Shown here in pieces: positions 1 through 64,000 of a DNA stretch of 64,000 nucleotides. Under the pieces are notes generated by a model. The model ran no database searches, was not told where the DNA came from, and saw nothing but the letters and a program-made list of their open reading frames with translations. Position 1 is the stretch's first letter. Every line of letters begins with the position of its first letter. The position numbers and the translations under genes are program-made. Origin of the DNA: Methanolinea mesophila (GTDB taxonomy: Archaea; Halobacteriota; Methanomicrobia; Methanomicrobiales; Methanospirillaceae); the NCBI RefSeq assembly GCF_017873855.1, contig NZ_JAGGKR010000001.1, forward strand, positions 1-64,000, given 5' to 3'.

Positions 1-231
1 GATTCATGTACCGACAATACCGACACTGATCCATCGGTCGATCACCCCTTTGGGAACTCCGATTCATGTACCGACAATACCGACACTGATCCATCCGTCG
101 ATCACCCCTTTGGGAACTCCGATCACATTGCCGACTCGATATCTTTACGATACCGTGAATCCGACCTTCACCCGTCCGTCGATCACCCCCGTGGGAACCC
201 CGATCCCTGCACTACTCAAGATGTTTGTTGA
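1..231. repeat. 60-bp tandem repeats, cut by the left edge
   Basis: Positions 1-60 and 61-120 are copies of the same 60-bp unit differing at one base (position 36 G, position 96 C). A diverged third unit follows from 121 and keeps the end motif GTCGATCACCCC near 178-190. The period is a multiple of three and two plus-strand frames stay open across it: frame 1 (units like DSCTDNTDTDPSVDHPFGNS, stop at 229-231) and frame 2 (units like IHVPTIPTLIHPSITPLGTP, stop at 242-244). It could be the repetitive C-terminus of a gene starting left of the window, or a non-coding minisatellite. The sequence does not decide this. Confidence 0.75.
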
Positions 232-256
232 CCACGTGGGTTGATCCTGGAATTTC

Positions 257-339
257 TGTCCAGTAAAAATTTAGTGTAAATCCGATTGTTAAAAACCAGA
301 ATTTTTTCCAAATAATTCTTCCACTCTTCCTACTGGACA
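257..339. repeat. 9-bp inverted repeat around an AT-rich spacer
   Basis: TGTCCAGTA at 257-265 is exactly inverted as TACTGGACA at 331-339 around a 65-bp AT-rich loop. The gap 232-570 holds no convincing gene. The inverted repeat could be a degraded mobile element end, a protein-binding site or chance. No flanking target-site duplication was seen. Confidence 0.35.
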
Positions 340-570
340 AAAGGACGAAGGCAGAGCCGCGGGAAAAAATCACTTTCTATGTAAAAAACGTTTCCCGCAT
401 CAGGTCGCACGGGTTTGACCATGTAAGGGTTGCCCGCAATCGCGAAACGCAGGTAACGTCGCGATCGAACGATTTGAAACCCACAAAAAATGGTAAAAGT
501 TCGGCCCTGCCGGGTCGGAACTCACAGGGATCCGGCCCGGAGAGGCACGGGGGTTCCCCCTGCCCCTTCC

Positions 571-3500
571 TTATCCGTTCTCCCCCTCTGCCCAACGGAA
601 GGCACCGTCGGGAACCGTGATCTCGAACCGTGCACCTGTTCCAATTCCGCTCGTCTCCAGGATAGTAATGCCGGTGATGGCCAGGATCTCACGGGAGAGG
701 AACAGGCCAAGCCCTGTATGTTTGCCGTGCCCCCGTTCGAAAAGGTGCAACTTGTCCTCGGCGGTTATCCCTTCCCCGTCATCCTCGCAGACGATCACCT
801 CGGTATCCCCGGAGCGACGGGCGGAGAACCTGATATTCGTCATCTTCGACCCGCCGTAGCGAAGGGCGTTGTCGATCAGGTTGAAGAAGACCTTCTCGAG
901 GAGCGGATCGGCATAGACTTCCAGCCCGGTAAATTCCACCTTCACGTCACAGTCCCTCATGGGAAGGCCCGACATCGCACCGACGATGGTCGTACGCACG
1001 TCCTGCCATACGGGGGAAGTCACCCCCATGTCCTGGTAGTCCCGGGTGAAGAGGATCTGGCGCTCGATGGCTTCGGTTACCTGCTCTTCCTTCCGGATAA
1101 ATTCCGCCAGTTCCGGGACCATGGGGACCTCGTGGGAGAGCTCCAGGTAGCCCTTCAGCGCGGTCACCTGGTTGATGATATCGTGCCTGGTGATGCTCGA
1201 GAGCAGGTTGAGCTTCCGGTTCACGACCTGGAGCGCGAGTTCTGTCCGCTTCCGGTCCTGGATGTCGTAACACGCACCGAGATACCCGGAGAAATTTCCT
1301 TCAAGGTCGTAAAAGGGTTTCCCTGATGCCAGGATCCAGTGATAGGTTCCGTCATGGCTCTTGAGACGAAACTCCATCTCGAACGTCTTTTTCGCCTGGA
1401 ACGACCTGCGGTAGGTTTCTTCGACCGCCGCACGGTCATCGGGGTGGACGCCGTCCTTCCATCCGTCATGGTATTCCTGCTCCAGGCTCCTGCCGGTAAA
1501 TGAGAGCCATTCCCTGTTGAAATAGTCGAACGTGCCTGACAGGTCCGAACGCCAGACCGGGTTTGGAAAATCGTCGAAGAGCTTGAGGTAATAATCCCTT
1601 GATCTCCGGATGGTCTCCTCGACCGCCTTGAGCCTGGTCACGTCCACCACGATGACCCCGATCCCGATGGTCCTGCCCCCCCGGATCCGGATGGGGTAGA
1701 GATTGGCCAGAAATCTCTGCGCCATGACCGAACGCGGAACATCCTCGCCGGGAACGTCGATCCCGGTAACCGGAACCCCGTTACTGAGTACCTGTGTGAA
1801 TATGGGTCCCAGTGCCGGCCAGTAGTCCGGGATAAGTTCGACGAGCATCTTACCGGTCTGTTCGTTGCGCGGGACCGGGCTGAACCCTGCCAGAGCTGAA
1901 TTTGTAATGATCACCCTGAAATCCGTATCCACGAACCCGAACCCTATCGGGGAGTTCTCGAACAGGGTGGTGTACAATGCGAGAGATTCCTCTGCTGTTT
2001 TTTTTGCCTCCGAAAGGGCGATTTCGGCCCGTTTTCTCGGGGTGATGTCCTGGTTGGCCCCGTGAGTCTTCACCGTTTTCCCTTCCGCGTCCTTCGTTAT
2101 CCGGATTCGGACCACGATAAAGCGTATCTCGCCGTCCCTCCGTATGATCCGGTGCTCCACCTCCGATACGTAGTCCGGGTCTGTGGCCGTGATTGCCTTT
2201 TCGACCTCATGTGCGACCACCCCTGAATCGTCGGGGTGCACGAATTCCCGGGCGTACACCTCCGCGGACATGGTGTACCCTCCCTCGCGTTCGGCACTGG
2301 TCCCGTAGAGTGCGTAAAAACGGTCGTTAAAGGTGAAGATCCCGGATGGGACATCGAACTCCCAGTCGGCCATATGCGCCTGGTCCATGGCTTCCTCGAG
2401 GAAGAAATTGCTTTTTTTCAGGGCGGCCTCGGCCTCTGCCCGCTCGGTGATATCCTGGGTCACGCCGAAGGCCTTGATCGTTCTTCCCCCGTCATCCTTG
2501 GTGATCCTCACCCGCACGGTGACGTAGCGGATCACCCCGTCCCTGCGGAGGATCCGGTGCTCGGACTCGGAGATAAACCCCGGGTCTTTGGTGTGCAACG
2601 CCTTCTCCACCTCGCGGCCGATGATACCCGCGTCCTCGGGGTAGAGGAACTCATGGATATAGGTCCCGGTCGGCATGGTGTACCCTCCCTCGCGTTCTGC
2701 GCTGGTCCCATGCAGGGCGTAGAACCGGTCGTTGAACGTGAAGACCCCTTTTTGGGGGTCGGCTTCCCAATAGGCCATGTGAGCCTGGTCCAGGGCATCC
2801 TCGAGCAGGGAATGGCTCTCTTGCAGGGCCTCCTCCGTCTCTTTCCGTTCGGTGACATCACGGATCGACTCTATTGCCCCTGCAATCTTCCCCTCGTCAT
2901 CGTAAACAGGACTCGCCTTCCCCCAGAGGACTTGTTTTCTCCCGTCCGGACGGGAAATGGTCACTTCTGCGATGAGGATTTCACGGTCCTTCCGGATTAC
3001 TCCGGGGTACATCTCGGTTACCCCGGGGCCGGGATCGAGGACCATATCTATCAGTATCGGGCGCCGTTTGCCATAGAACGGGATGGCGTACTCCTGGTTT
3101 CCCTTCCCGATCATCTCATCGGCACCAACACCCGTGAGCTCCTCCATGGCCCGGTTCCAGGTGATCACCACCCCCTGCCGGTCGACCACGAGGACCGCGT
3201 CGGGGATAAAGTCGATAATATCGGAGAGCCGTCGTTCCGACTGCTTCAGCGCCTGTTCGGCGATCTCCCTTCTTGCGATATCGTTACTGAGCGCTTCAGT
3301 CCGCTCCTGCACCCGCTTTTCCAGATCTTCCCTCGACTTCCTCAACTGCGCATCGACGACCCGCCGTTCGGCGACCACTGCGATGAGGATTATTCCGGTC
3401 ATGCTGGTGATGGCGATAAATCCCTCGGTGGTGAACAGCTGGATGGCCAGGGTCTGGCCGGAGAACGGCCCGGTCCCGGTGATCACCGCCCTGACGGCGA

Positions 3501-4245
3501 AGACCCCCGCGAGGGCCGATGCGGCGGTGACATGCCGTTCGCCGAGCCGGAAGACCGCCCACACGATAAAGATCAGGACCACGTAGGGCATCCCCCTCGT
3601 GATTGCCGGGGAGAATCCGGTAGAGAAGATGAAATACGCCGTGAACACCAGGGCGACATAAAAAAGGGCGTATTCGGTGAGATATCTCGTTGGGAACTTC
3701 AGGGCGGAAGGTCTGGACCAGGAGATAATGAGCGGAGTCGCGACGAGGATTCCCATAACGTCTCCGACCCACCAGATGGCGGCATTCGCTGCATACTCCC
3801 CGGGAAGGATCGCGCCGAACGCGTAGAGCGTGGATACTCCCGTGACGGCTGCTGCGGTGCAGGCGACTCCGGTCCCGAGGGCAAACCCGGCAACCCCGGA
3901 GAGTCTGCAGTAAAACGGCCCGGATCCTGAGATCCTCTGCACCACGGTATAGAAGATCCATGCCTCCGCAACGTTTCCGAGACCGTAGAAAACCAGGATA
4001 GTGGGGGAAAGTCCGGTATAGAGGTTTCCGATGACCTCGCCGAGCCATACCCCGGGTAAAATTCTCGGCCCGAATAAGAGAACGGCCGCCGCGGCTATTC
4101 CCGTCGGGAGCCAGATCGTGCTGATATTCCCCTCGCCGATGGAAAAGAACAGGCTGAGCCTCGCAAAAACTACGTATGCGATGACGAGAACTGCATTCCG
4201 CACGAGGTCCGCACGATATTTTTTCAGGTCAGGTAACAGGGGCAC
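571..4245 (-). CDS. MASE1-anchored sensor histidine kinase with about five PAS domains
   Basis: The 1224-residue protein opens with a MASE1-like membrane sensor (about residues 10-300, with the hallmark STIWLPTG). A short coiled coil and about five PAS/PAC units (about 335-1005) follow. PAS 2 and 3 are near-duplicates sharing FTFNDRFYAL and GTSAEREGGYTM. The dimerisation helix has the H-box ITRHDIINQ (His about 1021), followed by an HATPase_c domain with N box NLIDNALRYGG and G boxes DDGEGI and GLGLFLSREI. MASE1 is a known integral-membrane sensory domain; the signal and partner are unknown. No response regulator is adjacent, so this is probably an orphan kinase. The ATG at 4245 starts right before the first membrane helix. 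Confidence 0.93.
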   Translation of the reverse strand: MPLLPDLKKYRADLVRNAVLVIAYVVFARLSLFFSIGEGNISTIWLPTGIAAAAVLLFGPRILPGVWLGEVIGNLYTGLSPTILVFYGLGNVAEAWIFYTVVQRISGSGPFYCRLSGVAGFALGTGVACTAAAVTGVSTLYAFGAILPGEYAANAAIWWVGDVMGILVATPLIISWSRPSALKFPTRYLTEYALFYVALVFTAYFIFSTGFSPAITRGMPYVVLIFIVWAVFRLGERHVTAASALAGVFAVRAVITGTGPFSGQTLAIQLFTTEGFIAITSMTGIILIAVVAERRVVDAQLRKSREDLEKRVQERTEALSNDIARREIAEQALKQSERRLSDIIDFIPDAVLVVDRQGVVITWNRAMEELTGVGADEMIGKGNQEYAIPFYGKRRPILIDMVLDPGPGVTEMYPGVIRKDREILIAEVTISRPDGRKQVLWGKASPVYDDEGKIAGAIESIRDVTERKETEEALQESHSLLEDALDQAHMAYWEADPQKGVFTFNDRFYALHGTSAEREGGYTMPTGTYIHEFLYPEDAGIIGREVEKALHTKDPGFISESEHRILRRDGVIRYVTVRVRITKDDGGRTIKAFGVTQDITERAEAEAALKKSNFFLEEAMDQAHMADWEFDVPSGIFTFNDRFYALYGTSAEREGGYTMSAEVYAREFVHPDDSGVVAHEVEKAITATDPDYVSEVEHRIIRRDGEIRFIVVRIRITKDAEGKTVKTHGANQDITPRKRAEIALSEAKKTAEESLALYTTLFENSPIGFGFVDTDFRVIITNSALAGFSPVPRNEQTGKMLVELIPDYWPALGPIFTQVLSNGVPVTGIDVPGEDVPRSVMAQRFLANLYPIRIRGGRTIGIGVIVVDVTRLKAVEETIRRSRDYYLKLFDDFPNPVWRSDLSGTFDYFNREWLSFTGRSLEQEYHDGWKDGVHPDDRAAVEETYRRSFQAKKTFEMEFRLKSHDGTYHWILASGKPFYDLEGNFSGYLGACYDIQDRKRTELALQVVNRKLNLLSSITRHDIINQVTALKGYLELSHEVPMVPELAEFIRKEEQVTEAIERQILFTRDYQDMGVTSPVWQDVRTTIVGAMSGLPMRDCDVKVEFTGLEVYADPLLEKVFFNLIDNALRYGGSKMTNIRFSARRSGDTEVIVCEDDGEGITAEDKLHLFERGHGKHTGLGLFLSREILAITGITILETSGIGTGARFEITVPDGAFRWAEGENG

Positions 4246-4398
4246 TCCTCCTCGGGCCAGGAATATTCCGGGGATAACAGGTCAGGCGGTATGAGGGAAT
4301 ATTATCCCGGATATGAAAAATCTTCTCCGGGAAACCAGGGACTGACCGTGCCACCGGTAATCCCGGAAAAAAAGGGGCCGATCCAAGGACAGGATCGA

Positions 4399-4902
4399 TC
4401 AGGGACCCGGGTTTATCGACTGGAACGGCACGATCTCGTCGTATACCTTAATCCTTCCTACCTGTGGCGCGGTCACCCAGATCTCCACCCGGTTATTGTA
4501 TACGCTGCAGGGGAAGGTGACATTCTGCCCCATGTAGAACGGCGCATACATGGACTGGGTCTGCACGTTGCCGTCCGGAGTCGTAAGACTCACGTCGGCC
4601 TGGGAGTCGAGGTTAAACCCGTTCCCACCCCGGATGGAGACCATCATGATCGGGTTTGCGGTGTTGCCGTTGCTCTGTACCTGGAAATCAAGCGAGTACT
4701 GGGGCGGCAGGGCCTGGGTAGGACCCGGGGTGCCGAGCCCGGAGGTCGGTATGGTCACCGGGGCGGAGGTAGGTACCGTAGTCTGAATCGGGGTAGGAGT
4801 CGGCGTCGGTGTCGCCGGTGGCTGGGGGTTCTGGACGCAGCCCGCCGAGAAGATCATTCCGGCGGCAAGCACAAGGGCCAGGATAAGTACTAAACGCTTC
4901 AT
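4399..4902 (-). CDS. secreted lipoprotein of unknown function
   Basis: I place the start at ATG 4902, giving 167 residues. The N-terminus MKRLVLILALVLAAG is a signal peptide followed by the lipobox-like FSAGC, then a Pro/Thr-rich linker typical of methanogen surface proteins, then a compact beta-rich domain of about 100 residues containing SIRGGNGFNLDSQADVSL and YNNRVEIWVTAP. It is probably lipid-anchored outside the membrane. The reading frame stays open upstream of 4902, but that extension is not protein-like and overlaps the next upstream region. I recognise no named family. The C-terminal domain may bind a ligand or partner, but nothing visible shows which. Confidence 0.8.
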   Translation of the reverse strand: MKRLVLILALVLAAGMIFSAGCVQNPQPPATPTPTPTPIQTTVPTSAPVTIPTSGLGTPGPTQALPPQYSLDFQVQSNGNTANPIMMVSIRGGNGFNLDSQADVSLTTPDGNVQTQSMYAPFYMGQNVTFPCSVYNNRVEIWVTAPQVGRIKVYDEIVPFQSINPGP

Positions 4903-5032
4903 GATGCATGATGGGGTAAACGAGAAGGATAAGCCTATCGGTACATTTTTCCTACAGGAAACGGTTGGCCGCCGTGAGAACAGAAGCGGGTGAAACGGAT
5001 AATAATGGGTAAAAGGTAGGAAATAGGATGAT

Positions 5033-5239
5033 TCAGACGGATTTTGCCGCCAGATCGATGTCCTCTTCCTTGATGGTCTTCCTGCCCGCGTGGAGCGCAA
5101 GTTTGTTCGCTTCACGGGTCAGGTTGCCGATATAGTCCTCAGCCTTTGCCACAAGTGCCGCAGCGGCATCGCTGCCGACACGCTCTGCTCCACTGTTCTT
5201 TGCAATTCTAACAACTGCAGCTACTGGTAAATCTGCCAT
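5033..5239 (-). CDS. archaeal histone (HMf family)
   Basis: This 68-residue protein has a single histone fold: LPVAAVVRIAKNSGAERVG, a central helix DAAAALVAKAEDYIGNL, and the C-terminal AGRKTIKEEDIDLA that pairs loops in histone dimers. It wraps and compacts DNA as dimers and larger stacks. ATG 5239 was chosen over a GTG-like start six codons upstream because it gives the usual 66-70 residue length and has the ribosome-binding site GAGGTGG at 5245-5251. A strong TATA element lies upstream. The gene is monocistronic. Confidence 0.95.
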   Translation of the reverse strand: MADLPVAAVVRIAKNSGAERVGSDAAAALVAKAEDYIGNLTREANKLALHAGRKTIKEEDIDLAAKSV

Positions 5240-5272
5240 TTTAGCCACCTCACACAATGTGCAACAATTATA

Positions 5273-5287
5273 GATTTAAACCTTTCG
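5273..5287 (-). promoter_or_regulatory. BRE/TATA promoter of the histone gene
   Basis: Read on the minus strand, CGAAAGG (5281-5287, BRE-like) is followed by TTTAAATC (5273-5280). The box centre is about 25 bp from the expected transcript start near 5251, giving a very short leader that carries the GAGGTGG ribosome-binding site. Confidence 0.65.
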
Positions 5288-5532
5288 CTGATTTCGACCG
5301 ATTTCACCGATAAAAAAGGCAAAAGTTACGAAACCGGGGAGGGAAAGGGGAAGGAAAATTCCCGGCACCGTGCCCTCTCCCGGATCACTTCTGGTAAAAG
5401 TTACAATGATTAACCCTGAAAAATCACGTATTTTAGCGTTATTCTCCTCAAATTGGCAACAATAGAAAAACGGGCCTTGCAGGACCAGGGGAATTTTTCC
5501 AACAGGTCGCCGCAATTTCAGGTGGTGCGCCC

Positions 5533-5940
5533 TTAATACTCGTCCTGGGGCTTGCTGGTCACCACGTCCTCGACCTCCGGCTCCAGGAGCCATAGCGCTT
5601 CCCGGACCTGTTCCCGTACCCCAGGATCACGGTGGTCACGCATGGTGTCGAGGATGGCAATCATTCCTGCGGAGATCAGCTCCTCCTCACCATCGTTTGC
5701 GGCTATGGCGACGATGATCTCCAGCACCGAGGACACAGTATGCAGGTTCTTATCGAGGAGCCGCTCCTTGAGGACCTCTATCCCCCCCTGGCGGATCATC
5801 TCTTCCGGTCTCCAGTCTTCGTCCTCCGTGTTCATTGCCATTGCTTCCGCAGCCGCTTCCCGGACGTGCCCGTCCGGGTCGTTTAACCGGGTGAGCAGGT
5901 CCCTGGTCAGGTCCCTCTCCATCTGGACGTCTTCTGCCAT
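5533..5940 (-). CDS. HEAT/ARM-repeat-like helical protein
   Basis: The 135-residue protein starts at ATG 5940 behind GGAGGT. The frame could also start 18 codons earlier, but that part is Pro/Gly-rich and unlike the rest. It is almost all helix with repeated patterns such as LLTRLNDPDGHVREAAAEAM, GGIEVLKERLLDKNLHTVSS and ILDTMRDHRDPGVREQVREA, typical of HEAT-like protein-binding scaffolds. It is acidic at both ends. No catalytic motif is seen, and the neighbours do not suggest a specific partner. Confidence 0.8.
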   Translation of the reverse strand: MAEDVQMERDLTRDLLTRLNDPDGHVREAAAEAMAMNTEDEDWRPEEMIRQGGIEVLKERLLDKNLHTVSSVLEIIVAIAANDGEEELISAGMIAILDTMRDHRDPGVREQVREALWLLEPEVEDVVTSKPQDEY

Positions 5941-6616
5941 AGTACCTCCGGGCCCGGACCTCACATGCGGTCGTTCCGGAACCATCGGATCCATACTGGA
6001 CCGTCATTGGTAAAAAAACACATGATCCTCAGATCCAGGTCTCCAGGGCCGGACCCGGGTCATAAGAGGGGTTTGGAATTCCGGTTCCGGCGTATACATC
6101 CTGCCGTTCCACCGTTCAGGGAAGAGCTGTCACAGCCCGGGTCCCGGCACATTGAACCGGGCCCCCGGGGATTCTTGAGGAGGACCGGGTGTCCGTCCCC
6201 CCTGATGATTTCCCTGAACTGCGGGATGCGGTGCGGTATGACCACTTCCGAGGATATGATGTATTCCCGGTTTTTTCCGGATTATCTCCTCATTACAGGT
6301 CGAAACCCTTAACCCCATCCTGTGTGACGTAGTAAGGAATACCTTCGTACCGGACAGGTGCACCGGAAAGTCCTGCAGTCAGGCGATATTTTGGAGCGAG
6401 AAAAGCCGGAAACACACACGCCCGGGGAGCACGGAAAAGACGTGGAAGGTGGAGGGCTTGCCTACAAGTGAGTGGCCCTCTCGAATACCACGATCGGGAC
6501 ATTCACTATATCAACGAATTCGAGGCGGAGAGGGTCAGTGCAAGCCCGCCCCCAAAGAGATCATTCATGAAGCGCAAGAGAGAGTAGTACTCATCATCTG
6601 AACCGAGGGATCACCC
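5941..6616. other. gene-poor spacer before the universal stress protein
   Basis: About 675 bp without a convincing gene. The only item of note is a possible 39-codon reading frame on the plus strand from GTG 6468 to TAG 6585-6587, preceded by GGAGGG. It encodes a plausible hydrophilic stretch (EYHDRDIHYINEFEAER), but it has no recognisable family and could equally be the remnant of a decayed gene. The ribosome-binding site GAGGGAT just before 6617 belongs to the next gene. Confidence 0.3.
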
Positions 6617-7099
6617 ATGCAGGACATATACAAAAAAATTCTTATCGCTACCGACGGGTCGGAGAAGAACCGTGAGGCCCTGAAGGAAGGTCTGAAGATC
6701 GCATCTGCGTGCAACGCGATCGTGTACCTGGTCTACGTGATCGATACGGGCACCATCAGTTCGGTCCCCACCGATGTCGCGGGCGGGAGCATGTACCAGG
6801 TTCTCGAGGAGGAGGGAAGGCGGGCCATGGAGAACGCGGGGATGCTCGCCGGGGACCAGAAGTCAGAGTGTCTCCTCCTCGCGGGAAAACCCGCCCCGGA
6901 GATCATCCGGTTCGCCGGTGAGAACGGCGTCGATCTCATCGTGATCGGGACCAAGGGAAAGACGGGAATAGAACGCCTTCTCCTTGGGAGCGTCGCCGAG
7001 AACATTATCAGGAGTGCCCGCTGCCCGGTGCTGGTAGTGAAATCGAACCCCGAATCCCCCCACGGCGGGAAGCCTGGAAAGAGTACGCGAGAACGGTAA
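6617..7099 (+). CDS. universal stress protein, UspA family
   Basis: The 160-residue protein has the full single-domain UspA fold: the N-terminal strand KKILIATDGSE, an acidic loop DLIVIGTKGK, and the ATP-binding signature G-x2-G-x9-G-S at about residues 111-125 (GTKGKTGIERLLLGS), ending in the strand CPVLVVKS. ATP-binding Usp proteins act as cytoplasmic stress or energy-state responders. The client is unknown. A ribosome-binding site GAGGGAT precedes the ATG. The last ~15 residues (SPHGGKPGKSTRER) are a basic tail beyond the usual domain. Confidence 0.93.
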   Translation: MQDIYKKILIATDGSEKNREALKEGLKIASACNAIVYLVYVIDTGTISSVPTDVAGGSMYQVLEEEGRRAMENAGMLAGDQKSECLLLAGKPAPEIIRFAGENGVDLIVIGTKGKTGIERLLLGSVAENIIRSARCPVLVVKSNPESPHGGKPGKSTRER

Positions 7100-7284
7100 G
7101 AATTTACCTCTAAACTCAGGCAGGACATTCATAACCCCTATTTTCATGAAAACAACATCCTTTCGTCTCACCCGTGTGAAAGGGTATGGTTCGGGAAAAT
7201 CCGTCGGATTTTTTTGAAACAAACAATTATCGATACTTTTATGCTTCCCTTGACGAATTCCTGCCCTACAGGAGTCATTGAGTA

Positions 7285-7962
7285 ATGAAGATAATCGGAC
7301 TGAACGCAAGCCCGCGGGGGGCGGAAAGCAGGACGCTCAAACTGGTCGAGGCCGTCCTCGCCGGTGCCCGGGAGGAGGGTGCCGAGACCGAACTGGTGGA
7401 TATCTACGACCTGAAGATCGAGTACTGCACCGCCTGCGGGGCGTGTTACGCCACCGGCGAGTGCACCCTGATGGACGACTTTCCCGACCTGTTCGAGAGG
7501 ATGCTCGATGCCGACGGGATCGTGCTCGGCTCGCCCAACTATATTGACTCCATCACCGCGCCGCTCAAAGCAGTATTCGACCGGGTCGCCGATGCCATAC
7601 ACTGTCAGATGTTCTCGGGGAAATTCGGGTGCTCCGTCTGCACCGCGGGCGGGAGCGGCCAGGATAAGGTGGTCGAATACATGAATCATACCCTCATGGT
7701 GCTCGGCTGCACGGTGACCGGCGGCGTGGGCGTCGCCATCGGCAGGGACCCGCTCGCACTCGTTCCCGCGGAGGAGGAGTCCTTCAGGCTCGGGAAAAAA
7801 CTGGCCCGGTCGATCCGGGGCGAGCATCGTTACCCGGAACAGGAACAGTTTCACCGGGAACGCAGGGATTATTTCTGCCAGCTGGTGATGGCGAACAAGG
7901 CAGTCTGGCAGCACGAGTACGACTGGTACGCCCAGATGGGGTGGCTCAAAGAAGAAGAGTAA
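7285..7962 (+). CDS. iron-sulfur flavoprotein (Isf-like, flavodoxin fold)
   Basis: The 225-residue protein begins with the FMN-phosphate loop of the NADPH-dependent FMN reductase/Isf family (GLNASPRGAESRT). It then carries the compact cysteine motif C48-x2-C51-x2-C54-x5-C60 that binds a 4Fe-4S cluster in methanogen Isf proteins. SPNYIDSITAPLKAVFDR is the second flavin-contact segment. Isf proteins pass electrons between ferredoxin and acceptors such as O2 or H2O2 in methanogens; that exact role here is inference. A T-rich TATA candidate (ACTTTTATGC near 7236) and AGGAG at 7270 lie upstream. Confidence 0.9.
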   Translation: MKIIGLNASPRGAESRTLKLVEAVLAGAREEGAETELVDIYDLKIEYCTACGACYATGECTLMDDFPDLFERMLDADGIVLGSPNYIDSITAPLKAVFDRVADAIHCQMFSGKFGCSVCTAGGSGQDKVVEYMNHTLMVLGCTVTGGVGVAIGRDPLALVPAEEESFRLGKKLARSIRGEHRYPEQEQFHRERRDYFCQLVMANKAVWQHEYDWYAQMGWLKEEE

Positions 7963-8147
7963 CAGGGCTCGCCCGGCGTATCCCTGTATGAATTTGTACA
8001 ATCTCCTGCGTGATAAAACCGCTCGCACAGGCGGGCTGTCTCCAGGAGGTTCGAACGGGATACGCCGCAGGGAAATGCCGGTGCAGGGCTGTCTCCGGGC
8101 CTGTGCCTTCCGGCCGGAAGACTATCCGCCGGTCCCTGCCCCTGGGT

Positions 8148-8579
8148 TCAGAACGGGATTCCTCTGATCCTGTCCTCTTTTCCGAAGTCCGCCATGGTCC
8201 AGAACCGTGCCTCGCCGTGGGCGATCCGGTAGAGGATGTAGTGCACATCGTCGGGACCGCTGAATATCCCCTGGAGGACCGGACTCTTTCCGAGGATGCG
8301 GGCCTTCATCTCCAGGTCATCGACGAATTCAACGTCCCCGGCGACCCTGAGTACCGTTCCGCCGTCGGATGGGGTCGTTGGGTCGTAGAAACAGGCCTCC
8401 ACGAGGGGGTTGTCCAGGAGCTGGCGGTGCATCCGTTTTCCTTCGACTGTCGCGAAGTAAAACCCGCTCTCTTCGTCCATGACCGATACCGGGCGGACAC
8501 GGGGTTGTCCCTCTTCCCGTGTCGCCATGAAGCATATTCCTGTTTTTCTTGCAAATCCGATTGCATCGCCCAGATTCAT
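8148..8579 (-). CDS. pyridoxamine 5'-phosphate oxidase-family FMN-binding protein
   Basis: The 143-residue split-barrel protein has GICFMATREEGQPRVRPVSV at the N-terminus, the usual first strands of the PPOX/general stress FMN-binding fold, then GFYFATVEGKRMHRQLLDNP and the C-terminal ARFWTMADFG. The family uses FMN or F420 as cofactor; which one applies here cannot be told. Start ATG 8579 is favoured over GTG 8588 because GTGAG sits at a suitable distance only for the ATG. The gene converges with the flavoprotein gene upstream and is probably monocistronic. Confidence 0.85.
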   Translation of the reverse strand: MNLGDAIGFARKTGICFMATREEGQPRVRPVSVMDEESGFYFATVEGKRMHRQLLDNPLVEACFYDPTTPSDGGTVLRVAGDVEFVDDLEMKARILGKSPVLQGIFSGPDDVHYILYRIAHGEARFWTMADFGKEDRIRGIPF

Positions 8580-8768
8580 CGTTCTCACTCACGCGTGAAT
8601 AGATGTTTCAGGTATATGAATGATCCCCTGGCAGGGCGAATACAGCATCGTGCGCCCGGTTAGGGATATGGACCGGGGAATCCTGCGTTCCGGCGGTAAA
8701 GGCAGCGCATTAAAGAGATCTCCCGGACCTGGGTTCGACGGAGCCATACCAATCCTTTTTTTGTCCGC

Positions 8769-9776
8769 ATGACAACGGATGCTGGAACAATGGAGGCTGA
8801 ACCGGCGGTACTGGCGGTAGATATCGGGGCCACCAACACCCGGGTGGCACTCGTGGACACAAAGGGGATAATCAGGGCATCGTTGTCGGAAAAGACCCCG
8901 GTTTCCGGGAACGATCCGACGATTATCGCCCGACGGGTGAAGGAGATGGCGGAGCGTCTCCTCGGGCCTGCCGGGTGGGAGGCGGTCGGATCCGTAGGAA
9001 TCTCGGGTGCCGGCCCTGTCGATCGTGAACGGGGTTCCCTGATCAATCCTCCGAATATTCCATTCCCCGAAGTTCCCCTGGCCGGACCGCTCGGTGAAGG
9101 GACCCGCCTCCCGATAACCGTGCTCAATGACTGCCACGCGGGGGTTATCGGGGAACGGTGCTTCGGCGAAGGAATGGGGTATCGTAACATGGTCTACCTC
9201 ACCCTCTCCACCGGCATCGGGGCCGGGGTAATACTGGACGGGAGGCTCATCCTCGGTTCGGAGGGAAACGCAGCGGAAGTCGGCCACTTCCATGTCGATT
9301 CTGCGCTCGACCTCCCCTGCGGATGCGGGTACACCGGCCACTGGGAAGGGTACGCGTCCGGAAGATTCCTCCCCCGGTTCTTCTCCGCATGGTGGGGAAA
9401 GGACCTCTCGCACCTCCCGTTCGATCCCCGGACCCCCGAAGGTATCTTTTCCGCAGCAGGCGAGGGCAACCCGATAGCCTCCGCGTTCCTGGACCGGCTT
9501 GCGGTGATTAACGGGCGCGGGATCTCGGATATCATCGTTGCCTACAACCCCGACCTGATCGTGTTCGACGGTTCGGTGGTGGTGAACAATGTCCCTGAAG
9601 TACTGGAAAGGGCGATTCCCAGGATCGACCGGTACCTCACGCTCCCGCGTCTTGCGGTCACCGCCCTCGGAGGGACCGCCCCGCTCGTCGGGGCCGCGGT
9701 GGCGTCAGGAATCGAATGCAGGGGCGGGGATCTCGCCCGGGTCGACTGGAACGACCCGTGCGGTGCAGGCAGATGA
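8769..9776 (+). CDS. ROK-family sugar kinase (glucokinase-like)
   Basis: The 335-residue protein has the ASKHA phosphate-1 motif DIGATNTR (18-25), a candidate catalytic Asp in LNDCHAGVIGE (D121), the phosphate-2 motif STGIGAGVI (148-156), and a zinc-binding segment EVGHFHVD...CGCGYTGHWEGYASG (170-198). ROK proteins usually show CxCGxxGCxE; here the third Cys is His (GHWE), a visible variant of the metal site. No DNA-binding N-terminal domain is present, so it is a kinase rather than a ROK repressor. The substrate is probably glucose or a related hexose. The next gene follows after 65 bp and may be co-transcribed. Confidence 0.88.
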   Translation: MTTDAGTMEAEPAVLAVDIGATNTRVALVDTKGIIRASLSEKTPVSGNDPTIIARRVKEMAERLLGPAGWEAVGSVGISGAGPVDRERGSLINPPNIPFPEVPLAGPLGEGTRLPITVLNDCHAGVIGERCFGEGMGYRNMVYLTLSTGIGAGVILDGRLILGSEGNAAEVGHFHVDSALDLPCGCGYTGHWEGYASGRFLPRFFSAWWGKDLSHLPFDPRTPEGIFSAAGEGNPIASAFLDRLAVINGRGISDIIVAYNPDLIVFDGSVVVNNVPEVLERAIPRIDRYLTLPRLAVTALGGTAPLVGAAVASGIECRGGDLARVDWNDPCGAGR

Positions 9777-9841
9777 AAGGATCTTTATTTGTCCCTTGTG
9801 CTCCATCCTACATTCACCGGTCAGACCTGACCGCCCGGTGA

Positions 9842-10660
9842 ATGATGAACAAGGTCTACCCGTTCCTGCTTTCGGTCCCCCACGGGGGCACCGCGATCCC
9901 TCCCGGACTCGGGGACAGGATCCTCCTGACAGGAGAGGAGATCCGGTATTACAGCGATCCCGCCTCTCTTGAACTCTACGATTTCAGGGAACGTGTGCAG
10001 GGGTACCTCGAGGCCTCCGTGTCCCGTGTCCTGGTCGACCTGAACCGCCCCCCGTACTATCTTCCGCCCCGGCACACGGACGGGGTGGTGAAAACGGTCA
10101 CCCCGGACGGGATAGAAATATGGAAGGACAGATGTGTTCCCGACCTTCCCTGTATCCACCGCCTCCTGATGACTCATTACTTCCCGTACCACGACCGGAT
10201 CAACATCCTCCTGGATACGCTCCCGGTGGAACTCGCCATCGACTGCCATACCATGACCCCGGTCGGTGCCCCCCGGAACCACGATGCAGGGAAGAAACGG
10301 CCTTTGGTCTGCATAGGGAACAATGGGAATTCTTCCGGGGAACCACGCCCGCACGCCCTCCTTACCTGCCCCCCGGGGTGGGCCCGGGCACTCGCCCGGA
10401 CGTTCCGGGAGATCTTCCCCGGTCCGGGGGACGTGCTTCTCAACGAGCCCTATCCGGGAGGCTTCATCCCGAACGCCCATTACTGGCACAAAGGTGTCCC
10501 CTGGATACAGCTGGAACTGAACCGGTCGCTCTACGAGGTACCCTCCGGGACGCACCCAGGCCCGGCAGCAGTTGACGGGGAGCGGGTCCGGAACCTGCAC
10601 GACACAATCTGGAACGTGCTTTCCACGTTCTGGGACGGGCTCCAGCAGGGACCAGTATAA
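9842..10660 (+). CDS. N-formylglutamate amidohydrolase-family protein
   Basis: The 272-residue protein carries the family hallmarks: SVPHGG near residues 11-16, a strand VLVDLNRPPY, the metal-binding region AIDCHTMTPVGAP, KKRPLVCIGNNG, and the C-terminal GGFIPNAHYWHKGVPWIQLE. Members hydrolyse N-formylglutamate or related N-acyl amino acids using zinc. Methanogens lack an obvious histidine-degradation route, so the substrate here is uncertain. Two start ATGs are adjacent (9842 and 9845). A degraded relative appears to lie near 17.2-17.5 kb. Confidence 0.85.
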   Translation: MMNKVYPFLLSVPHGGTAIPPGLGDRILLTGEEIRYYSDPASLELYDFRERVQGYLEASVSRVLVDLNRPPYYLPPRHTDGVVKTVTPDGIEIWKDRCVPDLPCIHRLLMTHYFPYHDRINILLDTLPVELAIDCHTMTPVGAPRNHDAGKKRPLVCIGNNGNSSGEPRPHALLTCPPGWARALARTFREIFPGPGDVLLNEPYPGGFIPNAHYWHKGVPWIQLELNRSLYEVPSGTHPGPAAVDGERVRNLHDTIWNVLSTFWDGLQQGPV

Positions 10661-11030
10661 GTTTCTACATGCCCGTGACGTTCCCGGGAAGGCCCGGATG
10701 CAAATTGCCCGAATTCTTCCGGGGGAGCGCCGCTCGCGCTTTAGGACTGGCACTTGCAATACCCGGTCGAATCCGGATACTATCGAAATTATCTGCCGCA
10801 AAAAAAATTTGAGATATTCTTACCGGGCTGTGAATCCTTCAGGGGGGAGCGAGGGCGGGATCTGCCGGAATGAAGGGTTCCGGCTCCCGGACCCTGCCGC
10901 CGGAATTCCGGTACTCTCTTCCCGGTTATCCATACTCCTGGTATATTTTCGGGATATTCAGGTTTTATGTGAGAATTAATATTCGGAACGGTTAAATCGG
11001 GGCCTGACCTAATATCTGATGTGAGTGCGC
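10661..11030. other. intergenic spacer with promoter of the following gene
   Basis: No gene is supported. The right end has GGTTAAATC near 10990-10998, a TATA candidate matching the histone promoter, about 25 bp before a likely transcript start that carries GTGAGTG just upstream of ATG 11031. The middle contains GC-rich imperfect palindromes (for example CCGGAATTCCGG near 10898) of unknown role. Confidence 0.4.
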
Positions 11031-11408
11031 ATGCATATCCATGACATCATGTATAACATGGAGGAGCGGGAGATCAAGGGAAGATATTCGTCCCTTGACG
11101 GCTGGGCCGTTACCCGCCTCTACCCGAAGAACCCCGCAGACCCACATTTCCAGGTTTCGAGGCGGAACGGGCAGGTCCGCGAAACGATTGCGGTATACGC
11201 GTCCTATACCCCGGTATCTTCGATCAGGTTGCCTGCAGACGGTATGAAGCGAGCGGTGCTGGTCCCCTCGGGAGCGGACACCGGCAAGATCGATCCTGCC
11301 GTAAAGGTCATCCCTATGGCGAGCTACGGTTTTTCCGGCAAGGACCTCGTCTGGCAGACGAAGAAGAAGAACGCCAAAACCGGCGTTATGACCCCCGTTG
11401 ATTTCTAA
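11031..11408 (+). CDS. small conserved-looking protein of unknown function
   Basis: The 125-residue protein starts at ATG 11031; a GTG two codons earlier is possible, but GTGAG at 11021-11025 fits the ATG. It is basic, has no signal peptide or membrane segment, and alternates short strands and loops (GRYSSLDGWAVTRLYPKNP, ASYTPVSSIRLPADG, KVIPMASYGFSGKDLVWQT). The C-terminus is Lys-rich (TKKKNAKTG). I do not recognise the family. Codon use matches its neighbours and a TATA box precedes it, so it is very likely expressed. Confidence 0.8.
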   Translation: MHIHDIMYNMEEREIKGRYSSLDGWAVTRLYPKNPADPHFQVSRRNGQVRETIAVYASYTPVSSIRLPADGMKRAVLVPSGADTGKIDPAVKVIPMASYGFSGKDLVWQTKKKNAKTGVMTPVDF

Positions 11409-11627
11409 AGGATTTTTCAATCCTTATTTTTTTATTTCGACTCCGCCTGGACCAGGGTGTCGTTATCACCTGCCGAATTGTGATGATTTTGATTTCCCCC
11501 GGATCAGTTCCCGGGAAGACTTTACAGGAAGATACTGATATCGGAAATTACGGGAAAAAGGGGGAGATGTGAAAAAAGGGAGAAGAACAGAACTCCTTCG
11601 CCGGTGAAATGACAGGGTTGGCTAAGG

Positions 11628-11692
11628 TCGCACAATCCAGCATTTTTGTTCGACTTTATTCCAGTCCGCCTCCAGGAGAATGAATTGTGCGA
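11628..11692. repeat. 9-bp inverted repeat upstream of the cls leader
   Basis: TCGCACAAT at 11628-11636 is exactly inverted as ATTGTGCGA at 11684-11692 with a 47-bp loop. It lies in the 725-bp gene-free stretch before the cardiolipin synthase gene. It could be an operator or the relic of a small element. Confidence 0.3.
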
Positions 11693-11811
11693 TCTGCATT
11701 TCCCGCTCAATCCGTAACTTTTGGCGTATTCCGAAAATTTTTCCGGAATATTTCTGATCCCTGCGATATGAGCATCGCGAACCCGGTTCGGGGGGAAAAT
11801 TTCGACAAAAT

Positions 11812-11827
11812 TTTAAATCCATATATC
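11812..11827 (+). promoter_or_regulatory. TATA promoter before a structured RNA and cls
   Basis: TTTAAATC (11812-11819), preceded by A-rich BRE-like sequence and followed by CATATATC (11820-11827), predicts a transcript start near 11839-11850. This coincides with the first base of a long stem-loop, which supports genuine transcription of the leader. Confidence 0.5.
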
Positions 11828-11838
11828 AATTCTGTTAA

Positions 11839-12118
11839 GTCAGCAATCCAGGTATCCATCGGTCCTTTTTCAGGCTCGATTCCCCCCATACCGATACCCG
11901 GATTGCTGACAGAAGAAGTTCAATCCCCGGATTCCGACGGGGAATCAAACTACTCCTTCTTCTGGCACCCTCGATGCACCCGCGGTGCGGTAATATCCGG
12001 TATCCCGCCCGTGCACCGGCATTTGTCCCTGCGCAGAAGTTCCCCGGCCCCCGGGCTCCTTAAGTTAATTACCCCGCAGGAGCATCATCCTGTAATCCCG
12101 GGGGTATACGTCCCCGGG
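11839..12118 (+). ncRNA. candidate structured RNA or long 5' leader of cls
   Basis: Several stems line up immediately downstream of a TATA box. Stem A pairs GTCAGCAATCC (11839-11849) with GGATTGCTGAC (11900-11910), extended by GGT/ACC and ATCGGT/ACCGAT. Stem B pairs AGAAGAAG (11911-11918) with CTTCTTCT (11956-11963) and encloses TCCCCG/CGGGGA (11924-11929, 11938-11943). Later hairpins are GCACC/GGTGC (11976-11988), CAGGA/TCCTG (12077-12092) and CCCGGGG/CCCCGGG (12097-12118), the last just before ATG 12134. I recognise no known RNA family; the RNase P and SRP signatures are absent. It may be a cis-acting leader of cls or an independent RNA. Confidence 0.45.
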
Positions 12119-12133
12119 GGAGAAGGTCGGGAC

Positions 12134-13582
12134 ATGGACGAGTATCTGGTAGCCCTGCTGGTGATCGGTATCATCCTTAACGGCATCGCGGCGGTCAGTA
12201 TCGTTTTCCTCGAGCGCAAAAGTCCCACCTCAGCACTTGCATGGCTTATTGTCCTCGTTTTCCTCCCACTTGCGGGGTTCATCCTCTACCTGATCTTCGG
12301 CCAGAACATCCATCGCGAACGAATGTTCCGGATCAAGGAACGGGACGACCTTTTCCTCTCAAAGGTTATCGCCGGCCAGCAGGAGGAGCTCCGCTCCGAG
12401 GAACTCCGTATCCCGGGGGATTACGGGGGACGGTTCCGCGGTCTGGCGATGATGCTGCTGCAAAGCACGCTGTCGTTCTTCACCATGGACAACAGGGTGG
12501 AGATCTTCACTACCGGGGAAGAGAAGTTCGCTGCGCTGTTTCGGGAGATCGAAGCGGCCCGCGACCACATACACCTCGAATACTATATCCTCCGCAACGA
12601 CGGGCTCGGGCGGAAACTCACCGACCTCCTTACGGAAAAGTGCGGGCAGGGACTCGAGGTCCGCCTGCTCCTCGACGGGCTCGGGTCCGGCGGCCTCCCC
12701 CGCCATTTCTTCGATCGTTACCTCGCCGCCGGGGGAAAACTCGCCTATTTCTTTCCTTCCATTGCACCGTTGATCAACCCGCGTATGAACTACAGGAACC
12801 ACCGGAAGATCGTGGTGATCGACGGGAACACCGGATTCGTGGGAGGGTTCAACGTGGGCGAAGAGTACCTGGGGAAAAACCCCAGGCTCGGCGCGTGGCG
12901 GGACACCCACGTCATGATCCGGGGATCCGCCGCGATGGCCCTCCAGCTCCGGTTCATCCTCGACTGGAGTTACGCCTCGAAGGAGTACCTGGGATCAGGA
13001 CCCCGATATTTCCCGGGGAGCACGGGTGAACAGGGTGCCCTGCTCCAGATCGTTTCCGGAGGGCCCGATGCCCGGTGGAGCCTTATCGAGGACGCGTATC
13101 TCAAGATTATCGCTTCCGCCCGGGAGAAGATCTACATCCAGTCCCCCTACTTCGTCCCTGACGAGAGTGTGCTCGATTCGCTCCGGATCGCCTCGCGCTC
13201 GGGGGTGGACGTGCGGGTGATGATCCCGAGAAAACGTGACCACCCCTTCGTTCACTGGGCATCGTATTCATTCCTCGGCGACCTGCTCGATTCGGGCGTG
13301 AAAGCATACATCTACGAAGGAGGGTTCATTCATGCCAAGAGCATCGTGGTCGACGGGCTGGTCTCCTCCGTGGGGAGTGCAAACTGGGATATCAGGAGTT
13401 TCCGATTGAATTTCGAGACCAATGCCTTCATCTACGACAGGGAGATCTCCGGGCGGCTGGAAAAGATCTTCTTCGGAGACCTCGAACACTGTACCCTGGT
13501 CACACCCGGCCTTTATGCCGCAAGGAGCGTCAGGGTGAAGATAAAGGAATCCGTATCACGCCTTTTCTCCCCGCTCCTGTAA
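12134..13582 (+). CDS. cls: cardiolipin synthase (phospholipase D superfamily)
   Basis: The 482-residue protein has two N-terminal membrane helices (YLVALLVIGIILNGIAAV and WLIVLVFLPLAGFILYLIFG) and two HKD catalytic motifs, HRKIVVID (His223) and HAKSIVVD (His400), as in bacterial ClsA. It should transfer a phosphatidyl-type group between two phospholipids at the membrane. A bacterial-type Cls from the related methanogen Methanospirillum hungatei is known to make archaeal cardiolipins, so glycerol-diarchaetidyl lipids are the likely product. ATG 12134 is chosen because the open frame before it is not protein-like. A ~295-nt structured leader precedes it. Confidence 0.93.
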   Translation: MDEYLVALLVIGIILNGIAAVSIVFLERKSPTSALAWLIVLVFLPLAGFILYLIFGQNIHRERMFRIKERDDLFLSKVIAGQQEELRSEELRIPGDYGGRFRGLAMMLLQSTLSFFTMDNRVEIFTTGEEKFAALFREIEAARDHIHLEYYILRNDGLGRKLTDLLTEKCGQGLEVRLLLDGLGSGGLPRHFFDRYLAAGGKLAYFFPSIAPLINPRMNYRNHRKIVVIDGNTGFVGGFNVGEEYLGKNPRLGAWRDTHVMIRGSAAMALQLRFILDWSYASKEYLGSGPRYFPGSTGEQGALLQIVSGGPDARWSLIEDAYLKIIASAREKIYIQSPYFVPDESVLDSLRIASRSGVDVRVMIPRKRDHPFVHWASYSFLGDLLDSGVKAYIYEGGFIHAKSIVVDGLVSSVGSANWDIRSFRLNFETNAFIYDREISGRLEKIFFGDLEHCTLVTPGLYAARSVRVKIKESVSRLFSPLL

Positions 13583-14476
13583 TTACTTGCCGTTCTCTTC
13601 CTTCTCCCGGGACACGTAGCGGTTCCAGATCCGGGGCACGTTCTGTTCGTAGTGAATCCGGAGGGAGGGCAGGGTGTAGGGGAGGAAGCGGCCCATGATC
13701 ACCCCGGCGGAGAGTCCCTTCCCCACGGTGCGGGAGGTGCGTCCCACCACGATATTCTTCCGTTTACGGATGGCATCCAGGAGCTCCGCCCCGTCCCCGA
13801 CCCTTGCGCAGGTGACCACCGTTCCCGTCTCCCGGAGCAGGTGCCCGTCGGACCCCCCCGTGAATGCGAGGCGGTGCTCATGCGAATATTCCGCCGCTCT
13901 CCTGTTAAGCGCGGCGCTCATCCCCCCGCATATGACCTCCAGCCCGTCGATGGGATGCATCACCTCGGGAGGCATGATCTTTTTCTCAACCGCTTTCAGC
14001 ACCCCCCTGTTGAGCACCGCGTACCCGAACGGGTGGGCGGCTACGATAAGGCAGGAATAGTCTCCCGCCCGTTCGAGCAGTGTGCCCGTGGGAAGCCGGA
14101 TCGCCATCCAGGGGTTTTCCCTGAGCGCCCTTTCGATAACCCGGTGATAAAAGTCGAGGAGATCGGAGATCTGGTAAAAATAGAACAGGATGTGCGGACC
14201 TTCCGGGGTACTTACCTCGATCCCGGGGATTACTGCGATCGAACGTTCTTCGCTGCAGGCCGCTTTGGCCCCGGAAACGACGTTATGGTCGGTGATGGCA
14301 AAGCCGAACCCATGATGCCCGGCCCTGGCGAGGAGGTCCCGCACCGCGGGGAGCCCGTCCGAGTGACGGGAATGGACGTGCATGTCCACCGCGAGGTATC
14401 CGTCCCGTGCCAGCGCGTCGTGGTCCGGGATGGCGAACGAGACTCCCGGATGGCCTGATGAAGCCGGTCCCCGCAT
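13583..14476 (-). CDS. PHP-domain metal-dependent phosphoesterase
   Basis: The 297-residue protein has the ordered metal-binding motifs of the PHP family: DMHVHSRHSDG, ITDHN, PGIEVS, AAHPFGYA and GGSDGH. Most stand-alone PHP proteins hydrolyse phosphate esters or nucleotides using two or three metal ions. The substrate here is not evident. The stop codon abuts that of cls with no base between them. The upstream GYD gene lies 10 bp away and may be in the same operon. The true start could lie a few codons inside the N-terminus because no ribosome-binding site is evident at 14476. Confidence 0.87.
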   Translation of the reverse strand: MRGPASSGHPGVSFAIPDHDALARDGYLAVDMHVHSRHSDGLPAVRDLLARAGHHGFGFAITDHNVVSGAKAACSEERSIAVIPGIEVSTPEGPHILFYFYQISDLLDFYHRVIERALRENPWMAIRLPTGTLLERAGDYSCLIVAAHPFGYAVLNRGVLKAVEKKIMPPEVMHPIDGLEVICGGMSAALNRRAAEYSHEHRLAFTGGSDGHLLRETGTVVTCARVGDGAELLDAIRKRKNIVVGRTSRTVGKGLSAGVIMGRFLPYTLPSLRIHYEQNVPRIWNRYVSREKEENGK

Positions 14477-14486
14477 ACGGATCGGG

Positions 14487-14777
14487 TCAGAGCTCTTTGA
14501 TGATCTCCATGGTGTGCCCTGCGGGGACGGCGACCATGGTCTCGGTCCTGACCTCTCCCTGCTCGCCGAGGATCAGGAGCGCCCTCATCATCTCTTCCTC
14601 CCCCGGCGCTTCAACCAGGGCGACGAAATCGTATCTCCCGAATGTATGGAAGAGTTCGATGAGGTTTCCTCCGACACAGCGGAATATATCCCGTGACTGG
14701 AGCATTCTCCCGTGTGCATCCCTGATCTTCGAGAGCCCTTTCTCGGTGAAGTTACCGAGCACAATATAGTGCGGCAT
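14487..14777 (-). CDS. GYD-domain protein
   Basis: The 96-residue protein starts at ATG 14777 (MPHYIVLGNFTEKGL); upstream codons in the frame do not look coding. The dimeric ferredoxin-like GYD fold is recognisable from the opening strand, the helix KIRDAHGRMLQSRDIFRCVG, the signature FGRYDFVALVEAPGEEEMMR, and a final strand VRTETMVAVPA. Proteins of this type are small cytoplasmic multimers of unknown activity. It is placed 10 bp before the PHP gene, suggesting co-expression. Confidence 0.85.
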   Translation of the reverse strand: MPHYIVLGNFTEKGLSKIRDAHGRMLQSRDIFRCVGGNLIELFHTFGRYDFVALVEAPGEEEMMRALLILGEQGEVRTETMVAVPAGHTMEIIKEL

Positions 14778-14952
14778 GGATGTCTCTTTCTCCTGATGGT
14801 ACAGAACGGCCAGATCAACAAAAAAAGTTACGGCCACACCGCGAAGGAAAGGTGAAGAGGTGGACTTGATATCGAACCGGCGGATTCACGAACCACCCTG
14901 ATGTTTCGCAGGGATTTATGGCAGACTGGCAGAAACCGTGTATACGAGAATC

Positions 14953-15216
14953 ATGTTCATCACGCCGGACGGGATCCGGACAAACGAGGAATGGATCATC
15001 TGGCTCCTCGGGGAGGAGTTTCATGAGAAGGCCGGGGCCGAGATGCTGGTCCAGCGCACCCATCTCTCCCCGGAACAGGTGGATGAGGCTGTGCGGAATC
15101 TCGAGCGCGTAAAGGCACTGCGGGCGGAACGGCAGGCAGGGGTTCTTTCAAAGGTGTTCATGCTCCCCTACGGCCGGACCCTCGTCGCAGACCTGAAGGA
15201 AAGATTGGGCAGATAA
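14953..15216 (+). CDS. small helical protein of unknown function
   Basis: The 87-residue product starts at ATG 14953; GTG 14938 is an alternative five codons earlier. It is mostly helical (EEWIIWLLGEEFHEKAG, LSPEQVDEAVRNLERVKALR) with a short basic end (LVADLKERLGR). The central part resembles a winged-helix layout, but the similarity is too weak to name a function. It is divergent from the GYD gene. Confidence 0.65.
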   Translation: MFITPDGIRTNEEWIIWLLGEEFHEKAGAEMLVQRTHLSPEQVDEAVRNLERVKALRAERQAGVLSKVFMLPYGRTLVADLKERLGR

Positions 15217-15263
15217 GCGCCCCGCCCAAGGCCGTGCTCCTTTCCCCTGGGGACGACCCGGCT

Positions 15264-16328
15264 TTATTCCCTCCCGTAGTGCATCGTGAAGAGGGTCAGG
15301 TATTCGTCTGCATAGCAGGGAGAATCGCAGCGCAGGGAAAATTCCGGGCCGAATGACGAGGCGAAGAGATCGTTCCACTGGCTCCGGAGCATGTGATAGT
15401 CTTTCCTGACCCCCCGGTGCTCGGTGAGGAACGAGACCAGTTCGGTGATCAGGAACAGGTCCACGCACGCGATCGCGACCTCGACGGGAGCGTCGTGGGA
15501 GAACACGAAATCGATGATCCTGCCGTAGGACTGGTAGAGCGAGAGGGCCAGTTCCGGGCTCCCGTATTCGGGGGTATCGTTGTTGGCATCGAGCTCGAAA
15601 AGGAGAAAATGATCGATCATGGGGGCGAGCCGCGCGAGCTGCACCCGCTTCTCTTCGATCGGCATATGGTGGAAGGCCAGGGAACTGATCGCGAGGTCGT
15701 AGTGTCCCTTGAGTTTACCGGAAAACTCCTGGAACGAGTGATTTATCGTGGTGACGGAGGCATCCGGGAACGCTTCCCGGACCTCTGTTTCCGCGAGGGA
15801 AAGCATTGCCGGCGAAGGGTCGACCAGCATCACCTCCGCCACGTTCCCGGCCTTTCCCGACGCGGTGAGAGACTCGAGGAGCGTTACGGTGAGGGTGCCG
15901 TTGCCGCACCCGATGTCCATCATCCTGAGGGGTTCGCGGAATTCGGGGAGCGAATGGGTCGCCTGGGAGACGAACCGTTCCCGGGCCGATGCCATAACCG
16001 GTACGCCGGAGAAATGGATGAACGGACGGGGATCCCGGAACACGACGTCAGGCTGGACAAACCTCCCTTCGTGCCGCTCGAGGAACCCGATGAGAAATGC
16101 CGAAGAGAAGAGGCCGTCCTCTTCGATCACCGTCCCGGACGCGAGCCATTCCCTGCCTGCCTCCCGCATCCCTTTCGAGATCAGGAGGGTACCGAGGTAA
16201 AAGTGGAACGCGGGCAGGAGATTCTTCCTGACCGGGCACGGGATGTCGCCCGGTAGTGCACCGGTGCGGAGTACCTCTGCGGCCATCCTCTTCCAGTGGG
16301 CCGCCTCCCGGTGCGATAAGAACAGCAT
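15264..16328 (-). CDS. SAM-dependent methyltransferase, class I
   Basis: The 354-residue protein contains a Rossmann methyltransferase core from about residue 130: motif I MMDIGCGNGTLT, an acidic second strand VMLVDPSPAML, and the later motif YDLAISSLAFHHM. About 130 residues precede the core (helical, no recognised domain) and about 100 follow. The His-rich SLAFHHM loop is common in small-molecule O- or N-methyltransferases. The substrate is not evident and no biosynthetic neighbours are present. It faces the divergently transcribed secreted protein gene across a 106-bp promoter gap. Confidence 0.83.
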   Translation of the reverse strand: MLFLSHREAAHWKRMAAEVLRTGALPGDIPCPVRKNLLPAFHFYLGTLLISKGMREAGREWLASGTVIEEDGLFSSAFLIGFLERHEGRFVQPDVVFRDPRPFIHFSGVPVMASARERFVSQATHSLPEFREPLRMMDIGCGNGTLTVTLLESLTASGKAGNVAEVMLVDPSPAMLSLAETEVREAFPDASVTTINHSFQEFSGKLKGHYDLAISSLAFHHMPIEEKRVQLARLAPMIDHFLLFELDANNDTPEYGSPELALSLYQSYGRIIDFVFSHDAPVEVAIACVDLFLITELVSFLTEHRGVRKDYHMLRSQWNDLFASSFGPEFSLRCDSPCYADEYLTLFTMHYGRE

Positions 16329-16434
16329 GTAACATTGTTCGCCTCTGCGGGTGAGAAATCTTCCTTTCTTGATGCACGCGGATCGGGGCGACAGGTATTA
16401 ATGAGCGAATCGTGAATAGTTCCCCAATCACGCT

Positions 16435-17058
16435 ATGACGACGAACCTGGAAACTTGGACCTGCACGGGAGCGGCGCTCCTGCTCCTGGCCATGCTCGCG
16501 GTCCCGGCGGGGGCGATCGAGACGGTACCCCTCGGCGAAGGATGGAACATCTTCTCGACTCCTGTATCCCTCCAGGCGGGCCAGGACACGTTCTCCGCCA
16601 TTTTTGCCGAGGGACGGGGAGATAACCTCTCGATTATCATCACCTGGGACGACGGCATGTGGGTCATTCCGGATCCCGGGTATCACGTCGGGCCACTCGA
16701 GGCGTATTATATAAAGAACAACGGCTGGGCGGAAGCGGTCCTGGTACCGTCGACGAGCCTTGCCCCCCCGCCTTCCCGTGAACTTGCCGCCGGCATCAAC
16801 CTGTTCGGGCCGGCCCCACCCTATGAAAACTCGACGTTCGTCCCCCAGAGTGTGGAGGAAGCCCTGATCACGGTTGAGGAGGTCGAGGGCGGCCTTCCCG
16901 GGTACGTCATGGTGATCAGTCCTGCGCACGGCCAGCCCGGCTGGGTCTACACCCCGGGCATGCCCGGACGTGAGATGCTCCCCTTCAAGGGATACTGGGT
17001 GATCATGGAGAACCCCGGCATGGTGGGCGGATTTACCAGTACTCCGCTCCCGGGATAA
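16435..17058 (+). CDS. secreted protein of unknown function
   Basis: The 207-residue protein has a signal peptide (hydrophobic GAALLLLAMLAVPAGA, cleavage near AGA-IE) followed by two similar halves. Each begins with an aromatic 'LGEGWNIFSTPVSL' or 'LAAGINLFGPAPPY' strand and ends in a 'YYIKNN' or 'GYWVIME' segment. That layout suggests an internally duplicated beta domain seen in methanogen surface proteins. There is no membrane anchor at the C-terminus, so it is probably released or held by partners. The name of the family is unknown to me. A T-rich stretch at 17063-17073 may end its transcript. Confidence 0.78.
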   Translation: MTTNLETWTCTGAALLLLAMLAVPAGAIETVPLGEGWNIFSTPVSLQAGQDTFSAIFAEGRGDNLSIIITWDDGMWVIPDPGYHVGPLEAYYIKNNGWAEAVLVPSTSLAPPPSRELAAGINLFGPAPPYENSTFVPQSVEEALITVEEVEGGLPGYVMVISPAHGQPGWVYTPGMPGREMLPFKGYWVIMENPGMVGGFTSTPLPG

Positions 17059-17199
17059 TGATTTTCTTTTTTTAGTCACCCCGGTCTTATCGGTTATGCA
17101 GATCTGTTGCGGCCTCCTTCAGACGTTACGCGGGATTCTGACGAAAGAGAATCTGCGCTGTATCACGCTCCAGTGATATGCTCCACGGTTTCGTCACTC

Positions 17200-17455
17200 C
17201 CGGTGGACCTGTACCGGACCATGGCGCCGGAAAACCGCCTGTCGCTGTTGATATTGGGTGTGTAGGGGTCCCGCTGCATCCGGAAACCCGCCACGTCCCA
17301 GGATGGCAGGATTCGTACTATTATCCAGGAGTATCGGGGAATGGTATTCCGGGAAATGTCTCAAAAAGGGATTCTACCACGCCCACAAAAGATATCCATA
17401 TGGTCTTCCCTGGATCCAATTGGACGACTTCTCTTCGCACCGAATCAGGGGTCCG
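17200..17455 (+). pseudogene. possible remnant of an N-formylglutamate amidohydrolase-like gene
   Basis: The 400-bp space 17059-17459 has no intact gene. Conceptual translation in two frames recalls the C-terminal half of the protein at 9842-10660: PVAVDIGCVGVP resembles PVELAIDCHTMTPVGAP, and HAHKRYPYGLPWIQLDD resembles NAHYWHKGVPWIQLEL. The DNA around 17408-17430 matches that gene at about 18 of 23 bases. Frame changes and stops interrupt it. I read it as a decayed paralogue, but the similarity is short and needs an alignment to confirm. Confidence 0.35.
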
Positions 17456-17459
17456 CCGG

Positions 17460-18650
17460 TCAGCTTCCACCAAGACGTCGGAAGACCCTCGCAAGCCGTC
17501 GCATCCCTTCCTTGATCTCCTCCTCGGTCGGACTTGAGAAGTTCAACCTGATAAGGTCGTCCCCGCCGCCGTCCACGAAGAAGGGTGTCCCCGGAAGGAC
17601 CGCAACTTTTTCGCGGATACCCTCTTCGAACACGCGGGAAGCAGAGATTTCCGGAGGCAGGCGGGCGACCAGGAACATCCCTCCCTGCGGACGGGTATGG
17701 GACACCCCGGGAGGGAGGAGGTCGTCGATCTCGTCGCACATCACACTGCACTGTCCGGCATATGCATCGGAGACCCTCCGAATGTGGGCGTCGAGGTCGT
17801 GTCCGGCCAGGTAACGGGAGAGCACCATCTGGCAGAGATGGTTTGAATGAAGATCCGCGGCCTGTTTTGCCACGTTGAACTGCCCGATCACCGGTTCGGG
17901 GCCGTAAATCCAACCGATACGCATCCCGGGGGCGACGGTCTTGGAGAAGGAGCCCGAGAGCACGGACTGTTCCGGGATGAGTGCCGAGACGGGGGGTCGC
18001 GGCCGGTGATCGAAGAAGAGCTCGCCGAAGGCATCATCCTCGTAGAATATTGTATCGCTTTCCTCTATGGTCTCGGCGACCATACGCCGGGACTCCGTCG
18101 AGTACGTCGCCCCTGACGGGTTCTGGGAGTTGGGAATGGCGTAAAATAATCCCGGCCGGGCATCCCTGATCACCGCGGCGAACCGTTCCGGGTCGGGTCC
18201 CTCCTCGCCGAGGGGGACACCGTGAAATACGGGCTCGTAGAGGGAAAAAGCCTCAATTGCACCGAGATATCCGGGGCTTTCCATCCCGATGCCATCCCCC
18301 GGGTTCACAAAGATCTTTGCGACCAGGTCGAGGCATTGCTGTGAGCCGTTCACGATCTGGATATTTTCCGGCGTAGCGGGGAGCCCGAGCCTTTTCCGGT
18401 ACCGTTCCGCGATATACTCCCTGAGGGGGCGATATCCGTCGGTGGTGGAATACTGCAGCGCTTCCTGGCCCTCGTGTTCCAGCACTTCTTCGGCCGCCCG
18501 GGCTATTCCTTCCGTATCGATGAACCTGCTCCCCGGGAGGCCCCCGGCGAAGGAGAGTATTTCCGGGTCCCTGGAAACGGCAAAAAGGGTTCCCAGGAAA
18601 GATTCCGGAGCCCGCCGCATTCGGTCGGCAAACCGATAGGAGTGTTCCAT
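17460..18650 (-). CDS. PLP-dependent aminotransferase, class I/II (2-aminoadipate type)
   Basis: The 396-residue enzyme starts at ATG 18650 behind AGGA. It has the fold-type I pattern: LSFAGGLPGSRF near the N-terminus, QYSTTDGYRPLREYIAERY, NGSQQCLDL, SPGYLGAIEAF, IPNSQNPSGATYS, EDDAFGEL, the PLP-lysine segment SGSFSKTVAPGMRIGW, and the C-terminal RLNFSS. It resembles LysN-like 2-aminoadipate and aromatic aminotransferases that share ancestry with MocR regulators, but it lacks the HTH domain. In methanogens these enzymes often transaminate several amino acids. The precise substrate is an inference. Confidence 0.88.
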   Translation of the reverse strand: MEHSYRFADRMRRAPESFLGTLFAVSRDPEILSFAGGLPGSRFIDTEGIARAAEEVLEHEGQEALQYSTTDGYRPLREYIAERYRKRLGLPATPENIQIVNGSQQCLDLVAKIFVNPGDGIGMESPGYLGAIEAFSLYEPVFHGVPLGEEGPDPERFAAVIRDARPGLFYAIPNSQNPSGATYSTESRRMVAETIEESDTIFYEDDAFGELFFDHRPRPPVSALIPEQSVLSGSFSKTVAPGMRIGWIYGPEPVIGQFNVAKQAADLHSNHLCQMVLSRYLAGHDLDAHIRRVSDAYAGQCSVMCDEIDDLLPPGVSHTRPQGGMFLVARLPPEISASRVFEEGIREKVAVLPGTPFFVDGGGDDLIRLNFSSPTEEEIKEGMRRLARVFRRLGGS

Positions 18651-18759
18651 GCGTCCTAAAGGTCTCTCCCCGGGCTCTTCAAGGAAACGGAAAGGTTCCC
18701 CGGAGAGGGTCACAGGTCTCACACCGGTTCTCCGTTCCCTTCGCGGGGAACAGACTTTT

Positions 18760-19695
18760 TCAGGTCCGTTTGCCGGGTTCGCCCTTCTCCGCGACCGGCT
18801 CCTGCTGGATCACGGTGACCGTTTCGGTCTGCGAGGCGACTGTGATGTCGGGTTCGACTTCGAGTCGTTCCAGGATCAGCCGCGAGAGACGGGTGTTCAC
18901 CACCCTGCGGTTCCGGACGTCCGTGGTATACCGTGCATAGAGTGCGATCCAGTTGTCGGTGAACCTGAGGTAGACCGCGGGCTCGATCACGCTCCGGGAG
19001 AGGTAGTATTTTTCCCCGAGACGCTCGATCTCCGCCTCGGCCCGCGAGGTCACCTCCCCGGTCTCCCGGGTGATCACCTCGGTGATGATGGAAATCGCCT
19101 TTTTCCAGTCGCTGTTGTAGGTAACCGGGATGAAAATCTCGTCCCAGATGAAGGAATGGTCTTTTGTATAGTTGTGGACCGTGTGGGCGATCACGAGCCC
19201 GTTCGGGACCAGGTTGATCCTTCCTGTCGCCTGGTCGCCGTCGACCCACTCCCGGATCTCCATCAGCGTGCTGTTCATCAGCCCGATGTCCATTACGTCG
19301 CCGTAAAACCCTTCGATCTCGATCCGGTCTCCGACCCGGAAGAGGTTCCCGCCCATGATAATGATACTTCCCACGAAATTTTTGAAGACGTCCTGAAGGG
19401 CAAACGCGATCGCCGCCCCGATAATTCCGAATGTCACCAGGAGGGAAGAGGGGTCCTGCACCACAAGGAGCATAGAGACGACCAGGAAAATAACGATCGA
19501 CAGGACGTAAAAGACCTTGTTCAGGGAGTACCTGGTCCGTTTATCGCTTATTCGGCTCGACCCGAACTTGATTAACAGGATCTCGAAGACCAGGTAGGTG
19601 ACGGTCGCCACCAGGAGTACGGTCGCGAGATCCTGCAGGTACATGTTCTGGTAGGTGAGGGTCGCCGCCCAGCTCGCAATCGTCGAGATGAGCAA
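18760..19695 (-). CDS. small-conductance mechanosensitive channel (MscS family)
   Basis: The 311-residue protein has about three membrane helices (residues 10-40, 55-85, 85-120), the pore-lining third helix GIIGAAIAFALQDVFKNFVGS, and the MscS beta domain with FRVGDRIEIEGFYGDVMDIGL and VPNGLVIAHTVHNYT. It should open under membrane tension to release osmolytes. The first possible start in frame is TTG 19695; no ATG or GTG lies upstream before a stop, so the N-terminus is uncertain, and ATG 19644 would remove the first helix. A TATA-like CTATTTTATAG lies at about 19817-19827. Confidence 0.9.
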   Translation of the reverse strand: MLISTIASWAATLTYQNMYLQDLATVLLVATVTYLVFEILLIKFGSSRISDKRTRYSLNKVFYVLSIVIFLVVSMLLVVQDPSSLLVTFGIIGAAIAFALQDVFKNFVGSIIIMGGNLFRVGDRIEIEGFYGDVMDIGLMNSTLMEIREWVDGDQATGRINLVPNGLVIAHTVHNYTKDHSFIWDEIFIPVTYNSDWKKAISIITEVITRETGEVTSRAEAEIERLGEKYYLSRSVIEPAVYLRFTDNWIALYARYTTDVRNRRVVNTRLSRLILERLEVEPDITVASQTETVTVIQQEPVAEKGEPGKRT

Positions 19696-19947
19696 AGCGG
19701 TGAAGGTGAGTAGCTCCCTTGCCAGAATATTCCACCATCCCGGATCAGGGCGCCTTCCCGGGACGGGGCAGTCCCGGGGCGGGCGACACTATCCAGTCCA
19801 AGTCTGGACATGGATTCTATAAAATAGCTCCGGCAGACCGTGCTCCCGGCTCCCCGGTTTTCCGGCCAACTATCGGGACAATATGCAGAGCTGAAAAGAG
19901 AATATGTGGAGATTCCCGGAAGATCCGGAGTCTTCCGCGATACCAGG

Positions 19948-20142
19948 TTATTCCGGCTCGAATCCCCGCCCGAACCCTCGTTTATAGAGGTCTTCGTTGT
20001 TTCTCAGCCATTCCGCGGTGGTATGAAACCCGTTATCCTCGGCCTTCTTGATCACCTGTGAATAGTCGAGCGTGTAGTGGATCTCGCGGTTTATCACCGT
20101 CAGCTCTTCATAGACTTTCCGGGGAACTTTGACCTTTGCCAT
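19948..20142 (-). CDS. small conserved-type protein of unknown function
   Basis: The 64-residue protein begins MAKVKVPRKVYEELTVIN and continues as a charged helical segment (DYSQVIKKAEDNGFHTTAEWLRNNE) with an RGFGRGFEPE tail. The N-terminal strand followed by helices looks like small DNA-binding or antitoxin-like folds, but no toxin partner is adjacent, so this is only a comparison. Codon use matches the neighbours. It diverges from the repeat-protein gene. Confidence 0.7.
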   Translation of the reverse strand: MAKVKVPRKVYEELTVINREIHYTLDYSQVIKKAEDNGFHTTAEWLRNNEDLYKRGFGRGFEPE

Positions 20143-20238
20143 AGCTCTCTTGAAAAATGTGGCATCGGGAAGGAGATAAACCCTCTCACGTTATTTTCGG
20201 GAATTAAAGGAAGAAATGACAAATAAAAAATGGATAAT

Positions 20239-20246
20239 CTTATAAC
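20239..20246 (+). promoter_or_regulatory. TATA-like box before the 17-residue-repeat protein
   Basis: CTTATAAC at 20239-20246 predicts transcription from about 20268, which would leave ATG 20282 as the first usable start, preceded by GGTGG. The AT-rich run 20221-20231 is an alternative box that would allow ATG 20258. Confidence 0.4.
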
Positions 20247-20281
20247 CATGGAGATATATGTACGATTTGGTGGAAAAACTG

Positions 20282-20686
20282 ATGCGCTATTCTTTACTGC
20301 TTGTGAGTGTCCTTCTAATATTTGCGATATCCGGTGCCGGCTCGGTAATGGCCGCCGAATTAACCCCTCTCGGATATAAAGATCTCGATACAGCCTTTAA
20401 AGCACCTACCGTAAAGTCACTGGGGTTCAAGGATTACGATGCTGCCTTTACCGCACCGGCTCTCAAGCTGACAGGCTTTAAAACCCTTGATGCGGCTTTT
20501 ACCGCACCGACTGTAAAGCCTTTAGGTTATAAAACCTATGATGCAGCCTTTACCGCACCGGCATTCAAGCTGACAGGCTTTAAAACCCTTGATGCGGCTT
20601 TTACCGCACCGACCGTTAAGCCTTTAGGGTTTAAAACTTATGATGCTGCCTTCGCTATTCCGACCATTAAAAGGACAAGTCCGTAA
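20282..20686 (+). CDS. secreted protein built from six 17-residue repeats
   Basis: The 134-residue protein has a signal peptide (RYSLLLVSVLLIFAISGAG, cleavage near VMA-AE). Then six perfect-length repeats run from residue 30 to 131 with consensus (L/T)G(F/Y)KT(Y/L)DAAFTAP(T/A)xKx, and the chain ends TSP. Repeats 3 and 5 are nearly identical at DNA level, and a 102-bp (two-repeat) period shows recent duplication. ATG 20258 is an alternative start eight codons earlier. The regular Lys, Asp and aromatic spacing suggests a small extracellular beta-solenoid or fibre, but I do not recognise a family. Lower G+C than its neighbours is visible. Confidence 0.82.
   Translation: MRYSLLLVSVLLIFAISGAGSVMAAELTPLGYKDLDTAFKAPTVKSLGFKDYDAAFTAPALKLTGFKTLDAAFTAPTVKPLGYKTYDAAFTAPAFKLTGFKTLDAAFTAPTVKPLGFKTYDAAFAIPTIKRTSP
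20369..20674 (+). repeat. six tandem 51-bp coding repeats
   Basis: Six in-frame 51-bp units encode the 17-residue repeats of the secreted protein. Units 3 and 5 differ at only about two bases and units 2 and 4 are close, indicating duplication of a 102-bp double unit. Confidence 0.85.
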
Positions 20687-20882
20687 GTGATGTGAGCATA
20701 CTACCAATTTCCGTCTATTTTTCAGAGAATTTTTGAATTTACATATGGTCTAGCGAAGAACTGCAAGGATAATGCAATTAAAGATTAATTTATTTCATTA
20801 ACAGGAAATAGGAGATTGATTTTCGTGGTTTTTCAGGCGGGTTATCTGTTTATGTTCAGGAAAAGATAATGGAGGCCCTGGA

Positions 20883-21443
20883 ATGGCAACGAGACCTCAA
20901 CGTAATTTGGAAAGTAGGAACGAAACGGCACCCGGTAACCCGGGAACTGAAGCGATTACCCTCAGGGCCGCCATCGACGCCGATAAGGAACCGGTCATGC
21001 AGATCTTCAATCACTATGCGACCGCGAGTTTTGCAGCATATCCTGACGGACCGGTGCCGGAAAGGATGTTCGATCTCCTGCAAGGAGAGGCGCTCGCTCT
21101 TATCGTGGCCGAATCCGGAGGTACGGTGATAGGCTTTGGCATGCTGAAACCGTTCATGCCGTTTACGGCGTTCCGTTCTGCGGCAACAGCCAGTTATTTC
21201 ATCGGGCCCGGGCATACCCGCGTCGGAGTAGGGACGATGATCCTCGAACGGCTCGAACACACGGCGAAGGACGCGGGGGTGACGACGCTCCTGGTGCACA
21301 TCTCCTCGAAAAACGAGGCGAGTATCCGTTTTCACCAGAGAAACGGGTTCGCGGAAGTAGGAAGGTTACATTCCGTGGGCAGGAAATTCGGAGAGTCCTT
21401 CGATATTGTATGGATGCAAAAGGATATCGGGTCGACCGGATAG
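20883..21443 (+). CDS. GNAT-family N-acetyltransferase
   Basis: The 186-residue protein has the GNAT fold from about residue 25 (ITLRAAIDADKEPVMQIFNHY). It includes an acetyl-CoA pyrophosphate loop GHTRVGVGTMILERLE and the C-terminal EASIRFHQRNGFAEVG, which closely follow phosphinothricin/methionine-sulfone N-acetyltransferases. A hydrophilic N-terminal tail of ~24 residues precedes the domain. The ribosome-binding site GGAGG sits just before the ATG. The substrate is unknown; small amino-acid-like amines are plausible for this branch. Confidence 0.87.
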   Translation: MATRPQRNLESRNETAPGNPGTEAITLRAAIDADKEPVMQIFNHYATASFAAYPDGPVPERMFDLLQGEALALIVAESGGTVIGFGMLKPFMPFTAFRSAATASYFIGPGHTRVGVGTMILERLEHTAKDAGVTTLLVHISSKNEASIRFHQRNGFAEVGRLHSVGRKFGESFDIVWMQKDIGSTG

Positions 21444-21480
21444 ACCTGACCTTGCATTCCGGCTACCGCGTGTGTCCCTT

Positions 21481-21648
21481 CTAAAGCCGTTCTATCTGAA
21501 GGGACTTCAGTTCGTCGCTCGGGATCAGGCGGCTTTCCCGCGGGGACCTGATGACCACCGAGATGTTATTGATCTTCTCGCACAGCCCTGAGACCTGGTG
21601 ACCGTCCGGGAATGTAATCTGGTATCGCTGACCGACCTTGATATTCAT
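21481..21648 (-). CDS. 55-residue protein of unknown function
   Basis: A short gene on the minus strand: ATG 21646-21648, stop TAG 21481-21483, 55 codons. The product begins MNIKVGQRYQITFPDGHQV, continues SGLCEKINNISVVIRSP, and ends SDELKSLQIERL. It reads as a small beta-barrel-like domain followed by a helix. AGGAT lies six bases before the ATG, and a TATA-like TTTTTTATAG (about 21676-21685) precedes it. Third-position G+C is high, as in real genes here. I do not recognise the family. It converges with the acetyltransferase gene. Confidence 0.65.
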   Translation of the reverse strand: MNIKVGQRYQITFPDGHQVSGLCEKINNISVVIRSPRESRLIPSDELKSLQIERL

Positions 21649-21730
21649 ACGGTATCCTGATACATACCGGTACTATAAAAAATTTAGGTGGCGGAGGGGG
21701 TAATGTCACGGAGTGCAAAAAAATATCACT

Positions 21731-21764
21731 GATATCTGACCATTTTTAAGAATTATCAGATATC
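21731..21764. promoter_or_regulatory. 9-bp inverted repeat spanning a TATA-like run
   Basis: GATATCTGA (21731-21739) is inverted as TCAGATATC (21756-21764). The 16-bp loop contains TTTTTAAGAATTA, which resembles a TATA element. A dimeric repressor binding both arms would cover a promoter. The surrounding space 21649-21945 has no supported gene. Confidence 0.3.
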
Positions 21765-21945
21765 CGGGATATGTTGAATTTTCCGGCTCCCTTGTACGAG
21801 GTGCCTCATGAAGATTTTTTTTTGAGTGTCAGAACCAGTTCCCTGTTGTTTTCAGCGGAAACATCTTCACGGTCGGGCAGACACGAATCCGTACGCGGGA
21901 GAGAGTCTGCCAGGGTGTGTTCACGTACCCCCGGGACTGGAACCC

Positions 21946-22476
21946 TTATTGTTCCTCCTTCGCCTCTTCGGTGAGCTCCGCTTCGATCCGCTTTGCCCTC
22001 TTGGTGAGAACCTCAAGCAGTCGTTCCTCCTCCACCGCATGCCGCTCGTCGGGGGTGAGCTTCTCCGGGAGCCAGGACGGGGCCTGTTTGTCCTTGTAAT
22101 AGTTCCTGATCGCCCGGCGAAGCGCCCCGACTGCCAGGATCCCGCAGTGGGACTTCACCACGGGGAGTGTCCCGAGATCGTCCGATATATCTTTCCAACT
22201 GATCTTCCAGGCCTCTTCCAGGGACTTTCCCTTCGCCATAACGGTCATCACGCTTGATGCCGCGATGTTTGCGGCACACCCGTAGCTCTCGAACATCGCC
22301 TCCCTGATGATCCCGGTCTCCCTGTCGATACGGAGGTACACGGCGACCATGTCCCCGCATGCCAGGCTCCCCGCGAGCGCTTCAGCGTCGGGGTTCTCCA
22401 TCTTCCCCAGGTTCACGGGGTTCCTGAACAGTTCCAGGACTTTCGGGTTATAGGCAAGTGGTATACGACTCGACAT
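21946..22476 (-). CDS. IscU/NifU-like iron-sulfur cluster scaffold
   Basis: The 176-residue protein has the scaffold residues C40 in ACGD (with D42), C67 in YGCAA, and H110-C111 in KSHCGILAVGALRRAI, which bind the nascent Fe-S cluster. The last ~45 residues are a charged helical extension (DERHAVEEERLLEVLTKRAK) beyond the usual IscU length. The gene lies four bases after the cysteine desulfurase, as expected for a cluster-assembly pair. In methanogens SufBC is the main known system, so this unit may serve particular targets. Confidence 0.9.
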   Translation of the reverse strand: MSSRIPLAYNPKVLELFRNPVNLGKMENPDAEALAGSLACGDMVAVYLRIDRETGIIREAMFESYGCAANIAASSVMTVMAKGKSLEEAWKISWKDISDDLGTLPVVKSHCGILAVGALRRAIRNYYKDKQAPSWLPEKLTPDERHAVEEERLLEVLTKRAKRIEAELTEEAKEEQ

Positions 22477-22480
22477 CTTT

Positions 22481-23716
22481 TCAACCTCCTCTCCCGAACG
22501 GGGAGAGCGACCGGATCCTGTTCACCGCCTCCGGGATGCAGGAGCGCACGTACGCGATCTGCTCGTCGGTGTGGAACGGGGTGGTCTTCATCAGGATGCT
22601 CCCGTGTGCCTCCTCGTACTTCCTGTGGATTGCGAGGAGTACGTGGCTCGGCTCGAGGATTCTGCTCGAGCAGGCGCTCCCGCTCGAGACGTATACCCCC
22701 TTTAAGGACAGCTCGATGGTGAGGGCCTCGCCTTCGCAGTAGAGCACGCTGATATTCGCGTTATCCGGAGATCTTTTCTTCCCGGACGGGCCGTTCAGGA
22801 GGGTATCGTCCACGGTTCCCAGGATCCCGTCGATCAGCCCGTCACGCAACCGGCTCATCCGCCCGAGGTACTCCCCTGCATGCGCCTGCATAAGGGTGGC
22901 CGCAGTGGAAAAACCCACGATGGCCGGGACGTTCTCCACCCCCGGCCAGAGTTTCTGGGTAGAAAGCTGCCCCTGGAGGACCGGTTTGAGCTCGATACCC
23001 TCCCTGACGTAGAGTGCCCCTGACCCTTTGGGCCCGTATATCTTGTGGCCCGAGAAGGACGCCATGTCAGCACCCGATGCCCCGAGGTCGAGGGGAACCT
23101 TGCAGAATGCGTCGCAGGCATCGAGATGGACCTTCACCCCGGGATCGCGGTCGCGGATGATCTCTATGATCGCCCGGGTGTCCTGGACCGTGCCGATCTC
23201 GTGGTTGACCGGGGCGACGCTCACGAGGAGGGTCTCCTTGTCCACTTCACGTGCGAGCGCTTCCTGGTCGACGAACCCCTCGCGGTCGACCGGGACCTTC
23301 ACCACCGAAAACCCCCGGTTCTTCAGTTCCTCCGCGGGGAAGACCACGCTCAGGTGCTCGATGGCGGAGATGACGATCTTTTTCCTTCCCTCGGGAGCGG
23401 TCATCGCGAGGCCATTGATGGCCAGGTTATTCGCTTCGGTGCCGCTGTGGGTGTATGCGATCTCGTCGGGTTTGCAGTGCATTGCCTCCGCAAGTGCCAG
23501 TGTTGAAGTATAGAGTGTCTCGTAGGCTTCCCATCCTTTCCGGTTGGTTATCGCGGGATGGCCCTGGCCGCTTTCCAGATACGCGGCCCGCATCGCTTCG
23601 AGGGCTTCGGGAAAGATCATCCCGGAGTTCTCAGAATCGAGGTAAACCTCCTTGTCGGGAACGCCGTGCGAGTCGAGCAGCGCCCTGATGTCCCGGGACA
23701 TGTCGCTGTAGATCAT
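22481..23716 (-). CDS. cysteine desulfurase-like PLP enzyme (IscS/NifS relative)
   Basis: The 411-residue protein starts at ATG 23716, overlapping the TusA stop as ATGA. It has the PLP lysine in FSGHKIYGPKG (K225), H121 in SAIEHLSV, and the sulfur-accepting Cys349 in VSSGSACSS. It should remove sulfur from cysteine and hand it to TusA or IscU. Two family landmarks differ: the usual DAAQ segment is DACD (199-202), and the RSGTEN loop is replaced by KLWPGVEN. It is therefore a divergent branch, possibly with a different sulfur donor or acceptor. Confidence 0.88.
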   Translation of the reverse strand: MIYSDMSRDIRALLDSHGVPDKEVYLDSENSGMIFPEALEAMRAAYLESGQGHPAITNRKGWEAYETLYTSTLALAEAMHCKPDEIAYTHSGTEANNLAINGLAMTAPEGRKKIVISAIEHLSVVFPAEELKNRGFSVVKVPVDREGFVDQEALAREVDKETLLVSVAPVNHEIGTVQDTRAIIEIIRDRDPGVKVHLDACDAFCKVPLDLGASGADMASFSGHKIYGPKGSGALYVREGIELKPVLQGQLSTQKLWPGVENVPAIVGFSTAATLMQAHAGEYLGRMSRLRDGLIDGILGTVDDTLLNGPSGKKRSPDNANISVLYCEGEALTIELSLKGVYVSSGSACSSRILEPSHVLLAIHRKYEEAHGSILMKTTPFHTDEQIAYVRSCIPEAVNRIRSLSPFGRGG

Positions 23717-23943
23717 CCTGCGACCCTGATGTAGATCTCGTATACCTCGCCCGACTTCCCGGATGCGAGGAATTCGTGCCCTGTTCCAGAAGCCCACTCT
23801 TTCACGTCCGATGGAGCCCCCTGGTCGGTGGCGAGCAGTTTGATCACCTGGCCGGGGCGGGCTTTCCCCACCGCTTCGGCGAGCGCGATCATCGGACCGG
23901 GGCATGATTTGTATTTCGCGTCCACCACGATATCGGCGTTCAT
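23713..23943 (-). CDS. TusA/SirA-family sulfur carrier
   Basis: The 76-residue protein starts at ATG 23943 behind GAGGTGGTG. It contains the sulfur-carrier signature KSCPGPMIALAEAV, with C14 as the persulfide site, and the second half LATDQGAPSDVKEWASGTGHE. TusA proteins accept sulfur from a cysteine desulfurase and relay it to thiolation or sulfur-oxidation enzymes. Here the desulfurase gene overlaps its stop codon by ATGA, so the two are translationally coupled. Confidence 0.92.
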   Translation of the reverse strand: MNADIVVDAKYKSCPGPMIALAEAVGKARPGQVIKLLATDQGAPSDVKEWASGTGHEFLASGKSGEVYEIYIRVAG

Positions 23944-24079
23944 GACTTCACCACCTCGTGACGATGAAGGGAAGAGAGCCGACTCCACACCTTCGGGGGT
24001 TCGTGTTCACGTCTCGCCGCCTCTCTCATATCCTGAAGAGGCCCCATCCATTGTGGTCCGGCGTTCACGGCAGATCACC

Positions 24080-24490
24080 TCAGGAGATAAAGAGCGAGAC
24101 ATTCGAGTCCTTCGCCTTCGAGAGGAAGGTCGCTGCTCCCACGATATCGTTCACATAACTTTCCAGGTCTTCCGATTTGAGCCCGAACATCCCGAGCGAC
24201 GCCGAGCACGCGTAGACCCTGATCTTCCCGGTGGAGATGCCCTGGGAGAGGACGTTTCTCCAGTCCGGGATCGACCCGGAAGCAAGTGCTTCGGAGAATC
24301 GGGGTTCATACTCCTTGTAATCGAGGCTCACACCGGAAGGCTGGAATCCTTTCTTTAAGGAGAGCAGGCCCCAGAATGTAAAGAACATCTCCACGTCCCA
24401 CCCGGATATCGCCGCAGTGGTGCCGAGTGTGGCCGCAGGGAACAGTTTGTCCATCTTCTCAGATGCGACGATCAATGCAAGTTTTGGCAT
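24080..24490 (-). CDS. DsrE-family protein (sulfur relay)
   Basis: The 136-residue protein starts at ATG 24490 behind GGAGGT. The N-terminal strand LALIVASEKMDKLFPAATLG, FFTFWGLLSLKKG, and the conserved cysteine segment RVYACSASLGMFGL (C95) are characteristic of DsrE/DsrF-like sulfur-transfer proteins of the peroxiredoxin-like group. It is the first gene of an apparent operon with tusA, a cysteine desulfurase and an IscU-like scaffold, so it likely accepts or donates persulfide sulfur. The codons upstream of 24490 in the frame are not protein-like. Confidence 0.88.
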   Translation of the reverse strand: MPKLALIVASEKMDKLFPAATLGTTAAISGWDVEMFFTFWGLLSLKKGFQPSGVSLDYKEYEPRFSEALASGSIPDWRNVLSQGISTGKIRVYACSASLGMFGLKSEDLESYVNDIVGAATFLSKAKDSNVSLFIS

Positions 24491-24537
24491 CTTATACGAC
24501 CTCCATCCACGCGATTTTACACAGAATAAGAGTAAGG

Positions 24538-24550
24538 GGTTAAATAGGTA
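24538..24550 (-). promoter_or_regulatory. TATA-like promoter of the sulfur-relay operon
   Basis: On the minus strand CCTATTTAACC lies about 50 bp before ATG 24490, predicting a transcript start near 24515 and a leader of ~25 nt that carries GGAGGT. Confidence 0.45.
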
Positions 24551-24660
24551 TGGTCGGCGGGGAACGCACCCCGGGGGCGGTGAAGGCTTCGTATGCGAAT
24601 AACGCAAAGACTGGGAAACGGGACGAAAACAGCTGATTTTCAAACCCGGAGTATCCTTAA

Positions 24661-27531
24661 CTACCGGGTGTCGGGCTTCCCGAATCCCCGGTAGGCTCCT
24701 TTCGGGACCGAAATAACGAACCGCGCTCCCTTTCCCGGTTCACCGTTCTCCGCGATGGAGATCCCGGTGATCGCCAGGATCTCCCTGGAAAGGAACAGGC
24801 CGAGACCGGTATGTTTTCCAAAACCATGTTCGAAGAGATGAGCCTTGTCTTCCGGCGGGATCCCGACCCCGTCGTCTGCAAATACTATGGTCATTTCCTT
24901 GCCGGTCTCGTGACACGTGACCGTGATTGTCGTGAACGGTGGAGCATATCGGAGGGAATTATCGATCAGGTTATAGAACACCTTCAACAGTAGGGGGTCG
25001 GCAAATATCTCCGCACCGCTGCACGTAACGGTCAGGGTCACCTGCGAGAGGTCGAACGCCTTCGCGGCGGCGGTTACCAGATCCCTGATATTCTGCCATG
25101 TCGACGCATTGACCCCAATCTCCTGATATTCCCTGGTGAACTCGATCTGGTGCTGAATCGTCTTTACCGCCTGATACAGGTGGCCGAAATATTCCTTCAC
25201 TTCGGGGCTTTTTTCCGCGTCGCCGGCAAGTTCGAGATATCCCTCGAGGATCGCGACCTGGTTCAGGATATCGTGCCGGGTGATCCCGGAGAGCAGGTTG
25301 AGTTTCTTGTTTGCCTGGCGGAGGGCATTTTCGGCTCCGACCTGGTCGGTGATATCCATGATCGAGACCAGGACCTTTTGCCAGGTCGATTCGTATCCGG
25401 GTACGATGGAGCACCGGATCAGGATATTCATCGCTTCCCCGTTCAGCCTACAGTTGATGCTTTCTCCATGGAATTCGAGAGCTCCGGAGGCGAAGGACAC
25501 GATCTCATCCCGGAACGCGGCGTAGGAATCCCCGGTGAAGATCGGACCGATACCTTGAGAAAACGGTTCTTCGGATTCTACCCCGTACATAGCCCTGGTC
25601 GCCGCATTGATCTTGTTCACCTTTACCATCCGGGTGCAGGCGATCAGGTCGTCGGGATGGGTCGCGAAATGCCCGGAAATGTCCTTGACTCCTTCCTCAT
25701 GTTTTGCGTCAATCCAGGATTTCACCGCGGAAATATCCTCTTCCCACAGGGAGACCGGGGATTCCTCGAAGAGCACTCGATACCTCTTTTCGCTCTCGAT
25801 CATTGCCTCTTCTGTGCGCTTCCGGTCGGTAATATCGGTCATTACCAGGAGCACGCAGGGCTCGTTCATGTAGGTAATGCGCGAACCCCGGAGTATCACG
25901 GTCGTGTTGTGGTCGTGCCCGGTCAGGATCTCCACCTCGTAAGGGTTGAGGTTCTCCCCGGAGAAGCGACGCTTCAGGTTTTGCTCCACATCGTCCCGTT
26001 GCGCCCCGACTATGTACGCGGGTCCGTAGGTCCCGATGACCTGCCCGGCCGGGAGGCCGATACTGTTCAGCGCGGCGGCATTGGCGTACCGGATTATTCC
26101 TTTATCGTCATAGATAACGATGAAATCGGGGAGGTTCTCCACGAGACCGCGGTTGAACTCCTCGCTTTCGCGGAGCGCCTTTTCGGCCATTACCCGATCC
26201 GTGATATCCGCCATGACATAATTGAACCCTGTGACGGTCCCCTCGGTCAGGATGGGGGTCTCGGTGACCCTGATGTTCCGTTCCTTCCCTTCCCGGGTCA
26301 GGATCCTGAAGACATTTTCGCTGCATTCACCGTCGTCCCTCCGGGCGAAGATTTCCGATACCCGGGGGAGGTCATCGGGATGGACAAAGAGGCTGAAGTG
26401 TTTGCCCGTCACCTCTTCCGGGGAATACCCGTAGAGCCTGCCGATAACCGGGCTCACATACCTGATGATGCCCTGGAGATCAATGGTCAGGATAACGTCG
26501 CTGATATTCTCGACCAGCTGGCGGTAATGCTCACGGCTTTTTCTCACCTCCTCCTGCATTCGTCTCCGTTCGGTGACATCGAGGATTATTCCGTCGATCG
26601 ATACGACGGTTCCCCCATGGTTCACCGCCGGGCGCCCGCGTTCGACATAGGTGCAGATCCTCCCTGATTTGTGGCGGAAGCGGTATTCTACCTCGAACGG
26701 TTTATTTTGCAGGATGGCCTCTTCCACAGCAGCCAGGACCCGGGCACGATCCTCCGGCAGAATGAACGAATCGATGGAGCAGACCTTCCCCGATTTCAAT
26801 TCCTTTTGAGTATATCCCGTCAGTACCGGCACCTGGTCGTTGAAGAACTCCATTCTGTTCCCCTCCGGAGTGACATAAAGCCGGTAGACGATCCCCGGAA
26901 GGTTCCGGGCAAGCGTGCGAAACCGCTCTTCGCTCTCCCGGAGGTCATTCTCCTCTTTTTTCCTTGCGGTAACATCTGAGATTGACATCCGGACCCGGCT
27001 CGTTCCAGGTTCGGTGCCGCGAACGCCTGTCCCGTCGACCCGGATGAAGACCGGGGTTGCCTCACCACGGAGGAGTTCGAGTTCACACGTCTGCATCTGT
27101 TCGTGCCGAAGGGCGTTATCGATAAACGCAAGGAAAACCGGGATGCTTGACTGGTGCAGAAACGACTGGAAACGCCTCCCGAGAATCTTCTCCCGCACGA
27201 TCCGGAGGAGCCTGCACCCTGTCAGGTTCGCCTCGAGAACCCTTCCGGCAGTGTCGACGGTGAAATATCCCACGGGTGCGAAGTTATAGAGGTCTTCGTA
27301 CTTCTCCCGGAGAACCTCTGCGTCTCTCCGGGCCCGTTCCAGATCCTCGTTCTGCAGCTCGAGCTCGACCTGGTGTACCTGAAGCTCGTGGATCAGTGCC
27401 TGATCGTCGGTAATCTGCGAAACTGGCGGCGTTTGTGCCGCCTTCAGATTTATCGTCTCTTCTGCACGTTCACGCAGCGTCCCGGAAATATCCTCTGCAG
27501 ATTCTTTGGTTTTTCTTTTCTTCTCCCCCAC
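24661..27531 (-). CDS. soluble multi-PAS sensor histidine kinase
   Basis: The 956-residue protein lacks membrane segments. A charged coiled-coil N-terminus (about 1-75) is followed by five PAS units (about 78-185, 200-330, 335-455, 460-575, 580-730). The H-box ITRHDILNQ is followed by HATPase_c with NLIDNSLRYAP, FADDGVGIP and GLGLFLSREI. The catalytic part is highly similar to that of the MASE1 kinase at the left end. Cytoplasmic PAS kinases of methanogens often sense redox or small ligands; none is identifiable here. The CheB-CheR-PAS hybrid gene lies 193 bp upstream on the same strand and may share its signal. Confidence 0.93.
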   Translation of the reverse strand: MGEKKRKTKESAEDISGTLRERAEETINLKAAQTPPVSQITDDQALIHELQVHQVELELQNEDLERARRDAEVLREKYEDLYNFAPVGYFTVDTAGRVLEANLTGCRLLRIVREKILGRRFQSFLHQSSIPVFLAFIDNALRHEQMQTCELELLRGEATPVFIRVDGTGVRGTEPGTSRVRMSISDVTARKKEENDLRESEERFRTLARNLPGIVYRLYVTPEGNRMEFFNDQVPVLTGYTQKELKSGKVCSIDSFILPEDRARVLAAVEEAILQNKPFEVEYRFRHKSGRICTYVERGRPAVNHGGTVVSIDGIILDVTERRRMQEEVRKSREHYRQLVENISDVILTIDLQGIIRYVSPVIGRLYGYSPEEVTGKHFSLFVHPDDLPRVSEIFARRDDGECSENVFRILTREGKERNIRVTETPILTEGTVTGFNYVMADITDRVMAEKALRESEEFNRGLVENLPDFIVIYDDKGIIRYANAAALNSIGLPAGQVIGTYGPAYIVGAQRDDVEQNLKRRFSGENLNPYEVEILTGHDHNTTVILRGSRITYMNEPCVLLVMTDITDRKRTEEAMIESEKRYRVLFEESPVSLWEEDISAVKSWIDAKHEEGVKDISGHFATHPDDLIACTRMVKVNKINAATRAMYGVESEEPFSQGIGPIFTGDSYAAFRDEIVSFASGALEFHGESINCRLNGEAMNILIRCSIVPGYESTWQKVLVSIMDITDQVGAENALRQANKKLNLLSGITRHDILNQVAILEGYLELAGDAEKSPEVKEYFGHLYQAVKTIQHQIEFTREYQEIGVNASTWQNIRDLVTAAAKAFDLSQVTLTVTCSGAEIFADPLLLKVFYNLIDNSLRYAPPFTTITVTCHETGKEMTIVFADDGVGIPPEDKAHLFEHGFGKHTGLGLFLSREILAITGISIAENGEPGKGARFVISVPKGAYRGFGKPDTR

Positions 27532-27724
27532 TCACGTTCTCCCCCCTGATTTTTCCATGTTGCGGCCCGGTACGATGATTCTATCGGTGTACCGAATGCC
27601 TGATCTTCCCGGGCGGTCCCCTTCCGGACCGATCATTGCCATATATCACATGCCCGCCGAAGAATTCATCGGACCGAATAAGGGTTTGTTCCTGCACCAT
27701 CGTTGGTTCTGATCCCTCCGCATC

Positions 27725-30700
27725 TCATACGGTGTTGTTACCCTCAGATCCCTGACACGGCTCCTGCGTGCGATTCGTGATATCTTCTATCGCGAGCAGG
27801 ATGTAACCCGGCGAAGGTTCATCGGTGACAATCTGCCGGGCGTTGAGGAGCATCACCCTTTCGCCGATATTCGGGAACGTATGCCTGACCTCGTAATTAT
27901 CAAGCACAGTCTTTTCCGGAAGGATCGTTTCCAGAAGTTTCCGGAGATCGGGAATATCCCACTGCCCGTTCCCCAGGGTATAGAGGTTTTTATCTTCGGT
28001 AGCGTCCTTGAGCACATGGAACGTCTGGTAGAACGCGCGGTTTGCGGTGACCACCCTCATTTTATCGTTCAGGACCAGCAGGGGTTCTCTCATCGTGGAA
28101 ATAATCGCTTCGGCGAACTTGCGGGCGGCGGAAAGCTCTTTCTCCTTCTGTTTTACCGCGGTCATATCGATGAAGGTGATGACCAGCCCGTCGATGAGGT
28201 TATCTATCGTCCTGTAGGGGATTATCCGGACCTGGAACCACCGCTTATCCCTCGTGGGGATCTCTTTCTCGACGAAGGCAAGCGTTTCAAGAACAGTCTT
28301 CGCATCTTTCTCCAGGTCGGGATAGACCAGATCCGAGTTGATATCGGTGATCGGTCTTCCTTCGTCCGCATCGATGAGGTGGATTATCCTGACTGCCGAA
28401 GGTGTGAAACGCCTGATATTCAGGTCGTCGTCGGTGAAGATGGTCGCTATCTCGGTGCTGTTGAGCAGGTTCCGCATGTCATCGCTCGCCCGCGAGAACT
28501 CATCCAGCCTTCCCTGCAGTTCGGCATTGACCGTCTGGAGCTCCTCGTTCATGGACTGCAGTTCCTCCTTCGAAGTGGTCAGCTCCTCGTTCGTGGACTG
28601 CAGTTCCTCATTAGTGGACTGTAGTTCTTCGTTCGAGGACATCAGTTCTTCCTGGGAGGTCTGCATCTCCTCCCGGAGCGTCTGGCGTTCCTCGAGACTC
28701 TGCTGCAGCTCTTTCTCAAGTTCCTGGACTCTTACACTCTTGGTCTTGGAAACAGGTTTTGATTTCTCCGGGGTTTTCTCCTTCAGAGGGGGTACCGCAT
28801 CCTGGAAGACGATAAGGACCAGACCTGCAAGGGTCCGCGGTTCTTTGATCACGTCGATGGTACAGTCCGTGTTCTGGACCCCGCCGTTCGTCGACACGGG
28901 AAGGTTTCTCACCGTAATGCTCGTCTGATCTCTCACCGCTTTCTGGAACGCGCTGATCAATTCGTAGCGAAGCCCTTCGCGGGCCATGGCAAAAATGTTC
29001 CAGTTGGCTTTTCCTGCGGCAGGTTCGAGGAACTTCCCGGTACGGCCGTTCACGTAGAGGATATCCCCTTCCTTCGTCGTGAGTACCGCCGGGGGGGCAT
29101 ACTGGTTCAGGATAAGACGGTCGGTCTGGGACTGGAGATTGATGACCGGGTGGCTTCCGGCTTGGATCTCATGGGGACTCGGCTTTTTCGGGAAGAAAGA
29201 GATGGGAAACTCGAGCTGTTCGGGGAGGATGAAGGTATCCATCCTCTTGTAGATCCTCATCTTCACATCGATGGGGGTGAAGAGGCTGGTGAATGCCCCC
29301 ACGGTCTCGGCGCTCCCCAGGAGCAGGACGCCGCCCGCTTTCAGCGAATAGAAGAAGAGGGGAATAAGTTTCTTCTGCAGTTCCGGCTCAAGGTAAATTA
29401 AAAGATTCCTGCAGGAGAGAATATCCAGTTTAGTGAACGGGGGGTCCATGATAAGGTTTTGCGTGGCGAAGATCACCATCTCCCTGATATCTTTTTTCAC
29501 GCGGTACCCGCTCTTCTCCTCAATAAAAAACTTCGAGAGCCGTTTGACGGTGACATCTGAGGCGATGTTCTGGGGATAATACCCCTGTCTCGCTTTCTCG
29601 ATAGCGTCTGCGTCGAGATCGGTGGCGAAGACCTGCAGGCCGTAATTCGCGTTCGTCTTCACCTTATCCCTGGCTTCCCGGAACACGATGGCCAGGGAAT
29701 AGGCCTCTTCCCCGGTCGAACAGCCGGCGATCCATGCACGGAATACGGTGCCTTCGGGATGTTCCTTTAAGAGGGGGACTAACACCTGGTCCCGGAGGTG
29801 GTCCCATACGGGCGGGTCACGAAAGAAACTGGTGACCCCGATCAGGAGTTCGCGGAAAAGGAGGTCGAGTTCTCCGGGGTTCTCCTGCAAAAAAGTGACA
29901 TACCCGGAGATTTTATCTATCTGGTGGATCGCCATCCTCCGCTCTATCCTGCGGTTCATCGAGCTCTTCTTATAAAGCGAGAAGTCGTTTCCGGTATGTT
30001 CACGGAGCAGGATGAATATTTTCGCCAGGGAACCAAGGGACTTTTTCTCGACTTCCGGTTCTGGCGCGTGGATCGCGGGGACGTGGCGGGTATAGATAAG
30101 GATCTTCTCCGGCAGTTCGTCTGCGGACGCGATGATGTCCGCAACACCCGCTTCGATTGCACTTCGCGGCATCCCGTCGAACCGGGCGTTGTCGGGGTCC
30201 TGGATGAATACTCCTCCCATCTTCTCCTTGATCGCACGAAGCCCCATCGTGCCGTCGGTGCCCATGCCGGAGAGGATGACCCCTATGCTCAGTTCTTTCC
30301 GGTCTTCTGCGAGCGTGCGAAAGAACGCGTCGATAGGGAGGCGGAGTCCTCTCGGGGCGGCAGGTTCGACAAGATAAAGGACCCCGTGAAGGATTGTCAG
30401 GTCCTTGTTCGGCGGTATCACGTAGACATGGTTCGGTAGTGCATCCATGCCATCCTCGATCTGCTGGACTTCCATGACAGTCGAACGCTGGAGGAGCTCC
30501 GGCATGGCGCCCTTATGGGTGGGATCGAGGTGCTGGACAATAACGAATGCCATCCCTGTATCAGAAGGAGTATTGCTTAAGAACTGTTCAAGTGCCTCGA
30601 GCCCACCCGCAGATGCACCTATACCGACGATCGGAAACTCGTCTCCGTTCCGTTTTCCGGCTTTTTTCTTTTTCGTCTGCCTGGCCGTCTTCGAAACGGC

Positions 30701-30814
30701 CGTGGTCTTTTGTTTTGTGGCCGTTTTCTCCTTTTTCTCATCTGTTTCTGGGGTCATCATCGTATCCGCCATTTCACACGAACTGGTATCATTAATATCA
30801 TCCTGATCCGTCAC
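27725..30814 (-). CDS. CheB-CheR-PAS hybrid signalling protein
   Basis: The 1029-residue protein joins a CheB methylesterase domain (about 60-245; catalytic S68 in GASAGG, H95 in VQHLDP, D187 in SGMGTDG), a CheR methyltransferase domain (about 270-530; GVTSFFRDP, GCSTGEEAYS), a PAS-like region, a long coiled coil (about 695-790) made of NEELQSTNEEL heptads, and two C-terminal PAS domains. A Lys/Thr-rich linker precedes CheB. No receiver, kinase or chemotaxis gene is adjacent, so methyl-accepting chemoreceptors are not the evident target. Such hybrids are known in many bacteria and archaea, with mostly unknown partners. Confidence 0.92.
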   Translation of the reverse strand: MTDQDDINDTSSCEMADTMMTPETDEKKEKTATKQKTTAVSKTARQTKKKKAGKRNGDEFPIVGIGASAGGLEALEQFLSNTPSDTGMAFVIVQHLDPTHKGAMPELLQRSTVMEVQQIEDGMDALPNHVYVIPPNKDLTILHGVLYLVEPAAPRGLRLPIDAFFRTLAEDRKELSIGVILSGMGTDGTMGLRAIKEKMGGVFIQDPDNARFDGMPRSAIEAGVADIIASADELPEKILIYTRHVPAIHAPEPEVEKKSLGSLAKIFILLREHTGNDFSLYKKSSMNRRIERRMAIHQIDKISGYVTFLQENPGELDLLFRELLIGVTSFFRDPPVWDHLRDQVLVPLLKEHPEGTVFRAWIAGCSTGEEAYSLAIVFREARDKVKTNANYGLQVFATDLDADAIEKARQGYYPQNIASDVTVKRLSKFFIEEKSGYRVKKDIREMVIFATQNLIMDPPFTKLDILSCRNLLIYLEPELQKKLIPLFFYSLKAGGVLLLGSAETVGAFTSLFTPIDVKMRIYKRMDTFILPEQLEFPISFFPKKPSPHEIQAGSHPVINLQSQTDRLILNQYAPPAVLTTKEGDILYVNGRTGKFLEPAAGKANWNIFAMAREGLRYELISAFQKAVRDQTSITVRNLPVSTNGGVQNTDCTIDVIKEPRTLAGLVLIVFQDAVPPLKEKTPEKSKPVSKTKSVRVQELEKELQQSLEERQTLREEMQTSQEELMSSNEELQSTNEELQSTNEELTTSKEELQSMNEELQTVNAELQGRLDEFSRASDDMRNLLNSTEIATIFTDDDLNIRRFTPSAVRIIHLIDADEGRPITDINSDLVYPDLEKDAKTVLETLAFVEKEIPTRDKRWFQVRIIPYRTIDNLIDGLVITFIDMTAVKQKEKELSAARKFAEAIISTMREPLLVLNDKMRVVTANRAFYQTFHVLKDATEDKNLYTLGNGQWDIPDLRKLLETILPEKTVLDNYEVRHTFPNIGERVMLLNARQIVTDEPSPGYILLAIEDITNRTQEPCQGSEGNNTV

Positions 30815-31151
30815 GGGTCCTTTCTCCCTGGCAGCAGGAGGGGTCCTCTCCGATCGTTATGCAACGAGAACGTCCCCCTGCATATTCGCATCGGAACCGC
30901 CGCGTAGTCATTCGCATCGGACCAGGTTATCCCGGCTCAGTTAACGACAGGGTATGTAAGTGCATAATTATACGAACTCCTATAAACGTGCCGATATATG
31001 GGATGAATCAGGACGCAGGAATAAAAATCTGTCGTGGTTCCCCCGGGTTCGACAGCTCATCCCAGGCAGGCAAATGTCTGTTGCGGACTGCGACTGCCTG
31101 GTCCTTCGCATGATGTGCGGCACATAGTCGAACCCGGTGGTCTCGATTTGT
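30815..31151. other. spacer with AT-rich promoter candidates
   Basis: No gene is supported. AT-rich elements around 30964-30972 (ATAATTATAC) and 30978-30984 (CTATAAA) could drive the CheB-CheR-PAS gene on the minus strand with a leader of 100-150 nt. Confidence 0.3.
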
Positions 31152-31991
31152 TTACGGGTGTATCCCCATGACCGTAAGAAACATCCAGGCGCACAGGAAC
31201 CGGCCTTCGGCATCCGCGTCCTTCAATCCCTGCAACCACTCTATGGATTCGCGTTCCGAGAGAGCGCCCGTGGAGACCGCCGAGGCGAGCATGTCCGGGA
31301 GGGCATACACCTTTGACACCGTAGAGTAATCGGTCATGACAACCGGCTGAGGTATAATGCAGATCTCTTCGAGCCCTGCGTCCCTGAACAAACGGGGAAG
31401 TTGCCTCCCAATCCACCCGCACGGTACGACATCGCAGAAATAATCGAGGACCCGGCGCGTAACGTTCTTGTCAGCGGGATCGAAAAGAGGGGACCCCCAG
31501 TCGGGCTCGACCGCCACGAGTCGTCCACCCGGCCGGATCACCCGTGCGAGCTCGGCGACAACAGGACCCGGGTCGCCGATATGCTGGAGCGTCCGGTCGA
31601 TCCGCACCGCATCGAAAGACTTGTCGGGGAACTGCAGTTTGTGGAGATCACCGGTCAGGAAATCCAGCGGGAGGTCTTTTCCCGTCACGTAGGATCTGGC
31701 CTGGCAGATCATCGTTTCGCTTATGTCGACCCCGGTCACCCGCCCCCTCGTACCAACCATCGAGGCCAGCCGGATGGCGTCGAAGCCAACCCCGCACCCC
31801 GCCTCGAGCACGGCCGAACCGTCCCGGAGATCGAGCAGGCGGTAAGTATGCTCCTTGATCTCCCGAAAACACCGGAGTGAATCGATAAACTCGAGGTAAT
31901 CGGTATAGATACGGCGTTCCTTTGTCGTATCGACGTGGGTGAACCCGTCGTACAACTCGTCCTTTACCATGACCCGTACTCTGGAATTCAT
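31152..31991 (-). CDS. class I SAM-dependent methyltransferase
   Basis: The 279-residue protein carries the methyltransferase motif I VLEAGCGVGFDAIRLA, the second-strand acidic residue in TGVDISETMI, FPDKSFDAVRIDRTLQHI, and the post-motif RPGGRLVAVEPDW. It resembles the UbiE/COQ5-like small-molecule methyltransferases (VLEAGCGTG type). The substrate is unknown; quinone methylation is unlikely in this organism. ATG 31970 (seven codons in) is an equally possible start, since neither has a clear ribosome-binding site. Confidence 0.85.
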   Translation of the reverse strand: MNSRVRVMVKDELYDGFTHVDTTKERRIYTDYLEFIDSLRCFREIKEHTYRLLDLRDGSAVLEAGCGVGFDAIRLASMVGTRGRVTGVDISETMICQARSYVTGKDLPLDFLTGDLHKLQFPDKSFDAVRIDRTLQHIGDPGPVVAELARVIRPGGRLVAVEPDWGSPLFDPADKNVTRRVLDYFCDVVPCGWIGRQLPRLFRDAGLEEICIIPQPVVMTDYSTVSKVYALPDMLASAVSTGALSERESIEWLQGLKDADAEGRFLCAWMFLTVMGIHP

Positions 31992-32226
31992 CCATTAATA
32001 TGCCGCCGGTTTCCGAATGCCTGGGTATCAAAATCGAAGCTGCTGAGGTCACATTCACATGAGATTCGAAGAATTGAGTTCGCATCCACGAATAATCCCG
32101 CGAGCGGTAATTGTGCCACAGCAGGAACGGCAGAAGGGAGAGTGACAAATCTCTTATCCTGATGGGATACCGGTAGGAATACCCGGATTTTACTACGGAT
32201 GTCCTGCGCGAATATCTGTTGATTCT

Positions 32227-32382
32227 TTAATATGAAGCGAACCTTTCGATGCAATCATGCGGTATTACACCTAATCCTCCGCAATGCGTGCAAAAGCGGG
32301 TCACTTTTGTTGTAGAACTCCTTCCTTTGCAATACGGACACGTTATATCCTTGCCACATTTCGGGCAAATTCTCCGCGACAT
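32227..32382 (-). CDS. 51-residue zinc-ribbon protein
   Basis: A short minus-strand gene: ATG 32380-32382, stop TAA 32227-32229. The product has four cysteine pairs or knuckles: CPKC near residue 6, CPYC near 15, CTHC near 31 and a lone Cys near 44. The glycines after CxxC (CGK, CKG, CGG) resemble the zinc domain of DnaJ. It probably folds around one or two zinc ions. The partner is unknown. An AT-rich TATA candidate (CTATAAC, about 32407-32413) is well placed for a short leader. Lower G+C than the neighbours. Confidence 0.6.
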   Translation of the reverse strand: MSRRICPKCGKDITCPYCKGRSSTTKVTRFCTHCGGLGVIPHDCIERFASY

Positions 32383-32497
32383 ACTCGTAGTTCCCATCCG
32401 GAAACAGTTATAGATTTTTGCCTATCGTGAGAAGTGAATCCCTCACATTCCACAATCAAATTTTATTAAAACAGGAATGAAACCATGAACGAATTTA

Positions 32498-32572
32498 TGC
32501 TGCTATGGGGATTCGAACCCCAGTCGCGGGCGTGAGAGGCCCGCATGATTGGCCGGACTACACTATAGCAGC
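32498..32572 (-). tRNA. tRNA-Glu (anticodon CTC)
   Basis: On the minus strand the acceptor arms GCTGCTA (5') and TAGCAGC (3') pair perfectly, followed by the discriminator A. The D-arm GTGTAGTCCGGCCAATCA is typical of tRNA-Glu. The anticodon stem CGGGC/GCCCG encloses loop CTCTCAC, with CTC as anticodon. The T arm is TGGGG-TTCGAAT-CCCCA. The 3' CCA is not encoded. No intron is seen. Confidence 0.95.
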
Positions 32573-32601
32573 AAATTGCTCTATAACATCAGGCCTAGTG
32601 C

Positions 32602-32612
32602 TAAATAAATAT
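32602..32612 (-). promoter_or_regulatory. TATA box of tRNA-Glu
   Basis: On the minus strand ATATTTATTTAG lies about 38 bp before the tRNA 5' end, giving a predicted transcript start near 32585 and a short 5' leader to be removed by RNase P. Confidence 0.5.
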
Positions 32613-32671
32613 GTTGATTCCATACCTGGAATTGGAGATTCCCGGGGGATTGCAGGTTCGGTTTCCCCGGG

Positions 32672-33082
32672 TTACCCGGTCGACTCGTGGTAATGGGTGA
32701 CCGTCCACTCCCCGTCGATCTTCTGCCAGAGCCATGTCTCGGTGAAGGAGTAGGTGGTCTCCGGGGCTGCATCGTCCCGCTGAATCTGCCCGTCCCCGTA
32801 CCCGATCCACACGGCCGACTGGGGGGAGAACACGAGAATCTCGGATTTCACCACCCGCAGCCTCAAACTCTTCGTCCCCCCGTATTCCTCCCCGAAGAAC
32901 GCGAGAAGCGATTTAAGGGTATAATGACGGTTATTTAAAAAGAACATCCCGCCCGGCTTCCGGGTCAGGCGGGTAAACGTCTTCGCCCAGTTCCCCGTCT
33001 CCGCCGCGGACACGATATCCGCCATCAGCGCATTGATCGTGCGCTCGATCTCTTTTCTTGTCGCCCCATCGATACCCGTCAT
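32672..33082 (-). CDS. SnoaL/NTF2-like cone-fold protein
   Basis: The 136-residue protein starts at ATG 33082. The pattern of an N-terminal helix pair (KEIERTINALMADIVSAAETGNWAKTF) followed by curved strands (GGMFFLNNRHYTL, LRLRVVKSEILVFS, AVWIGYG) and the final ETWLWQKIDGEWTVTHYHES is typical of SnoaL-like/DUF4440 proteins of the NTF2 superfamily. These are small homodimers with varied roles, from isomerases to scaffold domains. No active-site residues can be assigned. Codons in the frame upstream of 33082 do not look coding, and a TATA-like AT run at 33115-33127 supports this start. Confidence 0.8.
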   Translation of the reverse strand: MTGIDGATRKEIERTINALMADIVSAAETGNWAKTFTRLTRKPGGMFFLNNRHYTLKSLLAFFGEEYGGTKSLRLRVVKSEILVFSPQSAVWIGYGDGQIQRDDAAPETTYSFTETWLWQKIDGEWTVTHYHESTG

Positions 33083-33549
33083 CTGATTCCCCACATTCTT
33101 CTGACTGTGATCACGGAATAAAAATTTTGTCCCGGGAGGCGGGATCTTCAGACAGTGGGATTGCGGGCGATTCATGCATGATTCAGGGCCTGTCCGGATA
33201 ACCGACGGTCGTAGGCAGTGACCCGGACGGAAAAGCCGGATGATGTGGATCTTATGAGCCCGGATTCCGGCGTGTTCTTTGCACCGGTTAATGCGCCCGT
33301 GCATTCTTTCACCGGGGCTGAGGATTCCTTGAGGGACGGGCAGGAACCCGGTGCAGCACTGAGTTTTCTTCAATTCATCCCTCACGGTCATACCTCTGTG
33401 TGCTGATCAGGGTTTGTAGTGCCTTGGCGGGCACGGTGTTTTCGCGAGGCAATGGAATTCCGTTCGTCCCGATGCGGAAATCCGCAAGGATTCCTGCATA
33501 CAACCCACAGGTTTTTCTGGCAAATCCTGCCATTAATATAGAGACACTC
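33083..33549. other. spacer between divergent genes
   Basis: About 470 bp with no supported gene. The left end holds the TATA-like AT run for the NTF2-fold gene; the right end (TTAATATA at 33533-33540) is too close to ATG 33550 to be its TATA box, so the GTPase promoter must lie further left. Confidence 0.3.
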
Positions 33550-34662
33550 ATGGCAGGGCTTGAGGACGAGATCCGCGAACTCGAGGACGAACTCCAGCGG
33601 ACGCCCTACAACAAGGCCACTTCGAAGCATATCGGGCGGGTAAAGGCCAAGATCGCCAAGCTCCGCGACGAAGCGGTGAACCGGGCCATGAAATCCTCCG
33701 GGGGAGGGGAAGGGTACTCGGTCAAGAAATCGGGTGACGCCACCGTGGTGCTGGTGGGGTTCCCCTCGACCGGTAAGAGTACCCTCCTCAACCAGCTCAC
33801 CGGGACGAAGAGCGAGGTGGGGGCGTACGCGTTCACCACCCTTACCGTGGTCCCCGGAGCCCTTGAGTACAAAGGGGCCCGGATCCAGATCCTCGATATC
33901 CCCGGTCTGATCGCCGGGGCCGCCATGGGAAAAGGGAGAGGCAAGGAGGTCATCGGAGTGGTCCGGAGCGCGGACATGATCGTGATCCTGGTGGACGTGT
34001 ACAACCAGGGGCACGTCGACGTGCTGATGAAGGAACTCTACGATGCAGGGATCCGGATCAACAAGGAACGCCCCGACATCACCATCAAGAAGACCGCCTA
34101 CGGGGGGGTGAAGGTGAGTGCCGTGGGGGCGCTCGACCTCGACCTCGACGAGATCAGGAGCATCCTCTCCGAGAACAAGATGATGAACGCCGAGATCCTG
34201 ATCCGTGGCAATGCGACGCAGGACGAGCTGATCGACGCCATGATGGGGAACAGGGTCTATATCCCGGCGATCATCGCCGTGAACAAGGTGGACCTCGTCG
34301 ACGAGAAGGTGAAGACCGCCATAGAAGACGATATCAACCGGCGCTTCGCGATGAACCCGGCGATGATCTCCGCCGCCACCGGATTCCACATGGAGGAGCT
34401 CAAGGAGGAGATCTACCAGAGTCTCGGGTTCATGCGGGTATATTTAAAGCCCCAGTCAGGGGAGGCGGACCTCGAGGAACCACTGATCGTCCGTACCGGC
34501 AGCACGGTCGAGGACGTGTGCAGGAAGCTCCATCGTGATTTCGTGGACCGGTTCCGGTTCGCAAGAGTGTGGGGCCGTTCGGTGAAGCATCCCGGCCAGA
34601 GAGTGGGACTTGTGCACCGTCTCAGGGAAGGCGACCTGCTCACGATAATTATCGAGCATTGA
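33550..34662 (+). CDS. DRG-family GTPase with TGS domain
   Basis: The 370-residue protein starts at ATG 33550 (MAGLEDEIRELEDELQRTP), the usual N-terminus of archaeal/eukaryal DRG proteins. It has a helix-turn basic segment, the Obg-type G domain with G1 GFPSTGKST, G3 DIPGLIAGAAMGKGRG and G4 NKVD, the S5D2L-like insertion between G3 and G4, and a C-terminal TGS domain (ADLEEPLIVRTGSTVEDVC to GDLLTIIIEH). DRG proteins bind ribosomes and assist translation. The open frame before 33550 is not protein-like. Confidence 0.95.
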   Translation: MAGLEDEIRELEDELQRTPYNKATSKHIGRVKAKIAKLRDEAVNRAMKSSGGGEGYSVKKSGDATVVLVGFPSTGKSTLLNQLTGTKSEVGAYAFTTLTVVPGALEYKGARIQILDIPGLIAGAAMGKGRGKEVIGVVRSADMIVILVDVYNQGHVDVLMKELYDAGIRINKERPDITIKKTAYGGVKVSAVGALDLDLDEIRSILSENKMMNAEILIRGNATQDELIDAMMGNRVYIPAIIAVNKVDLVDEKVKTAIEDDINRRFAMNPAMISAATGFHMEELKEEIYQSLGFMRVYLKPQSGEADLEEPLIVRTGSTVEDVCRKLHRDFVDRFRFARVWGRSVKHPGQRVGLVHRLREGDLLTIIIEH

Positions 34663-34789
34663 TACTGGTCCGGTAGTCCGGGAACGAGGGCAACCCTCCA
34701 TGGGCATCCCTGAGGGCGGAACTTTCGGTAGGATAACGGTTATTTTACCAACACTTCGCAAACACGCGATCCCTATAATTTTAAAAAGT

Positions 34790-35392
34790 TCAGGGTTTTT
34801 CGACCCTGATATCGACCGCGATAATGATCCGGGTCTCGTTAAGTCCAGGGGTTACAGGAGCGTATCCTGAGACGAAAGTGCCCCAGGAGTCTGTGTAGGG
34901 ACCTGCTCCAATGGGTGAGCGCACCGGCTCTCCCAGCTCGACAGGGGCGTCCGGGTAGGCCGCGAGGTAGCCGGAACCGTCAGGCAGCCCGTAGTTTGCA
35001 TCCGCAACGAATACGACACTCCCGTTTACCTGTTCGAGCGTGTACACATAGGCAATCCGGCTGTCCGACGCCTGGAAACTCTTCAGCTGGTCGACGACCT
35101 GTATGTAGGCCGTGGAGTTCGGTCCCTCGCGGTAGGCGGTTCCAAGCAGGGTCCCGTTAATTTCGCCGGCAAATTTTGCAGCGAGAGAGGTCGCTTCCGC
35201 TTTTTGGTCTTCCATCGGGAGGGTGGTGTTCAAGGGGACCGCGGTGGAGACCGCGGTGAGCGTGGCGGGTGCCGTGGTGACGGTCGGGGTTCCGGGAGCC
35301 CCGCCGGGTGACTGGACGCACCCGGTGGCAAAGAGGATCCCCAGGAGCACTACAAACGGCAATACAATCTTCATCTGGTCAAAGGATTTCAT
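34790..35392 (-). CDS. lipoprotein with a cache-like sensor domain
   Basis: The 200-residue protein has a signal peptide ending in the lipobox-like LFATGC, a Thr/Pro linker, then a domain of about 140 residues with AAKFAGEINGTLLG, SDSRIAYVYTLEQVNGSVVFVAD and YTDSWGTFVSGYAPV, which resembles the extracellular PDC/cache sensor fold of histidine kinases. Here no kinase is attached, so it may be a binding protein or a receptor component. ATG 35374 (MKIVLPF) is an alternative start. Its neighbours do not suggest a ligand. Confidence 0.8.
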   Translation of the reverse strand: MKSFDQMKIVLPFVVLLGILFATGCVQSPGGAPGTPTVTTAPATLTAVSTAVPLNTTLPMEDQKAEATSLAAKFAGEINGTLLGTAYREGPNSTAYIQVVDQLKSFQASDSRIAYVYTLEQVNGSVVFVADANYGLPDGSGYLAAYPDAPVELGEPVRSPIGAGPYTDSWGTFVSGYAPVTPGLNETRIIIAVDIRVEKP

Positions 35393-35482
35393 GAACGGAG
35401 ATTTAAAAATTTTCGCGTAAAGAGATTCCGTTTTTTATACTGCCGCTATCGGATAATCACTAATCATCCCAGGAGACCCGGA

Positions 35483-36592
35483 TTATCTGAGTGCCGCAAG
35501 GAGAATATCCAGTGGTGCATCCGTTTTTATCGCGTACCCGGAATAGTGGGCCCGGGTGGCGAGGTATCCTCGTTCCCGCAACCGTTCGAGGAGCTGGTCG
35601 ATCGGAGGGGGCGATATCCCTTCAAATTTCGCGAGCCGGTGATAATCGTAATGGAAGGAGAGGTCCGGTTCCTCCCTGCAGATCTGAAGAAGGCGATCCA
35701 GGTCCTTCGCGCTGCCCAGGGTCATTCCCGGCAGGGCGGTACGCATCCTGTCGAGGAGGTCGTGATCCTGCACCCTCCCGAGCCAGAGCGGTCCCTGGGG
35801 GACAAGCCCGGCACCGCATCGGGGGCATTCCACCGGCTCCGGGAGGAGTCCCCGGCGTTCGGTGCGGAACGGGCACGCGGGACACTGGTACACGTGGCCG
35901 AGGTGTTCCATGGTCCGGTCGGCCTGTCCGGCCCCGTAGTGTACCCGGAAATGGACCCGGACGAAATGTTCCCTGACAAAACAGAAGAGCGGGGAGATCC
36001 CCCTGTCGTACTTGACCGTTTCCCGGGCGATAAATCCCATGAGTACGCGGAGCCCCGTCTCGGCATGGTACTCGTTGTTCAGGACCCGGGCGAAGTAGCG
36101 GCGCATCCCGGCCTTCTGGTGAGCACCGCAGAGCGGGGCGGTGTCGGTGGCGGTGACGAAGAGGTACCTTCCGGCGGCCCGGACCGCGGAATCGACGAAG
36201 AACGCGGGAGTGCCGAAGGGGTCCAGGTCGACCGCATCGAACCTCCGCCGGGAGAGGAGGACGTTGGCGTCCTCCTGGACCACCTCCACCCCTCCCCCTG
36301 CCCGGTACACGTTCTCCCGGATGAGGGCGAGGGCCTCGTCGGACCGGTCGTTGATGGTAACCGGGATCCCGCATTCCACCGAGACCCGGAGCCCCCTGAC
36401 CCCTGTGGCACCCATGGCATCGAGGTAATGCTCGGGGCGGACGAGGGAGAGAGTGAGGACGGTTGCGTCCCGGTTTATCTCCATTCTCGGGTTGAAGAAA
36501 ACGGGTGCCGTGCCGGGCGGGAAGTGTGAGGACTCGTCCTGCCGGGGGACGACAAAACAGGTTTTTCCCTCACAAATCTCGGTAAAATCCAT
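35483..36592 (-). CDS. trm1: tRNA (guanine26-N2)-dimethyltransferase Trm1
   Basis: The 369-residue enzyme methylates G26 of tRNA using SAM. It shows the Trm1 pattern: FFNPRMEINRDATVL near the N-terminus, GATGVRGLR as SAM motif I, the catalytic DPFGTPAFFVDSA, and the C-terminal zinc pair CPAC/CPRC. ATG 36592 is preferred over the TTG three codons earlier; the TATA element at 36622-36628 then gives an almost leaderless mRNA. The tRNA-Arg gene is divergent from the same promoter gap. Confidence 0.95.
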   Translation of the reverse strand: MDFTEICEGKTCFVVPRQDESSHFPPGTAPVFFNPRMEINRDATVLTLSLVRPEHYLDAMGATGVRGLRVSVECGIPVTINDRSDEALALIRENVYRAGGGVEVVQEDANVLLSRRRFDAVDLDPFGTPAFFVDSAVRAAGRYLFVTATDTAPLCGAHQKAGMRRYFARVLNNEYHAETGLRVLMGFIARETVKYDRGISPLFCFVREHFVRVHFRVHYGAGQADRTMEHLGHVYQCPACPFRTERRGLLPEPVECPRCGAGLVPQGPLWLGRVQDHDLLDRMRTALPGMTLGSAKDLDRLLQICREEPDLSFHYDYHRLAKFEGISPPPIDQLLERLRERGYLATRAHYSGYAIKTDAPLDILLAALR

Positions 36593-36620
36593 ATTCCACA
36601 ATGTGTGGAGGTTCGTTAAC

Positions 36621-36628
36621 CTTATACC
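36621..36628. promoter_or_regulatory. shared AT-rich promoter element for trm1 and tRNA-Arg
   Basis: CTTATACC (plus) / GGTATAAG (minus) sits about 30 bp from the tRNA-Arg 5' end and about 30 bp from ATG 36592 on the other strand, so one element may serve as TATA box in both directions. Confidence 0.45.
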
Positions 36629-36657
36629 TTCTCCTTGTCAATTGATATAGGCCCAGT

Positions 36658-36732
36658 GGGTGTGTGGCCTAGCCAGGATAGGGCGGTAGCCTCCTAAGCT
36701 ATAGGTCGGGGGTTCAAATCCCCCCACGCCCG
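36658..36732 (+). tRNA. tRNA-Arg (anticodon CCT)
   Basis: The acceptor arms GGGTGTG and CACGCCC pair (one G-T), followed by discriminator G. The anticodon stem GTAGC/GCTAT encloses loop CTCCTAA, with CCT as anticodon. The T arm is CGGGG-GTTCAAAT-CCCCC-like. The 3' CCA is not encoded and no intron is present. Confidence 0.94.
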
Positions 36733-37060
36733 TTTGCTTCTTTCCTTCGGGTGCTTCACGCGAGCCGTCCCATTGCATGACTCCGCACGCTCTGCGGGGT
36801 AACGACCCCCCCGGTTAAAGAGTTCCTTCCGATACGGGGTTCGGATATCCGGAATCCTTCCATGTTCTCGGTTTAAGGCAGGTCCGCCAAAAAATGTTCC
36901 CAGTCGTTGTTCTCAGGGCGCTCCAGGCCAACTTTGACAGGTAAATTTGAATGGTCCGCGGTCGAACAATTTATCACGAACATGGCAGGGGAACCGGACC
37001 GACGTTATAATGCCTGGCGCATGTCGCCGGAGGTCCGCTCAAACCCGCGGCGGTAAGGAG
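36733..37060. other. spacer after tRNA-Arg
   Basis: About 330 bp without a supported gene. AATTTATCAC near 36968-36977 is a possible TATA box for the UbiA gene that starts at 37061. The open frame running into that gene from 36947 is not protein-like. Confidence 0.3.
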
Positions 37061-37900
37061 ATGCAGGTATCAGGCTATATCCGGATAATCCGTCCGGCAA
37101 ACTCCGTCGTTGCAGGGATCGCGGCGGTGATCGGGTACATCATAGCCACCGGCACTCTCGTCCCTGAGGCATTTCTCCTCTTCCTGGTCGTACTGCTGGT
37201 GACAGGGGCGGGGAACACCATCAACGACTGGTCCGATGTGGAGATCGACAGGGTGAACCGCCCCGAAAGGCCTATCCCCTCCGGAGCAGTGAGCAGGAAC
37301 GGTGCGCTGTACTTTGCGGGGGCACTCTTCCTCGCCGGTGTCGCGGTCTCGTTCTTCACCACCCCGCTCTGCGCAGCCATCGCGGTCATTAATTCGTTCG
37401 TGCTGGTCGTCTATGCAGTAAAACTCAAAAAGACCCCGTTCCTCGGGAACCTTGCCGTATCCTACCTCGCGGGCTCCATATTCCTCTTTGGGGGAGCTCT
37501 TGCCGGTACCACCGGGCTCGTGCACGCAGCGCCGGTATTCCTGATCACCCTCCTCGCGATGGTGACCCGGGAACTTCTCAAGGACGCGGAGGACGTGGAA
37601 GGAGATTCGCTCCAGGGAGCGTCGACCGTCCCTATCCGCTACGGCGTCAGGGTTACGGTCCTTCTCGCGTTCGCATTCATTCTTTGTGCAGTCGCGGCGA
37701 GTGCCCTGCCTGTATCCTGGTGGGGACCGCTGTATCTCGCGGGGATCGTCCCGGTCGATCTCTTCATCGTGTATTCGGTCCTGCGGTCGGTATCCTGCCG
37801 GGACTCGGGATGCGTGAAGAAGAGCAGGTCGGCATCCCTGCTCAAGTACGGGATGTTCGCCTCACTGGTCGTGTTCCTCGTTGCGGCGCTCCTGCTGTGA
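37061..37900 (+). CDS. UbiA-family prenyltransferase (likely DGGGP synthase)
   Basis: The 279-residue integral membrane protein has about eight or nine helices, the Asp-rich substrate motif NDWSDVEIDRVNRPERPIPSG and the second motif KDAEDVEGDSLQGASTVPIRYG. It matches archaeal digeranylgeranylglyceryl phosphate synthases, which attach the second geranylgeranyl chain in the synthesis of ether membrane lipids. ATG 37061 directly follows AAGGAG. Close homologues make other prenylated lipids, but in an archaeon of this type the DGGGP role is the most likely. It complements the cardiolipin synthase elsewhere in the window. Confidence 0.88.
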   Translation: MQVSGYIRIIRPANSVVAGIAAVIGYIIATGTLVPEAFLLFLVVLLVTGAGNTINDWSDVEIDRVNRPERPIPSGAVSRNGALYFAGALFLAGVAVSFFTTPLCAAIAVINSFVLVVYAVKLKKTPFLGNLAVSYLAGSIFLFGGALAGTTGLVHAAPVFLITLLAMVTRELLKDAEDVEGDSLQGASTVPIRYGVRVTVLLAFAFILCAVAASALPVSWWGPLYLAGIVPVDLFIVYSVLRSVSCRDSGCVKKSRSASLLKYGMFASLVVFLVAALLL

Positions 37901-38060
37901 CCTTGCAGGGGAGACAGATACACGGGATTTTTCGGTAGAATGCATATTCCGGGCATATTCTCCCGGATTCGGAAATCAGCTACTTTAAGAAAGGGTTTTT
38001 GTAAAAATTCTCTATTCTTTTTGGCACTCCCGGGAGCACGCCCCCATACCCGGACCCGGA

Positions 38061-38765
38061 TCAGGCGGGGAGGTAATGACGGACCTCTTCGGGGACCTTC
38101 GCCCGGTCGATGCCCAGGAGGGCGACCTCCATAACGTCGTCCCAGTTCACGTCGGTCTCCACGCATCCTTCCCGGGTGGTGACCACCCCCATGGGGATCA
38201 ACCCGATCTTGTCCGCCATCTCGAGCCCTTCTTTCACCTCGCCCAGGCACCCGACACCGATTATCGCCCGCGGATGGTACTTCTTTACCATCCGCTTGAT
38301 GAAGGAGGACCCCGGCACGATGAACACCCTGTACCCGATCTGTTCCAGGATCTGGCGCCAGTACCCGAGCGAACACTGCCCGCAGCTCCGGCATTTCAGT
38401 CCCTCGGGGGTGAGGTGGGCCGGGCACCGGGACGACCGCAGGCACTGGGGGAAAAACACCGCCCGGTCTTCCACCGGGACCGCCTCGAACGGGCCTTTGT
38501 TGATGGCATTCTGGATCTGGATGAAGAACGAGAGGACCTCCCGGTCCTCGAGGCCGAAGATCCGGAAGATGACCCGCGCCACTCCTTCAAGGAACACCAT
38601 CCCGGCTTTTAAAAACCGGGGAAAATAGGGCCTTCCCCGGTGGATGGAGTACAGGGAGATCCCCACCAGGAGGAATGCGATAAAAATGATCCCGAGGATG
38701 ACGATGACCGTGATCTCCCCGATAATGAAGATGACCTGGCTCCAAAGGGAAAGATCGCTCACCAT
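38061..38765 (-). CDS. DUF116 family membrane protein
   Basis: The 234-residue protein has one or two N-terminal membrane helices (VIFIIGEITVIVILGIIFIA), followed by the DUF116 cytoplasmic domain with conserved cysteines in PQCLRSSRCPAHL, KCRSCGQCSLG and GVGCLGEVKEG. The cysteine pattern suggests an iron-sulfur or metal site. DUF116 proteins are common in methanogens and some bacteria and have no confirmed activity. It lies upstream (on its strand, downstream in order) of mtnA and may be unrelated to it. Confidence 0.87.
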   Translation of the reverse strand: MVSDLSLWSQVIFIIGEITVIVILGIIFIAFLLVGISLYSIHRGRPYFPRFLKAGMVFLEGVARVIFRIFGLEDREVLSFFIQIQNAINKGPFEAVPVEDRAVFFPQCLRSSRCPAHLTPEGLKCRSCGQCSLGYWRQILEQIGYRVFIVPGSSFIKRMVKKYHPRAIIGVGCLGEVKEGLEMADKIGLIPMGVVTTREGCVETDVNWDDVMEVALLGIDRAKVPEEVRHYLPA

Positions 38766-38837
38766 TCGGCAAAAGATGATGCGGGAGAGATTAAATACTC
38801 TTCCGAATGTACGGGCCCGCGCCCGGTAAACGCCCCG

Positions 38838-39887
38838 TCAGGGCGAATGGCGCTCCCGTTCTTTCACGACGAGATCCCAGTCCAGCGGAGGCGCGAGCAC
38901 CCCGATCTCGGTCACAATCCCCCGTACCAGTGAGAGCGGGGTCGCATCGAACCCGTAGTTCAGTACCGGGACTCCGTGAGGGACCGTCTCCACCCCTCCG
39001 AAGGTCGCCACTTCGTCTCTCCCCCGCTGTTCGACCTCGACCTCGCGCTCAGTCCGGTCCGGGTCGAAGGTGGAGAGCGGTGCCGCGACATAGAACGGGA
39101 TCTTGTGGTGCATGGCGCAGATAGCGTGCATATAGGTCCCGATTTTATTGAACACCACATCGCGGGTGACCCTGTCCGCTCCCACCACGACCACGTCGAT
39201 CATCCCGAGACGCATGAGGTACGCCGCCGACGAGTCTGGTACGACCGTGACGTCGATCCCGTCCCGCTGGAGTTCCCAGGCGGTGAGACGGGCTCCCTGG
39301 AGCAGGGGGCGGGTCTCGCAGGCGATCACCCTGACCTTCTTCCCGGCCTCGACCGCAGACCTGACCACCCCGAGCGCGGTCCCCCATTCCTTGCAGGCGA
39401 GCGCTCCCGCATTACAGTGGGTAAGGACGGTGCACTGGTCGGGAAGGATCGCGGCACCGGCGGCCCCGAGGGCATGGCAGCTCCTCGCGTCCTCCTCGGC
39501 AACCGCCAGAGCCTCGGACAGGGTCAGTTCCCTGACCTCCTTCACCGAGAGTCCTTTCCCTGCCTTGGCCATGACCCGGTCGACTCCCCAGGAGAGGTTG
39601 ACCGCCGTAGGTCGTGCGTTCCTGAGTCGTTCCGCATCGGCGGAGAGCTTTTCGCTGAAGTTCCGGAAGTCTTTGTCCGGGATCTTCCGGGCAGCCAGTG
39701 CCACCCCGAGCGCTCCCGCGACCCCGAGTGCGGGAGCACCCCGCACCTCGAGCCTCTGGATCGCCCGGACGAGACGGTCGACCGAGGCGCACCGCACGTT
39801 CCGGTAGGCCCCCGGGAGACGGGTCTGGTCGATGAGGTGGACCGCCTGGTCGGCCTCGTCCCAGGATATGGTCTCCACCGTTTTCAT
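38838..39887 (-). CDS. mtnA: S-methyl-5-thioribose-1-phosphate isomerase (MtnA family)
   Basis: The 349-residue protein has the family motifs GAPALGVAGALG, LTHCNAGALA with the catalytic Cys, ETRPLLQGARLTAWEL, and VVVGADRVTRDVVFNKIGTY with the catalytic Asp. MtnA opens methylthioribose-1-phosphate in methylthioadenosine salvage; in methanogens the same enzyme also takes 5-deoxyribose-1-phosphate from 5'-deoxyadenosine. Its ATG touches the TAG stop of the HdrA-like gene upstream, so the two are translationally coupled, a pairing that has no obvious biochemical explanation. Confidence 0.93.
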   Translation of the reverse strand: MKTVETISWDEADQAVHLIDQTRLPGAYRNVRCASVDRLVRAIQRLEVRGAPALGVAGALGVALAARKIPDKDFRNFSEKLSADAERLRNARPTAVNLSWGVDRVMAKAGKGLSVKEVRELTLSEALAVAEEDARSCHALGAAGAAILPDQCTVLTHCNAGALACKEWGTALGVVRSAVEAGKKVRVIACETRPLLQGARLTAWELQRDGIDVTVVPDSSAAYLMRLGMIDVVVVGADRVTRDVVFNKIGTYMHAICAMHHKIPFYVAAPLSTFDPDRTEREVEVEQRGRDEVATFGGVETVPHGVPVLNYGFDATPLSLVRGIVTEIGVLAPPLDWDLVVKERERHSP

Positions 39888-41162
39888 CTACTCCTCCCGG
39901 ATGGCGTCGATAAACGCCCGCATTGCCGCCGCTTCCCCCTGCGCCACGCAGTCGGGGATGTCTTTCGGTGCGGCGCAGGTGCCTGCGATGTAGATCCCGG
40001 GGCGCACCGTTTCCACCGGGGCCATCGCGTCGTCGGGGGACCTGAAGAACCCGGTCGGTTCTCGGGAGATCCCGAACTTCTCCGCGATCTCGCCTGCATC
40101 CTTCACCGGCTCGAGCCCCACGGAGAGGACCACCAGGTCGGGGGTGAGGGTCTCCATCTCACCGGTCTCGGTGTTCTCCACCCGGATGGTCATGCCGTTC
40201 GCGTCCATGCTGATCTCGCCGGGCATACCCCGGAGGAACCTGACTCCGAGGGACTTTGCCCGCTCGAAATACTCCTCGTATCCTTTGCCGTACGCCCTGA
40301 CGTCCATGTAGAGGATGGTCACCTCGATCTCGGGGTGTTTCTCCCGGATCAGCATGGCGTTCTTCATGGCGTACATGCAGCAGACCCCCGAACAGTAGGG
40401 CCGGTCGAGAGGGACGTCACGTGAGCCGACACACTGGACGAAGACGACGCTTCGGGGCGGTTCCCCGGTCGAGAGCTTCCGTAACTCTCCGCCCGTCGGG
40501 CCGCTTGCGCTGATCAGGCGCTCGAACTCGAGGCTGGTCACCACGTCGGGCTGCCGGAGGTAACGGAACTGCTCCTTTCTCGTGGCATCGAATACCTGGT
40601 ACCCGGTGGTAATCACTATGCTTGCCGCGGAAACGGAGAATTCCCGCGCTTCGTCTTCCTTTTTTATCGCTCCCCGGTCGCATGCGTCGTAACAGAGCCC
40701 GCACTCGATACAGTGCTCCTGGTCCTTGATCACCACGTCGGGGACCACCTGCTGGTGAGGCTTGTAGATGGCTTTCCGGACCCCCATCCCCGCATCGTAC
40801 CGGTTGTACACCTCGACCGGGCAGATCTGGATACAGTCGCCGCATCCGTTGCACAGCTCCTCGTCTACGTAGCGGGGGTTCTTCCTGATGGTCACCGTAA
40901 AATTCCCCACCTCACCCTCGATGGCGGTGACTTCCGCACAGGTATAGAGCCTGATATTTTTGTGGCGGAGCACCTCCATCATCTTCGGGGAGAGGATGCA
41001 CATCGAACAGTCGTTCGTGGGGAAAGTCTTGTCCAGCTGGGCCATGTGCCCCCCGATGGTTGGCTCCCGCTCCACCAGGTGCACGGTAATCCCATGGTTC
41101 GCGAGGTCCAGCGCCGCCTGGATGCCGGCGACCCCGGCACCGACCACGACCACGTCACCCAT
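39888..41162 (-). CDS. HdrA-like flavin/iron-sulfur oxidoreductase, short form
   Basis: The 424-residue protein begins directly with a Rossmann FAD site (VVVGAGVAGIQAALDLANHG). It has the HdrA cysteine segment NDCSMCILSPKM, two ferredoxin-type motifs CNGCGDCIQICP and CIECGLCYDACD, and the HdrA-like VQCVGSRD and CCMYAMKNAM. Full-length HdrA has ~650 residues with an extra N-terminal region and a C-terminal ferredoxin insert; both are missing. No hdrB, hdrC or frh/mvh gene is adjacent. It probably transfers electrons using FAD and 4Fe-4S clusters, but its partner is unknown. The carbonic-anhydrase-like gene overlaps its start by 8 bp. Confidence 0.9.
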   Translation of the reverse strand: MGDVVVVGAGVAGIQAALDLANHGITVHLVEREPTIGGHMAQLDKTFPTNDCSMCILSPKMMEVLRHKNIRLYTCAEVTAIEGEVGNFTVTIRKNPRYVDEELCNGCGDCIQICPVEVYNRYDAGMGVRKAIYKPHQQVVPDVVIKDQEHCIECGLCYDACDRGAIKKEDEAREFSVSAASIVITTGYQVFDATRKEQFRYLRQPDVVTSLEFERLISASGPTGGELRKLSTGEPPRSVVFVQCVGSRDVPLDRPYCSGVCCMYAMKNAMLIREKHPEIEVTILYMDVRAYGKGYEEYFERAKSLGVRFLRGMPGEISMDANGMTIRVENTETGEMETLTPDLVVLSVGLEPVKDAGEIAEKFGISREPTGFFRSPDDAMAPVETVRPGIYIAGTCAAPKDIPDCVAQGEAAAMRAFIDAIREE

Positions 41163-41646
41163 GGCGGTACCGCTCCGCGAGTTCGCGGTATGCCTTCGCG
41201 TTCTGTACTATATGCCGTTTCTGGTCCTCGGATGCCTGTTTCACCACTTTTCCCGGGACCCCGATCACCACCGATCCGGGAGGGATAACCGCCTTTTCCG
41301 TGACTACCGTTCCCGCTCCGAGGACCGAGTCTTCCCCCACCACGGCCCCGTTGAGCACGATGGCACCCATTCCGACCAGGACACGGTCCCGGATGGTGCA
41401 GCCGTGGAGGATCGCCCCGTGTCCTACCGACACATCCTCGCCCATGATGACCGGGAAGTTCGTGGTGGTATGCACCACCGCATTGTCCTGGATATTCGAC
41501 CGGGCTCCGACCTCTACCCGGTCCTTGTCCGCCCTGACGACCGCACCGAACCAGACGCTCACCCCGTCCCCGAGGGTGACATCGCCGAGGACCGTGGCGT
41601 TCCCCGCAATAAAAGCAGCCCGGCCGGTATTTGCATCAATACCCAT
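41155..41646 (-). CDS. gamma-carbonic anhydrase-family protein
   Basis: The 163-residue left-handed beta-helix protein has hexapeptide repeats throughout and the gamma-CA landmarks VWFGAVVRADKDRVEVGARSN, NIQDNAVVH and SVGHGAILHGCTI, with the three zinc histidines. It lacks the long acidic loop of Methanosarcina Cam, so it belongs to the CamH/YrdA-like branch, whose activity is variable. It overlaps the HdrA-like gene by 8 bp (ATGGGTGA), forming an operon with mtnA. coaD is divergent across a 30-bp gap. Confidence 0.9.
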   Translation of the reverse strand: MGIDANTGRAAFIAGNATVLGDVTLGDGVSVWFGAVVRADKDRVEVGARSNIQDNAVVHTTTNFPVIMGEDVSVGHGAILHGCTIRDRVLVGMGAIVLNGAVVGEDSVLGAGTVVTEKAVIPPGSVVIGVPGKVVKQASEDQKRHIVQNAKAYRELAERYRHG

Positions 41647-41676
41647 AATAACATAGGAAGTTAATTATCAAAACCA

Positions 41677-42141
41677 ATGAAGGTTATGGTAGGGGGCACG
41701 TTCGATCCCCTGCACGACGGCCATAAAAGGCTTATCACCCGTTCGTTCGAGCTTGCCGGGAGAGAGGGTTCGGTAATCATCGGGCTTACCTCCGACACGT
41801 TCGCGAGCGCGAAGAGCCACCCGATCAAGCCATACCCGGTCCGGAAAGCGAACCTCGAACGCTACATCCTGGACCAGGGATTTCCTGCATCGTTCTCCAT
41901 CGAGGAGCTGAACGACCGGTACGGGTCGGCGCTCGACGCGGAGTTCGATGCGCTGGTAGTGAGCGAGGAGACGCTCCCTATCGCGAAAGATATCAATATC
42001 CTCCGTAAAGAGCGGGGGAAGAGAAAAGTGGACATTCACCAGATCACCTGCGTCCTTGCCGAGGACGGCAGGTGGATCTCGAGCACCAGGATCTACCGGG
42101 GAGAGATCGACGAACACGGGAAACTTCTCAACGAGCCGTGA
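41677..42141 (+). CDS. coaD: archaeal phosphopantetheine adenylyltransferase
   Basis: The 154-residue protein is a nucleotidyltransferase with the start GGTFDPLHDGHKRLI (T/HxGH motif), the phosphate loop region KSHPIKPYPVRKANLERY, and the C-terminal ISSTRIYRGEID (ISSTxI motif). It adenylates 4'-phosphopantetheine in coenzyme A synthesis. The archaeal form is shorter than bacterial CoaD and shares its fold with FAD/CDP-glycerol enzymes. The divergent promoter region of 30 bp serves it and the carbonic-anhydrase-like gene. Confidence 0.93.
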   Translation: MKVMVGGTFDPLHDGHKRLITRSFELAGREGSVIIGLTSDTFASAKSHPIKPYPVRKANLERYILDQGFPASFSIEELNDRYGSALDAEFDALVVSEETLPIAKDINILRKERGKRKVDIHQITCVLAEDGRWISSTRIYRGEIDEHGKLLNEP

Positions 42142-42239
42142 GTCGCTCGAAATCCCCGGTTCACGGGCTCGCGTGAATTCGGTTCGACCTTCTCCCCGTA
42201 CGGCAGGGGGTTATCCGGCCTCGGTAAATTCCAACGGGC

Positions 42240-42395
42240 TCATTCTGATGCAACAGTCACCCGCGATTCCCCCCCCTCGGGAACGCGGGAACCTCCCGGA
42301 TCCGGCCATTCGGGGGGCACGATCCCTTTCTTCCCGGTTTCCTCCGCCCCCCGATCCGCGGCGGTGGTGGTGACCGCAATCCATGGGAAATTCAT
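42240..42395 (-). CDS. possible 51-residue protein
   Basis: A minus-strand frame from ATG 42395 to TGA 42240-42242 encodes 51 residues beginning MNFPWIAVTTTAADRG and ending in a Gly/Pro/Glu-rich tail (DPGGSRVPEGGESRVTVASE). It is preceded by TTTTAAGGGGGATCC, nearly the same string as upstream of the DUF2164 gene (TTTTTAAGGGGGATGCG). G+C at third codon positions is about 69 percent. No family is recognised and the tail is low in complexity, so this is only a candidate. Confidence 0.3.
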   Translation of the reverse strand: MNFPWIAVTTTAADRGAEETGKKGIVPPEWPDPGGSRVPEGGESRVTVASE

Positions 42396-42534
42396 AAGGA
42401 TCCCCCTTAAAATGACGTTATTCCGCGTACCGGTCCCGTCGGTCATAGTTCACGAGGGTCAGATCATATGCGGAAGGGATACAGAAACGAACCCCCCGCA
42501 TCCGACTAATTAATAGGGAGCACTAAAAAATCAT

Positions 42535-42562
42535 ATGCTGATACCCTCAGCATCACTTTTTT
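42535..42562. terminator. bidirectional intrinsic terminator
   Basis: ATGCTGA (42535-42541) and TCAGCAT (42547-42553) form a perfect 7-bp stem with a 5-nt loop, followed on the plus strand by a T7 run (42556-42562) and on the minus strand by a T6 run (complement of 42525-42530). It separates coaD (plus) from the DUF2164 gene (minus). The rest of the 571-bp space 42142-42712 holds a further imperfect palindrome at 42676-42711 just past the DUF2164 stop (AATCG/CGATT and ATGTCG/CGACAT arms). Confidence 0.6.
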
Positions 42563-42712
42563 TGTGACGACTCCGGTTGCGGTGCACACATCCAGTCACC
42601 GTGAAAAGATCGGAATATGAATAAATCCTGGTAGAAACCGGGAGCGAACAAAAAAATTGCGATGTGGTGCTGCCAATCGCATGTCGCATTCGAACGACAT
42701 CGCATTCGATTG

Positions 42713-42946
42713 TCATTTCTGGATCGACATGAGGTCTTCAGCGGCCTCTTTCATGTAGGTGTAAGAATCAAAGACGCCCTGGTTGTAAAATTCCGGTGCA
42801 AGTTTCTCCATGATAAAGTCAAAAAACAGAATTGCAGCCAGATCCCCAATTTCTTCTTCCCGCTCGTGTGAAAAATAATTCTTTATCTCCGATATCATCT
42901 CGTCTTTTTGTTCTTTTGAGACTTTGATAGAATTTTCCTTCCGCAT
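42713..42946 (-). CDS. DUF2164 family protein
   Basis: The 77-residue protein matches DUF2164: it opens NSIKVSKEQKDEMISEIKNYF, has the acidic core EREEEIGDLAAILFFDFIME, and ends APEFYNQGVFDSYTYMKEAAED. The family is small, helical and of unknown function, and is found mostly in bacteria, so lateral transfer into this archaeon is possible. Base composition is lower in G+C than the neighbouring genes. GGGGGAT precedes the ATG. A stem-loop follows its stop. Confidence 0.87.
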   Translation of the reverse strand: MRKENSIKVSKEQKDEMISEIKNYFSHEREEEIGDLAAILFFDFIMEKLAPEFYNQGVFDSYTYMKEAAEDLMSIQK

Positions 42947-43201
42947 TCAGCGCATCCCCCTTAAAAATCGGCTCGTGATTACTTAATTAATTCATCCGGA
43001 GACCCGGTCAGATTGCCGACTTCTCACAGACCCGGATTGAATCTTCTTATGAGGTTTCTTTGCCTGTAGTGTTTTCTTTTAAAAATTTTCTTTTAAAAAA
43101 AGAATCTCACCCGGGGCTTTTAATCCTGTCCCTTTCCCCAAGATGAGAACCTCGAGATACCCTCCCGCAATCCAGGGAAAGGAATGGGAGCCGGTCAGGG
43201 A

Positions 43202-43861
43202 TTACCGGTATTTCCGTAAATAGATGGCGCCTGCTCCCGCAACTCCAAGCGCCACAACCGCGAACCAGGGGTTCACCGGTGCCTTCGTATCGGTGGGATT
43301 CCCGGGGGTTTCCGGGGTGATCATCGCCTGGGCCAGCTGGTAATTGACCAGTGCTACGGGAGAGTTCGGGTCGAGCTGCAGGGCCTGCCTCGACGCCTGG
43401 ACGGACTCCGCGTACCGTCCCAGGTCGAGCAGTGCCGATCCTTTGTCGATCCATGCCTCGGGTATGGTCGGGTCGATCGCGATCGCCTGCTCGCTCGCGT
43501 TCAGCGCTTCGTCAGGCATCCCCAGGTTGATCAATGCCGTCGCCTTGTTCACCCACGCGTAGGGCAGGCTCTGGTTCTGCGCGATGGCCTGGTCGGAAAC
43601 GTTGAGCGCCTCCTGGTACTGACCCAGGCTGTTGAGGATCCCTGCCTTGGTCGTCAGGGCCAGGGTGAAATTCTGGTTCTCCGCGAGCGCAAGGTCGATC
43701 TGTTCGAGTGCCTGGGTGAAGTTCCCCTGGTAGGCGAGCTCCACGCCGTTGTTATAGTATTCGATGGCTTTCTGGTTGTCCGCCAGTGCAGGAGCGACTC
43801 CCGCCAGGCTGAGGATGATAAACCCCGCGAGGAGGGCGGGGATCAGGATGCGTCGTTGCAT
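43202..43861 (-). CDS. secreted TPR-repeat protein with C-terminal anchor
   Basis: The 219-residue protein has a signal peptide (LIPALLAGFIILSLAGVAPALA), about four TPR repeats between residues 28 and 165 (for example AIEYYNNGVELAYQGNFTQA and AWIDKGSALLDLGRYAES), a Pro/Thr linker, and a C-terminal membrane helix with a basic end (WFAVVALGVAGAGAIYLRKYR). The layout puts the TPR array outside the membrane and holds it there. TPR arrays bind protein partners, and none can be named. It is monocistronic, facing pyrI. Confidence 0.87.
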   Translation of the reverse strand: MQRRILIPALLAGFIILSLAGVAPALADNQKAIEYYNNGVELAYQGNFTQALEQIDLALAENQNFTLALTTKAGILNSLGQYQEALNVSDQAIAQNQSLPYAWVNKATALINLGMPDEALNASEQAIAIDPTIPEAWIDKGSALLDLGRYAESVQASRQALQLDPNSPVALVNYQLAQAMITPETPGNPTDTKAPVNPWFAVVALGVAGAGAIYLRKYR

Positions 43862-43939
43862 GAGATCACGGTACCGTAATGGTTGTCACTAAAAAAGTGG
43901 AGATGAAAGAATATCTCCTTTCCCGTGGCGATCCGGGGT

Positions 43940-44407
43940 TCAGATGATGTGGCCGGTGATGTCCCGGGTGATTACCCAGTCGCAGTAGAGGCAGTGGAGT
44001 CCGTTCGGCACCACCTCGAAACGGGACTGGATCGGTTCGTTGGTATTGGAGATACATCCGGGGTTCGGGCAGCGGACGATTCCCACCAGCAGGGCCGGGA
44101 TGGTGACCCCTTTCTTCTCGAAGACCTTGTAGTCCCGGATGATGTTGATCGACGCATTCGGGGCGATGAGCGCGATACGGTCGACCTCTTCCTCCCGAAG
44201 CTCGCGGTTCTCGATCTTCACGATGTCCTTTTTCCCCATTATGCGGCTCTTCACGTTCGTCGCCACCGAGAGGCATTCGTGGGTGGTGCCGGTGATGCCG
44301 ATGATCTTCAGCACGTTGAGCGCCTCTCCCCCGGTGATATGGTCGATCACCGTTCCGTTCTTGATGGGGCTGATCAGGAGCCCCTGTTGTGCGGTCTCGT
44401 CTTTCAT
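43940..44407 (-). CDS. pyrI: aspartate carbamoyltransferase regulatory chain
   Basis: The 155-residue protein has the N-terminal nucleotide-binding domain (LISPIKNGTVIDHITGGEAL, ENRELREEEVDRIALIAPNA) and the C-terminal zinc domain CPNPGCISN...CLYCD, which contacts the catalytic chains. It confers allosteric control by CTP and ATP on the PyrB hexamer or dodecamer in pyrimidine synthesis. Its ATG overlaps the pyrB stop by ATGA (44404-44407), so the two are translated together. Confidence 0.95.
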   Translation of the reverse strand: MKDETAQQGLLISPIKNGTVIDHITGGEALNVLKIIGITGTTHECLSVATNVKSRIMGKKDIVKIENRELREEEVDRIALIAPNASINIIRDYKVFEKKGVTIPALLVGIVRCPNPGCISNTNEPIQSRFEVVPNGLHCLYCDWVITRDITGHII

Positions 44408-45300
44408 TTCATCACCCGCTGGAGCATCGCCATACGGACCGGGATGCCGTTCCAGGACTGTTCGAAGTACCGGGCATAGGGCAGGCTGTCCACCCGGGGG
44501 TCGATCTCGTCCACCCGGGGGAGGGGATGGAGGACGATCAGGTGGTCCTTCACCCCGGTGAGAAGTTCGGGAGTGATCCGGTAACTCGAGGCGACCTTGA
44601 AGTAGGAGGCAGAGTCCGGAAACCTCTCACGCTGGATCCTGGTCACGTAGAGGACGTCAAGGTCCCGCACCACGTCCTCCACGTTGTCGCAGCAGATCAC
44701 TTCGGTGCCGTGGGCGGCGAGCTCCCGGACCAGGGCGTCGGGGAGTTCCAGCCCTGTGGGGGTGATGGAAAAGATCGTCGCGTGGTAGAGGGAGAGTGCA
44801 TACGCGAGCGAATGGGCAGTTCTCCCGTAGCGGAGGTCCCCGAGAAGCCCGATACGGATCCTTTCGAGCGGCATGGACTGCCGGATGGTATAGAGGTCGA
44901 GCAGGGTCTGCGAGGGGTGCTGCCCGGCCCCGTCGCCTGCGTTGATCACAGGGACGGATGCGAACTCGCTCGCGAGCCGGGCTGCGCCTTCCTTGGGGTG
45001 ACGGAGCACGATAGCGTCCGCGTACCCGCTCACCACCCGGATGGTGTCGGCAAGGGTCTCGCCCTTCGCCATGGAGCTCGCCTCCACGCTCCCCACGGAG
45101 AGCGACGTGCCACCGAGACGGGCCATCGCCGCCTCGAACGACATCCTCGTCCGGGTACTCGGCTCGAAGAACAGAAGGGCAAGAATCTTGCCGTTCAAGG
45201 CATGTTCATCAAAACAACGCTCCTGTATCCGACCGGCTTCCGACAAAAGGAAGTCGATCTCCTCTCTTTTCAGGTCCCGTATGGAGATGATATGCGTCAC
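44404..45300 (-). CDS. pyrB: aspartate carbamoyltransferase catalytic chain
   Basis: The 298-residue enzyme shows the carbamoyl-phosphate motif FFEPSTRTRMSFEAAM, the HPKEGAARLASEF loop, GDGAGQHPSQTLLDLYT, LLGDLRYGRTAHSLAY, and the C-terminal HPLPRVDEIDPRVD. It condenses carbamoyl phosphate with aspartate in the first committed step of UMP synthesis. pyrI follows with a 4-base overlap. The usual ~300-residue length is intact. No attenuator-like structure was noticed in the 113 bp upstream. Confidence 0.96.
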   Translation of the reverse strand: MTHIISIRDLKREEIDFLLSEAGRIQERCFDEHALNGKILALLFFEPSTRTRMSFEAAMARLGGTSLSVGSVEASSMAKGETLADTIRVVSGYADAIVLRHPKEGAARLASEFASVPVINAGDGAGQHPSQTLLDLYTIRQSMPLERIRIGLLGDLRYGRTAHSLAYALSLYHATIFSITPTGLELPDALVRELAAHGTEVICCDNVEDVVRDLDVLYVTRIQRERFPDSASYFKVASSYRITPELLTGVKDHLIVLHPLPRVDEIDPRVDSLPYARYFEQSWNGIPVRMAMLQRVMK

Positions 45301-45413
45301 GTGCTCGCCCCGTTACCGGGAGACCCGGGAAAGGCGAATGCCACTACTGCGCGCTGTTCCCCGGACCGCCCGGCACATTCTGTATTTCTTATGGCCCCCC
45401 ATGAGGTATGAGA

Positions 45414-46931
45414 CTATTGGAGGTCGTCCGGGATCGCTTCCGCCCCGGCGGGGAGGGGCGTGACCCTGCTCTGCCGGGTCACCAGGATGTTCCATGCATC
45501 CTTGGCCGTATTGAACCGCACCGTCACCCCGGACAGGACCGCCACGTCGCCGTAGACCCGGGAGAGGAGGGGAGCGTTCTCCGCAGTCGTGTGGAACGAA
45601 GGGAGCACCGCGAACACCGGTTTTTTCGCGGTGCCGTCGCAGATCTTGAAGACGTGGGTTGCGGTATCACCGATATCGGGCGACATCACCGTCACGAGGA
45701 GGTCCACCGTCCTCCCCTTTACCTGCCGGAGCGCGGAGAGCCGGGTGTACCGACCCTCCGGAGGCCGTACCGAATCCCCACCTGCGGTCTTCTCCCTAAG
45801 CAGGACCCAGGAATACTTGATGTCGGTATTCAGGAACCGGTAGGCATCTCCGGCCTCCGCGACCTTCCGCATCAGAGGAGGTGGAGCGACCGGCGGCTGT
45901 TCCTCGAAGCTCCAGCACGACGCGGGGTCGCAGTGCAGACCCCACGGGTATCTGCAGGGAGCGACAAGTGCGAGCGCCCCGGCTGAGACCGCGGCGAGGG
46001 CACCTTTCCGGAGCTGGGTCGCGTTCTGGTAATCCGCGGGCTCGGCTATGAGCACCAGCCCTCCCGGGGCGAGAAGCCCGGATATTTTTGCAAGAACGGC
46101 CAGTCGCTCCCGTTCATCGGGGATCTCGTTCAGGACGTTCTGGAACACCGCAAGGTCCAGGCTCGTAGGCAGCGACGCCTGCGGAAGGGTGGAGAGGTCG
46201 CCCTGAAGCGGAGGATGAATCCTGATCCCGCCGGGATCCTCCCTGCCGGGGTGGTGGAGTTCCCGGAACGCATCAGCGAATTCATCCGATCGCTCGACCG
46301 GGAATATATCCGCTGAGAATCCTCCGATCCTCCGGGAAAAGTCGAGGATCGCGGAGGTGAAGGTTCCGGGCCCGGTCCCCGCATCGAGGATGCGCATACC
46401 TTCTTTGAGGAAGCCCCGCTCCAGGAGCATCAGCAGGAGGTGCTCGGCCTGGATGAAATAGCCGGGGGCCTGGTAGGCGAGGTACGCCATCACCGCGTAT
46501 CCTTTCCGGTACCCGATGCGCCGGGTATCGCCCTCCTTCCAGTACTGGGCTTTCTGGGCGAGGATCGCCTGCCGGATCCGTTCCCGCACCGCCGGGTCGT
46601 CCCAGGACTTTCCGGTCTTCTTCCCGATATACGCCTCGACCCGATCCTCCCACCAGCCGGGCACCCCGGGTGCCCGGAGAAAACCCCTCACCGCACCGGT
46701 ACGTCCCGGGTCCGGGGAGATCGTCTTCTGCGGGCCTCTTCGTTCGAACCTAACCTTCCCCCGCTCGACCTGGGCGGCAAACCCTGTCTCCGGGATCAGC
46801 GGCCAGATCTCCGCCTGGAGTTCCTCAAGCGTCCCCATGTAGGACAAGGCCCTTGATAGGTCCATGAGCGAGAAGGATTTCCTGGTTGCCGCCAGGCTCT
46901 CGAGGCCGGCCCGGACTTCATCCTTCTCCAT
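45414..46931 (-). CDS. Rsm22-like methyltransferase with a cysteine cluster
   Basis: The 505-residue protein has an N-terminal region of ~150 residues, SAM motif I RILDAGTGPGTFTSAI (180-195), the FQNVLNEIPDERER segment and LLAPGGLVLIAEP. The C-terminal part has Cys326, Cys334, Cys339 and Cys431, laid out like the iron-sulfur site of Rsm22/METTL17 relatives of the mitochondrial small ribosomal subunit. These proteins assist ribosome assembly; whether the methyltransferase is active in archaea is uncertain. The first ~100 residues look less conserved. The gene is divergent from the ACD synthetase gene. Confidence 0.8.
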   Translation of the reverse strand: MEKDEVRAGLESLAATRKSFSLMDLSRALSYMGTLEELQAEIWPLIPETGFAAQVERGKVRFERRGPQKTISPDPGRTGAVRGFLRAPGVPGWWEDRVEAYIGKKTGKSWDDPAVRERIRQAILAQKAQYWKEGDTRRIGYRKGYAVMAYLAYQAPGYFIQAEHLLLMLLERGFLKEGMRILDAGTGPGTFTSAILDFSRRIGGFSADIFPVERSDEFADAFRELHHPGREDPGGIRIHPPLQGDLSTLPQASLPTSLDLAVFQNVLNEIPDERERLAVLAKISGLLAPGGLVLIAEPADYQNATQLRKGALAAVSAGALALVAPCRYPWGLHCDPASCWSFEEQPPVAPPPLMRKVAEAGDAYRFLNTDIKYSWVLLREKTAGGDSVRPPEGRYTRLSALRQVKGRTVDLLVTVMSPDIGDTATHVFKICDGTAKKPVFAVLPSFHTTAENAPLLSRVYGDVAVLSGVTVRFNTAKDAWNILVTRQSRVTPLPAGAEAIPDDLQ

Positions 46932-47125
46932 ATCGGAGTATAATCGGGGAGCATGGCGGATAATAGTTTGTCAGCCGGTGTTCTTCACGGGAGATACGGA
47001 CTGTATGCCCTTTATAGCCTTTACTGCACAACGGAGGATGACGGCCCGTACCGGTCCTGTACCGGGAAAGAATTTCTCATCCCCCGGGGTTCGCGGGCAC
47101 CGGCCGGGCATTCCAGGGTGTTCCC

Positions 47126-49186
47126 ATGGATGCGAGATTATTGACCGAACCGGAAGGAATGGAAGTATTACGGGCCCGGGGCATCCCGGTCCCCGATTCA
47201 ACGGTGGTGAATTCCCCCGGGGAGGCCGAAGAGGCTGCCCGACGGATCGGGTTCCCGCTCGTTATGAAGGTGGTGTCTGCGGGGGTGGTGCACAAGAGCG
47301 ACAGCGGAGGGGTGATACCCGGTATCAGCTCACCGGAAGGTGCAGGCGATGCCTACCGGCAGATCCTCGCCCGCGTAAGTGAGAAAGTCCCGGGAGCGGT
47401 CATCGAGGCGGTCATCGTTGAACGGCAGATGCCTCCCGGGCTCGAACTCATTATAGGCGGAAGGGAGGACCCGGCGTTCGGCAAAGTGATCACGTTCGGT
47501 ATCGGCGGGACCCTCGTGGAACTTATCCGCGATGTAGCCCTCCGGGTGCTCCCTCTCTCCCGGGAAGAGGCCTTGAGGATGGTCCGCTCCATCCGGGGCA
47601 GTACCCTCCTCATGGGATACAGGGGGAGCCCGCCCCTCGATGAAAATGCTCTCGTCGACCTGCTCGTGGCAGTCGGGCGGATGTTTCTGGAAAAGGAAGA
47701 CCTTGCAGAGTTCGACTTAAACCCGGTCATCCTTTATCCCGAGGGGCTCGTCGTGGTAGATGCCCGGCTCTACGAAAAAAACGTACCTTCCCCGGGCCAG
47801 GAACCACGAGAGCCCTTCGACGCCGGACTCTTCTCCCCCTCCTCCATTGCGGTGATAGGTGCATCTTCCGACCCGGGTAAGGTGGGGTACGCCGTGCTCC
47901 GGAACCTCCTCCCCTACCCGGGAACGCTCTACCCTGTCAACCCCCATCACAACGAACTGCTCGGAAGAAAGGCTTATCCCTCAGTCTCCGCCATACCGGG
48001 CCGGGTGGATGCCGCAGTCGTCGCTATCCCGGCGGCCGGCATCCCGCCGCTGATGGACGACCTGGGGAAGAAAGGGGTCAGGCTGGTGATCATCGTATCG
48101 TCCGGCTTCCGGGAGGTCGGGGGCGAAGGAGTGCTCCTCGAGGAGCGTGTCCTCGAAAAAGCCCGCCACTATGGGATGCGCGTCGTCGGTCCGAACTGCC
48201 TTGGCGTGATATTTCCCCATAAAAAGATCAACACCACGTTCGACCCCATCTCCCCGCACCCGGGTCATATCGGGTTCATATCCCAGAGCGGGGCGGTAAT
48301 CACCACGGTGGTCGACTGGAGCATCCCCGAAGGGATCGGGTTCTCCGCGGTGATCAGCGTAGGAAACCAGATCGACCTCGGGTTCGTGGACTTTATCGCT
48401 TTTACTGCACACGACCCCGAAACGAAGGCGGTGATTTTGTATATCGAAGAGTTACGGGGAGGAAGGGAGTTTCTCCGTCTTATGGAAGAGGTCACCCCCA
48501 CGCTCCCGGTCATCGCCCTGAAGTCCGGCTCTTCGGCGGTGGGGAAAAAAGCGGCGGCCTCGCATACAGGGTCCCTTGCAGGTTCGTTCGAGATCTACCA
48601 GGCGGCGTTCGCCCAGAGCGGCGTCATCCCGGTCTTTTCATTGAAAGAGGCGTTCGAAGTGGCGGAGCTCCTCGCATCCGAGGGATATCCCAAAGGGAAA
48701 CGCGCGGTGGTAATCACCGGGGCGGGAGGATTCGGGGTGCTCGCCGCCGACTACGCCGAGAAGTACGGAATCGCGATGGCTCCCCTGACCCCGGCCATGA
48801 TGGAGGAGTTCAACGCATTCCTCCCCCCCATGTGGAGCCACGCGAACCCGGTGGACCTTATCGGGGACGGCGGCGCGGAACGGTATGCAAAAGCCTTCGA
48901 CGTCCTGATGCGCCACCAGGACGAGTGGGACATCGCGTTCGTGATCGGGATTCCTTCCGCGGTCCTCGATACCGGGCACCTCGCGCAGGAGATCGTCCGG
49001 TTCTCCTCGCACACCCGGAAGATGGTAGTGGGGTGCCTCCTCGGGGGGGATAGCGTGAGGAGCGGGATCGGGGTGCTCCGGCACAAGAAGATACCCAACT
49101 TCTCGGACCTCGAACGGGCATTCCTGGCCGTCGGGAGGAGCCTGAACTCTATCCGTATCCACGAGCACGAAGAACGCGCCGGATAA
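47126..49186 (+). CDS. ADP-forming acyl-CoA synthetase, fused beta-alpha
   Basis: The 686-residue protein joins an ATP-grasp (beta) half (about 1-225; VMKVVSAGVVHKSDSGGV) to a succinyl-CoA-synthetase-like (alpha) half (about 230-686; SIAVIGASSDPGKVGYAVL, GPNCLGV, SQSGAV, and the phosphohistidine segment SHTGSLAGS with His480). These enzymes convert acyl-CoA plus ADP and phosphate to acid, CoA and ATP. The usual fused archaeal order is alpha first; here beta comes first, as in some bacterial-type ACD proteins. The acyl substrate (acetate or an aryl acid) cannot be told. Confidence 0.9.
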   Translation: MDARLLTEPEGMEVLRARGIPVPDSTVVNSPGEAEEAARRIGFPLVMKVVSAGVVHKSDSGGVIPGISSPEGAGDAYRQILARVSEKVPGAVIEAVIVERQMPPGLELIIGGREDPAFGKVITFGIGGTLVELIRDVALRVLPLSREEALRMVRSIRGSTLLMGYRGSPPLDENALVDLLVAVGRMFLEKEDLAEFDLNPVILYPEGLVVVDARLYEKNVPSPGQEPREPFDAGLFSPSSIAVIGASSDPGKVGYAVLRNLLPYPGTLYPVNPHHNELLGRKAYPSVSAIPGRVDAAVVAIPAAGIPPLMDDLGKKGVRLVIIVSSGFREVGGEGVLLEERVLEKARHYGMRVVGPNCLGVIFPHKKINTTFDPISPHPGHIGFISQSGAVITTVVDWSIPEGIGFSAVISVGNQIDLGFVDFIAFTAHDPETKAVILYIEELRGGREFLRLMEEVTPTLPVIALKSGSSAVGKKAAASHTGSLAGSFEIYQAAFAQSGVIPVFSLKEAFEVAELLASEGYPKGKRAVVITGAGGFGVLAADYAEKYGIAMAPLTPAMMEEFNAFLPPMWSHANPVDLIGDGGAERYAKAFDVLMRHQDEWDIAFVIGIPSAVLDTGHLAQEIVRFSSHTRKMVVGCLLGGDSVRSGIGVLRHKKIPNFSDLERAFLAVGRSLNSIRIHEHEERAG

Positions 49187-49212
49187 AGAGGCCCCGGTCC
49201 CTGAAACCCGCC

Positions 49213-49989
49213 TCACCCTTTTGCCGGCTGTGCTCCCCACAGCGGCCGGGCGACGAAGAGAAGTTTACCGGGTTCTCCCCTGCCCTGGATGGTATCTATT
49301 CTCACTTCAAGCGGGACGATGTCTCCGGAACTCCCGACGAACTCGAGGACGATGCTCCGGCAAGTGCCGGAAGATCTTCTCGTGGTGCAGCAGGGATCTT
49401 CCAGGCAGGACTGCAGGCACGACTGACCGCTCGCAGTGAGCAGGTTCCGTAGGGAGGTCCCGGGACATTCCGTGTCATATCCAAGGACTTTCGAGACCGA
49501 AGGGGAGTTGTAGAGAACGCGGAGATCCTGGTCGGTGAGCCAGACCGCGTCGCTGATGTGCTCGAGTATGATCCTGTGATAAGTCCCGAAGGTGTTCGGC
49601 TGCATCCCGCCCCTCCTCGCCCGAACCTCGTCGTGGATCATCTGGCGGAGCGTGGCGAATACCATCTGGGGCGGGCCGGCCTTGGGAAGGTAATGGTTCG
49701 CGCCCGCGGAGAACGCTTTCACGGCGACCTCCTCGTTCCCCTTTCCGGTGAAGAGGATGAACGGGATGGTGTTTCCGCTCTTCCGGATGAGGGTCAGGAT
49801 CTCGATCCCGTCCATCACGGGCATCTGGTAATCGCAGACCATCGCGTCGAAATTTCCGGAGCGGAGCATTTCTAATGCTTCAGACGGTGAATTACAAAGC
49901 TCGACCGTCATGTCCCCCTCTTTTTCCAGGAGTATCCGGGTGACATTGAAAAGGGCCTGGTCGTCGTCGACTAAGAGTACCTTGATCAT
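49213..49989 (-). CDS. response regulator: receiver plus PAS
   Basis: The 258-residue protein starts at ATG 49989 behind GGAG. It has a CheY-like receiver domain with the acidic pair DDD (8-10), the phospho-acceptor D53 in MVCDYQMPVMDG, Thr in LFTGKG and the Lys in YLPKAG. A PAS domain follows (about 140-255) with several cysteines (CLQSCLEDPCCTTRRSSGTC) that could bind metal or sense redox. No DNA-binding domain is present. The kinase partner is not adjacent. The upstream TATA-like GATATATAT (minus strand, about 50155-50163) may be its promoter. Confidence 0.92.
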   Translation of the reverse strand: MIKVLLVDDDQALFNVTRILLEKEGDMTVELCNSPSEALEMLRSGNFDAMVCDYQMPVMDGIEILTLIRKSGNTIPFILFTGKGNEEVAVKAFSAGANHYLPKAGPPQMVFATLRQMIHDEVRARRGGMQPNTFGTYHRIILEHISDAVWLTDQDLRVLYNSPSVSKVLGYDTECPGTSLRNLLTASGQSCLQSCLEDPCCTTRRSSGTCRSIVLEFVGSSGDIVPLEVRIDTIQGRGEPGKLLFVARPLWGAQPAKG

Positions 49990-50367
49990 GGGGGCTCCGC
50001 ACTCTGCGCAATCAATGTGATGACCCGCAATGTGCCATGAATTTTTCGAAAAAAATCCTGTTTCAACGTGAGATATGTTCGGTAGTGCCGTTGAACCACG
50101 CGGATCGACGGATGAACTCCGCTTTTCTCCGGCGTTACCCTGCCGATAGGGCCAATATATATCGTTCCTCTGCGACTTTGTCTGTGGTGGAGAGAAGAGG
50201 TGCCCGGGGCGCCGGGAACGGGCGGCCCCGAACGGACACACCACCGGATCCCTGAACGTCGGGGAACTGTTCCAGATGCAGGAAAGATCACGAAGAAAAG
50301 AAATCCCAGGAATTCAACGCCTCTACAAAATCCAAGCACACACTCACATATTTCCACAATACAATAA

Positions 50368-50449
50368 CTGTGGCCGTATAAAAGGGTTGACCAAGAGACC
50401 GTAATCCGGCGGGGGCATGCCCCCGCAGGGAATCCAATCCCGGCCACAG
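50368..50449. repeat. nested inverted repeats in a 560-bp intergenic space
   Basis: CTGTGGCCG (50368-50376) and CGGCCACAG (50441-50449) pair exactly around a perfect 18-bp palindrome GCGGGGGCATGCCCCCGC (50409-50426). A competing stem CCACA/TGTGG (50354-50358 with 50369-50373) shares bases with the outer arm. TATAAAAG at 50377-50384 lies inside the loop on the plus strand. The space 49990-50549 has no supported gene. This could be a termination or attenuation structure behind the phosphatase operon, or a small RNA gene. Confidence 0.45.
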
Positions 50450-50549
50450 GAGACTCCTTACCACTTTTTTCGCCATCGTGAGATGGAGACACCAAAGGTG
50501 ACTTCGGCGTGTTATTTCCCGGTAATTGTCCGAAAATCTGAAAAACAGT

Positions 50550-51311
50550 TCAAACCGGGCGATGCCGGTAAATGATCAGCGAGGTATTGTCCCCCGCAGA
50601 CTTCAGGGACTCCCCGATGAGTTCCCTGACCAGTTCCGAGGGTTTCCCGGTCCGGGAGAGGGACTGCAACCGGCTCTCGGTCACGGTGTTGTGGAAGCCG
50701 TCGCTCGAGAGGAGGACGAGGGCCCCGGGGTAGAGCGGCATGCGGTAGGTGTCCACCCCAAAGGGGCCGCCCAAACACTGGGTGATGCAGGACCGGAGCG
50801 GGTGGGTGGACTCTTCTTCACCGGTGATCATGTTCCTCTCCCGGAGCGTCTGGATCACCGAGTGGTCCCGGGTGTGGAACATCTCGTGATCCTGGATGAC
50901 GTATGCCCTGGAGTCGCCCGTATTAGCGATTACCACCGAGTTTCCATGAATTACCGCTGCGACGAGTGTGGTACCCATCCCTTCCAGGCCTTCGCGGGCC
51001 CTCGCCTTCACGGCATGGTGGGCGAGCCGGAATGAGTTCTTCACGATCTCCTCGGTATTGAAGTCATGCCGCTCGGCGAGGCACCGGGTCATGGCCTGCT
51101 CGAGCACGGAGAGTGCGAGGCTGGCCGCAATATCGCCGCCACGTGCGCCACCCACCCCGTCGGCGACCGCGAGGAGGAGACAGGGGCCGATCCTGGAGAT
51201 AAGGATGCGGTCCTCGTTCCTTTCGCGGGGCCCCCTGCACGAGACCCCTGCGGCTTCGCCGTCCATGGTGACCAGGTCCTCGGGGTCCGGCCGCTCGTCA
51301 GGGTTAGTCAT
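50550..51311 (-). CDS. PP2C-family Ser/Thr protein phosphatase
   Basis: The 253-residue protein has the PP2C motifs in order: RNEDR, VADGVGG, MGTTLVAA, NTGDSRAYVI, LLSSDGFHN and the final GDNTSLII, which supply the metal-binding aspartates. It should remove phosphate from Ser/Thr residues in the cytoplasm. Its start overlaps the kinase stop by 8 bp, so it is translated with the kinase and probably reverses its action. Length and motifs match the bacterial Stp1/PrpC type rather than the eukaryotic one. Confidence 0.95.
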   Translation of the reverse strand: MTNPDERPDPEDLVTMDGEAAGVSCRGPRERNEDRILISRIGPCLLLAVADGVGGARGGDIAASLALSVLEQAMTRCLAERHDFNTEEIVKNSFRLAHHAVKARAREGLEGMGTTLVAAVIHGNSVVIANTGDSRAYVIQDHEMFHTRDHSVIQTLRERNMITGEEESTHPLRSCITQCLGGPFGVDTYRMPLYPGALVLLSSDGFHNTVTESRLQSLSRTGKPSELVRELIGESLKSAGDNTSLIIYRHRPV

Positions 51312-53874
51312 CGAAGATCTCGTACTCCCCCTGGCTCTCCAGGTACTGTTTCAGGTCGGCGATCAGTTCGTCGACCGTCTGGTAGCGTTCGCCGGGCTGT
51401 TTTTTGAGGCATTTCAGTATGATGGGATCGAGCCCCGCCGCGGTGGGGTTCAGCACTGACGGGGGCACGGGCTCCTCGGAGAGAATCCTCGCACTGACCT
51501 GACCGATCTCCTCTCCTTCGAAGAGGACTTTCCCGGTGACCAGCTCGTAAAATACCGCACCCAGCTGGTAGATATCGGTCCTCTGGTCCGTCGGCCCGAA
51601 CCCCGTCGATGCGACCTGCTCCGGGGCCGCATATGCAAGGGAAAAACCGGTGATGGTGGGCACCACGCAGGTCCCGAGCACCTTGCTCATTCCCCAGTCG
51701 GTGATCTTCGGGGTCCCGTCCTTCGCGATAAGGACGTTATGGGGTTTGATGTCCCGGTGGATGATCCCCCGCGAATGGGCGAATGAAAGCCCTTCGGCGA
51801 CCCCGAGGATGATCCTCGCCGCGTCCCTCACCGGGAGGGGTTTCTTCATCTCGGAGAGGGCGCTCTCCACGTATTCCATCTCTACGTAGGGGACGGGGAG
51901 GATGTTCACCTCGGAGACTTTCACGATATTGTCGTGGTGGAGCCCCTCCCACGCGACGATCTCCTTGGTGAAGCACTTGCCCGTGTTCTCGTCCTTGTTG
52001 ATGGGGATCTTCAGGGCGACGGTCTCGCCGGTCCGCCAGTTCCTGGCCCGGAAGACTCTCGCGATCCCACCCATCCCGATGAACGTGACGTGGTCGTAAC
52101 GTTCCCCCAGTTCGCTGGGAAAGAGTTCGCCCGTCCCCGGTTCACCATTCTGCGGGGAAGACGGAAACGTTGTTGCGCCCGGTACGGGGACCGCTCCCCC
52201 GGGGACCATGTTCCGGAGCTGCCACTGGGCCAGTGACGCGGAGACCACCGCGCCCGCGACACCGAATGCGACCGGGATGCTGTTGGTGAGTTCAGGGCTG
52301 GTGAACGCGATGAGCCCGGTGGCACAGGCCGCGATCCCGAGTGCGATGTGCCCCCTGACGATCCACCGGAGCGGCCTCGCCGCAAGGGTCGCCCCGATGA
52401 GGACCAGGGTGGAGATCACCAGGTAGAACGAGATCGCCGCCAGGAGATCGATCGCCGGGAACCGGAGCAGGGGATTCGTCCGGAGGTAGTAGTAGAGGAG
52501 GTATATGACCGCGGCCCCCGAGAGCAGGTACCCTGTGCTTCCCGCGATCTTCTCTGTCAGGGACAGGGGGAGGCGCGATCCCTTCCCGTTCAGCAGGTCG
52601 TAGGACAGGAACAGTCCGCAGAGCCCGACCAGGACGACTCCCGCAAGAATCGAGTCTTCCAGGGTGGGGAACATGGATGCGGCTCCGGGGGGTGTCGTGG
52701 GAGGGGTGACGGGGCCGGTCTCATTCCCCGGGGAATCCGTGGTTACGGAAGTGTCGGTCGGCCGGGTGGTAAACGGTGCACCGGTGGTGCGGGTCGCCGT
52801 CGGGGTACTGCTCGTGGTGGGGGTGATGGTGGGGGTGACGGTGGTAATGGTTGCCGGGGTGAAGATGGCGCTTACCGTGGTGGGCTGGCCCGCATTCACC
52901 GTCACCGTGGACTGCCAGTCGGAATAGCCGTCGAGCTCGAGGAGGACATCGTAGGAACCGGGGGCGATGTTCTGCATCGTGACCGGGGTTACGCCCCGGT
53001 AGATATCGTTCACGGTGGCCTTCGCCCCGGAAGGGTTCGAGGTGATCGTGAGCGAGCCTGCAAGGGACGAGGTCACGGTGGGGGTCGGGCTCGTGGTGGT
53101 GGCCGTGGCGGTCGTGGTGGTGGTGGTCGCAGTCGTCGTCACGGTGGTCGAAGGTTTCGTGGTAGCAGTAGTTGTCGTTGTAGCGGTCGGACTGGTTGTC
53201 GCCGTGGTAGTAGCGGTAGTGGTGACCGTTGTGGTCACCGTCGTCGTAGGCCTGGTCGTTGCGGTGGTAGTGGCTGTCGTGGTGGAAGAGGGAGTAGGAG
53301 TCGGGGTCGGGCTCGTCGTGGCGGTTGTGGTAATGGTCGTCGTTGGGACCGGTACCAGGTGTATTGTCGGCACTACGGTCGTAATCCCGTCACTTATCGT
53401 GACGTCCTGGCTATAAGGCTGGTATCCCTCGAGTTGGAGGGTGAGCGTATAATCCCCGGTCGGGTAGCTTCCCAGGGTGATCGGGGTCTGGGCGATGTAT
53501 TCGCCGTTGAGGTAGAACTGTGCGCCTGATGGGATTGAGTCCACCGAGATGCTCCCGGTCAGCCGGGAAAATGAGGCAGTTATGGTGTGATCCGAGTTCA
53601 GGCTGTTAAAGATATAAAATGGTTGACTTCCAATGGATTTCGAATCTACCAGGACTTCCTTTATCTTATAACCGTCGGACGCCTGGATATTATACACCAC
53701 CATATCGCCCCTGTTATACGTGAACTCCCCGTCCGGGTTTATCGTCCCTCCCACTCCTGCCGTGGAAGAGATGACAAAGGTGTCCCCCGCTGCCGCCGAT
53801 GCGAGGGGAACGCCTATGCTGACCAGGATAAGGCAGGCAAGAATAAGTGCGGAGGCAGTGCGTGTGCGGATCAT
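51304..53874 (-). CDS. transmembrane Ser/Thr protein kinase with PEGA domains
   Basis: The 856-residue protein starts at ATG 53874 before a signal peptide (ALILACLILVSIGVPLASA). Outside the membrane lie a repeat domain (31-106), a PEGA domain (107-178; SIPSGAQFYLNGEYIAQTP), a ~95-residue Thr-rich linker, a second PEGA domain (274-342) and another Thr/Pro linker. About five membrane helices (405-560) place the C-terminal kinase (about 590-845) inside. The kinase has a Gly loop GMGGIARVF, VALK, HRDIKPHN, APE, and DWG in place of DFG. FHA and PP2C genes flank it. Confidence 0.92.
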   Translation of the reverse strand: MIRTRTASALILACLILVSIGVPLASAAAGDTFVISSTAGVGGTINPDGEFTYNRGDMVVYNIQASDGYKIKEVLVDSKSIGSQPFYIFNSLNSDHTITASFSRLTGSISVDSIPSGAQFYLNGEYIAQTPITLGSYPTGDYTLTLQLEGYQPYSQDVTISDGITTVVPTIHLVPVPTTTITTTATTSPTPTPTPSSTTTATTTATTRPTTTVTTTVTTTATTTATTSPTATTTTTATTKPSTTVTTTATTTTTTATATTTSPTPTVTSSLAGSLTITSNPSGAKATVNDIYRGVTPVTMQNIAPGSYDVLLELDGYSDWQSTVTVNAGQPTTVSAIFTPATITTVTPTITPTTSSTPTATRTTGAPFTTRPTDTSVTTDSPGNETGPVTPPTTPPGAASMFPTLEDSILAGVVLVGLCGLFLSYDLLNGKGSRLPLSLTEKIAGSTGYLLSGAAVIYLLYYYLRTNPLLRFPAIDLLAAISFYLVISTLVLIGATLAARPLRWIVRGHIALGIAACATGLIAFTSPELTNSIPVAFGVAGAVVSASLAQWQLRNMVPGGAVPVPGATTFPSSPQNGEPGTGELFPSELGERYDHVTFIGMGGIARVFRARNWRTGETVALKIPINKDENTGKCFTKEIVAWEGLHHDNIVKVSEVNILPVPYVEMEYVESALSEMKKPLPVRDAARIILGVAEGLSFAHSRGIIHRDIKPHNVLIAKDGTPKITDWGMSKVLGTCVVPTITGFSLAYAAPEQVASTGFGPTDQRTDIYQLGAVFYELVTGKVLFEGEEIGQVSARILSEEPVPPSVLNPTAAGLDPIILKCLKKQPGERYQTVDELIADLKQYLESQGEYEIFDD
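53056..53340 (-). repeat. threonine-rich low-complexity coding repeat
   Basis: A run of ACN codons encodes a linker of ~95 residues made almost only of Thr with Ala, Pro, Ser and Val. On the plus strand it appears as GTGGT/GTCGT repeats. Such linkers are commonly O-glycosylated in archaeal surface proteins. The tract is likely to vary in length between strains. Confidence 0.75.
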
Positions 53875-53896
53875 GGGTGGGCGGGAAGTGGAAGGT

Positions 53897-54691
53897 TCAG
53901 GGAGTGTCATTGGGTATGATGATAAGGATCCTCGCTCCGGCGGCGCCTTTGGCCAGTTCAACGAGGTCTCCGTCGTGGAGCTGTTCGGGTTTTCGCGCGA
54001 TGAGCGGGGTGCTGTTAAGGAACGAGCCTCCCTTGCTCCCCCGGTCCTCGATGAACCACTTCGTCCCCTGCCGGGAGATCATCCCGTGGGGCTTGGTCAC
54101 CCGGGTGACCGAGGTATAGTCCGCGGAGAACAGGATATCGTTCTGGGGGTCGTACCGGTCCTCGTTCCCCGGGTCCACCCTGCCGACCCGGACCTCGGGC
54201 TTCTGCAGGAGGAAGACCTTACCGTCCTCAGGCCCCCCGAGAAGGATGGCCATGGGGGTGTCCCCGGTGATCTCGTCCTCCACTGCTTCCCTGACCTCGT
54301 CGAGCCGTTTCTTCAGTTCGCCGTCGGCAAGGTGGAGCTTGATGTTCGAGAAGATGCCCAGGTTCCGGATCAGCGCCTCCATGGCCCCCGGGACCAGGGA
54401 GTATTTCCATACCGGGTGGACGCCCTTCGAGGTCTGCTGGCCGAGCCCGACCTCCTTCTTGATAAGGCCGGTGCTGATCAGCTTGTCGAGATGTTTCTTG
54501 GTGTTCTCGTAGCTCGTGTTGATCTCGGATGCGATCGTCCGCACGTCCCGCGGTTTCTTCTCCAGTAATTTCAGGATCTTCAACCGCTGGCTGTTCGACA
54601 GGACCTCGAGATACTCGGAGAGCTCCATGTAATAGTCCGGAACTTCTTCAAGCACAATGGTCCTGGCTGTATCGTGCGGCGAATCGGTCAC
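53897..54691 (-). CDS. HTH-FHA regulator
   Basis: The 264-residue protein joins an N-terminal ArsR-like winged helix (about 24-100; LSNSQRLKILKLLEKKPRDV, RTIASEINTSYENTKKHLD) through a helical linker to a C-terminal FHA domain (about 175-260; VRVGRVDP, PHGMISRQGTKWFIEDRGS). FHA domains bind phosphothreonine and wHTH domains bind DNA, so the protein could link kinase activity to transcription. It is the first gene of the operon with the PEGA kinase and PP2C phosphatase. The start is GTG 54691 with AGGATGTG upstream. Confidence 0.9.
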   Translation of the reverse strand: MTDSPHDTARTIVLEEVPDYYMELSEYLEVLSNSQRLKILKLLEKKPRDVRTIASEINTSYENTKKHLDKLISTGLIKKEVGLGQQTSKGVHPVWKYSLVPGAMEALIRNLGIFSNIKLHLADGELKKRLDEVREAVEDEITGDTPMAILLGGPEDGKVFLLQKPEVRVGRVDPGNEDRYDPQNDILFSADYTSVTRVTKPHGMISRQGTKWFIEDRGSKGGSFLNSTPLIARKPEQLHDGDLVELAKGAAGARILIIIPNDTP

Positions 54692-54971
54692 CCAAGAATC
54701 ACATCCTGGGTTAATATTCGTAAGACACGGTCAAAAACATTCTCACCGAATTTCTCTCCTGTTTAAGAAGGTTGCATGCCGGGACAGTTATCTTATTAGC
54801 CCTGAACAAGCTGCCGCGGGGGCGTTAAGGCCCCTCGCAGAACAATCAGTGGAATCTGGTCCGCGGTGGAAAAACCTTCCATAATTCCCGGGTCAAGGGT
54901 AAAGTTTTAAGGGCCACCCGCCTACATCTGCACAGTACAGGTCGCGGGAGGCGCAAGGCCGGGGGGGCCGG

Positions 54972-56681
54972 ATGAAACGATCCGTAATTGCACAAATCGC
55001 TGTTCTTATTACAATATCTCTGGCCGCACTTTATGGGAGCGCAGTCGGGCTCCAGGGAGACTTTTACCCGTTTGCCCCCCTCCTGCTCTTCCCTCCGGTA
55101 ATCCTCGCGGCATACTGGTTCCCACGGCAGGGTATCTACTTCTCGCTCGCCCTTGGCCTGCTCCTCTTTCCGCTCTCGTATCTCGGGCTCCTGACGGGAA
55201 TGCCGCTTCCCGGTTTCGCGCTCACCACCGCTAGCTTCTACGTGCTGGTTGCGGCGGCGGTGACGGTCTCATCGCTCTCATCCAGGCTGAAGAGCGAGGA
55301 AGGCAGATACCAGGGTATTTTCGACCGGTGCGTTGCCGGGATGGTCATGGCCCGGAAGAAGGACGGTGAAGTACTCGGGACCGATATCAATATCCACGGG
55401 GCTGCGATGCTGGACTACGGGGAGGGAGATTTCAGAGGATCATCACTCGCCTCGATCTTTGCCCGTTACCAGGACTACAAGGTGATGATGGAGACCCTGG
55501 ACCAGGAGGGGATGATCCTGAACAGGGAGGTGACCCTGCGGGCACATAACGGAGACCAGAAACCCTCGCTCCTCTCGGCGACCCTCGTCCCCGACGACCT
55601 CATCCTGGTCACCTTTATCGACATCGGCCAGAGAATGGCTGCGGAAAAGGCAATCCATGAGAGCGAGAAGAAATACCGGACCCTGTTCGAAAATTCCAGC
55701 GTGGGGATCTTCCTCATGAACGATCGGTTCATCGACTGCAACGAACAGCTCGCGACCCTGCTCGGCTGTCCCAGGGACCGGATTATCGGATATGACCCCT
55801 CCGGGTTTTTCCCCCCGCTCCAGCCTGACGGCACCCCCTCGGAATCGTCGTTCAGGGATCACACGGCTTCTGCAACCCTCGGTCACCCTGAGCACTTCTC
55901 CTGGAGGTACCAGCGGGAGGATAAAAGCCCTCTCGATACGGAGATGACGCTGAAAGCCCTCGAGACCCCCGATGGAAAGGTGCTTTTTGCGACCCTGCAC
56001 GACGTGACCGAGCGGTTACGGGCCGAAGAGGCCCTGGTAAAAGCTAACGCGAAGTTGAACCTTCTTTCAAGTGTTACCCGCCACGATGTGTTCAACCAGC
56101 TGACCATCATGACCGGGTACCTGGAACTTGCAAGACTGAAGGCGAGGAGCCCGGATGTCAAAGACTACCTTTCGAAGGTGGAGACGGCCGCCGAGACCAT
56201 CTACCGGCAGATATCCTTTACCCGCATCTACCAGGATATCGGAACATCGTCCCCCGCCTGGCAGGATCTCCGGAAGACATTCGACAAGTCCCTCGAAGGA
56301 CTCGATACCGGGAAGATCTCGTTCGCGCTCCCCCCTGAAGGGCTCTGGTTGTTTGCCGACCCCCTCCTGGAGAAGGTCTTCTTCAACCTGGTCGACAATT
56401 CGCTCCGTCATGGAGGGACGGTATCCAGGATCTCGCTCGAGGCAGACCCTTCGGCAGGGAGCCTGGTCCTGGTCTACCGGGACGACGGCGAGGGGATCCC
56501 ACCCGGGGAGAGGGAGGAGATATTCAAGAGGGGGTACGGAAAAAACACCGGTTACGGGCTGTTCCTGATCAGGGAGATCCTTTCTATCACCGGCCTTTCA
56601 ATAAAAGAGACAGGAACTCCCGGCGAGGGAGCACGGTTCGAGATCCATGTCCCCGAAGGCAGTTACCGGCTTGCACCGTAG
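54972..56681 (+). CDS. membrane PAS sensor histidine kinase
   Basis: The 569-residue protein has about four N-terminal membrane helices (residues 5-110), then two PAS domains (about 115-225 and 235-345), the H-box VTRHDVFNQ, and an HATPase_c domain with NLVDNSLRHGG, YRDDGEGIPPG and GYGLFLIREI. Its catalytic half closely resembles the other two kinases in the window. The signal is unknown. It converges with a stand-alone receiver protein gene 105 bp downstream, which is a plausible phosphorylation partner. TATA-like AAAGTTTTAAGG lies at about 54900-54911. Confidence 0.92.
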   Translation: MKRSVIAQIAVLITISLAALYGSAVGLQGDFYPFAPLLLFPPVILAAYWFPRQGIYFSLALGLLLFPLSYLGLLTGMPLPGFALTTASFYVLVAAAVTVSSLSSRLKSEEGRYQGIFDRCVAGMVMARKKDGEVLGTDINIHGAAMLDYGEGDFRGSSLASIFARYQDYKVMMETLDQEGMILNREVTLRAHNGDQKPSLLSATLVPDDLILVTFIDIGQRMAAEKAIHESEKKYRTLFENSSVGIFLMNDRFIDCNEQLATLLGCPRDRIIGYDPSGFFPPLQPDGTPSESSFRDHTASATLGHPEHFSWRYQREDKSPLDTEMTLKALETPDGKVLFATLHDVTERLRAEEALVKANAKLNLLSSVTRHDVFNQLTIMTGYLELARLKARSPDVKDYLSKVETAAETIYRQISFTRIYQDIGTSSPAWQDLRKTFDKSLEGLDTGKISFALPPEGLWLFADPLLEKVFFNLVDNSLRHGGTVSRISLEADPSAGSLVLVYRDDGEGIPPGEREEIFKRGYGKNTGYGLFLIREILSITGLSIKETGTPGEGARFEIHVPEGSYRLAP

Positions 56682-56785
56682 TGAATATCTAATCTTACGG
56701 ATAAAAATCGAAACACAAACAGTACGCTCATCGATTGCCAGGAAAAAGATTGGTTTTTTTTGCCCGGATAAATGTAGTTCCCGTC

Positions 56786-57451
56786 TCAACAGGGGTCGAT
56801 CCGAGCCTTTATGGCACCGAGACGGTCCTTCCGGTCGGAGATTTTCTGCAGGATTGCGGAAAAGATCTCCTTTCTCTCGGGCTGCATGAGGAGGTCTCTC
56901 CCCGATGACTCGTAGGAACTCCGGATCAGGGGAATGATCTCCTCCATGGCGCAGACCCTCCGGGCCAGGAACCGGTACTCCCTGATGGTCTCCGGGTCCA
57001 TTCCCATCTTCCCGGCTTCCCTCGCGCAGTCATCGATCTTCCCGATCCCGGCGAAAAAGTGCTCGAGGAGGAGATTGAGATCGTGCGGGCTGACCGGTTT
57101 CACGATATACCCGTCGATCAGGTCACCGTACTGCACCAGCTCCTCGAGCACGAACTGCTTCCCCGTCACCATGATGACCGGGACATCCTCATATCCAGGG
57201 TCCTCGCGTATCCGGCGGAGGGTCTCCCATCCGTCCATCGGCGCCATCATGATATCGAGGAGTATTAAGTCGGGGAGGGACTTCCGTAGCTCGTCGAGGC
57301 ATTCCCTGCCGCTCTGGGCACCGGTAACCGTATACCCCTTCATCCCGAGGATGGTGAGATATAACTCGACCAGGTCGCTATTGTCATCCACTACAAGGAT
57401 TTTATGAGAGTGTCCTGCCGCTATCGTTCCACCCCCCTGAAAGCGGAACAT
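56786..57451 (-). CDS. single-receiver response regulator with helical tail
   Basis: The 221-residue protein has a receiver domain (about 15-135) with DDN, the phospho-acceptor Asp in LILLDIMMAPMDG, the Thr in MVTGKQF and the Lys in YIVKPVSP. A ~85-residue helical tail follows (DDCAREAGKMGMDPETIREY). No output domain is recognised, so it may work through protein contacts. There is no ribosome-binding site at ATG 57451, and the AAATTTC box ~28 bp upstream suggests a leaderless transcript. It converges with the membrane PAS kinase gene. Confidence 0.88.
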   Translation of the reverse strand: MFRFQGGGTIAAGHSHKILVVDDNSDLVELYLTILGMKGYTVTGAQSGRECLDELRKSLPDLILLDIMMAPMDGWETLRRIREDPGYEDVPVIMVTGKQFVLEELVQYGDLIDGYIVKPVSPHDLNLLLEHFFAGIGKIDDCAREAGKMGMDPETIREYRFLARRVCAMEEIIPLIRSSYESSGRDLLMQPERKEIFSAILQKISDRKDRLGAIKARIDPC

Positions 57452-57718
57452 TTGTTGAATTATTTTTCTGAAATTTGGCAGGGGAGTCTAATAAGGGTAT
57501 CGAGTTTTGCCCCAGGAATCTCGCATCCCTATAAGTGCGGTGATCAGGATATTTCCCACTAAAAGAAACAGGGGATTGCGCAAGGGTCGGTCGGAGACGG
57601 GGTAGCGCGGAAAATGGTTCGATTCGGTACAGGGCAGCAATTCATTTCCGGTCAGGAATTCGACGGTCCGCCGGTATGATCCCTGGAGCCGCATCTTCGG
57701 GGACACCGCCCATAACCG

Positions 57719-58459
57719 ATGAAAACTTTTGTATCGACACCCGCGTACTCTTCCTCGATGATCCCCGGAGGGAGGCGGTTCCTCCTCGCATGTTCAAGAG
57801 AGGACGCAGATCATGTCCGCGAGGAACTCCGTTCCCTGCCGGACGCGGTGAGAGATCCGGAACCGAAACCCATCCGCACGGTCTGCGGGCTGGATGCCGC
57901 CTATGCCGGCGAATATTCTGCCGGAGCGGCGGTGGTGATGACATTCCCGGGGCTTTTGGAAATATGCCGGGCCACGGCGGTCCAAAAGACAAAATTTCCC
58001 TACATTCCCGGCTATCTCGCATTCCGGGAAGGTCCCGTCCTGTTCGATGCATTCCAGGGGCTCGGATACCTTCCGGATCTCCTTCTTTTCAACGGTCATG
58101 GGAGGGCACACCCGGAGAAATTCGGTCTCGCCACCCACCTGGGCGTAGTGCTCGGTATCCCCAGTATCGGGGTGGCGAAACGCCGGCTTGCAGGATTCTC
58201 GTACGATGCCTCCGATATCCGGGGAGGGATCACATCGCTTACGCTCGGGGATGAAACAGTGGGATCCGTGATCCGGAGGCGCAAGGGAGGAGGACTCCTT
58301 TTCATCTCCCCCGGGTACGGTGTGGATATCGTTTCTGCGACTTCACTGGTAATGAAAACCTTCGGGACTCATGCGTTGCCCGAGCCACTCTGGCATGCTG
58401 ATCGTGCATCCCGGGAATGCCTTGCAGAATACCTCGGTTCCCATGGTCTTACGGAATAA
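57719..58459 (+). CDS. nfi: endonuclease V
   Basis: The 246-residue protein shows the Nfi/EndoV signature motifs CGLDAAYAGEYSAGA (catalytic Asp), FPYIPGYLAFREGP, NGHGRAHPEKFGLA (metal ligand), GVAKRRL and GSVIRRRKG. EndoV cuts one phosphodiester 3' of deoxyinosine, or inosine in RNA, to start repair of deaminated adenine. A short ~27-residue N-terminal extension precedes the usual start of the domain. The HD-domain gene follows at 72 bp on the same strand and may be co-transcribed. Confidence 0.94.
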   Translation: MKTFVSTPAYSSSMIPGGRRFLLACSREDADHVREELRSLPDAVRDPEPKPIRTVCGLDAAYAGEYSAGAAVVMTFPGLLEICRATAVQKTKFPYIPGYLAFREGPVLFDAFQGLGYLPDLLLFNGHGRAHPEKFGLATHLGVVLGIPSIGVAKRRLAGFSYDASDIRGGITSLTLGDETVGSVIRRRKGGGLLFISPGYGVDIVSATSLVMKTFGTHALPEPLWHADRASRECLAEYLGSHGLTE

Positions 58460-58531
58460 CTAACTGGAAGATTTCCCGGAATCGTTCGGACAAACGGTGC
58501 ACTTATCCCGACCGGGGTCCGAGTCATTATC

Positions 58532-59080
58532 ATGGAACGACGCCTTGCTCTGGAACTCCTCTCCCGTTACGTGCACAAGGAAAGCCTCTACCGTCATTGT
58601 ATCGCAACCGCGGCGGTGATGCGGGAGACGGCGGCATATCTCGGCCAGGACCAGGAAGAGTGGGAGACGATAGGTATACTCCACGACATAGATTTCGAAT
58701 CGATCGACGAGGACATGCAGCGACACGGGGTGGAGGGTTACCGGATACTCAAAGAGGAGGGTTTCGACGAGCGGATCGCGCTCCCGGTGAGGAATCACAA
58801 CGACCTGCTCTTCGGGGTGTCGGACGAACCCGTGGACCGTGTCCTCCAGGCCGCGGATAACGTGTCCGGGCTCGTGATCGCGTGCGCCCTGGTAAAGGGA
58901 GGGAAGATTTCAGAGGTGACCACGAAAAGTATCCAGAAGAAGTTCAAGGAGAAATCCTTCGCCGCAGGATGCAGGAGAGAGATGGTACGAAGAATAGAAC
59001 CTTTGATGGACCTTCCCACGTTCTTTGGACTCGCATTGAAGGGACTTACCGGGGTTAAGGACGAACTCGGACTGGAATAG
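58532..59080 (+). CDS. HD-domain hydrolase
   Basis: The 182-residue protein has the HD superfamily metal ligands: H22 in YRHCIATAAVM, H51-D52 in LHDIDF, a His in VRNHNDL and a final Asp in AADNVSG. This subgroup (short HDIG-type proteins of 180-190 residues) probably hydrolyses a nucleotide or phosphate ester. The substrate is unknown. The ribosome-binding region before ATG 58532 is weak. It lies in the same orientation as nfi. Confidence 0.87.
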   Translation: MERRLALELLSRYVHKESLYRHCIATAAVMRETAAYLGQDQEEWETIGILHDIDFESIDEDMQRHGVEGYRILKEEGFDERIALPVRNHNDLLFGVSDEPVDRVLQAADNVSGLVIACALVKGGKISEVTTKSIQKKFKEKSFAAGCRREMVRRIEPLMDLPTFFGLALKGLTGVKDELGLE

Positions 59081-59220
59081 AGAGGAAACAGGTCCCAGAC
59101 CCGCAACCAGGGGGCCTCCGAAGAAGGTCGAATCGTCGTGTGAACATTTTCAAAAAGGATAAGACCCTGAAAAAGCCTGAAACTAAAACGAAGGGAACAA
59201 GGCCTGTCGGCCCGGTTCTC

Positions 59221-59616
59221 TCACCCGCTCCCTTCTTCTGCCGTTTCCTTCTTCGCAGGCCGTTCCGGCTTCACGTAGGTGATGTTTACTATGTCGACCC
59301 CCGCGTGCTCCGTGAGAGCGGGGGAATACACGGTGTCCATGAAGAGACAGTGCACCGGACAGACCTCCACGCAGCAGTTGCATACCACGCATCTCAGTCT
59401 GTCGATTTTCCAGGTCTTCTCTTCCTTTTCCACGCATATCGCCTCCGCGGGACATTTCCTCATGCACATCCCGCACGATATGCACCGCGATTCGTCTATT
59501 GTGACATGCCCCCGGGAGAGCGGCATCTGTTTGGCCGCAACAGCCGGGTATCTCCTCGTGGCAGGCCTGCGGAAGAGCGTCCCCATCGCAATCCGTGCCA
59601 TCTCGAAAAATGCCAT
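59221..59616 (-). CDS. echF: Ech hydrogenase ferredoxin subunit EchF
   Basis: The 131-residue protein carries two 4Fe-4S motifs, CISCGMCMRKCP and CVVCNCCVEVCP, in the NuoI/EchF-type arrangement, with an N-terminal basic segment (MARIAMGTLFRRPATRRYP). It passes electrons between ferredoxin and the small subunit EchC. It is the last gene of the cluster, 12 bp after echE, behind GGTGAG. The C-terminal ~25 residues (PERPAKKETAEEGSG) are a charged tail. Confidence 0.92.
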   Translation of the reverse strand: MAFFEMARIAMGTLFRRPATRRYPAVAAKQMPLSRGHVTIDESRCISCGMCMRKCPAEAICVEKEEKTWKIDRLRCVVCNCCVEVCPVHCLFMDTVYSPALTEHAGVDIVNITYVKPERPAKKETAEEGSG

Positions 59617-59628
59617 TCCTGTCTCACC

Positions 59629-60708
59629 TCACCGTTCCATGCACCCGATACAGGGATCGATGGACAGCACGATTACCGGCACATCCGCGAGTTCGCATCC
59701 CTGGAGCATTTTTACCAGGGACGGGACGTTGGTCAGTGTCGGCGTCCTGATTCTCGACCGGACGAGATACTTGCTCCCATTCCCTTTTACATAGTGGACG
59801 AGTTCCCCGCGAGGTTGTTCGGCCCGGGAGAAGTATTCCCCGTCCGGGTTGCCTTTCACCTTCACTTCGATTTCCCCCTGAGGAATATTCGAAACTGCCT
59901 TCCTGATCAGGTCGACAGAGGAGAAGAGCTCGCGGACCCGGACCTCGCAGCGACCGTAGCAGTCTCCACAGGCGGAAGTCACCGGCTCGAATGAAAGGTC
60001 TTTATAGGCAGCATACCCTGTCTTTCGGAGATCGATGTCCACTCCGCTCCCCCTGGCGGTTGGTCCCACAGCACCGAGATCGTAGGCATCTTTCCTCGAG
60101 AGGCGGCCGACCCCCTTGGTCCTCGAACATATCGAGTTGTCTTTGAGAAACACCTCGCCGAGGGATTTAAGCTCGGATTCGAAAGGATCGAGGTCCTCCA
60201 CCATCCGCTCCAGAACTGTGTCGGGAATGTCTTTCCTCACTCCTCCCACCTTGCAGCTCCCCTGGATAACCCTTCCTCCCGTGGTCTCCTCGAGGACGTC
60301 CAGGACCGACTCGCGAAGCTTCCATGAGTTCATGAACAGGTTTTCAAATCCCATCGAGTCGGCAAAACAGCCCAGCCAGAGGAGGTGGGAATGAAGCCTC
60401 GAGTATTCGGACCAGATCGTCCGCAGGTAAAGAGCCCTCGGCGGCACCTCAAGGTCCATGATCTGTTCGACTCCCTGGCAGAACGTCATGCCGTGGATGA
60501 AACTGCAGATGCCGCAGGTCCTCTCCGCGATGTACACGTACTCCGGGTACTCCCTTTTCGCCACCAGGGTCTCCAGGCCCCGGTGTACATACCCAATGGA
60601 TGGGATGGCCTCCACCACCGTCTCGTCCTCGAGGACGAGGTCGATGTGGATCGGTTCCGGGAGCACCGGGTGTTGGGGCCCGAAAGGCATCACTATCTTT
60701 CTTGACAT
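59629..60708 (-). CDS. echE: Ech hydrogenase large subunit EchE
   Basis: The 359-residue protein carries both NiFe-binding pairs: RTCGICSFIHG (C65, C68) and DPCIGC (C353, C356). It therefore has a hydrogenase active site, unlike the related complex I NuoD. It reduces protons or oxidises H2. The length fits Ech rather than larger Mbh/Coo types. It overlaps echD by 16 bp. The chain ends three residues after the last Cys motif (MER), so no long C-terminal processing peptide is present, as in other Ech subunits. Confidence 0.95.
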   Translation of the reverse strand: MSRKIVMPFGPQHPVLPEPIHIDLVLEDETVVEAIPSIGYVHRGLETLVAKREYPEYVYIAERTCGICSFIHGMTFCQGVEQIMDLEVPPRALYLRTIWSEYSRLHSHLLWLGCFADSMGFENLFMNSWKLRESVLDVLEETTGGRVIQGSCKVGGVRKDIPDTVLERMVEDLDPFESELKSLGEVFLKDNSICSRTKGVGRLSRKDAYDLGAVGPTARGSGVDIDLRKTGYAAYKDLSFEPVTSACGDCYGRCEVRVRELFSSVDLIRKAVSNIPQGEIEVKVKGNPDGEYFSRAEQPRGELVHYVKGNGSKYLVRSRIRTPTLTNVPSLVKMLQGCELADVPVIVLSIDPCIGCMER

Positions 60709-61073
60709 GGCCCCTCCCCCCGAAACTCCGGTTCCCGGAACGGATACTTCTTTGCCGTCCTGATAAAAGTCCCATGAAAGTCGATGTTCATTCCTTTCAC
60801 CTGGACTCCGAAAAGGTCGTGCATCTCGTTTTCGTACGCGAAAGATCCCCAGTACATCCCCGATATGCTCGGGATCTCCGTCTCAATTCCGACGTTGATG
60901 CGGAGGTTCTGGAACTCGTAGTTGCGATCGAAGGAGTAGTTGATCTCCAGCCGGTCGTCCAGTTTCGTGCAATGAATCTGGACCAGGCGGAATCCCGCCT
61001 CTTTCAATGCTTCAACGCGGCCGATAAGCGCGCCCAGCTCGATATCGGCCGTATTTTGTTCCTCAATTTTCAT
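60693..61073 (-). CDS. echD: Ech hydrogenase subunit EchD (NuoC-like)
   Basis: The 126-residue protein is the short NuoC-like chain: the strand RLEINYSFDRNYEFQNLRIN, the segment SISGMYWGSFAYENEMHDLFGV, and the end TAKKYPFREPEFRGE are the family landmarks. It helps hold EchC and EchE together near the ferredoxin side. It overlaps the stop of echC by ATGA (61070-61073) and the start of echE by 16 bp, indicating strict co-translation. Confidence 0.92.
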   Translation of the reverse strand: MKIEEQNTADIELGALIGRVEALKEAGFRLVQIHCTKLDDRLEINYSFDRNYEFQNLRINVGIETEIPSISGMYWGSFAYENEMHDLFGVQVKGMNIDFHGTFIRTAKKYPFREPEFRGEGPCQER

Positions 61074-61546
61074 CGGGCACCTCCCGGGTCCCCGTTACCG
61101 CTAGCCGGGGCAGCATTGGCGGTATTCATCTTCGCTCTTTTTTCTTCGAGGATCGCGAGCGCCCGCACGATTCCGTCGATGATCGATTCAGGCCGGGCGG
61201 CACAACCCGGCACATAGACATCCACCGGTATAACCTGGTCGATCCCTCCTGAGACATTGTAACACTCGCGGAACACCCCCGCGGAGGTGGCGCAGATCCC
61301 CACCGCGACCACCACCCTCGGTTCCGGCATCTGGTCGTAGATGTTCCGGATCACGTCCCGGTTCAGCTCGTTTACCGTCCCGGTAACGACAAAAATATCC
61401 GAATGCTTCGGGTTTCCGGTATTGATGATTCCAAATCGTTCCACGTCGTAAAGCGGTGAAAGACAGGCGAGTACTTCGATATCGCAACCATTGCAGCTCG
61501 AAGCGTCATAATGGAAGATCCAGGGGGATCGGGAAAACCAGGTCAT
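61070..61546 (-). CDS. echC: Ech hydrogenase small subunit EchC (NuoB-like)
   Basis: The 158-residue protein has the cluster-binding cysteines in SCNGCDIEVLACLS, VGICATSAGVFREC and VPGCAARPESIIDG, which hold the 4Fe-4S cluster next to the NiFe centre. ATG 61546 is chosen because GGAGGG lies just before it and upstream codons in the frame are not protein-like. It overlaps echB by 4 bp. The last ~18 residues (NTANAAPASGNGDPGGAR) form a small disordered tail. Confidence 0.95.
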   Translation of the reverse strand: MTWFSRSPWIFHYDASSCNGCDIEVLACLSPLYDVERFGIINTGNPKHSDIFVVTGTVNELNRDVIRNIYDQMPEPRVVVAVGICATSAGVFRECYNVSGGIDQVIPVDVYVPGCAARPESIIDGIVRALAILEEKRAKMNTANAAPASGNGDPGGAR

Positions 61547-62409
61547 GATATCCCTCCGTTTCCGAGGTAATAGAGAATTCCCAGGTTGACCAGTCCGAGC
61601 ATTGCGGCGATCAGCCACGAGCTTTTCAGGGTGAACTGCCACTTCATCCTCGCGAAGGTATTGTCGATGAGGATCTCGAGCAGGAACGTTACGATTATTG
61701 CCAGAATGGCGATAGGGAGGCTCCATGCAAAGAAGAGGTAGATGAACCCCAGCAGGAACACGGTCTCGTACCAGTGGGCCAGCTCGATCCGGGCGAGCGC
61801 GGGTCCTGAAAAGTCCGTGGTTACCCCTTTTACAAGCTCCTGGTGCGCATGGTGGGAAGTGGAAAGATCGTAGGGTGATTTACGGAGTTTGATGGTGAGC
61901 ACCATAAGAAAACCAAGGAATACACCGGGGAGATAGAGGATCAGGGGGGCCTGAAGCGCAACGATATCGCTGACAAAGAAACTTTTCGTCACCAGGTACA
62001 TCCCCACCGCAGAGAGGATGATCATAGGTTCGTACGCGATGATCTGCACGAGTTCCCTCTCGGCCCCCACGAAGCTATAGGGGGAAAAGGACGAATATGC
62101 CCCGAGCACCAGGAAAATATGGGCCAGAGTGAATGCGAAGATCACAAGAAGCATATCGCCGCCGGCAAAGAACAAAGAGCCGCTTACCAGAATGAATACG
62201 AGGTAACCGAGAACGTAGAAATTCTGGGACGGGGTCACCACTACTTTTTCTTTCTGGAAAAGCTTCGCCAGGTCGTAAAATGGCTGCAATACAGGAGGCC
62301 CCACTCTTCCCTGCATACGGGCGGTAATCTTCCTGTCTATCCCGTAGACAAGGCCCCCGATAAAGGGAGCAAGTACGAGGTAAAGGATGGCCGATGTGAG
62401 AGAGATCAT
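61543..62409 (-). CDS. echB: Ech hydrogenase membrane subunit EchB (NuoH-like)
   Basis: The 288-residue protein has about eight membrane helices and the NuoH-type segments MQGRVGPPVLQPFYDLAKLF, GAERELVQIIAYEP and the His/Glu-rich SHHAHQELVKG. It connects the hydrophilic arm with the ion-pumping subunit EchA. ATG 62409 is preceded by AGGAGTGG and overlaps the echA stop by 4 bp. The open frame upstream of 62409 lies inside echA and is not protein-like. Confidence 0.94.
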   Translation of the reverse strand: MISLTSAILYLVLAPFIGGLVYGIDRKITARMQGRVGPPVLQPFYDLAKLFQKEKVVVTPSQNFYVLGYLVFILVSGSLFFAGGDMLLVIFAFTLAHIFLVLGAYSSFSPYSFVGAERELVQIIAYEPMIILSAVGMYLVTKSFFVSDIVALQAPLILYLPGVFLGFLMVLTIKLRKSPYDLSTSHHAHQELVKGVTTDFSGPALARIELAHWYETVFLLGFIYLFFAWSLPIAILAIIVTFLLEILIDNTFARMKWQFTLKSSWLIAAMLGLVNLGILYYLGNGGIS

Positions 62410-64000
62410 AGTACCACTCCTACTGCGAGAATTCCTGCGAGAAGGACCAGGCCGAAACAAAGCGCCGTACCCGCCATCAGGAGCCGTCTTTCACCGAAGA
62501 GATCGACGAAATAATAGTTTATCAGGGATGTCTGCCGCTGCACTCCCATCGAACCTGCAAATGCGAGCCCCGCGGTTGCAGGGCGTCCTCCCATGTAGGC
62601 GGGAACCGTCTTCTGGTCCCTCCCGTACCAGAGCATGGAGAGCGGCATGATCATCAGCAGGAAGAGCATCATCACCATGATCGTGAGGTTATCCTGGGAA
62701 AGCCCTGTGGAATGGCCGTATACCTGAAGCACGAACGGTTCGATAAGGCTCGCCGATATCACCGGGAACAGCAGAGTCACGAGCACGGTAAGCCCCGTGA
62801 GCACCGTGAGTATCATAAGCATCTCCTTGTGGACCGAATCTTTCAGTTCACTGACCGTAGGATCGACCGATATGATCTTCCCCATCCATTTTGACCAGAA
62901 AAATACGGTGATAGAACCACCGAATGCGAGGATCGCAACAAAGATAAGACCGAACTGCGCCTCGACAAACGCCTCGAGAGCAACGTACTTCGAGATCAGC
63001 ATCCCGAACGGTGCAAGGAACATCCCCGCGATCCCTATGAACATCATGACCGCGACTTTCGGAAGCCGCACGATCAGACCGCTCATATCTTCGATATCCT
63101 TGCTTCCGATTCTCTGTTCCACCGTTCCCACGCAGAGGAACAGGAGTGACTTGGCGATCGCGTGGAAGAGTATCAGGAGTATCGCCGCCCAGACCAGTTT
63201 ATAGGTCCCGACTCCCGCACAGGCCACAATCAGTCCCAGGTTGGCAATGGTGGAATACGCAAGCACTTTTTTGGCATTCCTCTGGGAGATGGCGATCGCA
63301 GATGCGAGGAGGAACGTGAACCCTCCTATAAGCGCGATGATCAGACCTTCGATCGAACCCGAGAGCACAGGAGAAAAACGCACGATGATATATACCCCTG
63401 CCTTGACCATGGTGCTCGAGTGGAGGAGGGCGGACACGGGAGTCGGCGCCACCATCGCTCCAACCAGCCAGGAAGAAAACGGCATCAGGGCTGCCTTGGT
63501 AATACCTGCAAACGAGAGAAGCACCGCAGGTACAAGGACAAATGCCTGGTTGGAGTCAAGAAGGGCACGGATTGACATGTATGTGCCGTCCGGACTTATG
63601 ACCGAGAGGTAAAGAATGGCGACCGCAAAGGCGATCCCCCCTGCCAGGTTCATGTTCAATGCAAGAAATGCATTTTTTATTGACTCCGCAGTCCCGGAAT
63701 ATCCTATCAGGAGGAACGAACAGAGCGTGGTGATCTCCCAGAAAAAGAAGACCCAGAGAAGGCTGTCTGAAAATACCAGCCCGAACATCGCTGAAAGAAA
63801 GAGGAAAACGACGAAGAAGAACATTTTCTGCCGATCTTTCACTGCGGGGTGTTGATCGTGGTAGGTTTTCATGTACCCCAGGGCATATACCCCGATGAGG
63901 GTTCCGATTATCCCGATGATCAGTGCCATGATCAGGGAGAACTGGTCTATGAACAGAGAGGGCGGTTCATGCATACCTCCCGCAAACACGGCCTCGTAAT
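62406..64000 (-). CDS. echA: Ech hydrogenase ion-pumping subunit EchA (NuoL/MrpA-like), 5' end missing
   Basis: At least 530 residues with about 14 membrane helices are visible. The core has the antiporter-type residues KAALMPFSSWLVGAMVAPTPVSALLHSSTMVKAG and the following helix with Lys/His (AYSTIANLGL, HAIAKSLLF). The frame stays open to the right edge and the N-terminal ~60 residues of the family are missing, so the gene starts beyond 64000; GTG 63989 is not taken as the start. EchA couples ferredoxin-H2 electron flow to H+ or Na+ movement. It ends with a 4-bp overlap with echB. Confidence 0.92.
   Translation of the reverse strand, partial: YEAVFAGGMHEPPSLFIDQFSLIMALIIGIIGTLIGVYALGYMKTYHDQHPAVKDRQKMFFFVVFLFLSAMFGLVFSDSLLWVFFFWEITTLCSFLLIGYSGTAESIKNAFLALNMNLAGGIAFAVAILYLSVISPDGTYMSIRALLDSNQAFVLVPAVLLSFAGITKAALMPFSSWLVGAMVAPTPVSALLHSSTMVKAGVYIIVRFSPVLSGSIEGLIIALIGGFTFLLASAIAISQRNAKKVLAYSTIANLGLIVACAGVGTYKLVWAAILLILFHAIAKSLLFLCVGTVEQRIGSKDIEDMSGLIVRLPKVAVMMFIGIAGMFLAPFGMLISKYVALEAFVEAQFGLIFVAILAFGGSITVFFWSKWMGKIISVDPTVSELKDSVHKEMLMILTVLTGLTVLVTLLFPVISASLIEPFVLQVYGHSTGLSQDNLTIMVMMLFLLMIMPLSMLWYGRDQKTVPAYMGGRPATAGLAFAGSMGVQRQTSLINYYFVDLFGERRLLMAGTALCFGLVLLAGILAVGVVL

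Follow-up and report, generated by a model that had tools for sequence, protein, structure and literature searches.

Three adjacent genes in a methanogen raise the question of whether they encode a route by which a membrane Ser/Thr kinase passes an outside signal to a phosphothreonine-reading DNA-binding protein and, if so, which threonine is read. The genes, here termed R, K, and P, lie consecutively on the minus strand at 50550-54691 of the window (a 64-kb stretch of Methanolinea mesophila DNA, analyzed as a whole; Table 1). The original prediction described them as neighboring genes for an HTH-FHA protein, a PEGA transmembrane kinase, and a PP2C phosphatase, the last two overlapping by 8 bp; Pfam places all three where predicted, and the overlap is exact (51304-51311). 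The longest open reading frame for K starts at TTG 53961, within R, and a start at ATG 53910 would give a 14-bp overlap with R. With ATG 53874 as the start, K is separated from R by 22 bp, a spacing shared by many relatives, and a signal-peptide-like stretch follows directly; ATG 53874 is for these reasons the likeliest true start of K. Two-component genes flank the trio on both sides. Farther out, a plus-strand gene at 47126-49186 encodes a protein whose ATP-grasp, CoA-binding, and succinyl-CoA-ligase-like domains are like those of ADP-forming acyl-CoA synthetases, and several relatives have a similar gene near R-K.

Table 1. Coordinates of the R-K-P genes, their candidate regulatory features, and flanking two-component genes in the window.
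Feature	Position	Strand	Basis or remark
R: wHTH-FHA regulator, 264 aa, GTG start	53897..54691	-	Pfam HTH_5 + FHA
K: Hanks-type Ser/Thr kinase; signal peptide, two PEGA, Thr-rich linkers, five TM helices, cytoplasmic kinase domain	51304..53874	-	
P: PP2C-type Ser/Thr phosphatase	50550..51311	-	Pfam PP2C_2
Thr11 codon of R, proposed phosphoacceptor and FHA ligand	54659..54661	-	invariant Thr, predicted-disordered N-tail
K juxtamembrane linker, residues 571-591, candidate FHA docking site	52138..52200	-	pLDDT <50
Block GAGAATGTTTTTG 5' of R, candidate R-K operator	54732..54744	-	conserved in close relatives
Receiver-PAS protein	49213-50244	-	flanks R-K-P
PAS histidine kinase, divergent from R	54972-56681	+	flanks R-K-P
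Receiver protein, weak MetOD2 match	56786-57451	-	flanks R-K-P

Strong homologues of R occur in 45 of 60 relatives. K lies next to R, on the same strand, for 62 of 67 R genes in a first sample and for 71 of 80 in a second sample, which overlaps the first and consists of named genomes (80 loci from Methanolinea, Methanoregula, Methanoculleus, Methanofollis, Methanomicrobium, and others). Four of the five remaining R genes in the first sample, and seven of the nine in the second, are near contig ends; the others have a PP2C gene next to R instead (L072), K split into two open reading frames (L133), or K on the opposite strand (L178), such that a kinase or phosphatase still adjoins R in each of the three exceptions. 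At L072 (genome G006) a typical R is followed by the PP2C gene, and about 3 kb farther on a divergent R is followed by K. The expectation that the genes would be neighbors in related genomes thus holds for R and K throughout Methanomicrobiales. We conclude that R-K adjacency is far above chance, and we regard the reality of the gene pairing as near certain.

The two genes also occur together. Among 232 genomes of the class, 149 have both R and K, 4 have only R, 12 have only K, and 67 have neither (E <1e-30 for R and <1e-60 for K; table counts transcribed by hand), the Fisher value for this co-occurrence being inflated by shared ancestry. A search of 394 genomes sampled from the phylum gave 64 with R at 1e-12; these all belong to Methanomicrobiales, and none outside the order is positive at that threshold. 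One genome (G041, family f6) encodes four K-like kinases (best E 1.7e-110), and a search of it for R and for an FHA domain found neither. In another family of the phylum, a 589-aa frame (G241:C36:15349-16365) has three FHA matches and falls outside the R family. The genome from which the window derives encodes one FHA domain, held by R, and a single Hanks kinase above the Pfam cut-off, K, and FHA counts track R counts across Methanomicrobiales; the pairing of R with K is therefore close to forced.

Seventeen sampled genomes contain two to four R-K pairs. When each pair is compared with the paralogues of another genome, the nearest R is the partner of the nearest K in 443 of 592 comparisons, as compared to 284 +/- 33 agreements when partners are shuffled within genomes (0 of 500 trials reaching 443). 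Kinase-domain and R distances show an overall correlation of 0.78, to which species history contributes. We conclude that R and K paralogues are co-inherited as pairs. These results bear on the possibility that K targets many cellular proteins and that R is merely its operon companion. Bacterial Hanks kinases are often promiscuous, and a few genomes have K without R; order-wide pairing, matched paralogues, and an FHA reader restricted to R would, however, be unexpected for a chance neighbor, and we consider this possibility highly improbable.

The phosphatase gene behaves differently from the R-K pair. P matches Pfam PP2C_2 above cut-off (2.9e-16), and its motifs, read directly (RxxNED, DGVGG, GDSR, SDG, and GDN), include the metal-binding Asp motifs of PP2C enzymes (DGxGG, SDG, and DN); its NCBIfam Stp1_PP2C_phos score, 159 bits, is under the cut-off of 230. 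Of some 45 genomes that carry R, about 10 have P beside R or K, and where linked the PP2C gene is found after K, or before or after R. PP2C_2 genes are present in 52 of 61 searched genomes, some of which do not have R, and the genome containing the window has two. The predicted three-gene operon, which we judge by gene order and spacing, accordingly stands as regards R and K but not as regards P as a fixed member, and a conserved R-K-P unit is ruled out by the minority linkage of P and its occurrence in more than one gene order. We conclude that R-K is the evolutionarily conserved unit and, because PP2C genes also occur in genomes without R and are linked to the pair in about 10 genomes only, that R-K-P is a lineage-specific extension.

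The presence of a DNA-binding domain and an FHA domain in one protein, as originally predicted, was confirmed by profile matches above the Pfam gathering cut-offs: HTH_5 at residues 34-79 of R (1.4e-6) and FHA at residues 168-246 (3e-9). An AlphaFold model of R (mean pLDDT 84) comprises a winged helix-turn-helix (wHTH) at residues ~18-99, a helical linker at residues 103-142, and an FHA domain at residues 147-258, and its fold matches in the PDB are the FHA domains of GarA, OdhI, EmbR, and DgcB and, in addition, archaeal Phr. The wHTH is both complete and highly conserved, as seen in its YENTKKH helix. Assignment of R as an ArsR/SmtB metalloregulator was rejected (HTH_metalloreg 34 bits, cut-off 55; no Cys in R). 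In the FHA domain, Arg171, Arg197, Ser/Thr199, His202, Ser219, and Asn226 are conserved, and position 220 is mostly Thr, with Lys in the R of the window. Of these residues, Arg171, Arg197, and Ser/Thr199 are ones that we take to be the equivalents of the phosphothreonine contacts of Rad53. The position corresponding to Rad53 Asn107 is Gly in most members of the family, a substitution that might lower the affinity of R for phosphothreonine.

K has a Hanks kinase domain (Pfam Pkinase 2.9e-39). The original prediction gave it an extracellular PEGA sensor and five membrane helices, and these are recovered as two PEGA stretches (whole-protein E 1.9e-34) and as AlphaFold helices at residues 417-441, 451-477, 485-510, 515-535, and 544-568 (numbered from ATG 53910). 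PEGA is thus the sensor of this K, but it does not define the family: the ectodomains of 56 paired kinases match PEGA in 11 cases, NosD in 13, and Beta_helix in 9, the others having no Pfam match. The ectodomain is joined by long Thr-rich linkers, predicted to be disordered, at residues 192-274 and 345-414 (window 52669-53337); the strand opposite this segment has long open frames rich in Val, apparently an effect of composition. A DWG motif in place of DFG had been named as a possible cause of kinase inactivity. DWG is present in 62 of 62 kinases, as are Lys634, Glu650, Asp720, Asn725, and Asp738; because the motif is invariant and every catalytic residue is kept, it is a family-wide trait and no sign of a defect, and inactivity of K through DWG is ruled out. 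Assignment of the genes to an anti-phage system was also rejected, the PADLOC matches on K being to a generic kinase domain and those on R and P being weak.

If K phosphorylates a threonine that R reads, the sequences point to Thr11 of R itself as that threonine and, more weakly, to a threonine in the juxtamembrane linker of K. Thr11 is present at the same position in 107 of 107 distinct R tails and is never replaced by Ser, the remainder of the tail being variable; Thr to the exclusion of Ser is expected, since the specificity of FHA domains predicts Thr. One divergent R, the second at L072, has no Thr11. The residues that follow are predominantly hydrophobic (96% at +1, 82% at +2, and 79% at +3), and position -2 is mostly Ser or Asp, Ser being commonest. 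Residues 1-17 of R are predicted to be unstructured (pLDDT <50), and Thr11 lies at a constant distance of 13 residues ahead of the first helix region. A precedent exists in the FHA domains of GarA, OdhI, and DgcB, each of which binds a Thr of its own N-terminal tail with hydrophobic residues at +2/+3 (PMC6733907).

The second candidate lies in residues 571-591 of K, a segment predicted to be unstructured (pLDDT <50; numbered from ATG 53910). A Thr-hydrophobic motif resembling the R tail is found in 35 of 62 juxtamembrane linkers, as compared to 10.2 +/- 2.8 in shuffled sequences, and in 14 of 27 non-redundant linkers, as compared to 4.2 (0 of 1000 shuffles reaching 14); the Ser version is found in 17, vs. 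11.5 in shuffles. Among 23 control kinases from another order, the linkers show at most a weak signal (3 below 0.05, a small sample), and the linker of the window's own K (ATTF) is a poor match to the motif. The pattern suggests that the linker may serve as an FHA docking site for R; given the weak control signal and the small sample, we treat it as secondary evidence.

The same pattern accommodates a different arrangement, in which R docks through its FHA domain on phosphorylated K and is sequestered at the membrane, with Thr11 remaining unphosphorylated and serving, for example, as a structural or dimer contact. In line with this arrangement are the Thr-hydrophobic motifs of the K linkers, the precedent of PknB, a juxtamembrane phosphothreonine of which binds FhaA (cited in PMC12077195), and the fixed 13-residue spacing between Thr11 and the helix, as for a structural element. 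Set against it, Thr11 is in a segment predicted to be disordered, its sequence pattern is that of known self-bound FHA ligands, and its invariance without Ser is as predicted from FHA specificity. We consider sequestration with unphosphorylated Thr11 rather unlikely, and phosphorylation of R by K likely; a switch in which an FHA domain of R captures phospho-Thr11 is plausible.

For the output of the pair we examined the DNA upstream of R. In close relatives, GAGAATRTTTTTG occurs, mostly with 0-1 mismatch, at about -50 to -54 from the R start. The 13-bp block occurs exactly once in the 2.66-Mb genome, in front of R; five of six one-mismatch sites of GAGAATRTTTTTG are within open reading frames, and none of the six has a gene start just 3', so that no regulon was identified by this search. 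In Methanoregula, 29 upstream sequences contain 25 GGTT-N(6-12)-AACC dyads, vs. 0.7 expected. The upstream blocks are candidate operators that differ between clades. No conserved neighbor other than K hints at a regulon, the flanking clusters being small and lineage-bound. It could be proposed that R serves as an adaptor under phosphorylation control, or that it governs a single local operon with no wide regulon, and that the pair mainly autoregulates, as the single exact block, the absence of a downstream gene start at the one-mismatch sites checked, and the lack of conservation of flanking genes beyond K would lead one to expect. However, the wHTH, with its YENTKKH helix, is intact and strongly conserved, degenerate distant sites would be compatible with a local block, and a purely self-regulating sensor would be of little use; we judge a mainly autoregulatory pair to be distinctly unlikely.

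A kinase-to-FHA-regulator route is the best reading of the gene set, and our best model, which we hold to be reasonably probable, is a cognate R-K phosphothreonine pair having Thr11 as the switch. In this model, an outside cue sensed by the interchangeable ectodomain of K would make the cytoplasmic Hanks kinase more or less active; K would autophosphorylate, probably also in its disordered juxtamembrane linker; the phosphorylated linker would recruit R through the FHA domain of R; and K would then phosphorylate Thr11 in the disordered tail of the recruited R. An FHA domain, either in that R molecule or in the other subunit of its dimer, would then bind phospho-Thr11, releasing R from K and re-setting the wHTH dimer, and the re-set dimer would show changed binding to the operator in front of the R-K genes and, presumably, elsewhere at further promoters. 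The mark would be removed by PP2C enzymes, one of which is here encoded right behind K. The sequences themselves provide the pairing, the co-inheritance, the catalytic residues and most phosphothreonine-binding residues, Thr11 in a tail predicted to be disordered, and the upstream blocks; each event of the model (phosphorylation, FHA binding, and DNA binding) is inferred, as are the cue, the regulon, and whether regulation is positive or negative. Counting against the model are the Gly at the Rad53-Asn107 position, the poor linker match in the window, the Thr11-less R at L072 and the PP2C gene directly after the typical R there, the K-like kinases without R, and the differences in upstream blocks between clades.

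The closest known system is EmbR-PknH of Mycobacterium tuberculosis. EmbR, a transcription factor that ends in an FHA domain, shares an operon with the membrane Ser/Thr kinase PknH, the EmbR gene lying upstream; its phosphorylation by PknH in vitro requires the FHA domain, and phosphorylation in vivo was not seen under normal growth (PMC9239209). R-K has the same combination of DNA-binding and FHA domains in one protein and the same gene order, regulator first and membrane kinase second, and EmbR structures match the R model at the FHA domain. However, EmbR has an OmpR-like DNA-binding domain and a BTAD (SARP family), whereas R combines an ArsR-like wHTH with an N-terminal Thr that is invariant, and R-K, unlike EmbR-PknH, is order-wide, often multi-copy, and subject to sensor swapping. 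Membership of R in the EmbR (SARP) family was rejected, Pfam giving an ArsR-type wHTH and no BTAD.

GarA, OdhI, and DgcB, whose FHA domains are among the best fold matches to that of R, share with R the disordered N-terminal tail, the conserved Thr, and the hydrophobic +2/+3 residues. They differ in favoring Glu at -2, where R mostly has Ser or Asp; in the contact residue Asn97 of DgcB, where R has Gly; and in output, which is enzyme inhibition or a GGDEF cyclase, whereas the R tail precedes a DNA-binding domain. In PknB-FhaA and StkP, juxtamembrane-linker phosphothreonines have been proposed or shown to recruit FHA proteins (PMC12077195), but those partners act in cell division, whereas R is DNA-binding. 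Among archaea, ArnA/ArnB of Sulfolobales offer an example of an FHA protein that takes part in controlling gene expression through phosphorylation (PMC10470591, PMC4858521). The partner of ArnA is the vWA protein ArnB, whereas that of R would be the product of a dedicated neighboring kinase gene; a scan of the flanking genes found no vWA domain, and ArnA is matched by the R profile weakly and at the FHA domain only (5a8i, 4e-4). R-K resembles two-component systems in that a modular membrane sensor kinase shares an operon with the DNA-binding protein dedicated to it, and in that the paralogues are matched, but has no His/Asp chemistry, HisKA, or receiver domain, and instead would use phosphothreonine read by FHA.

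No earlier description of an archaeal R-K pair was found in the literature searched, which mostly excluded subscription papers; newly noted here are the invariant Thr11 of the R tail, the Thr-hydrophobic K linkers, and the clade-specific upstream blocks. Whether the pairs constitute a Methanomicrobiales-specific phosphothreonine two-component class, in which a Hanks kinase with an exchangeable ectodomain and a wHTH-FHA response regulator, switched by phospho-Thr11 and its own FHA domain, are co-inherited as duplicated pairs, is a proposition for which we see the chances as even. The targets and logic of methanogen Ser/Thr kinases are largely unknown, and a near-single kinase beside the single FHA reader of a genome offers a clean case with one testable residue. 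If the proposition is true, R would join a small number of known archaeal DNA-binding regulators that contain an FHA domain, paralogous R-K pairs could be used to study partner specificity, and R-K would be a Thr/FHA analogue of two-component signaling in archaea.
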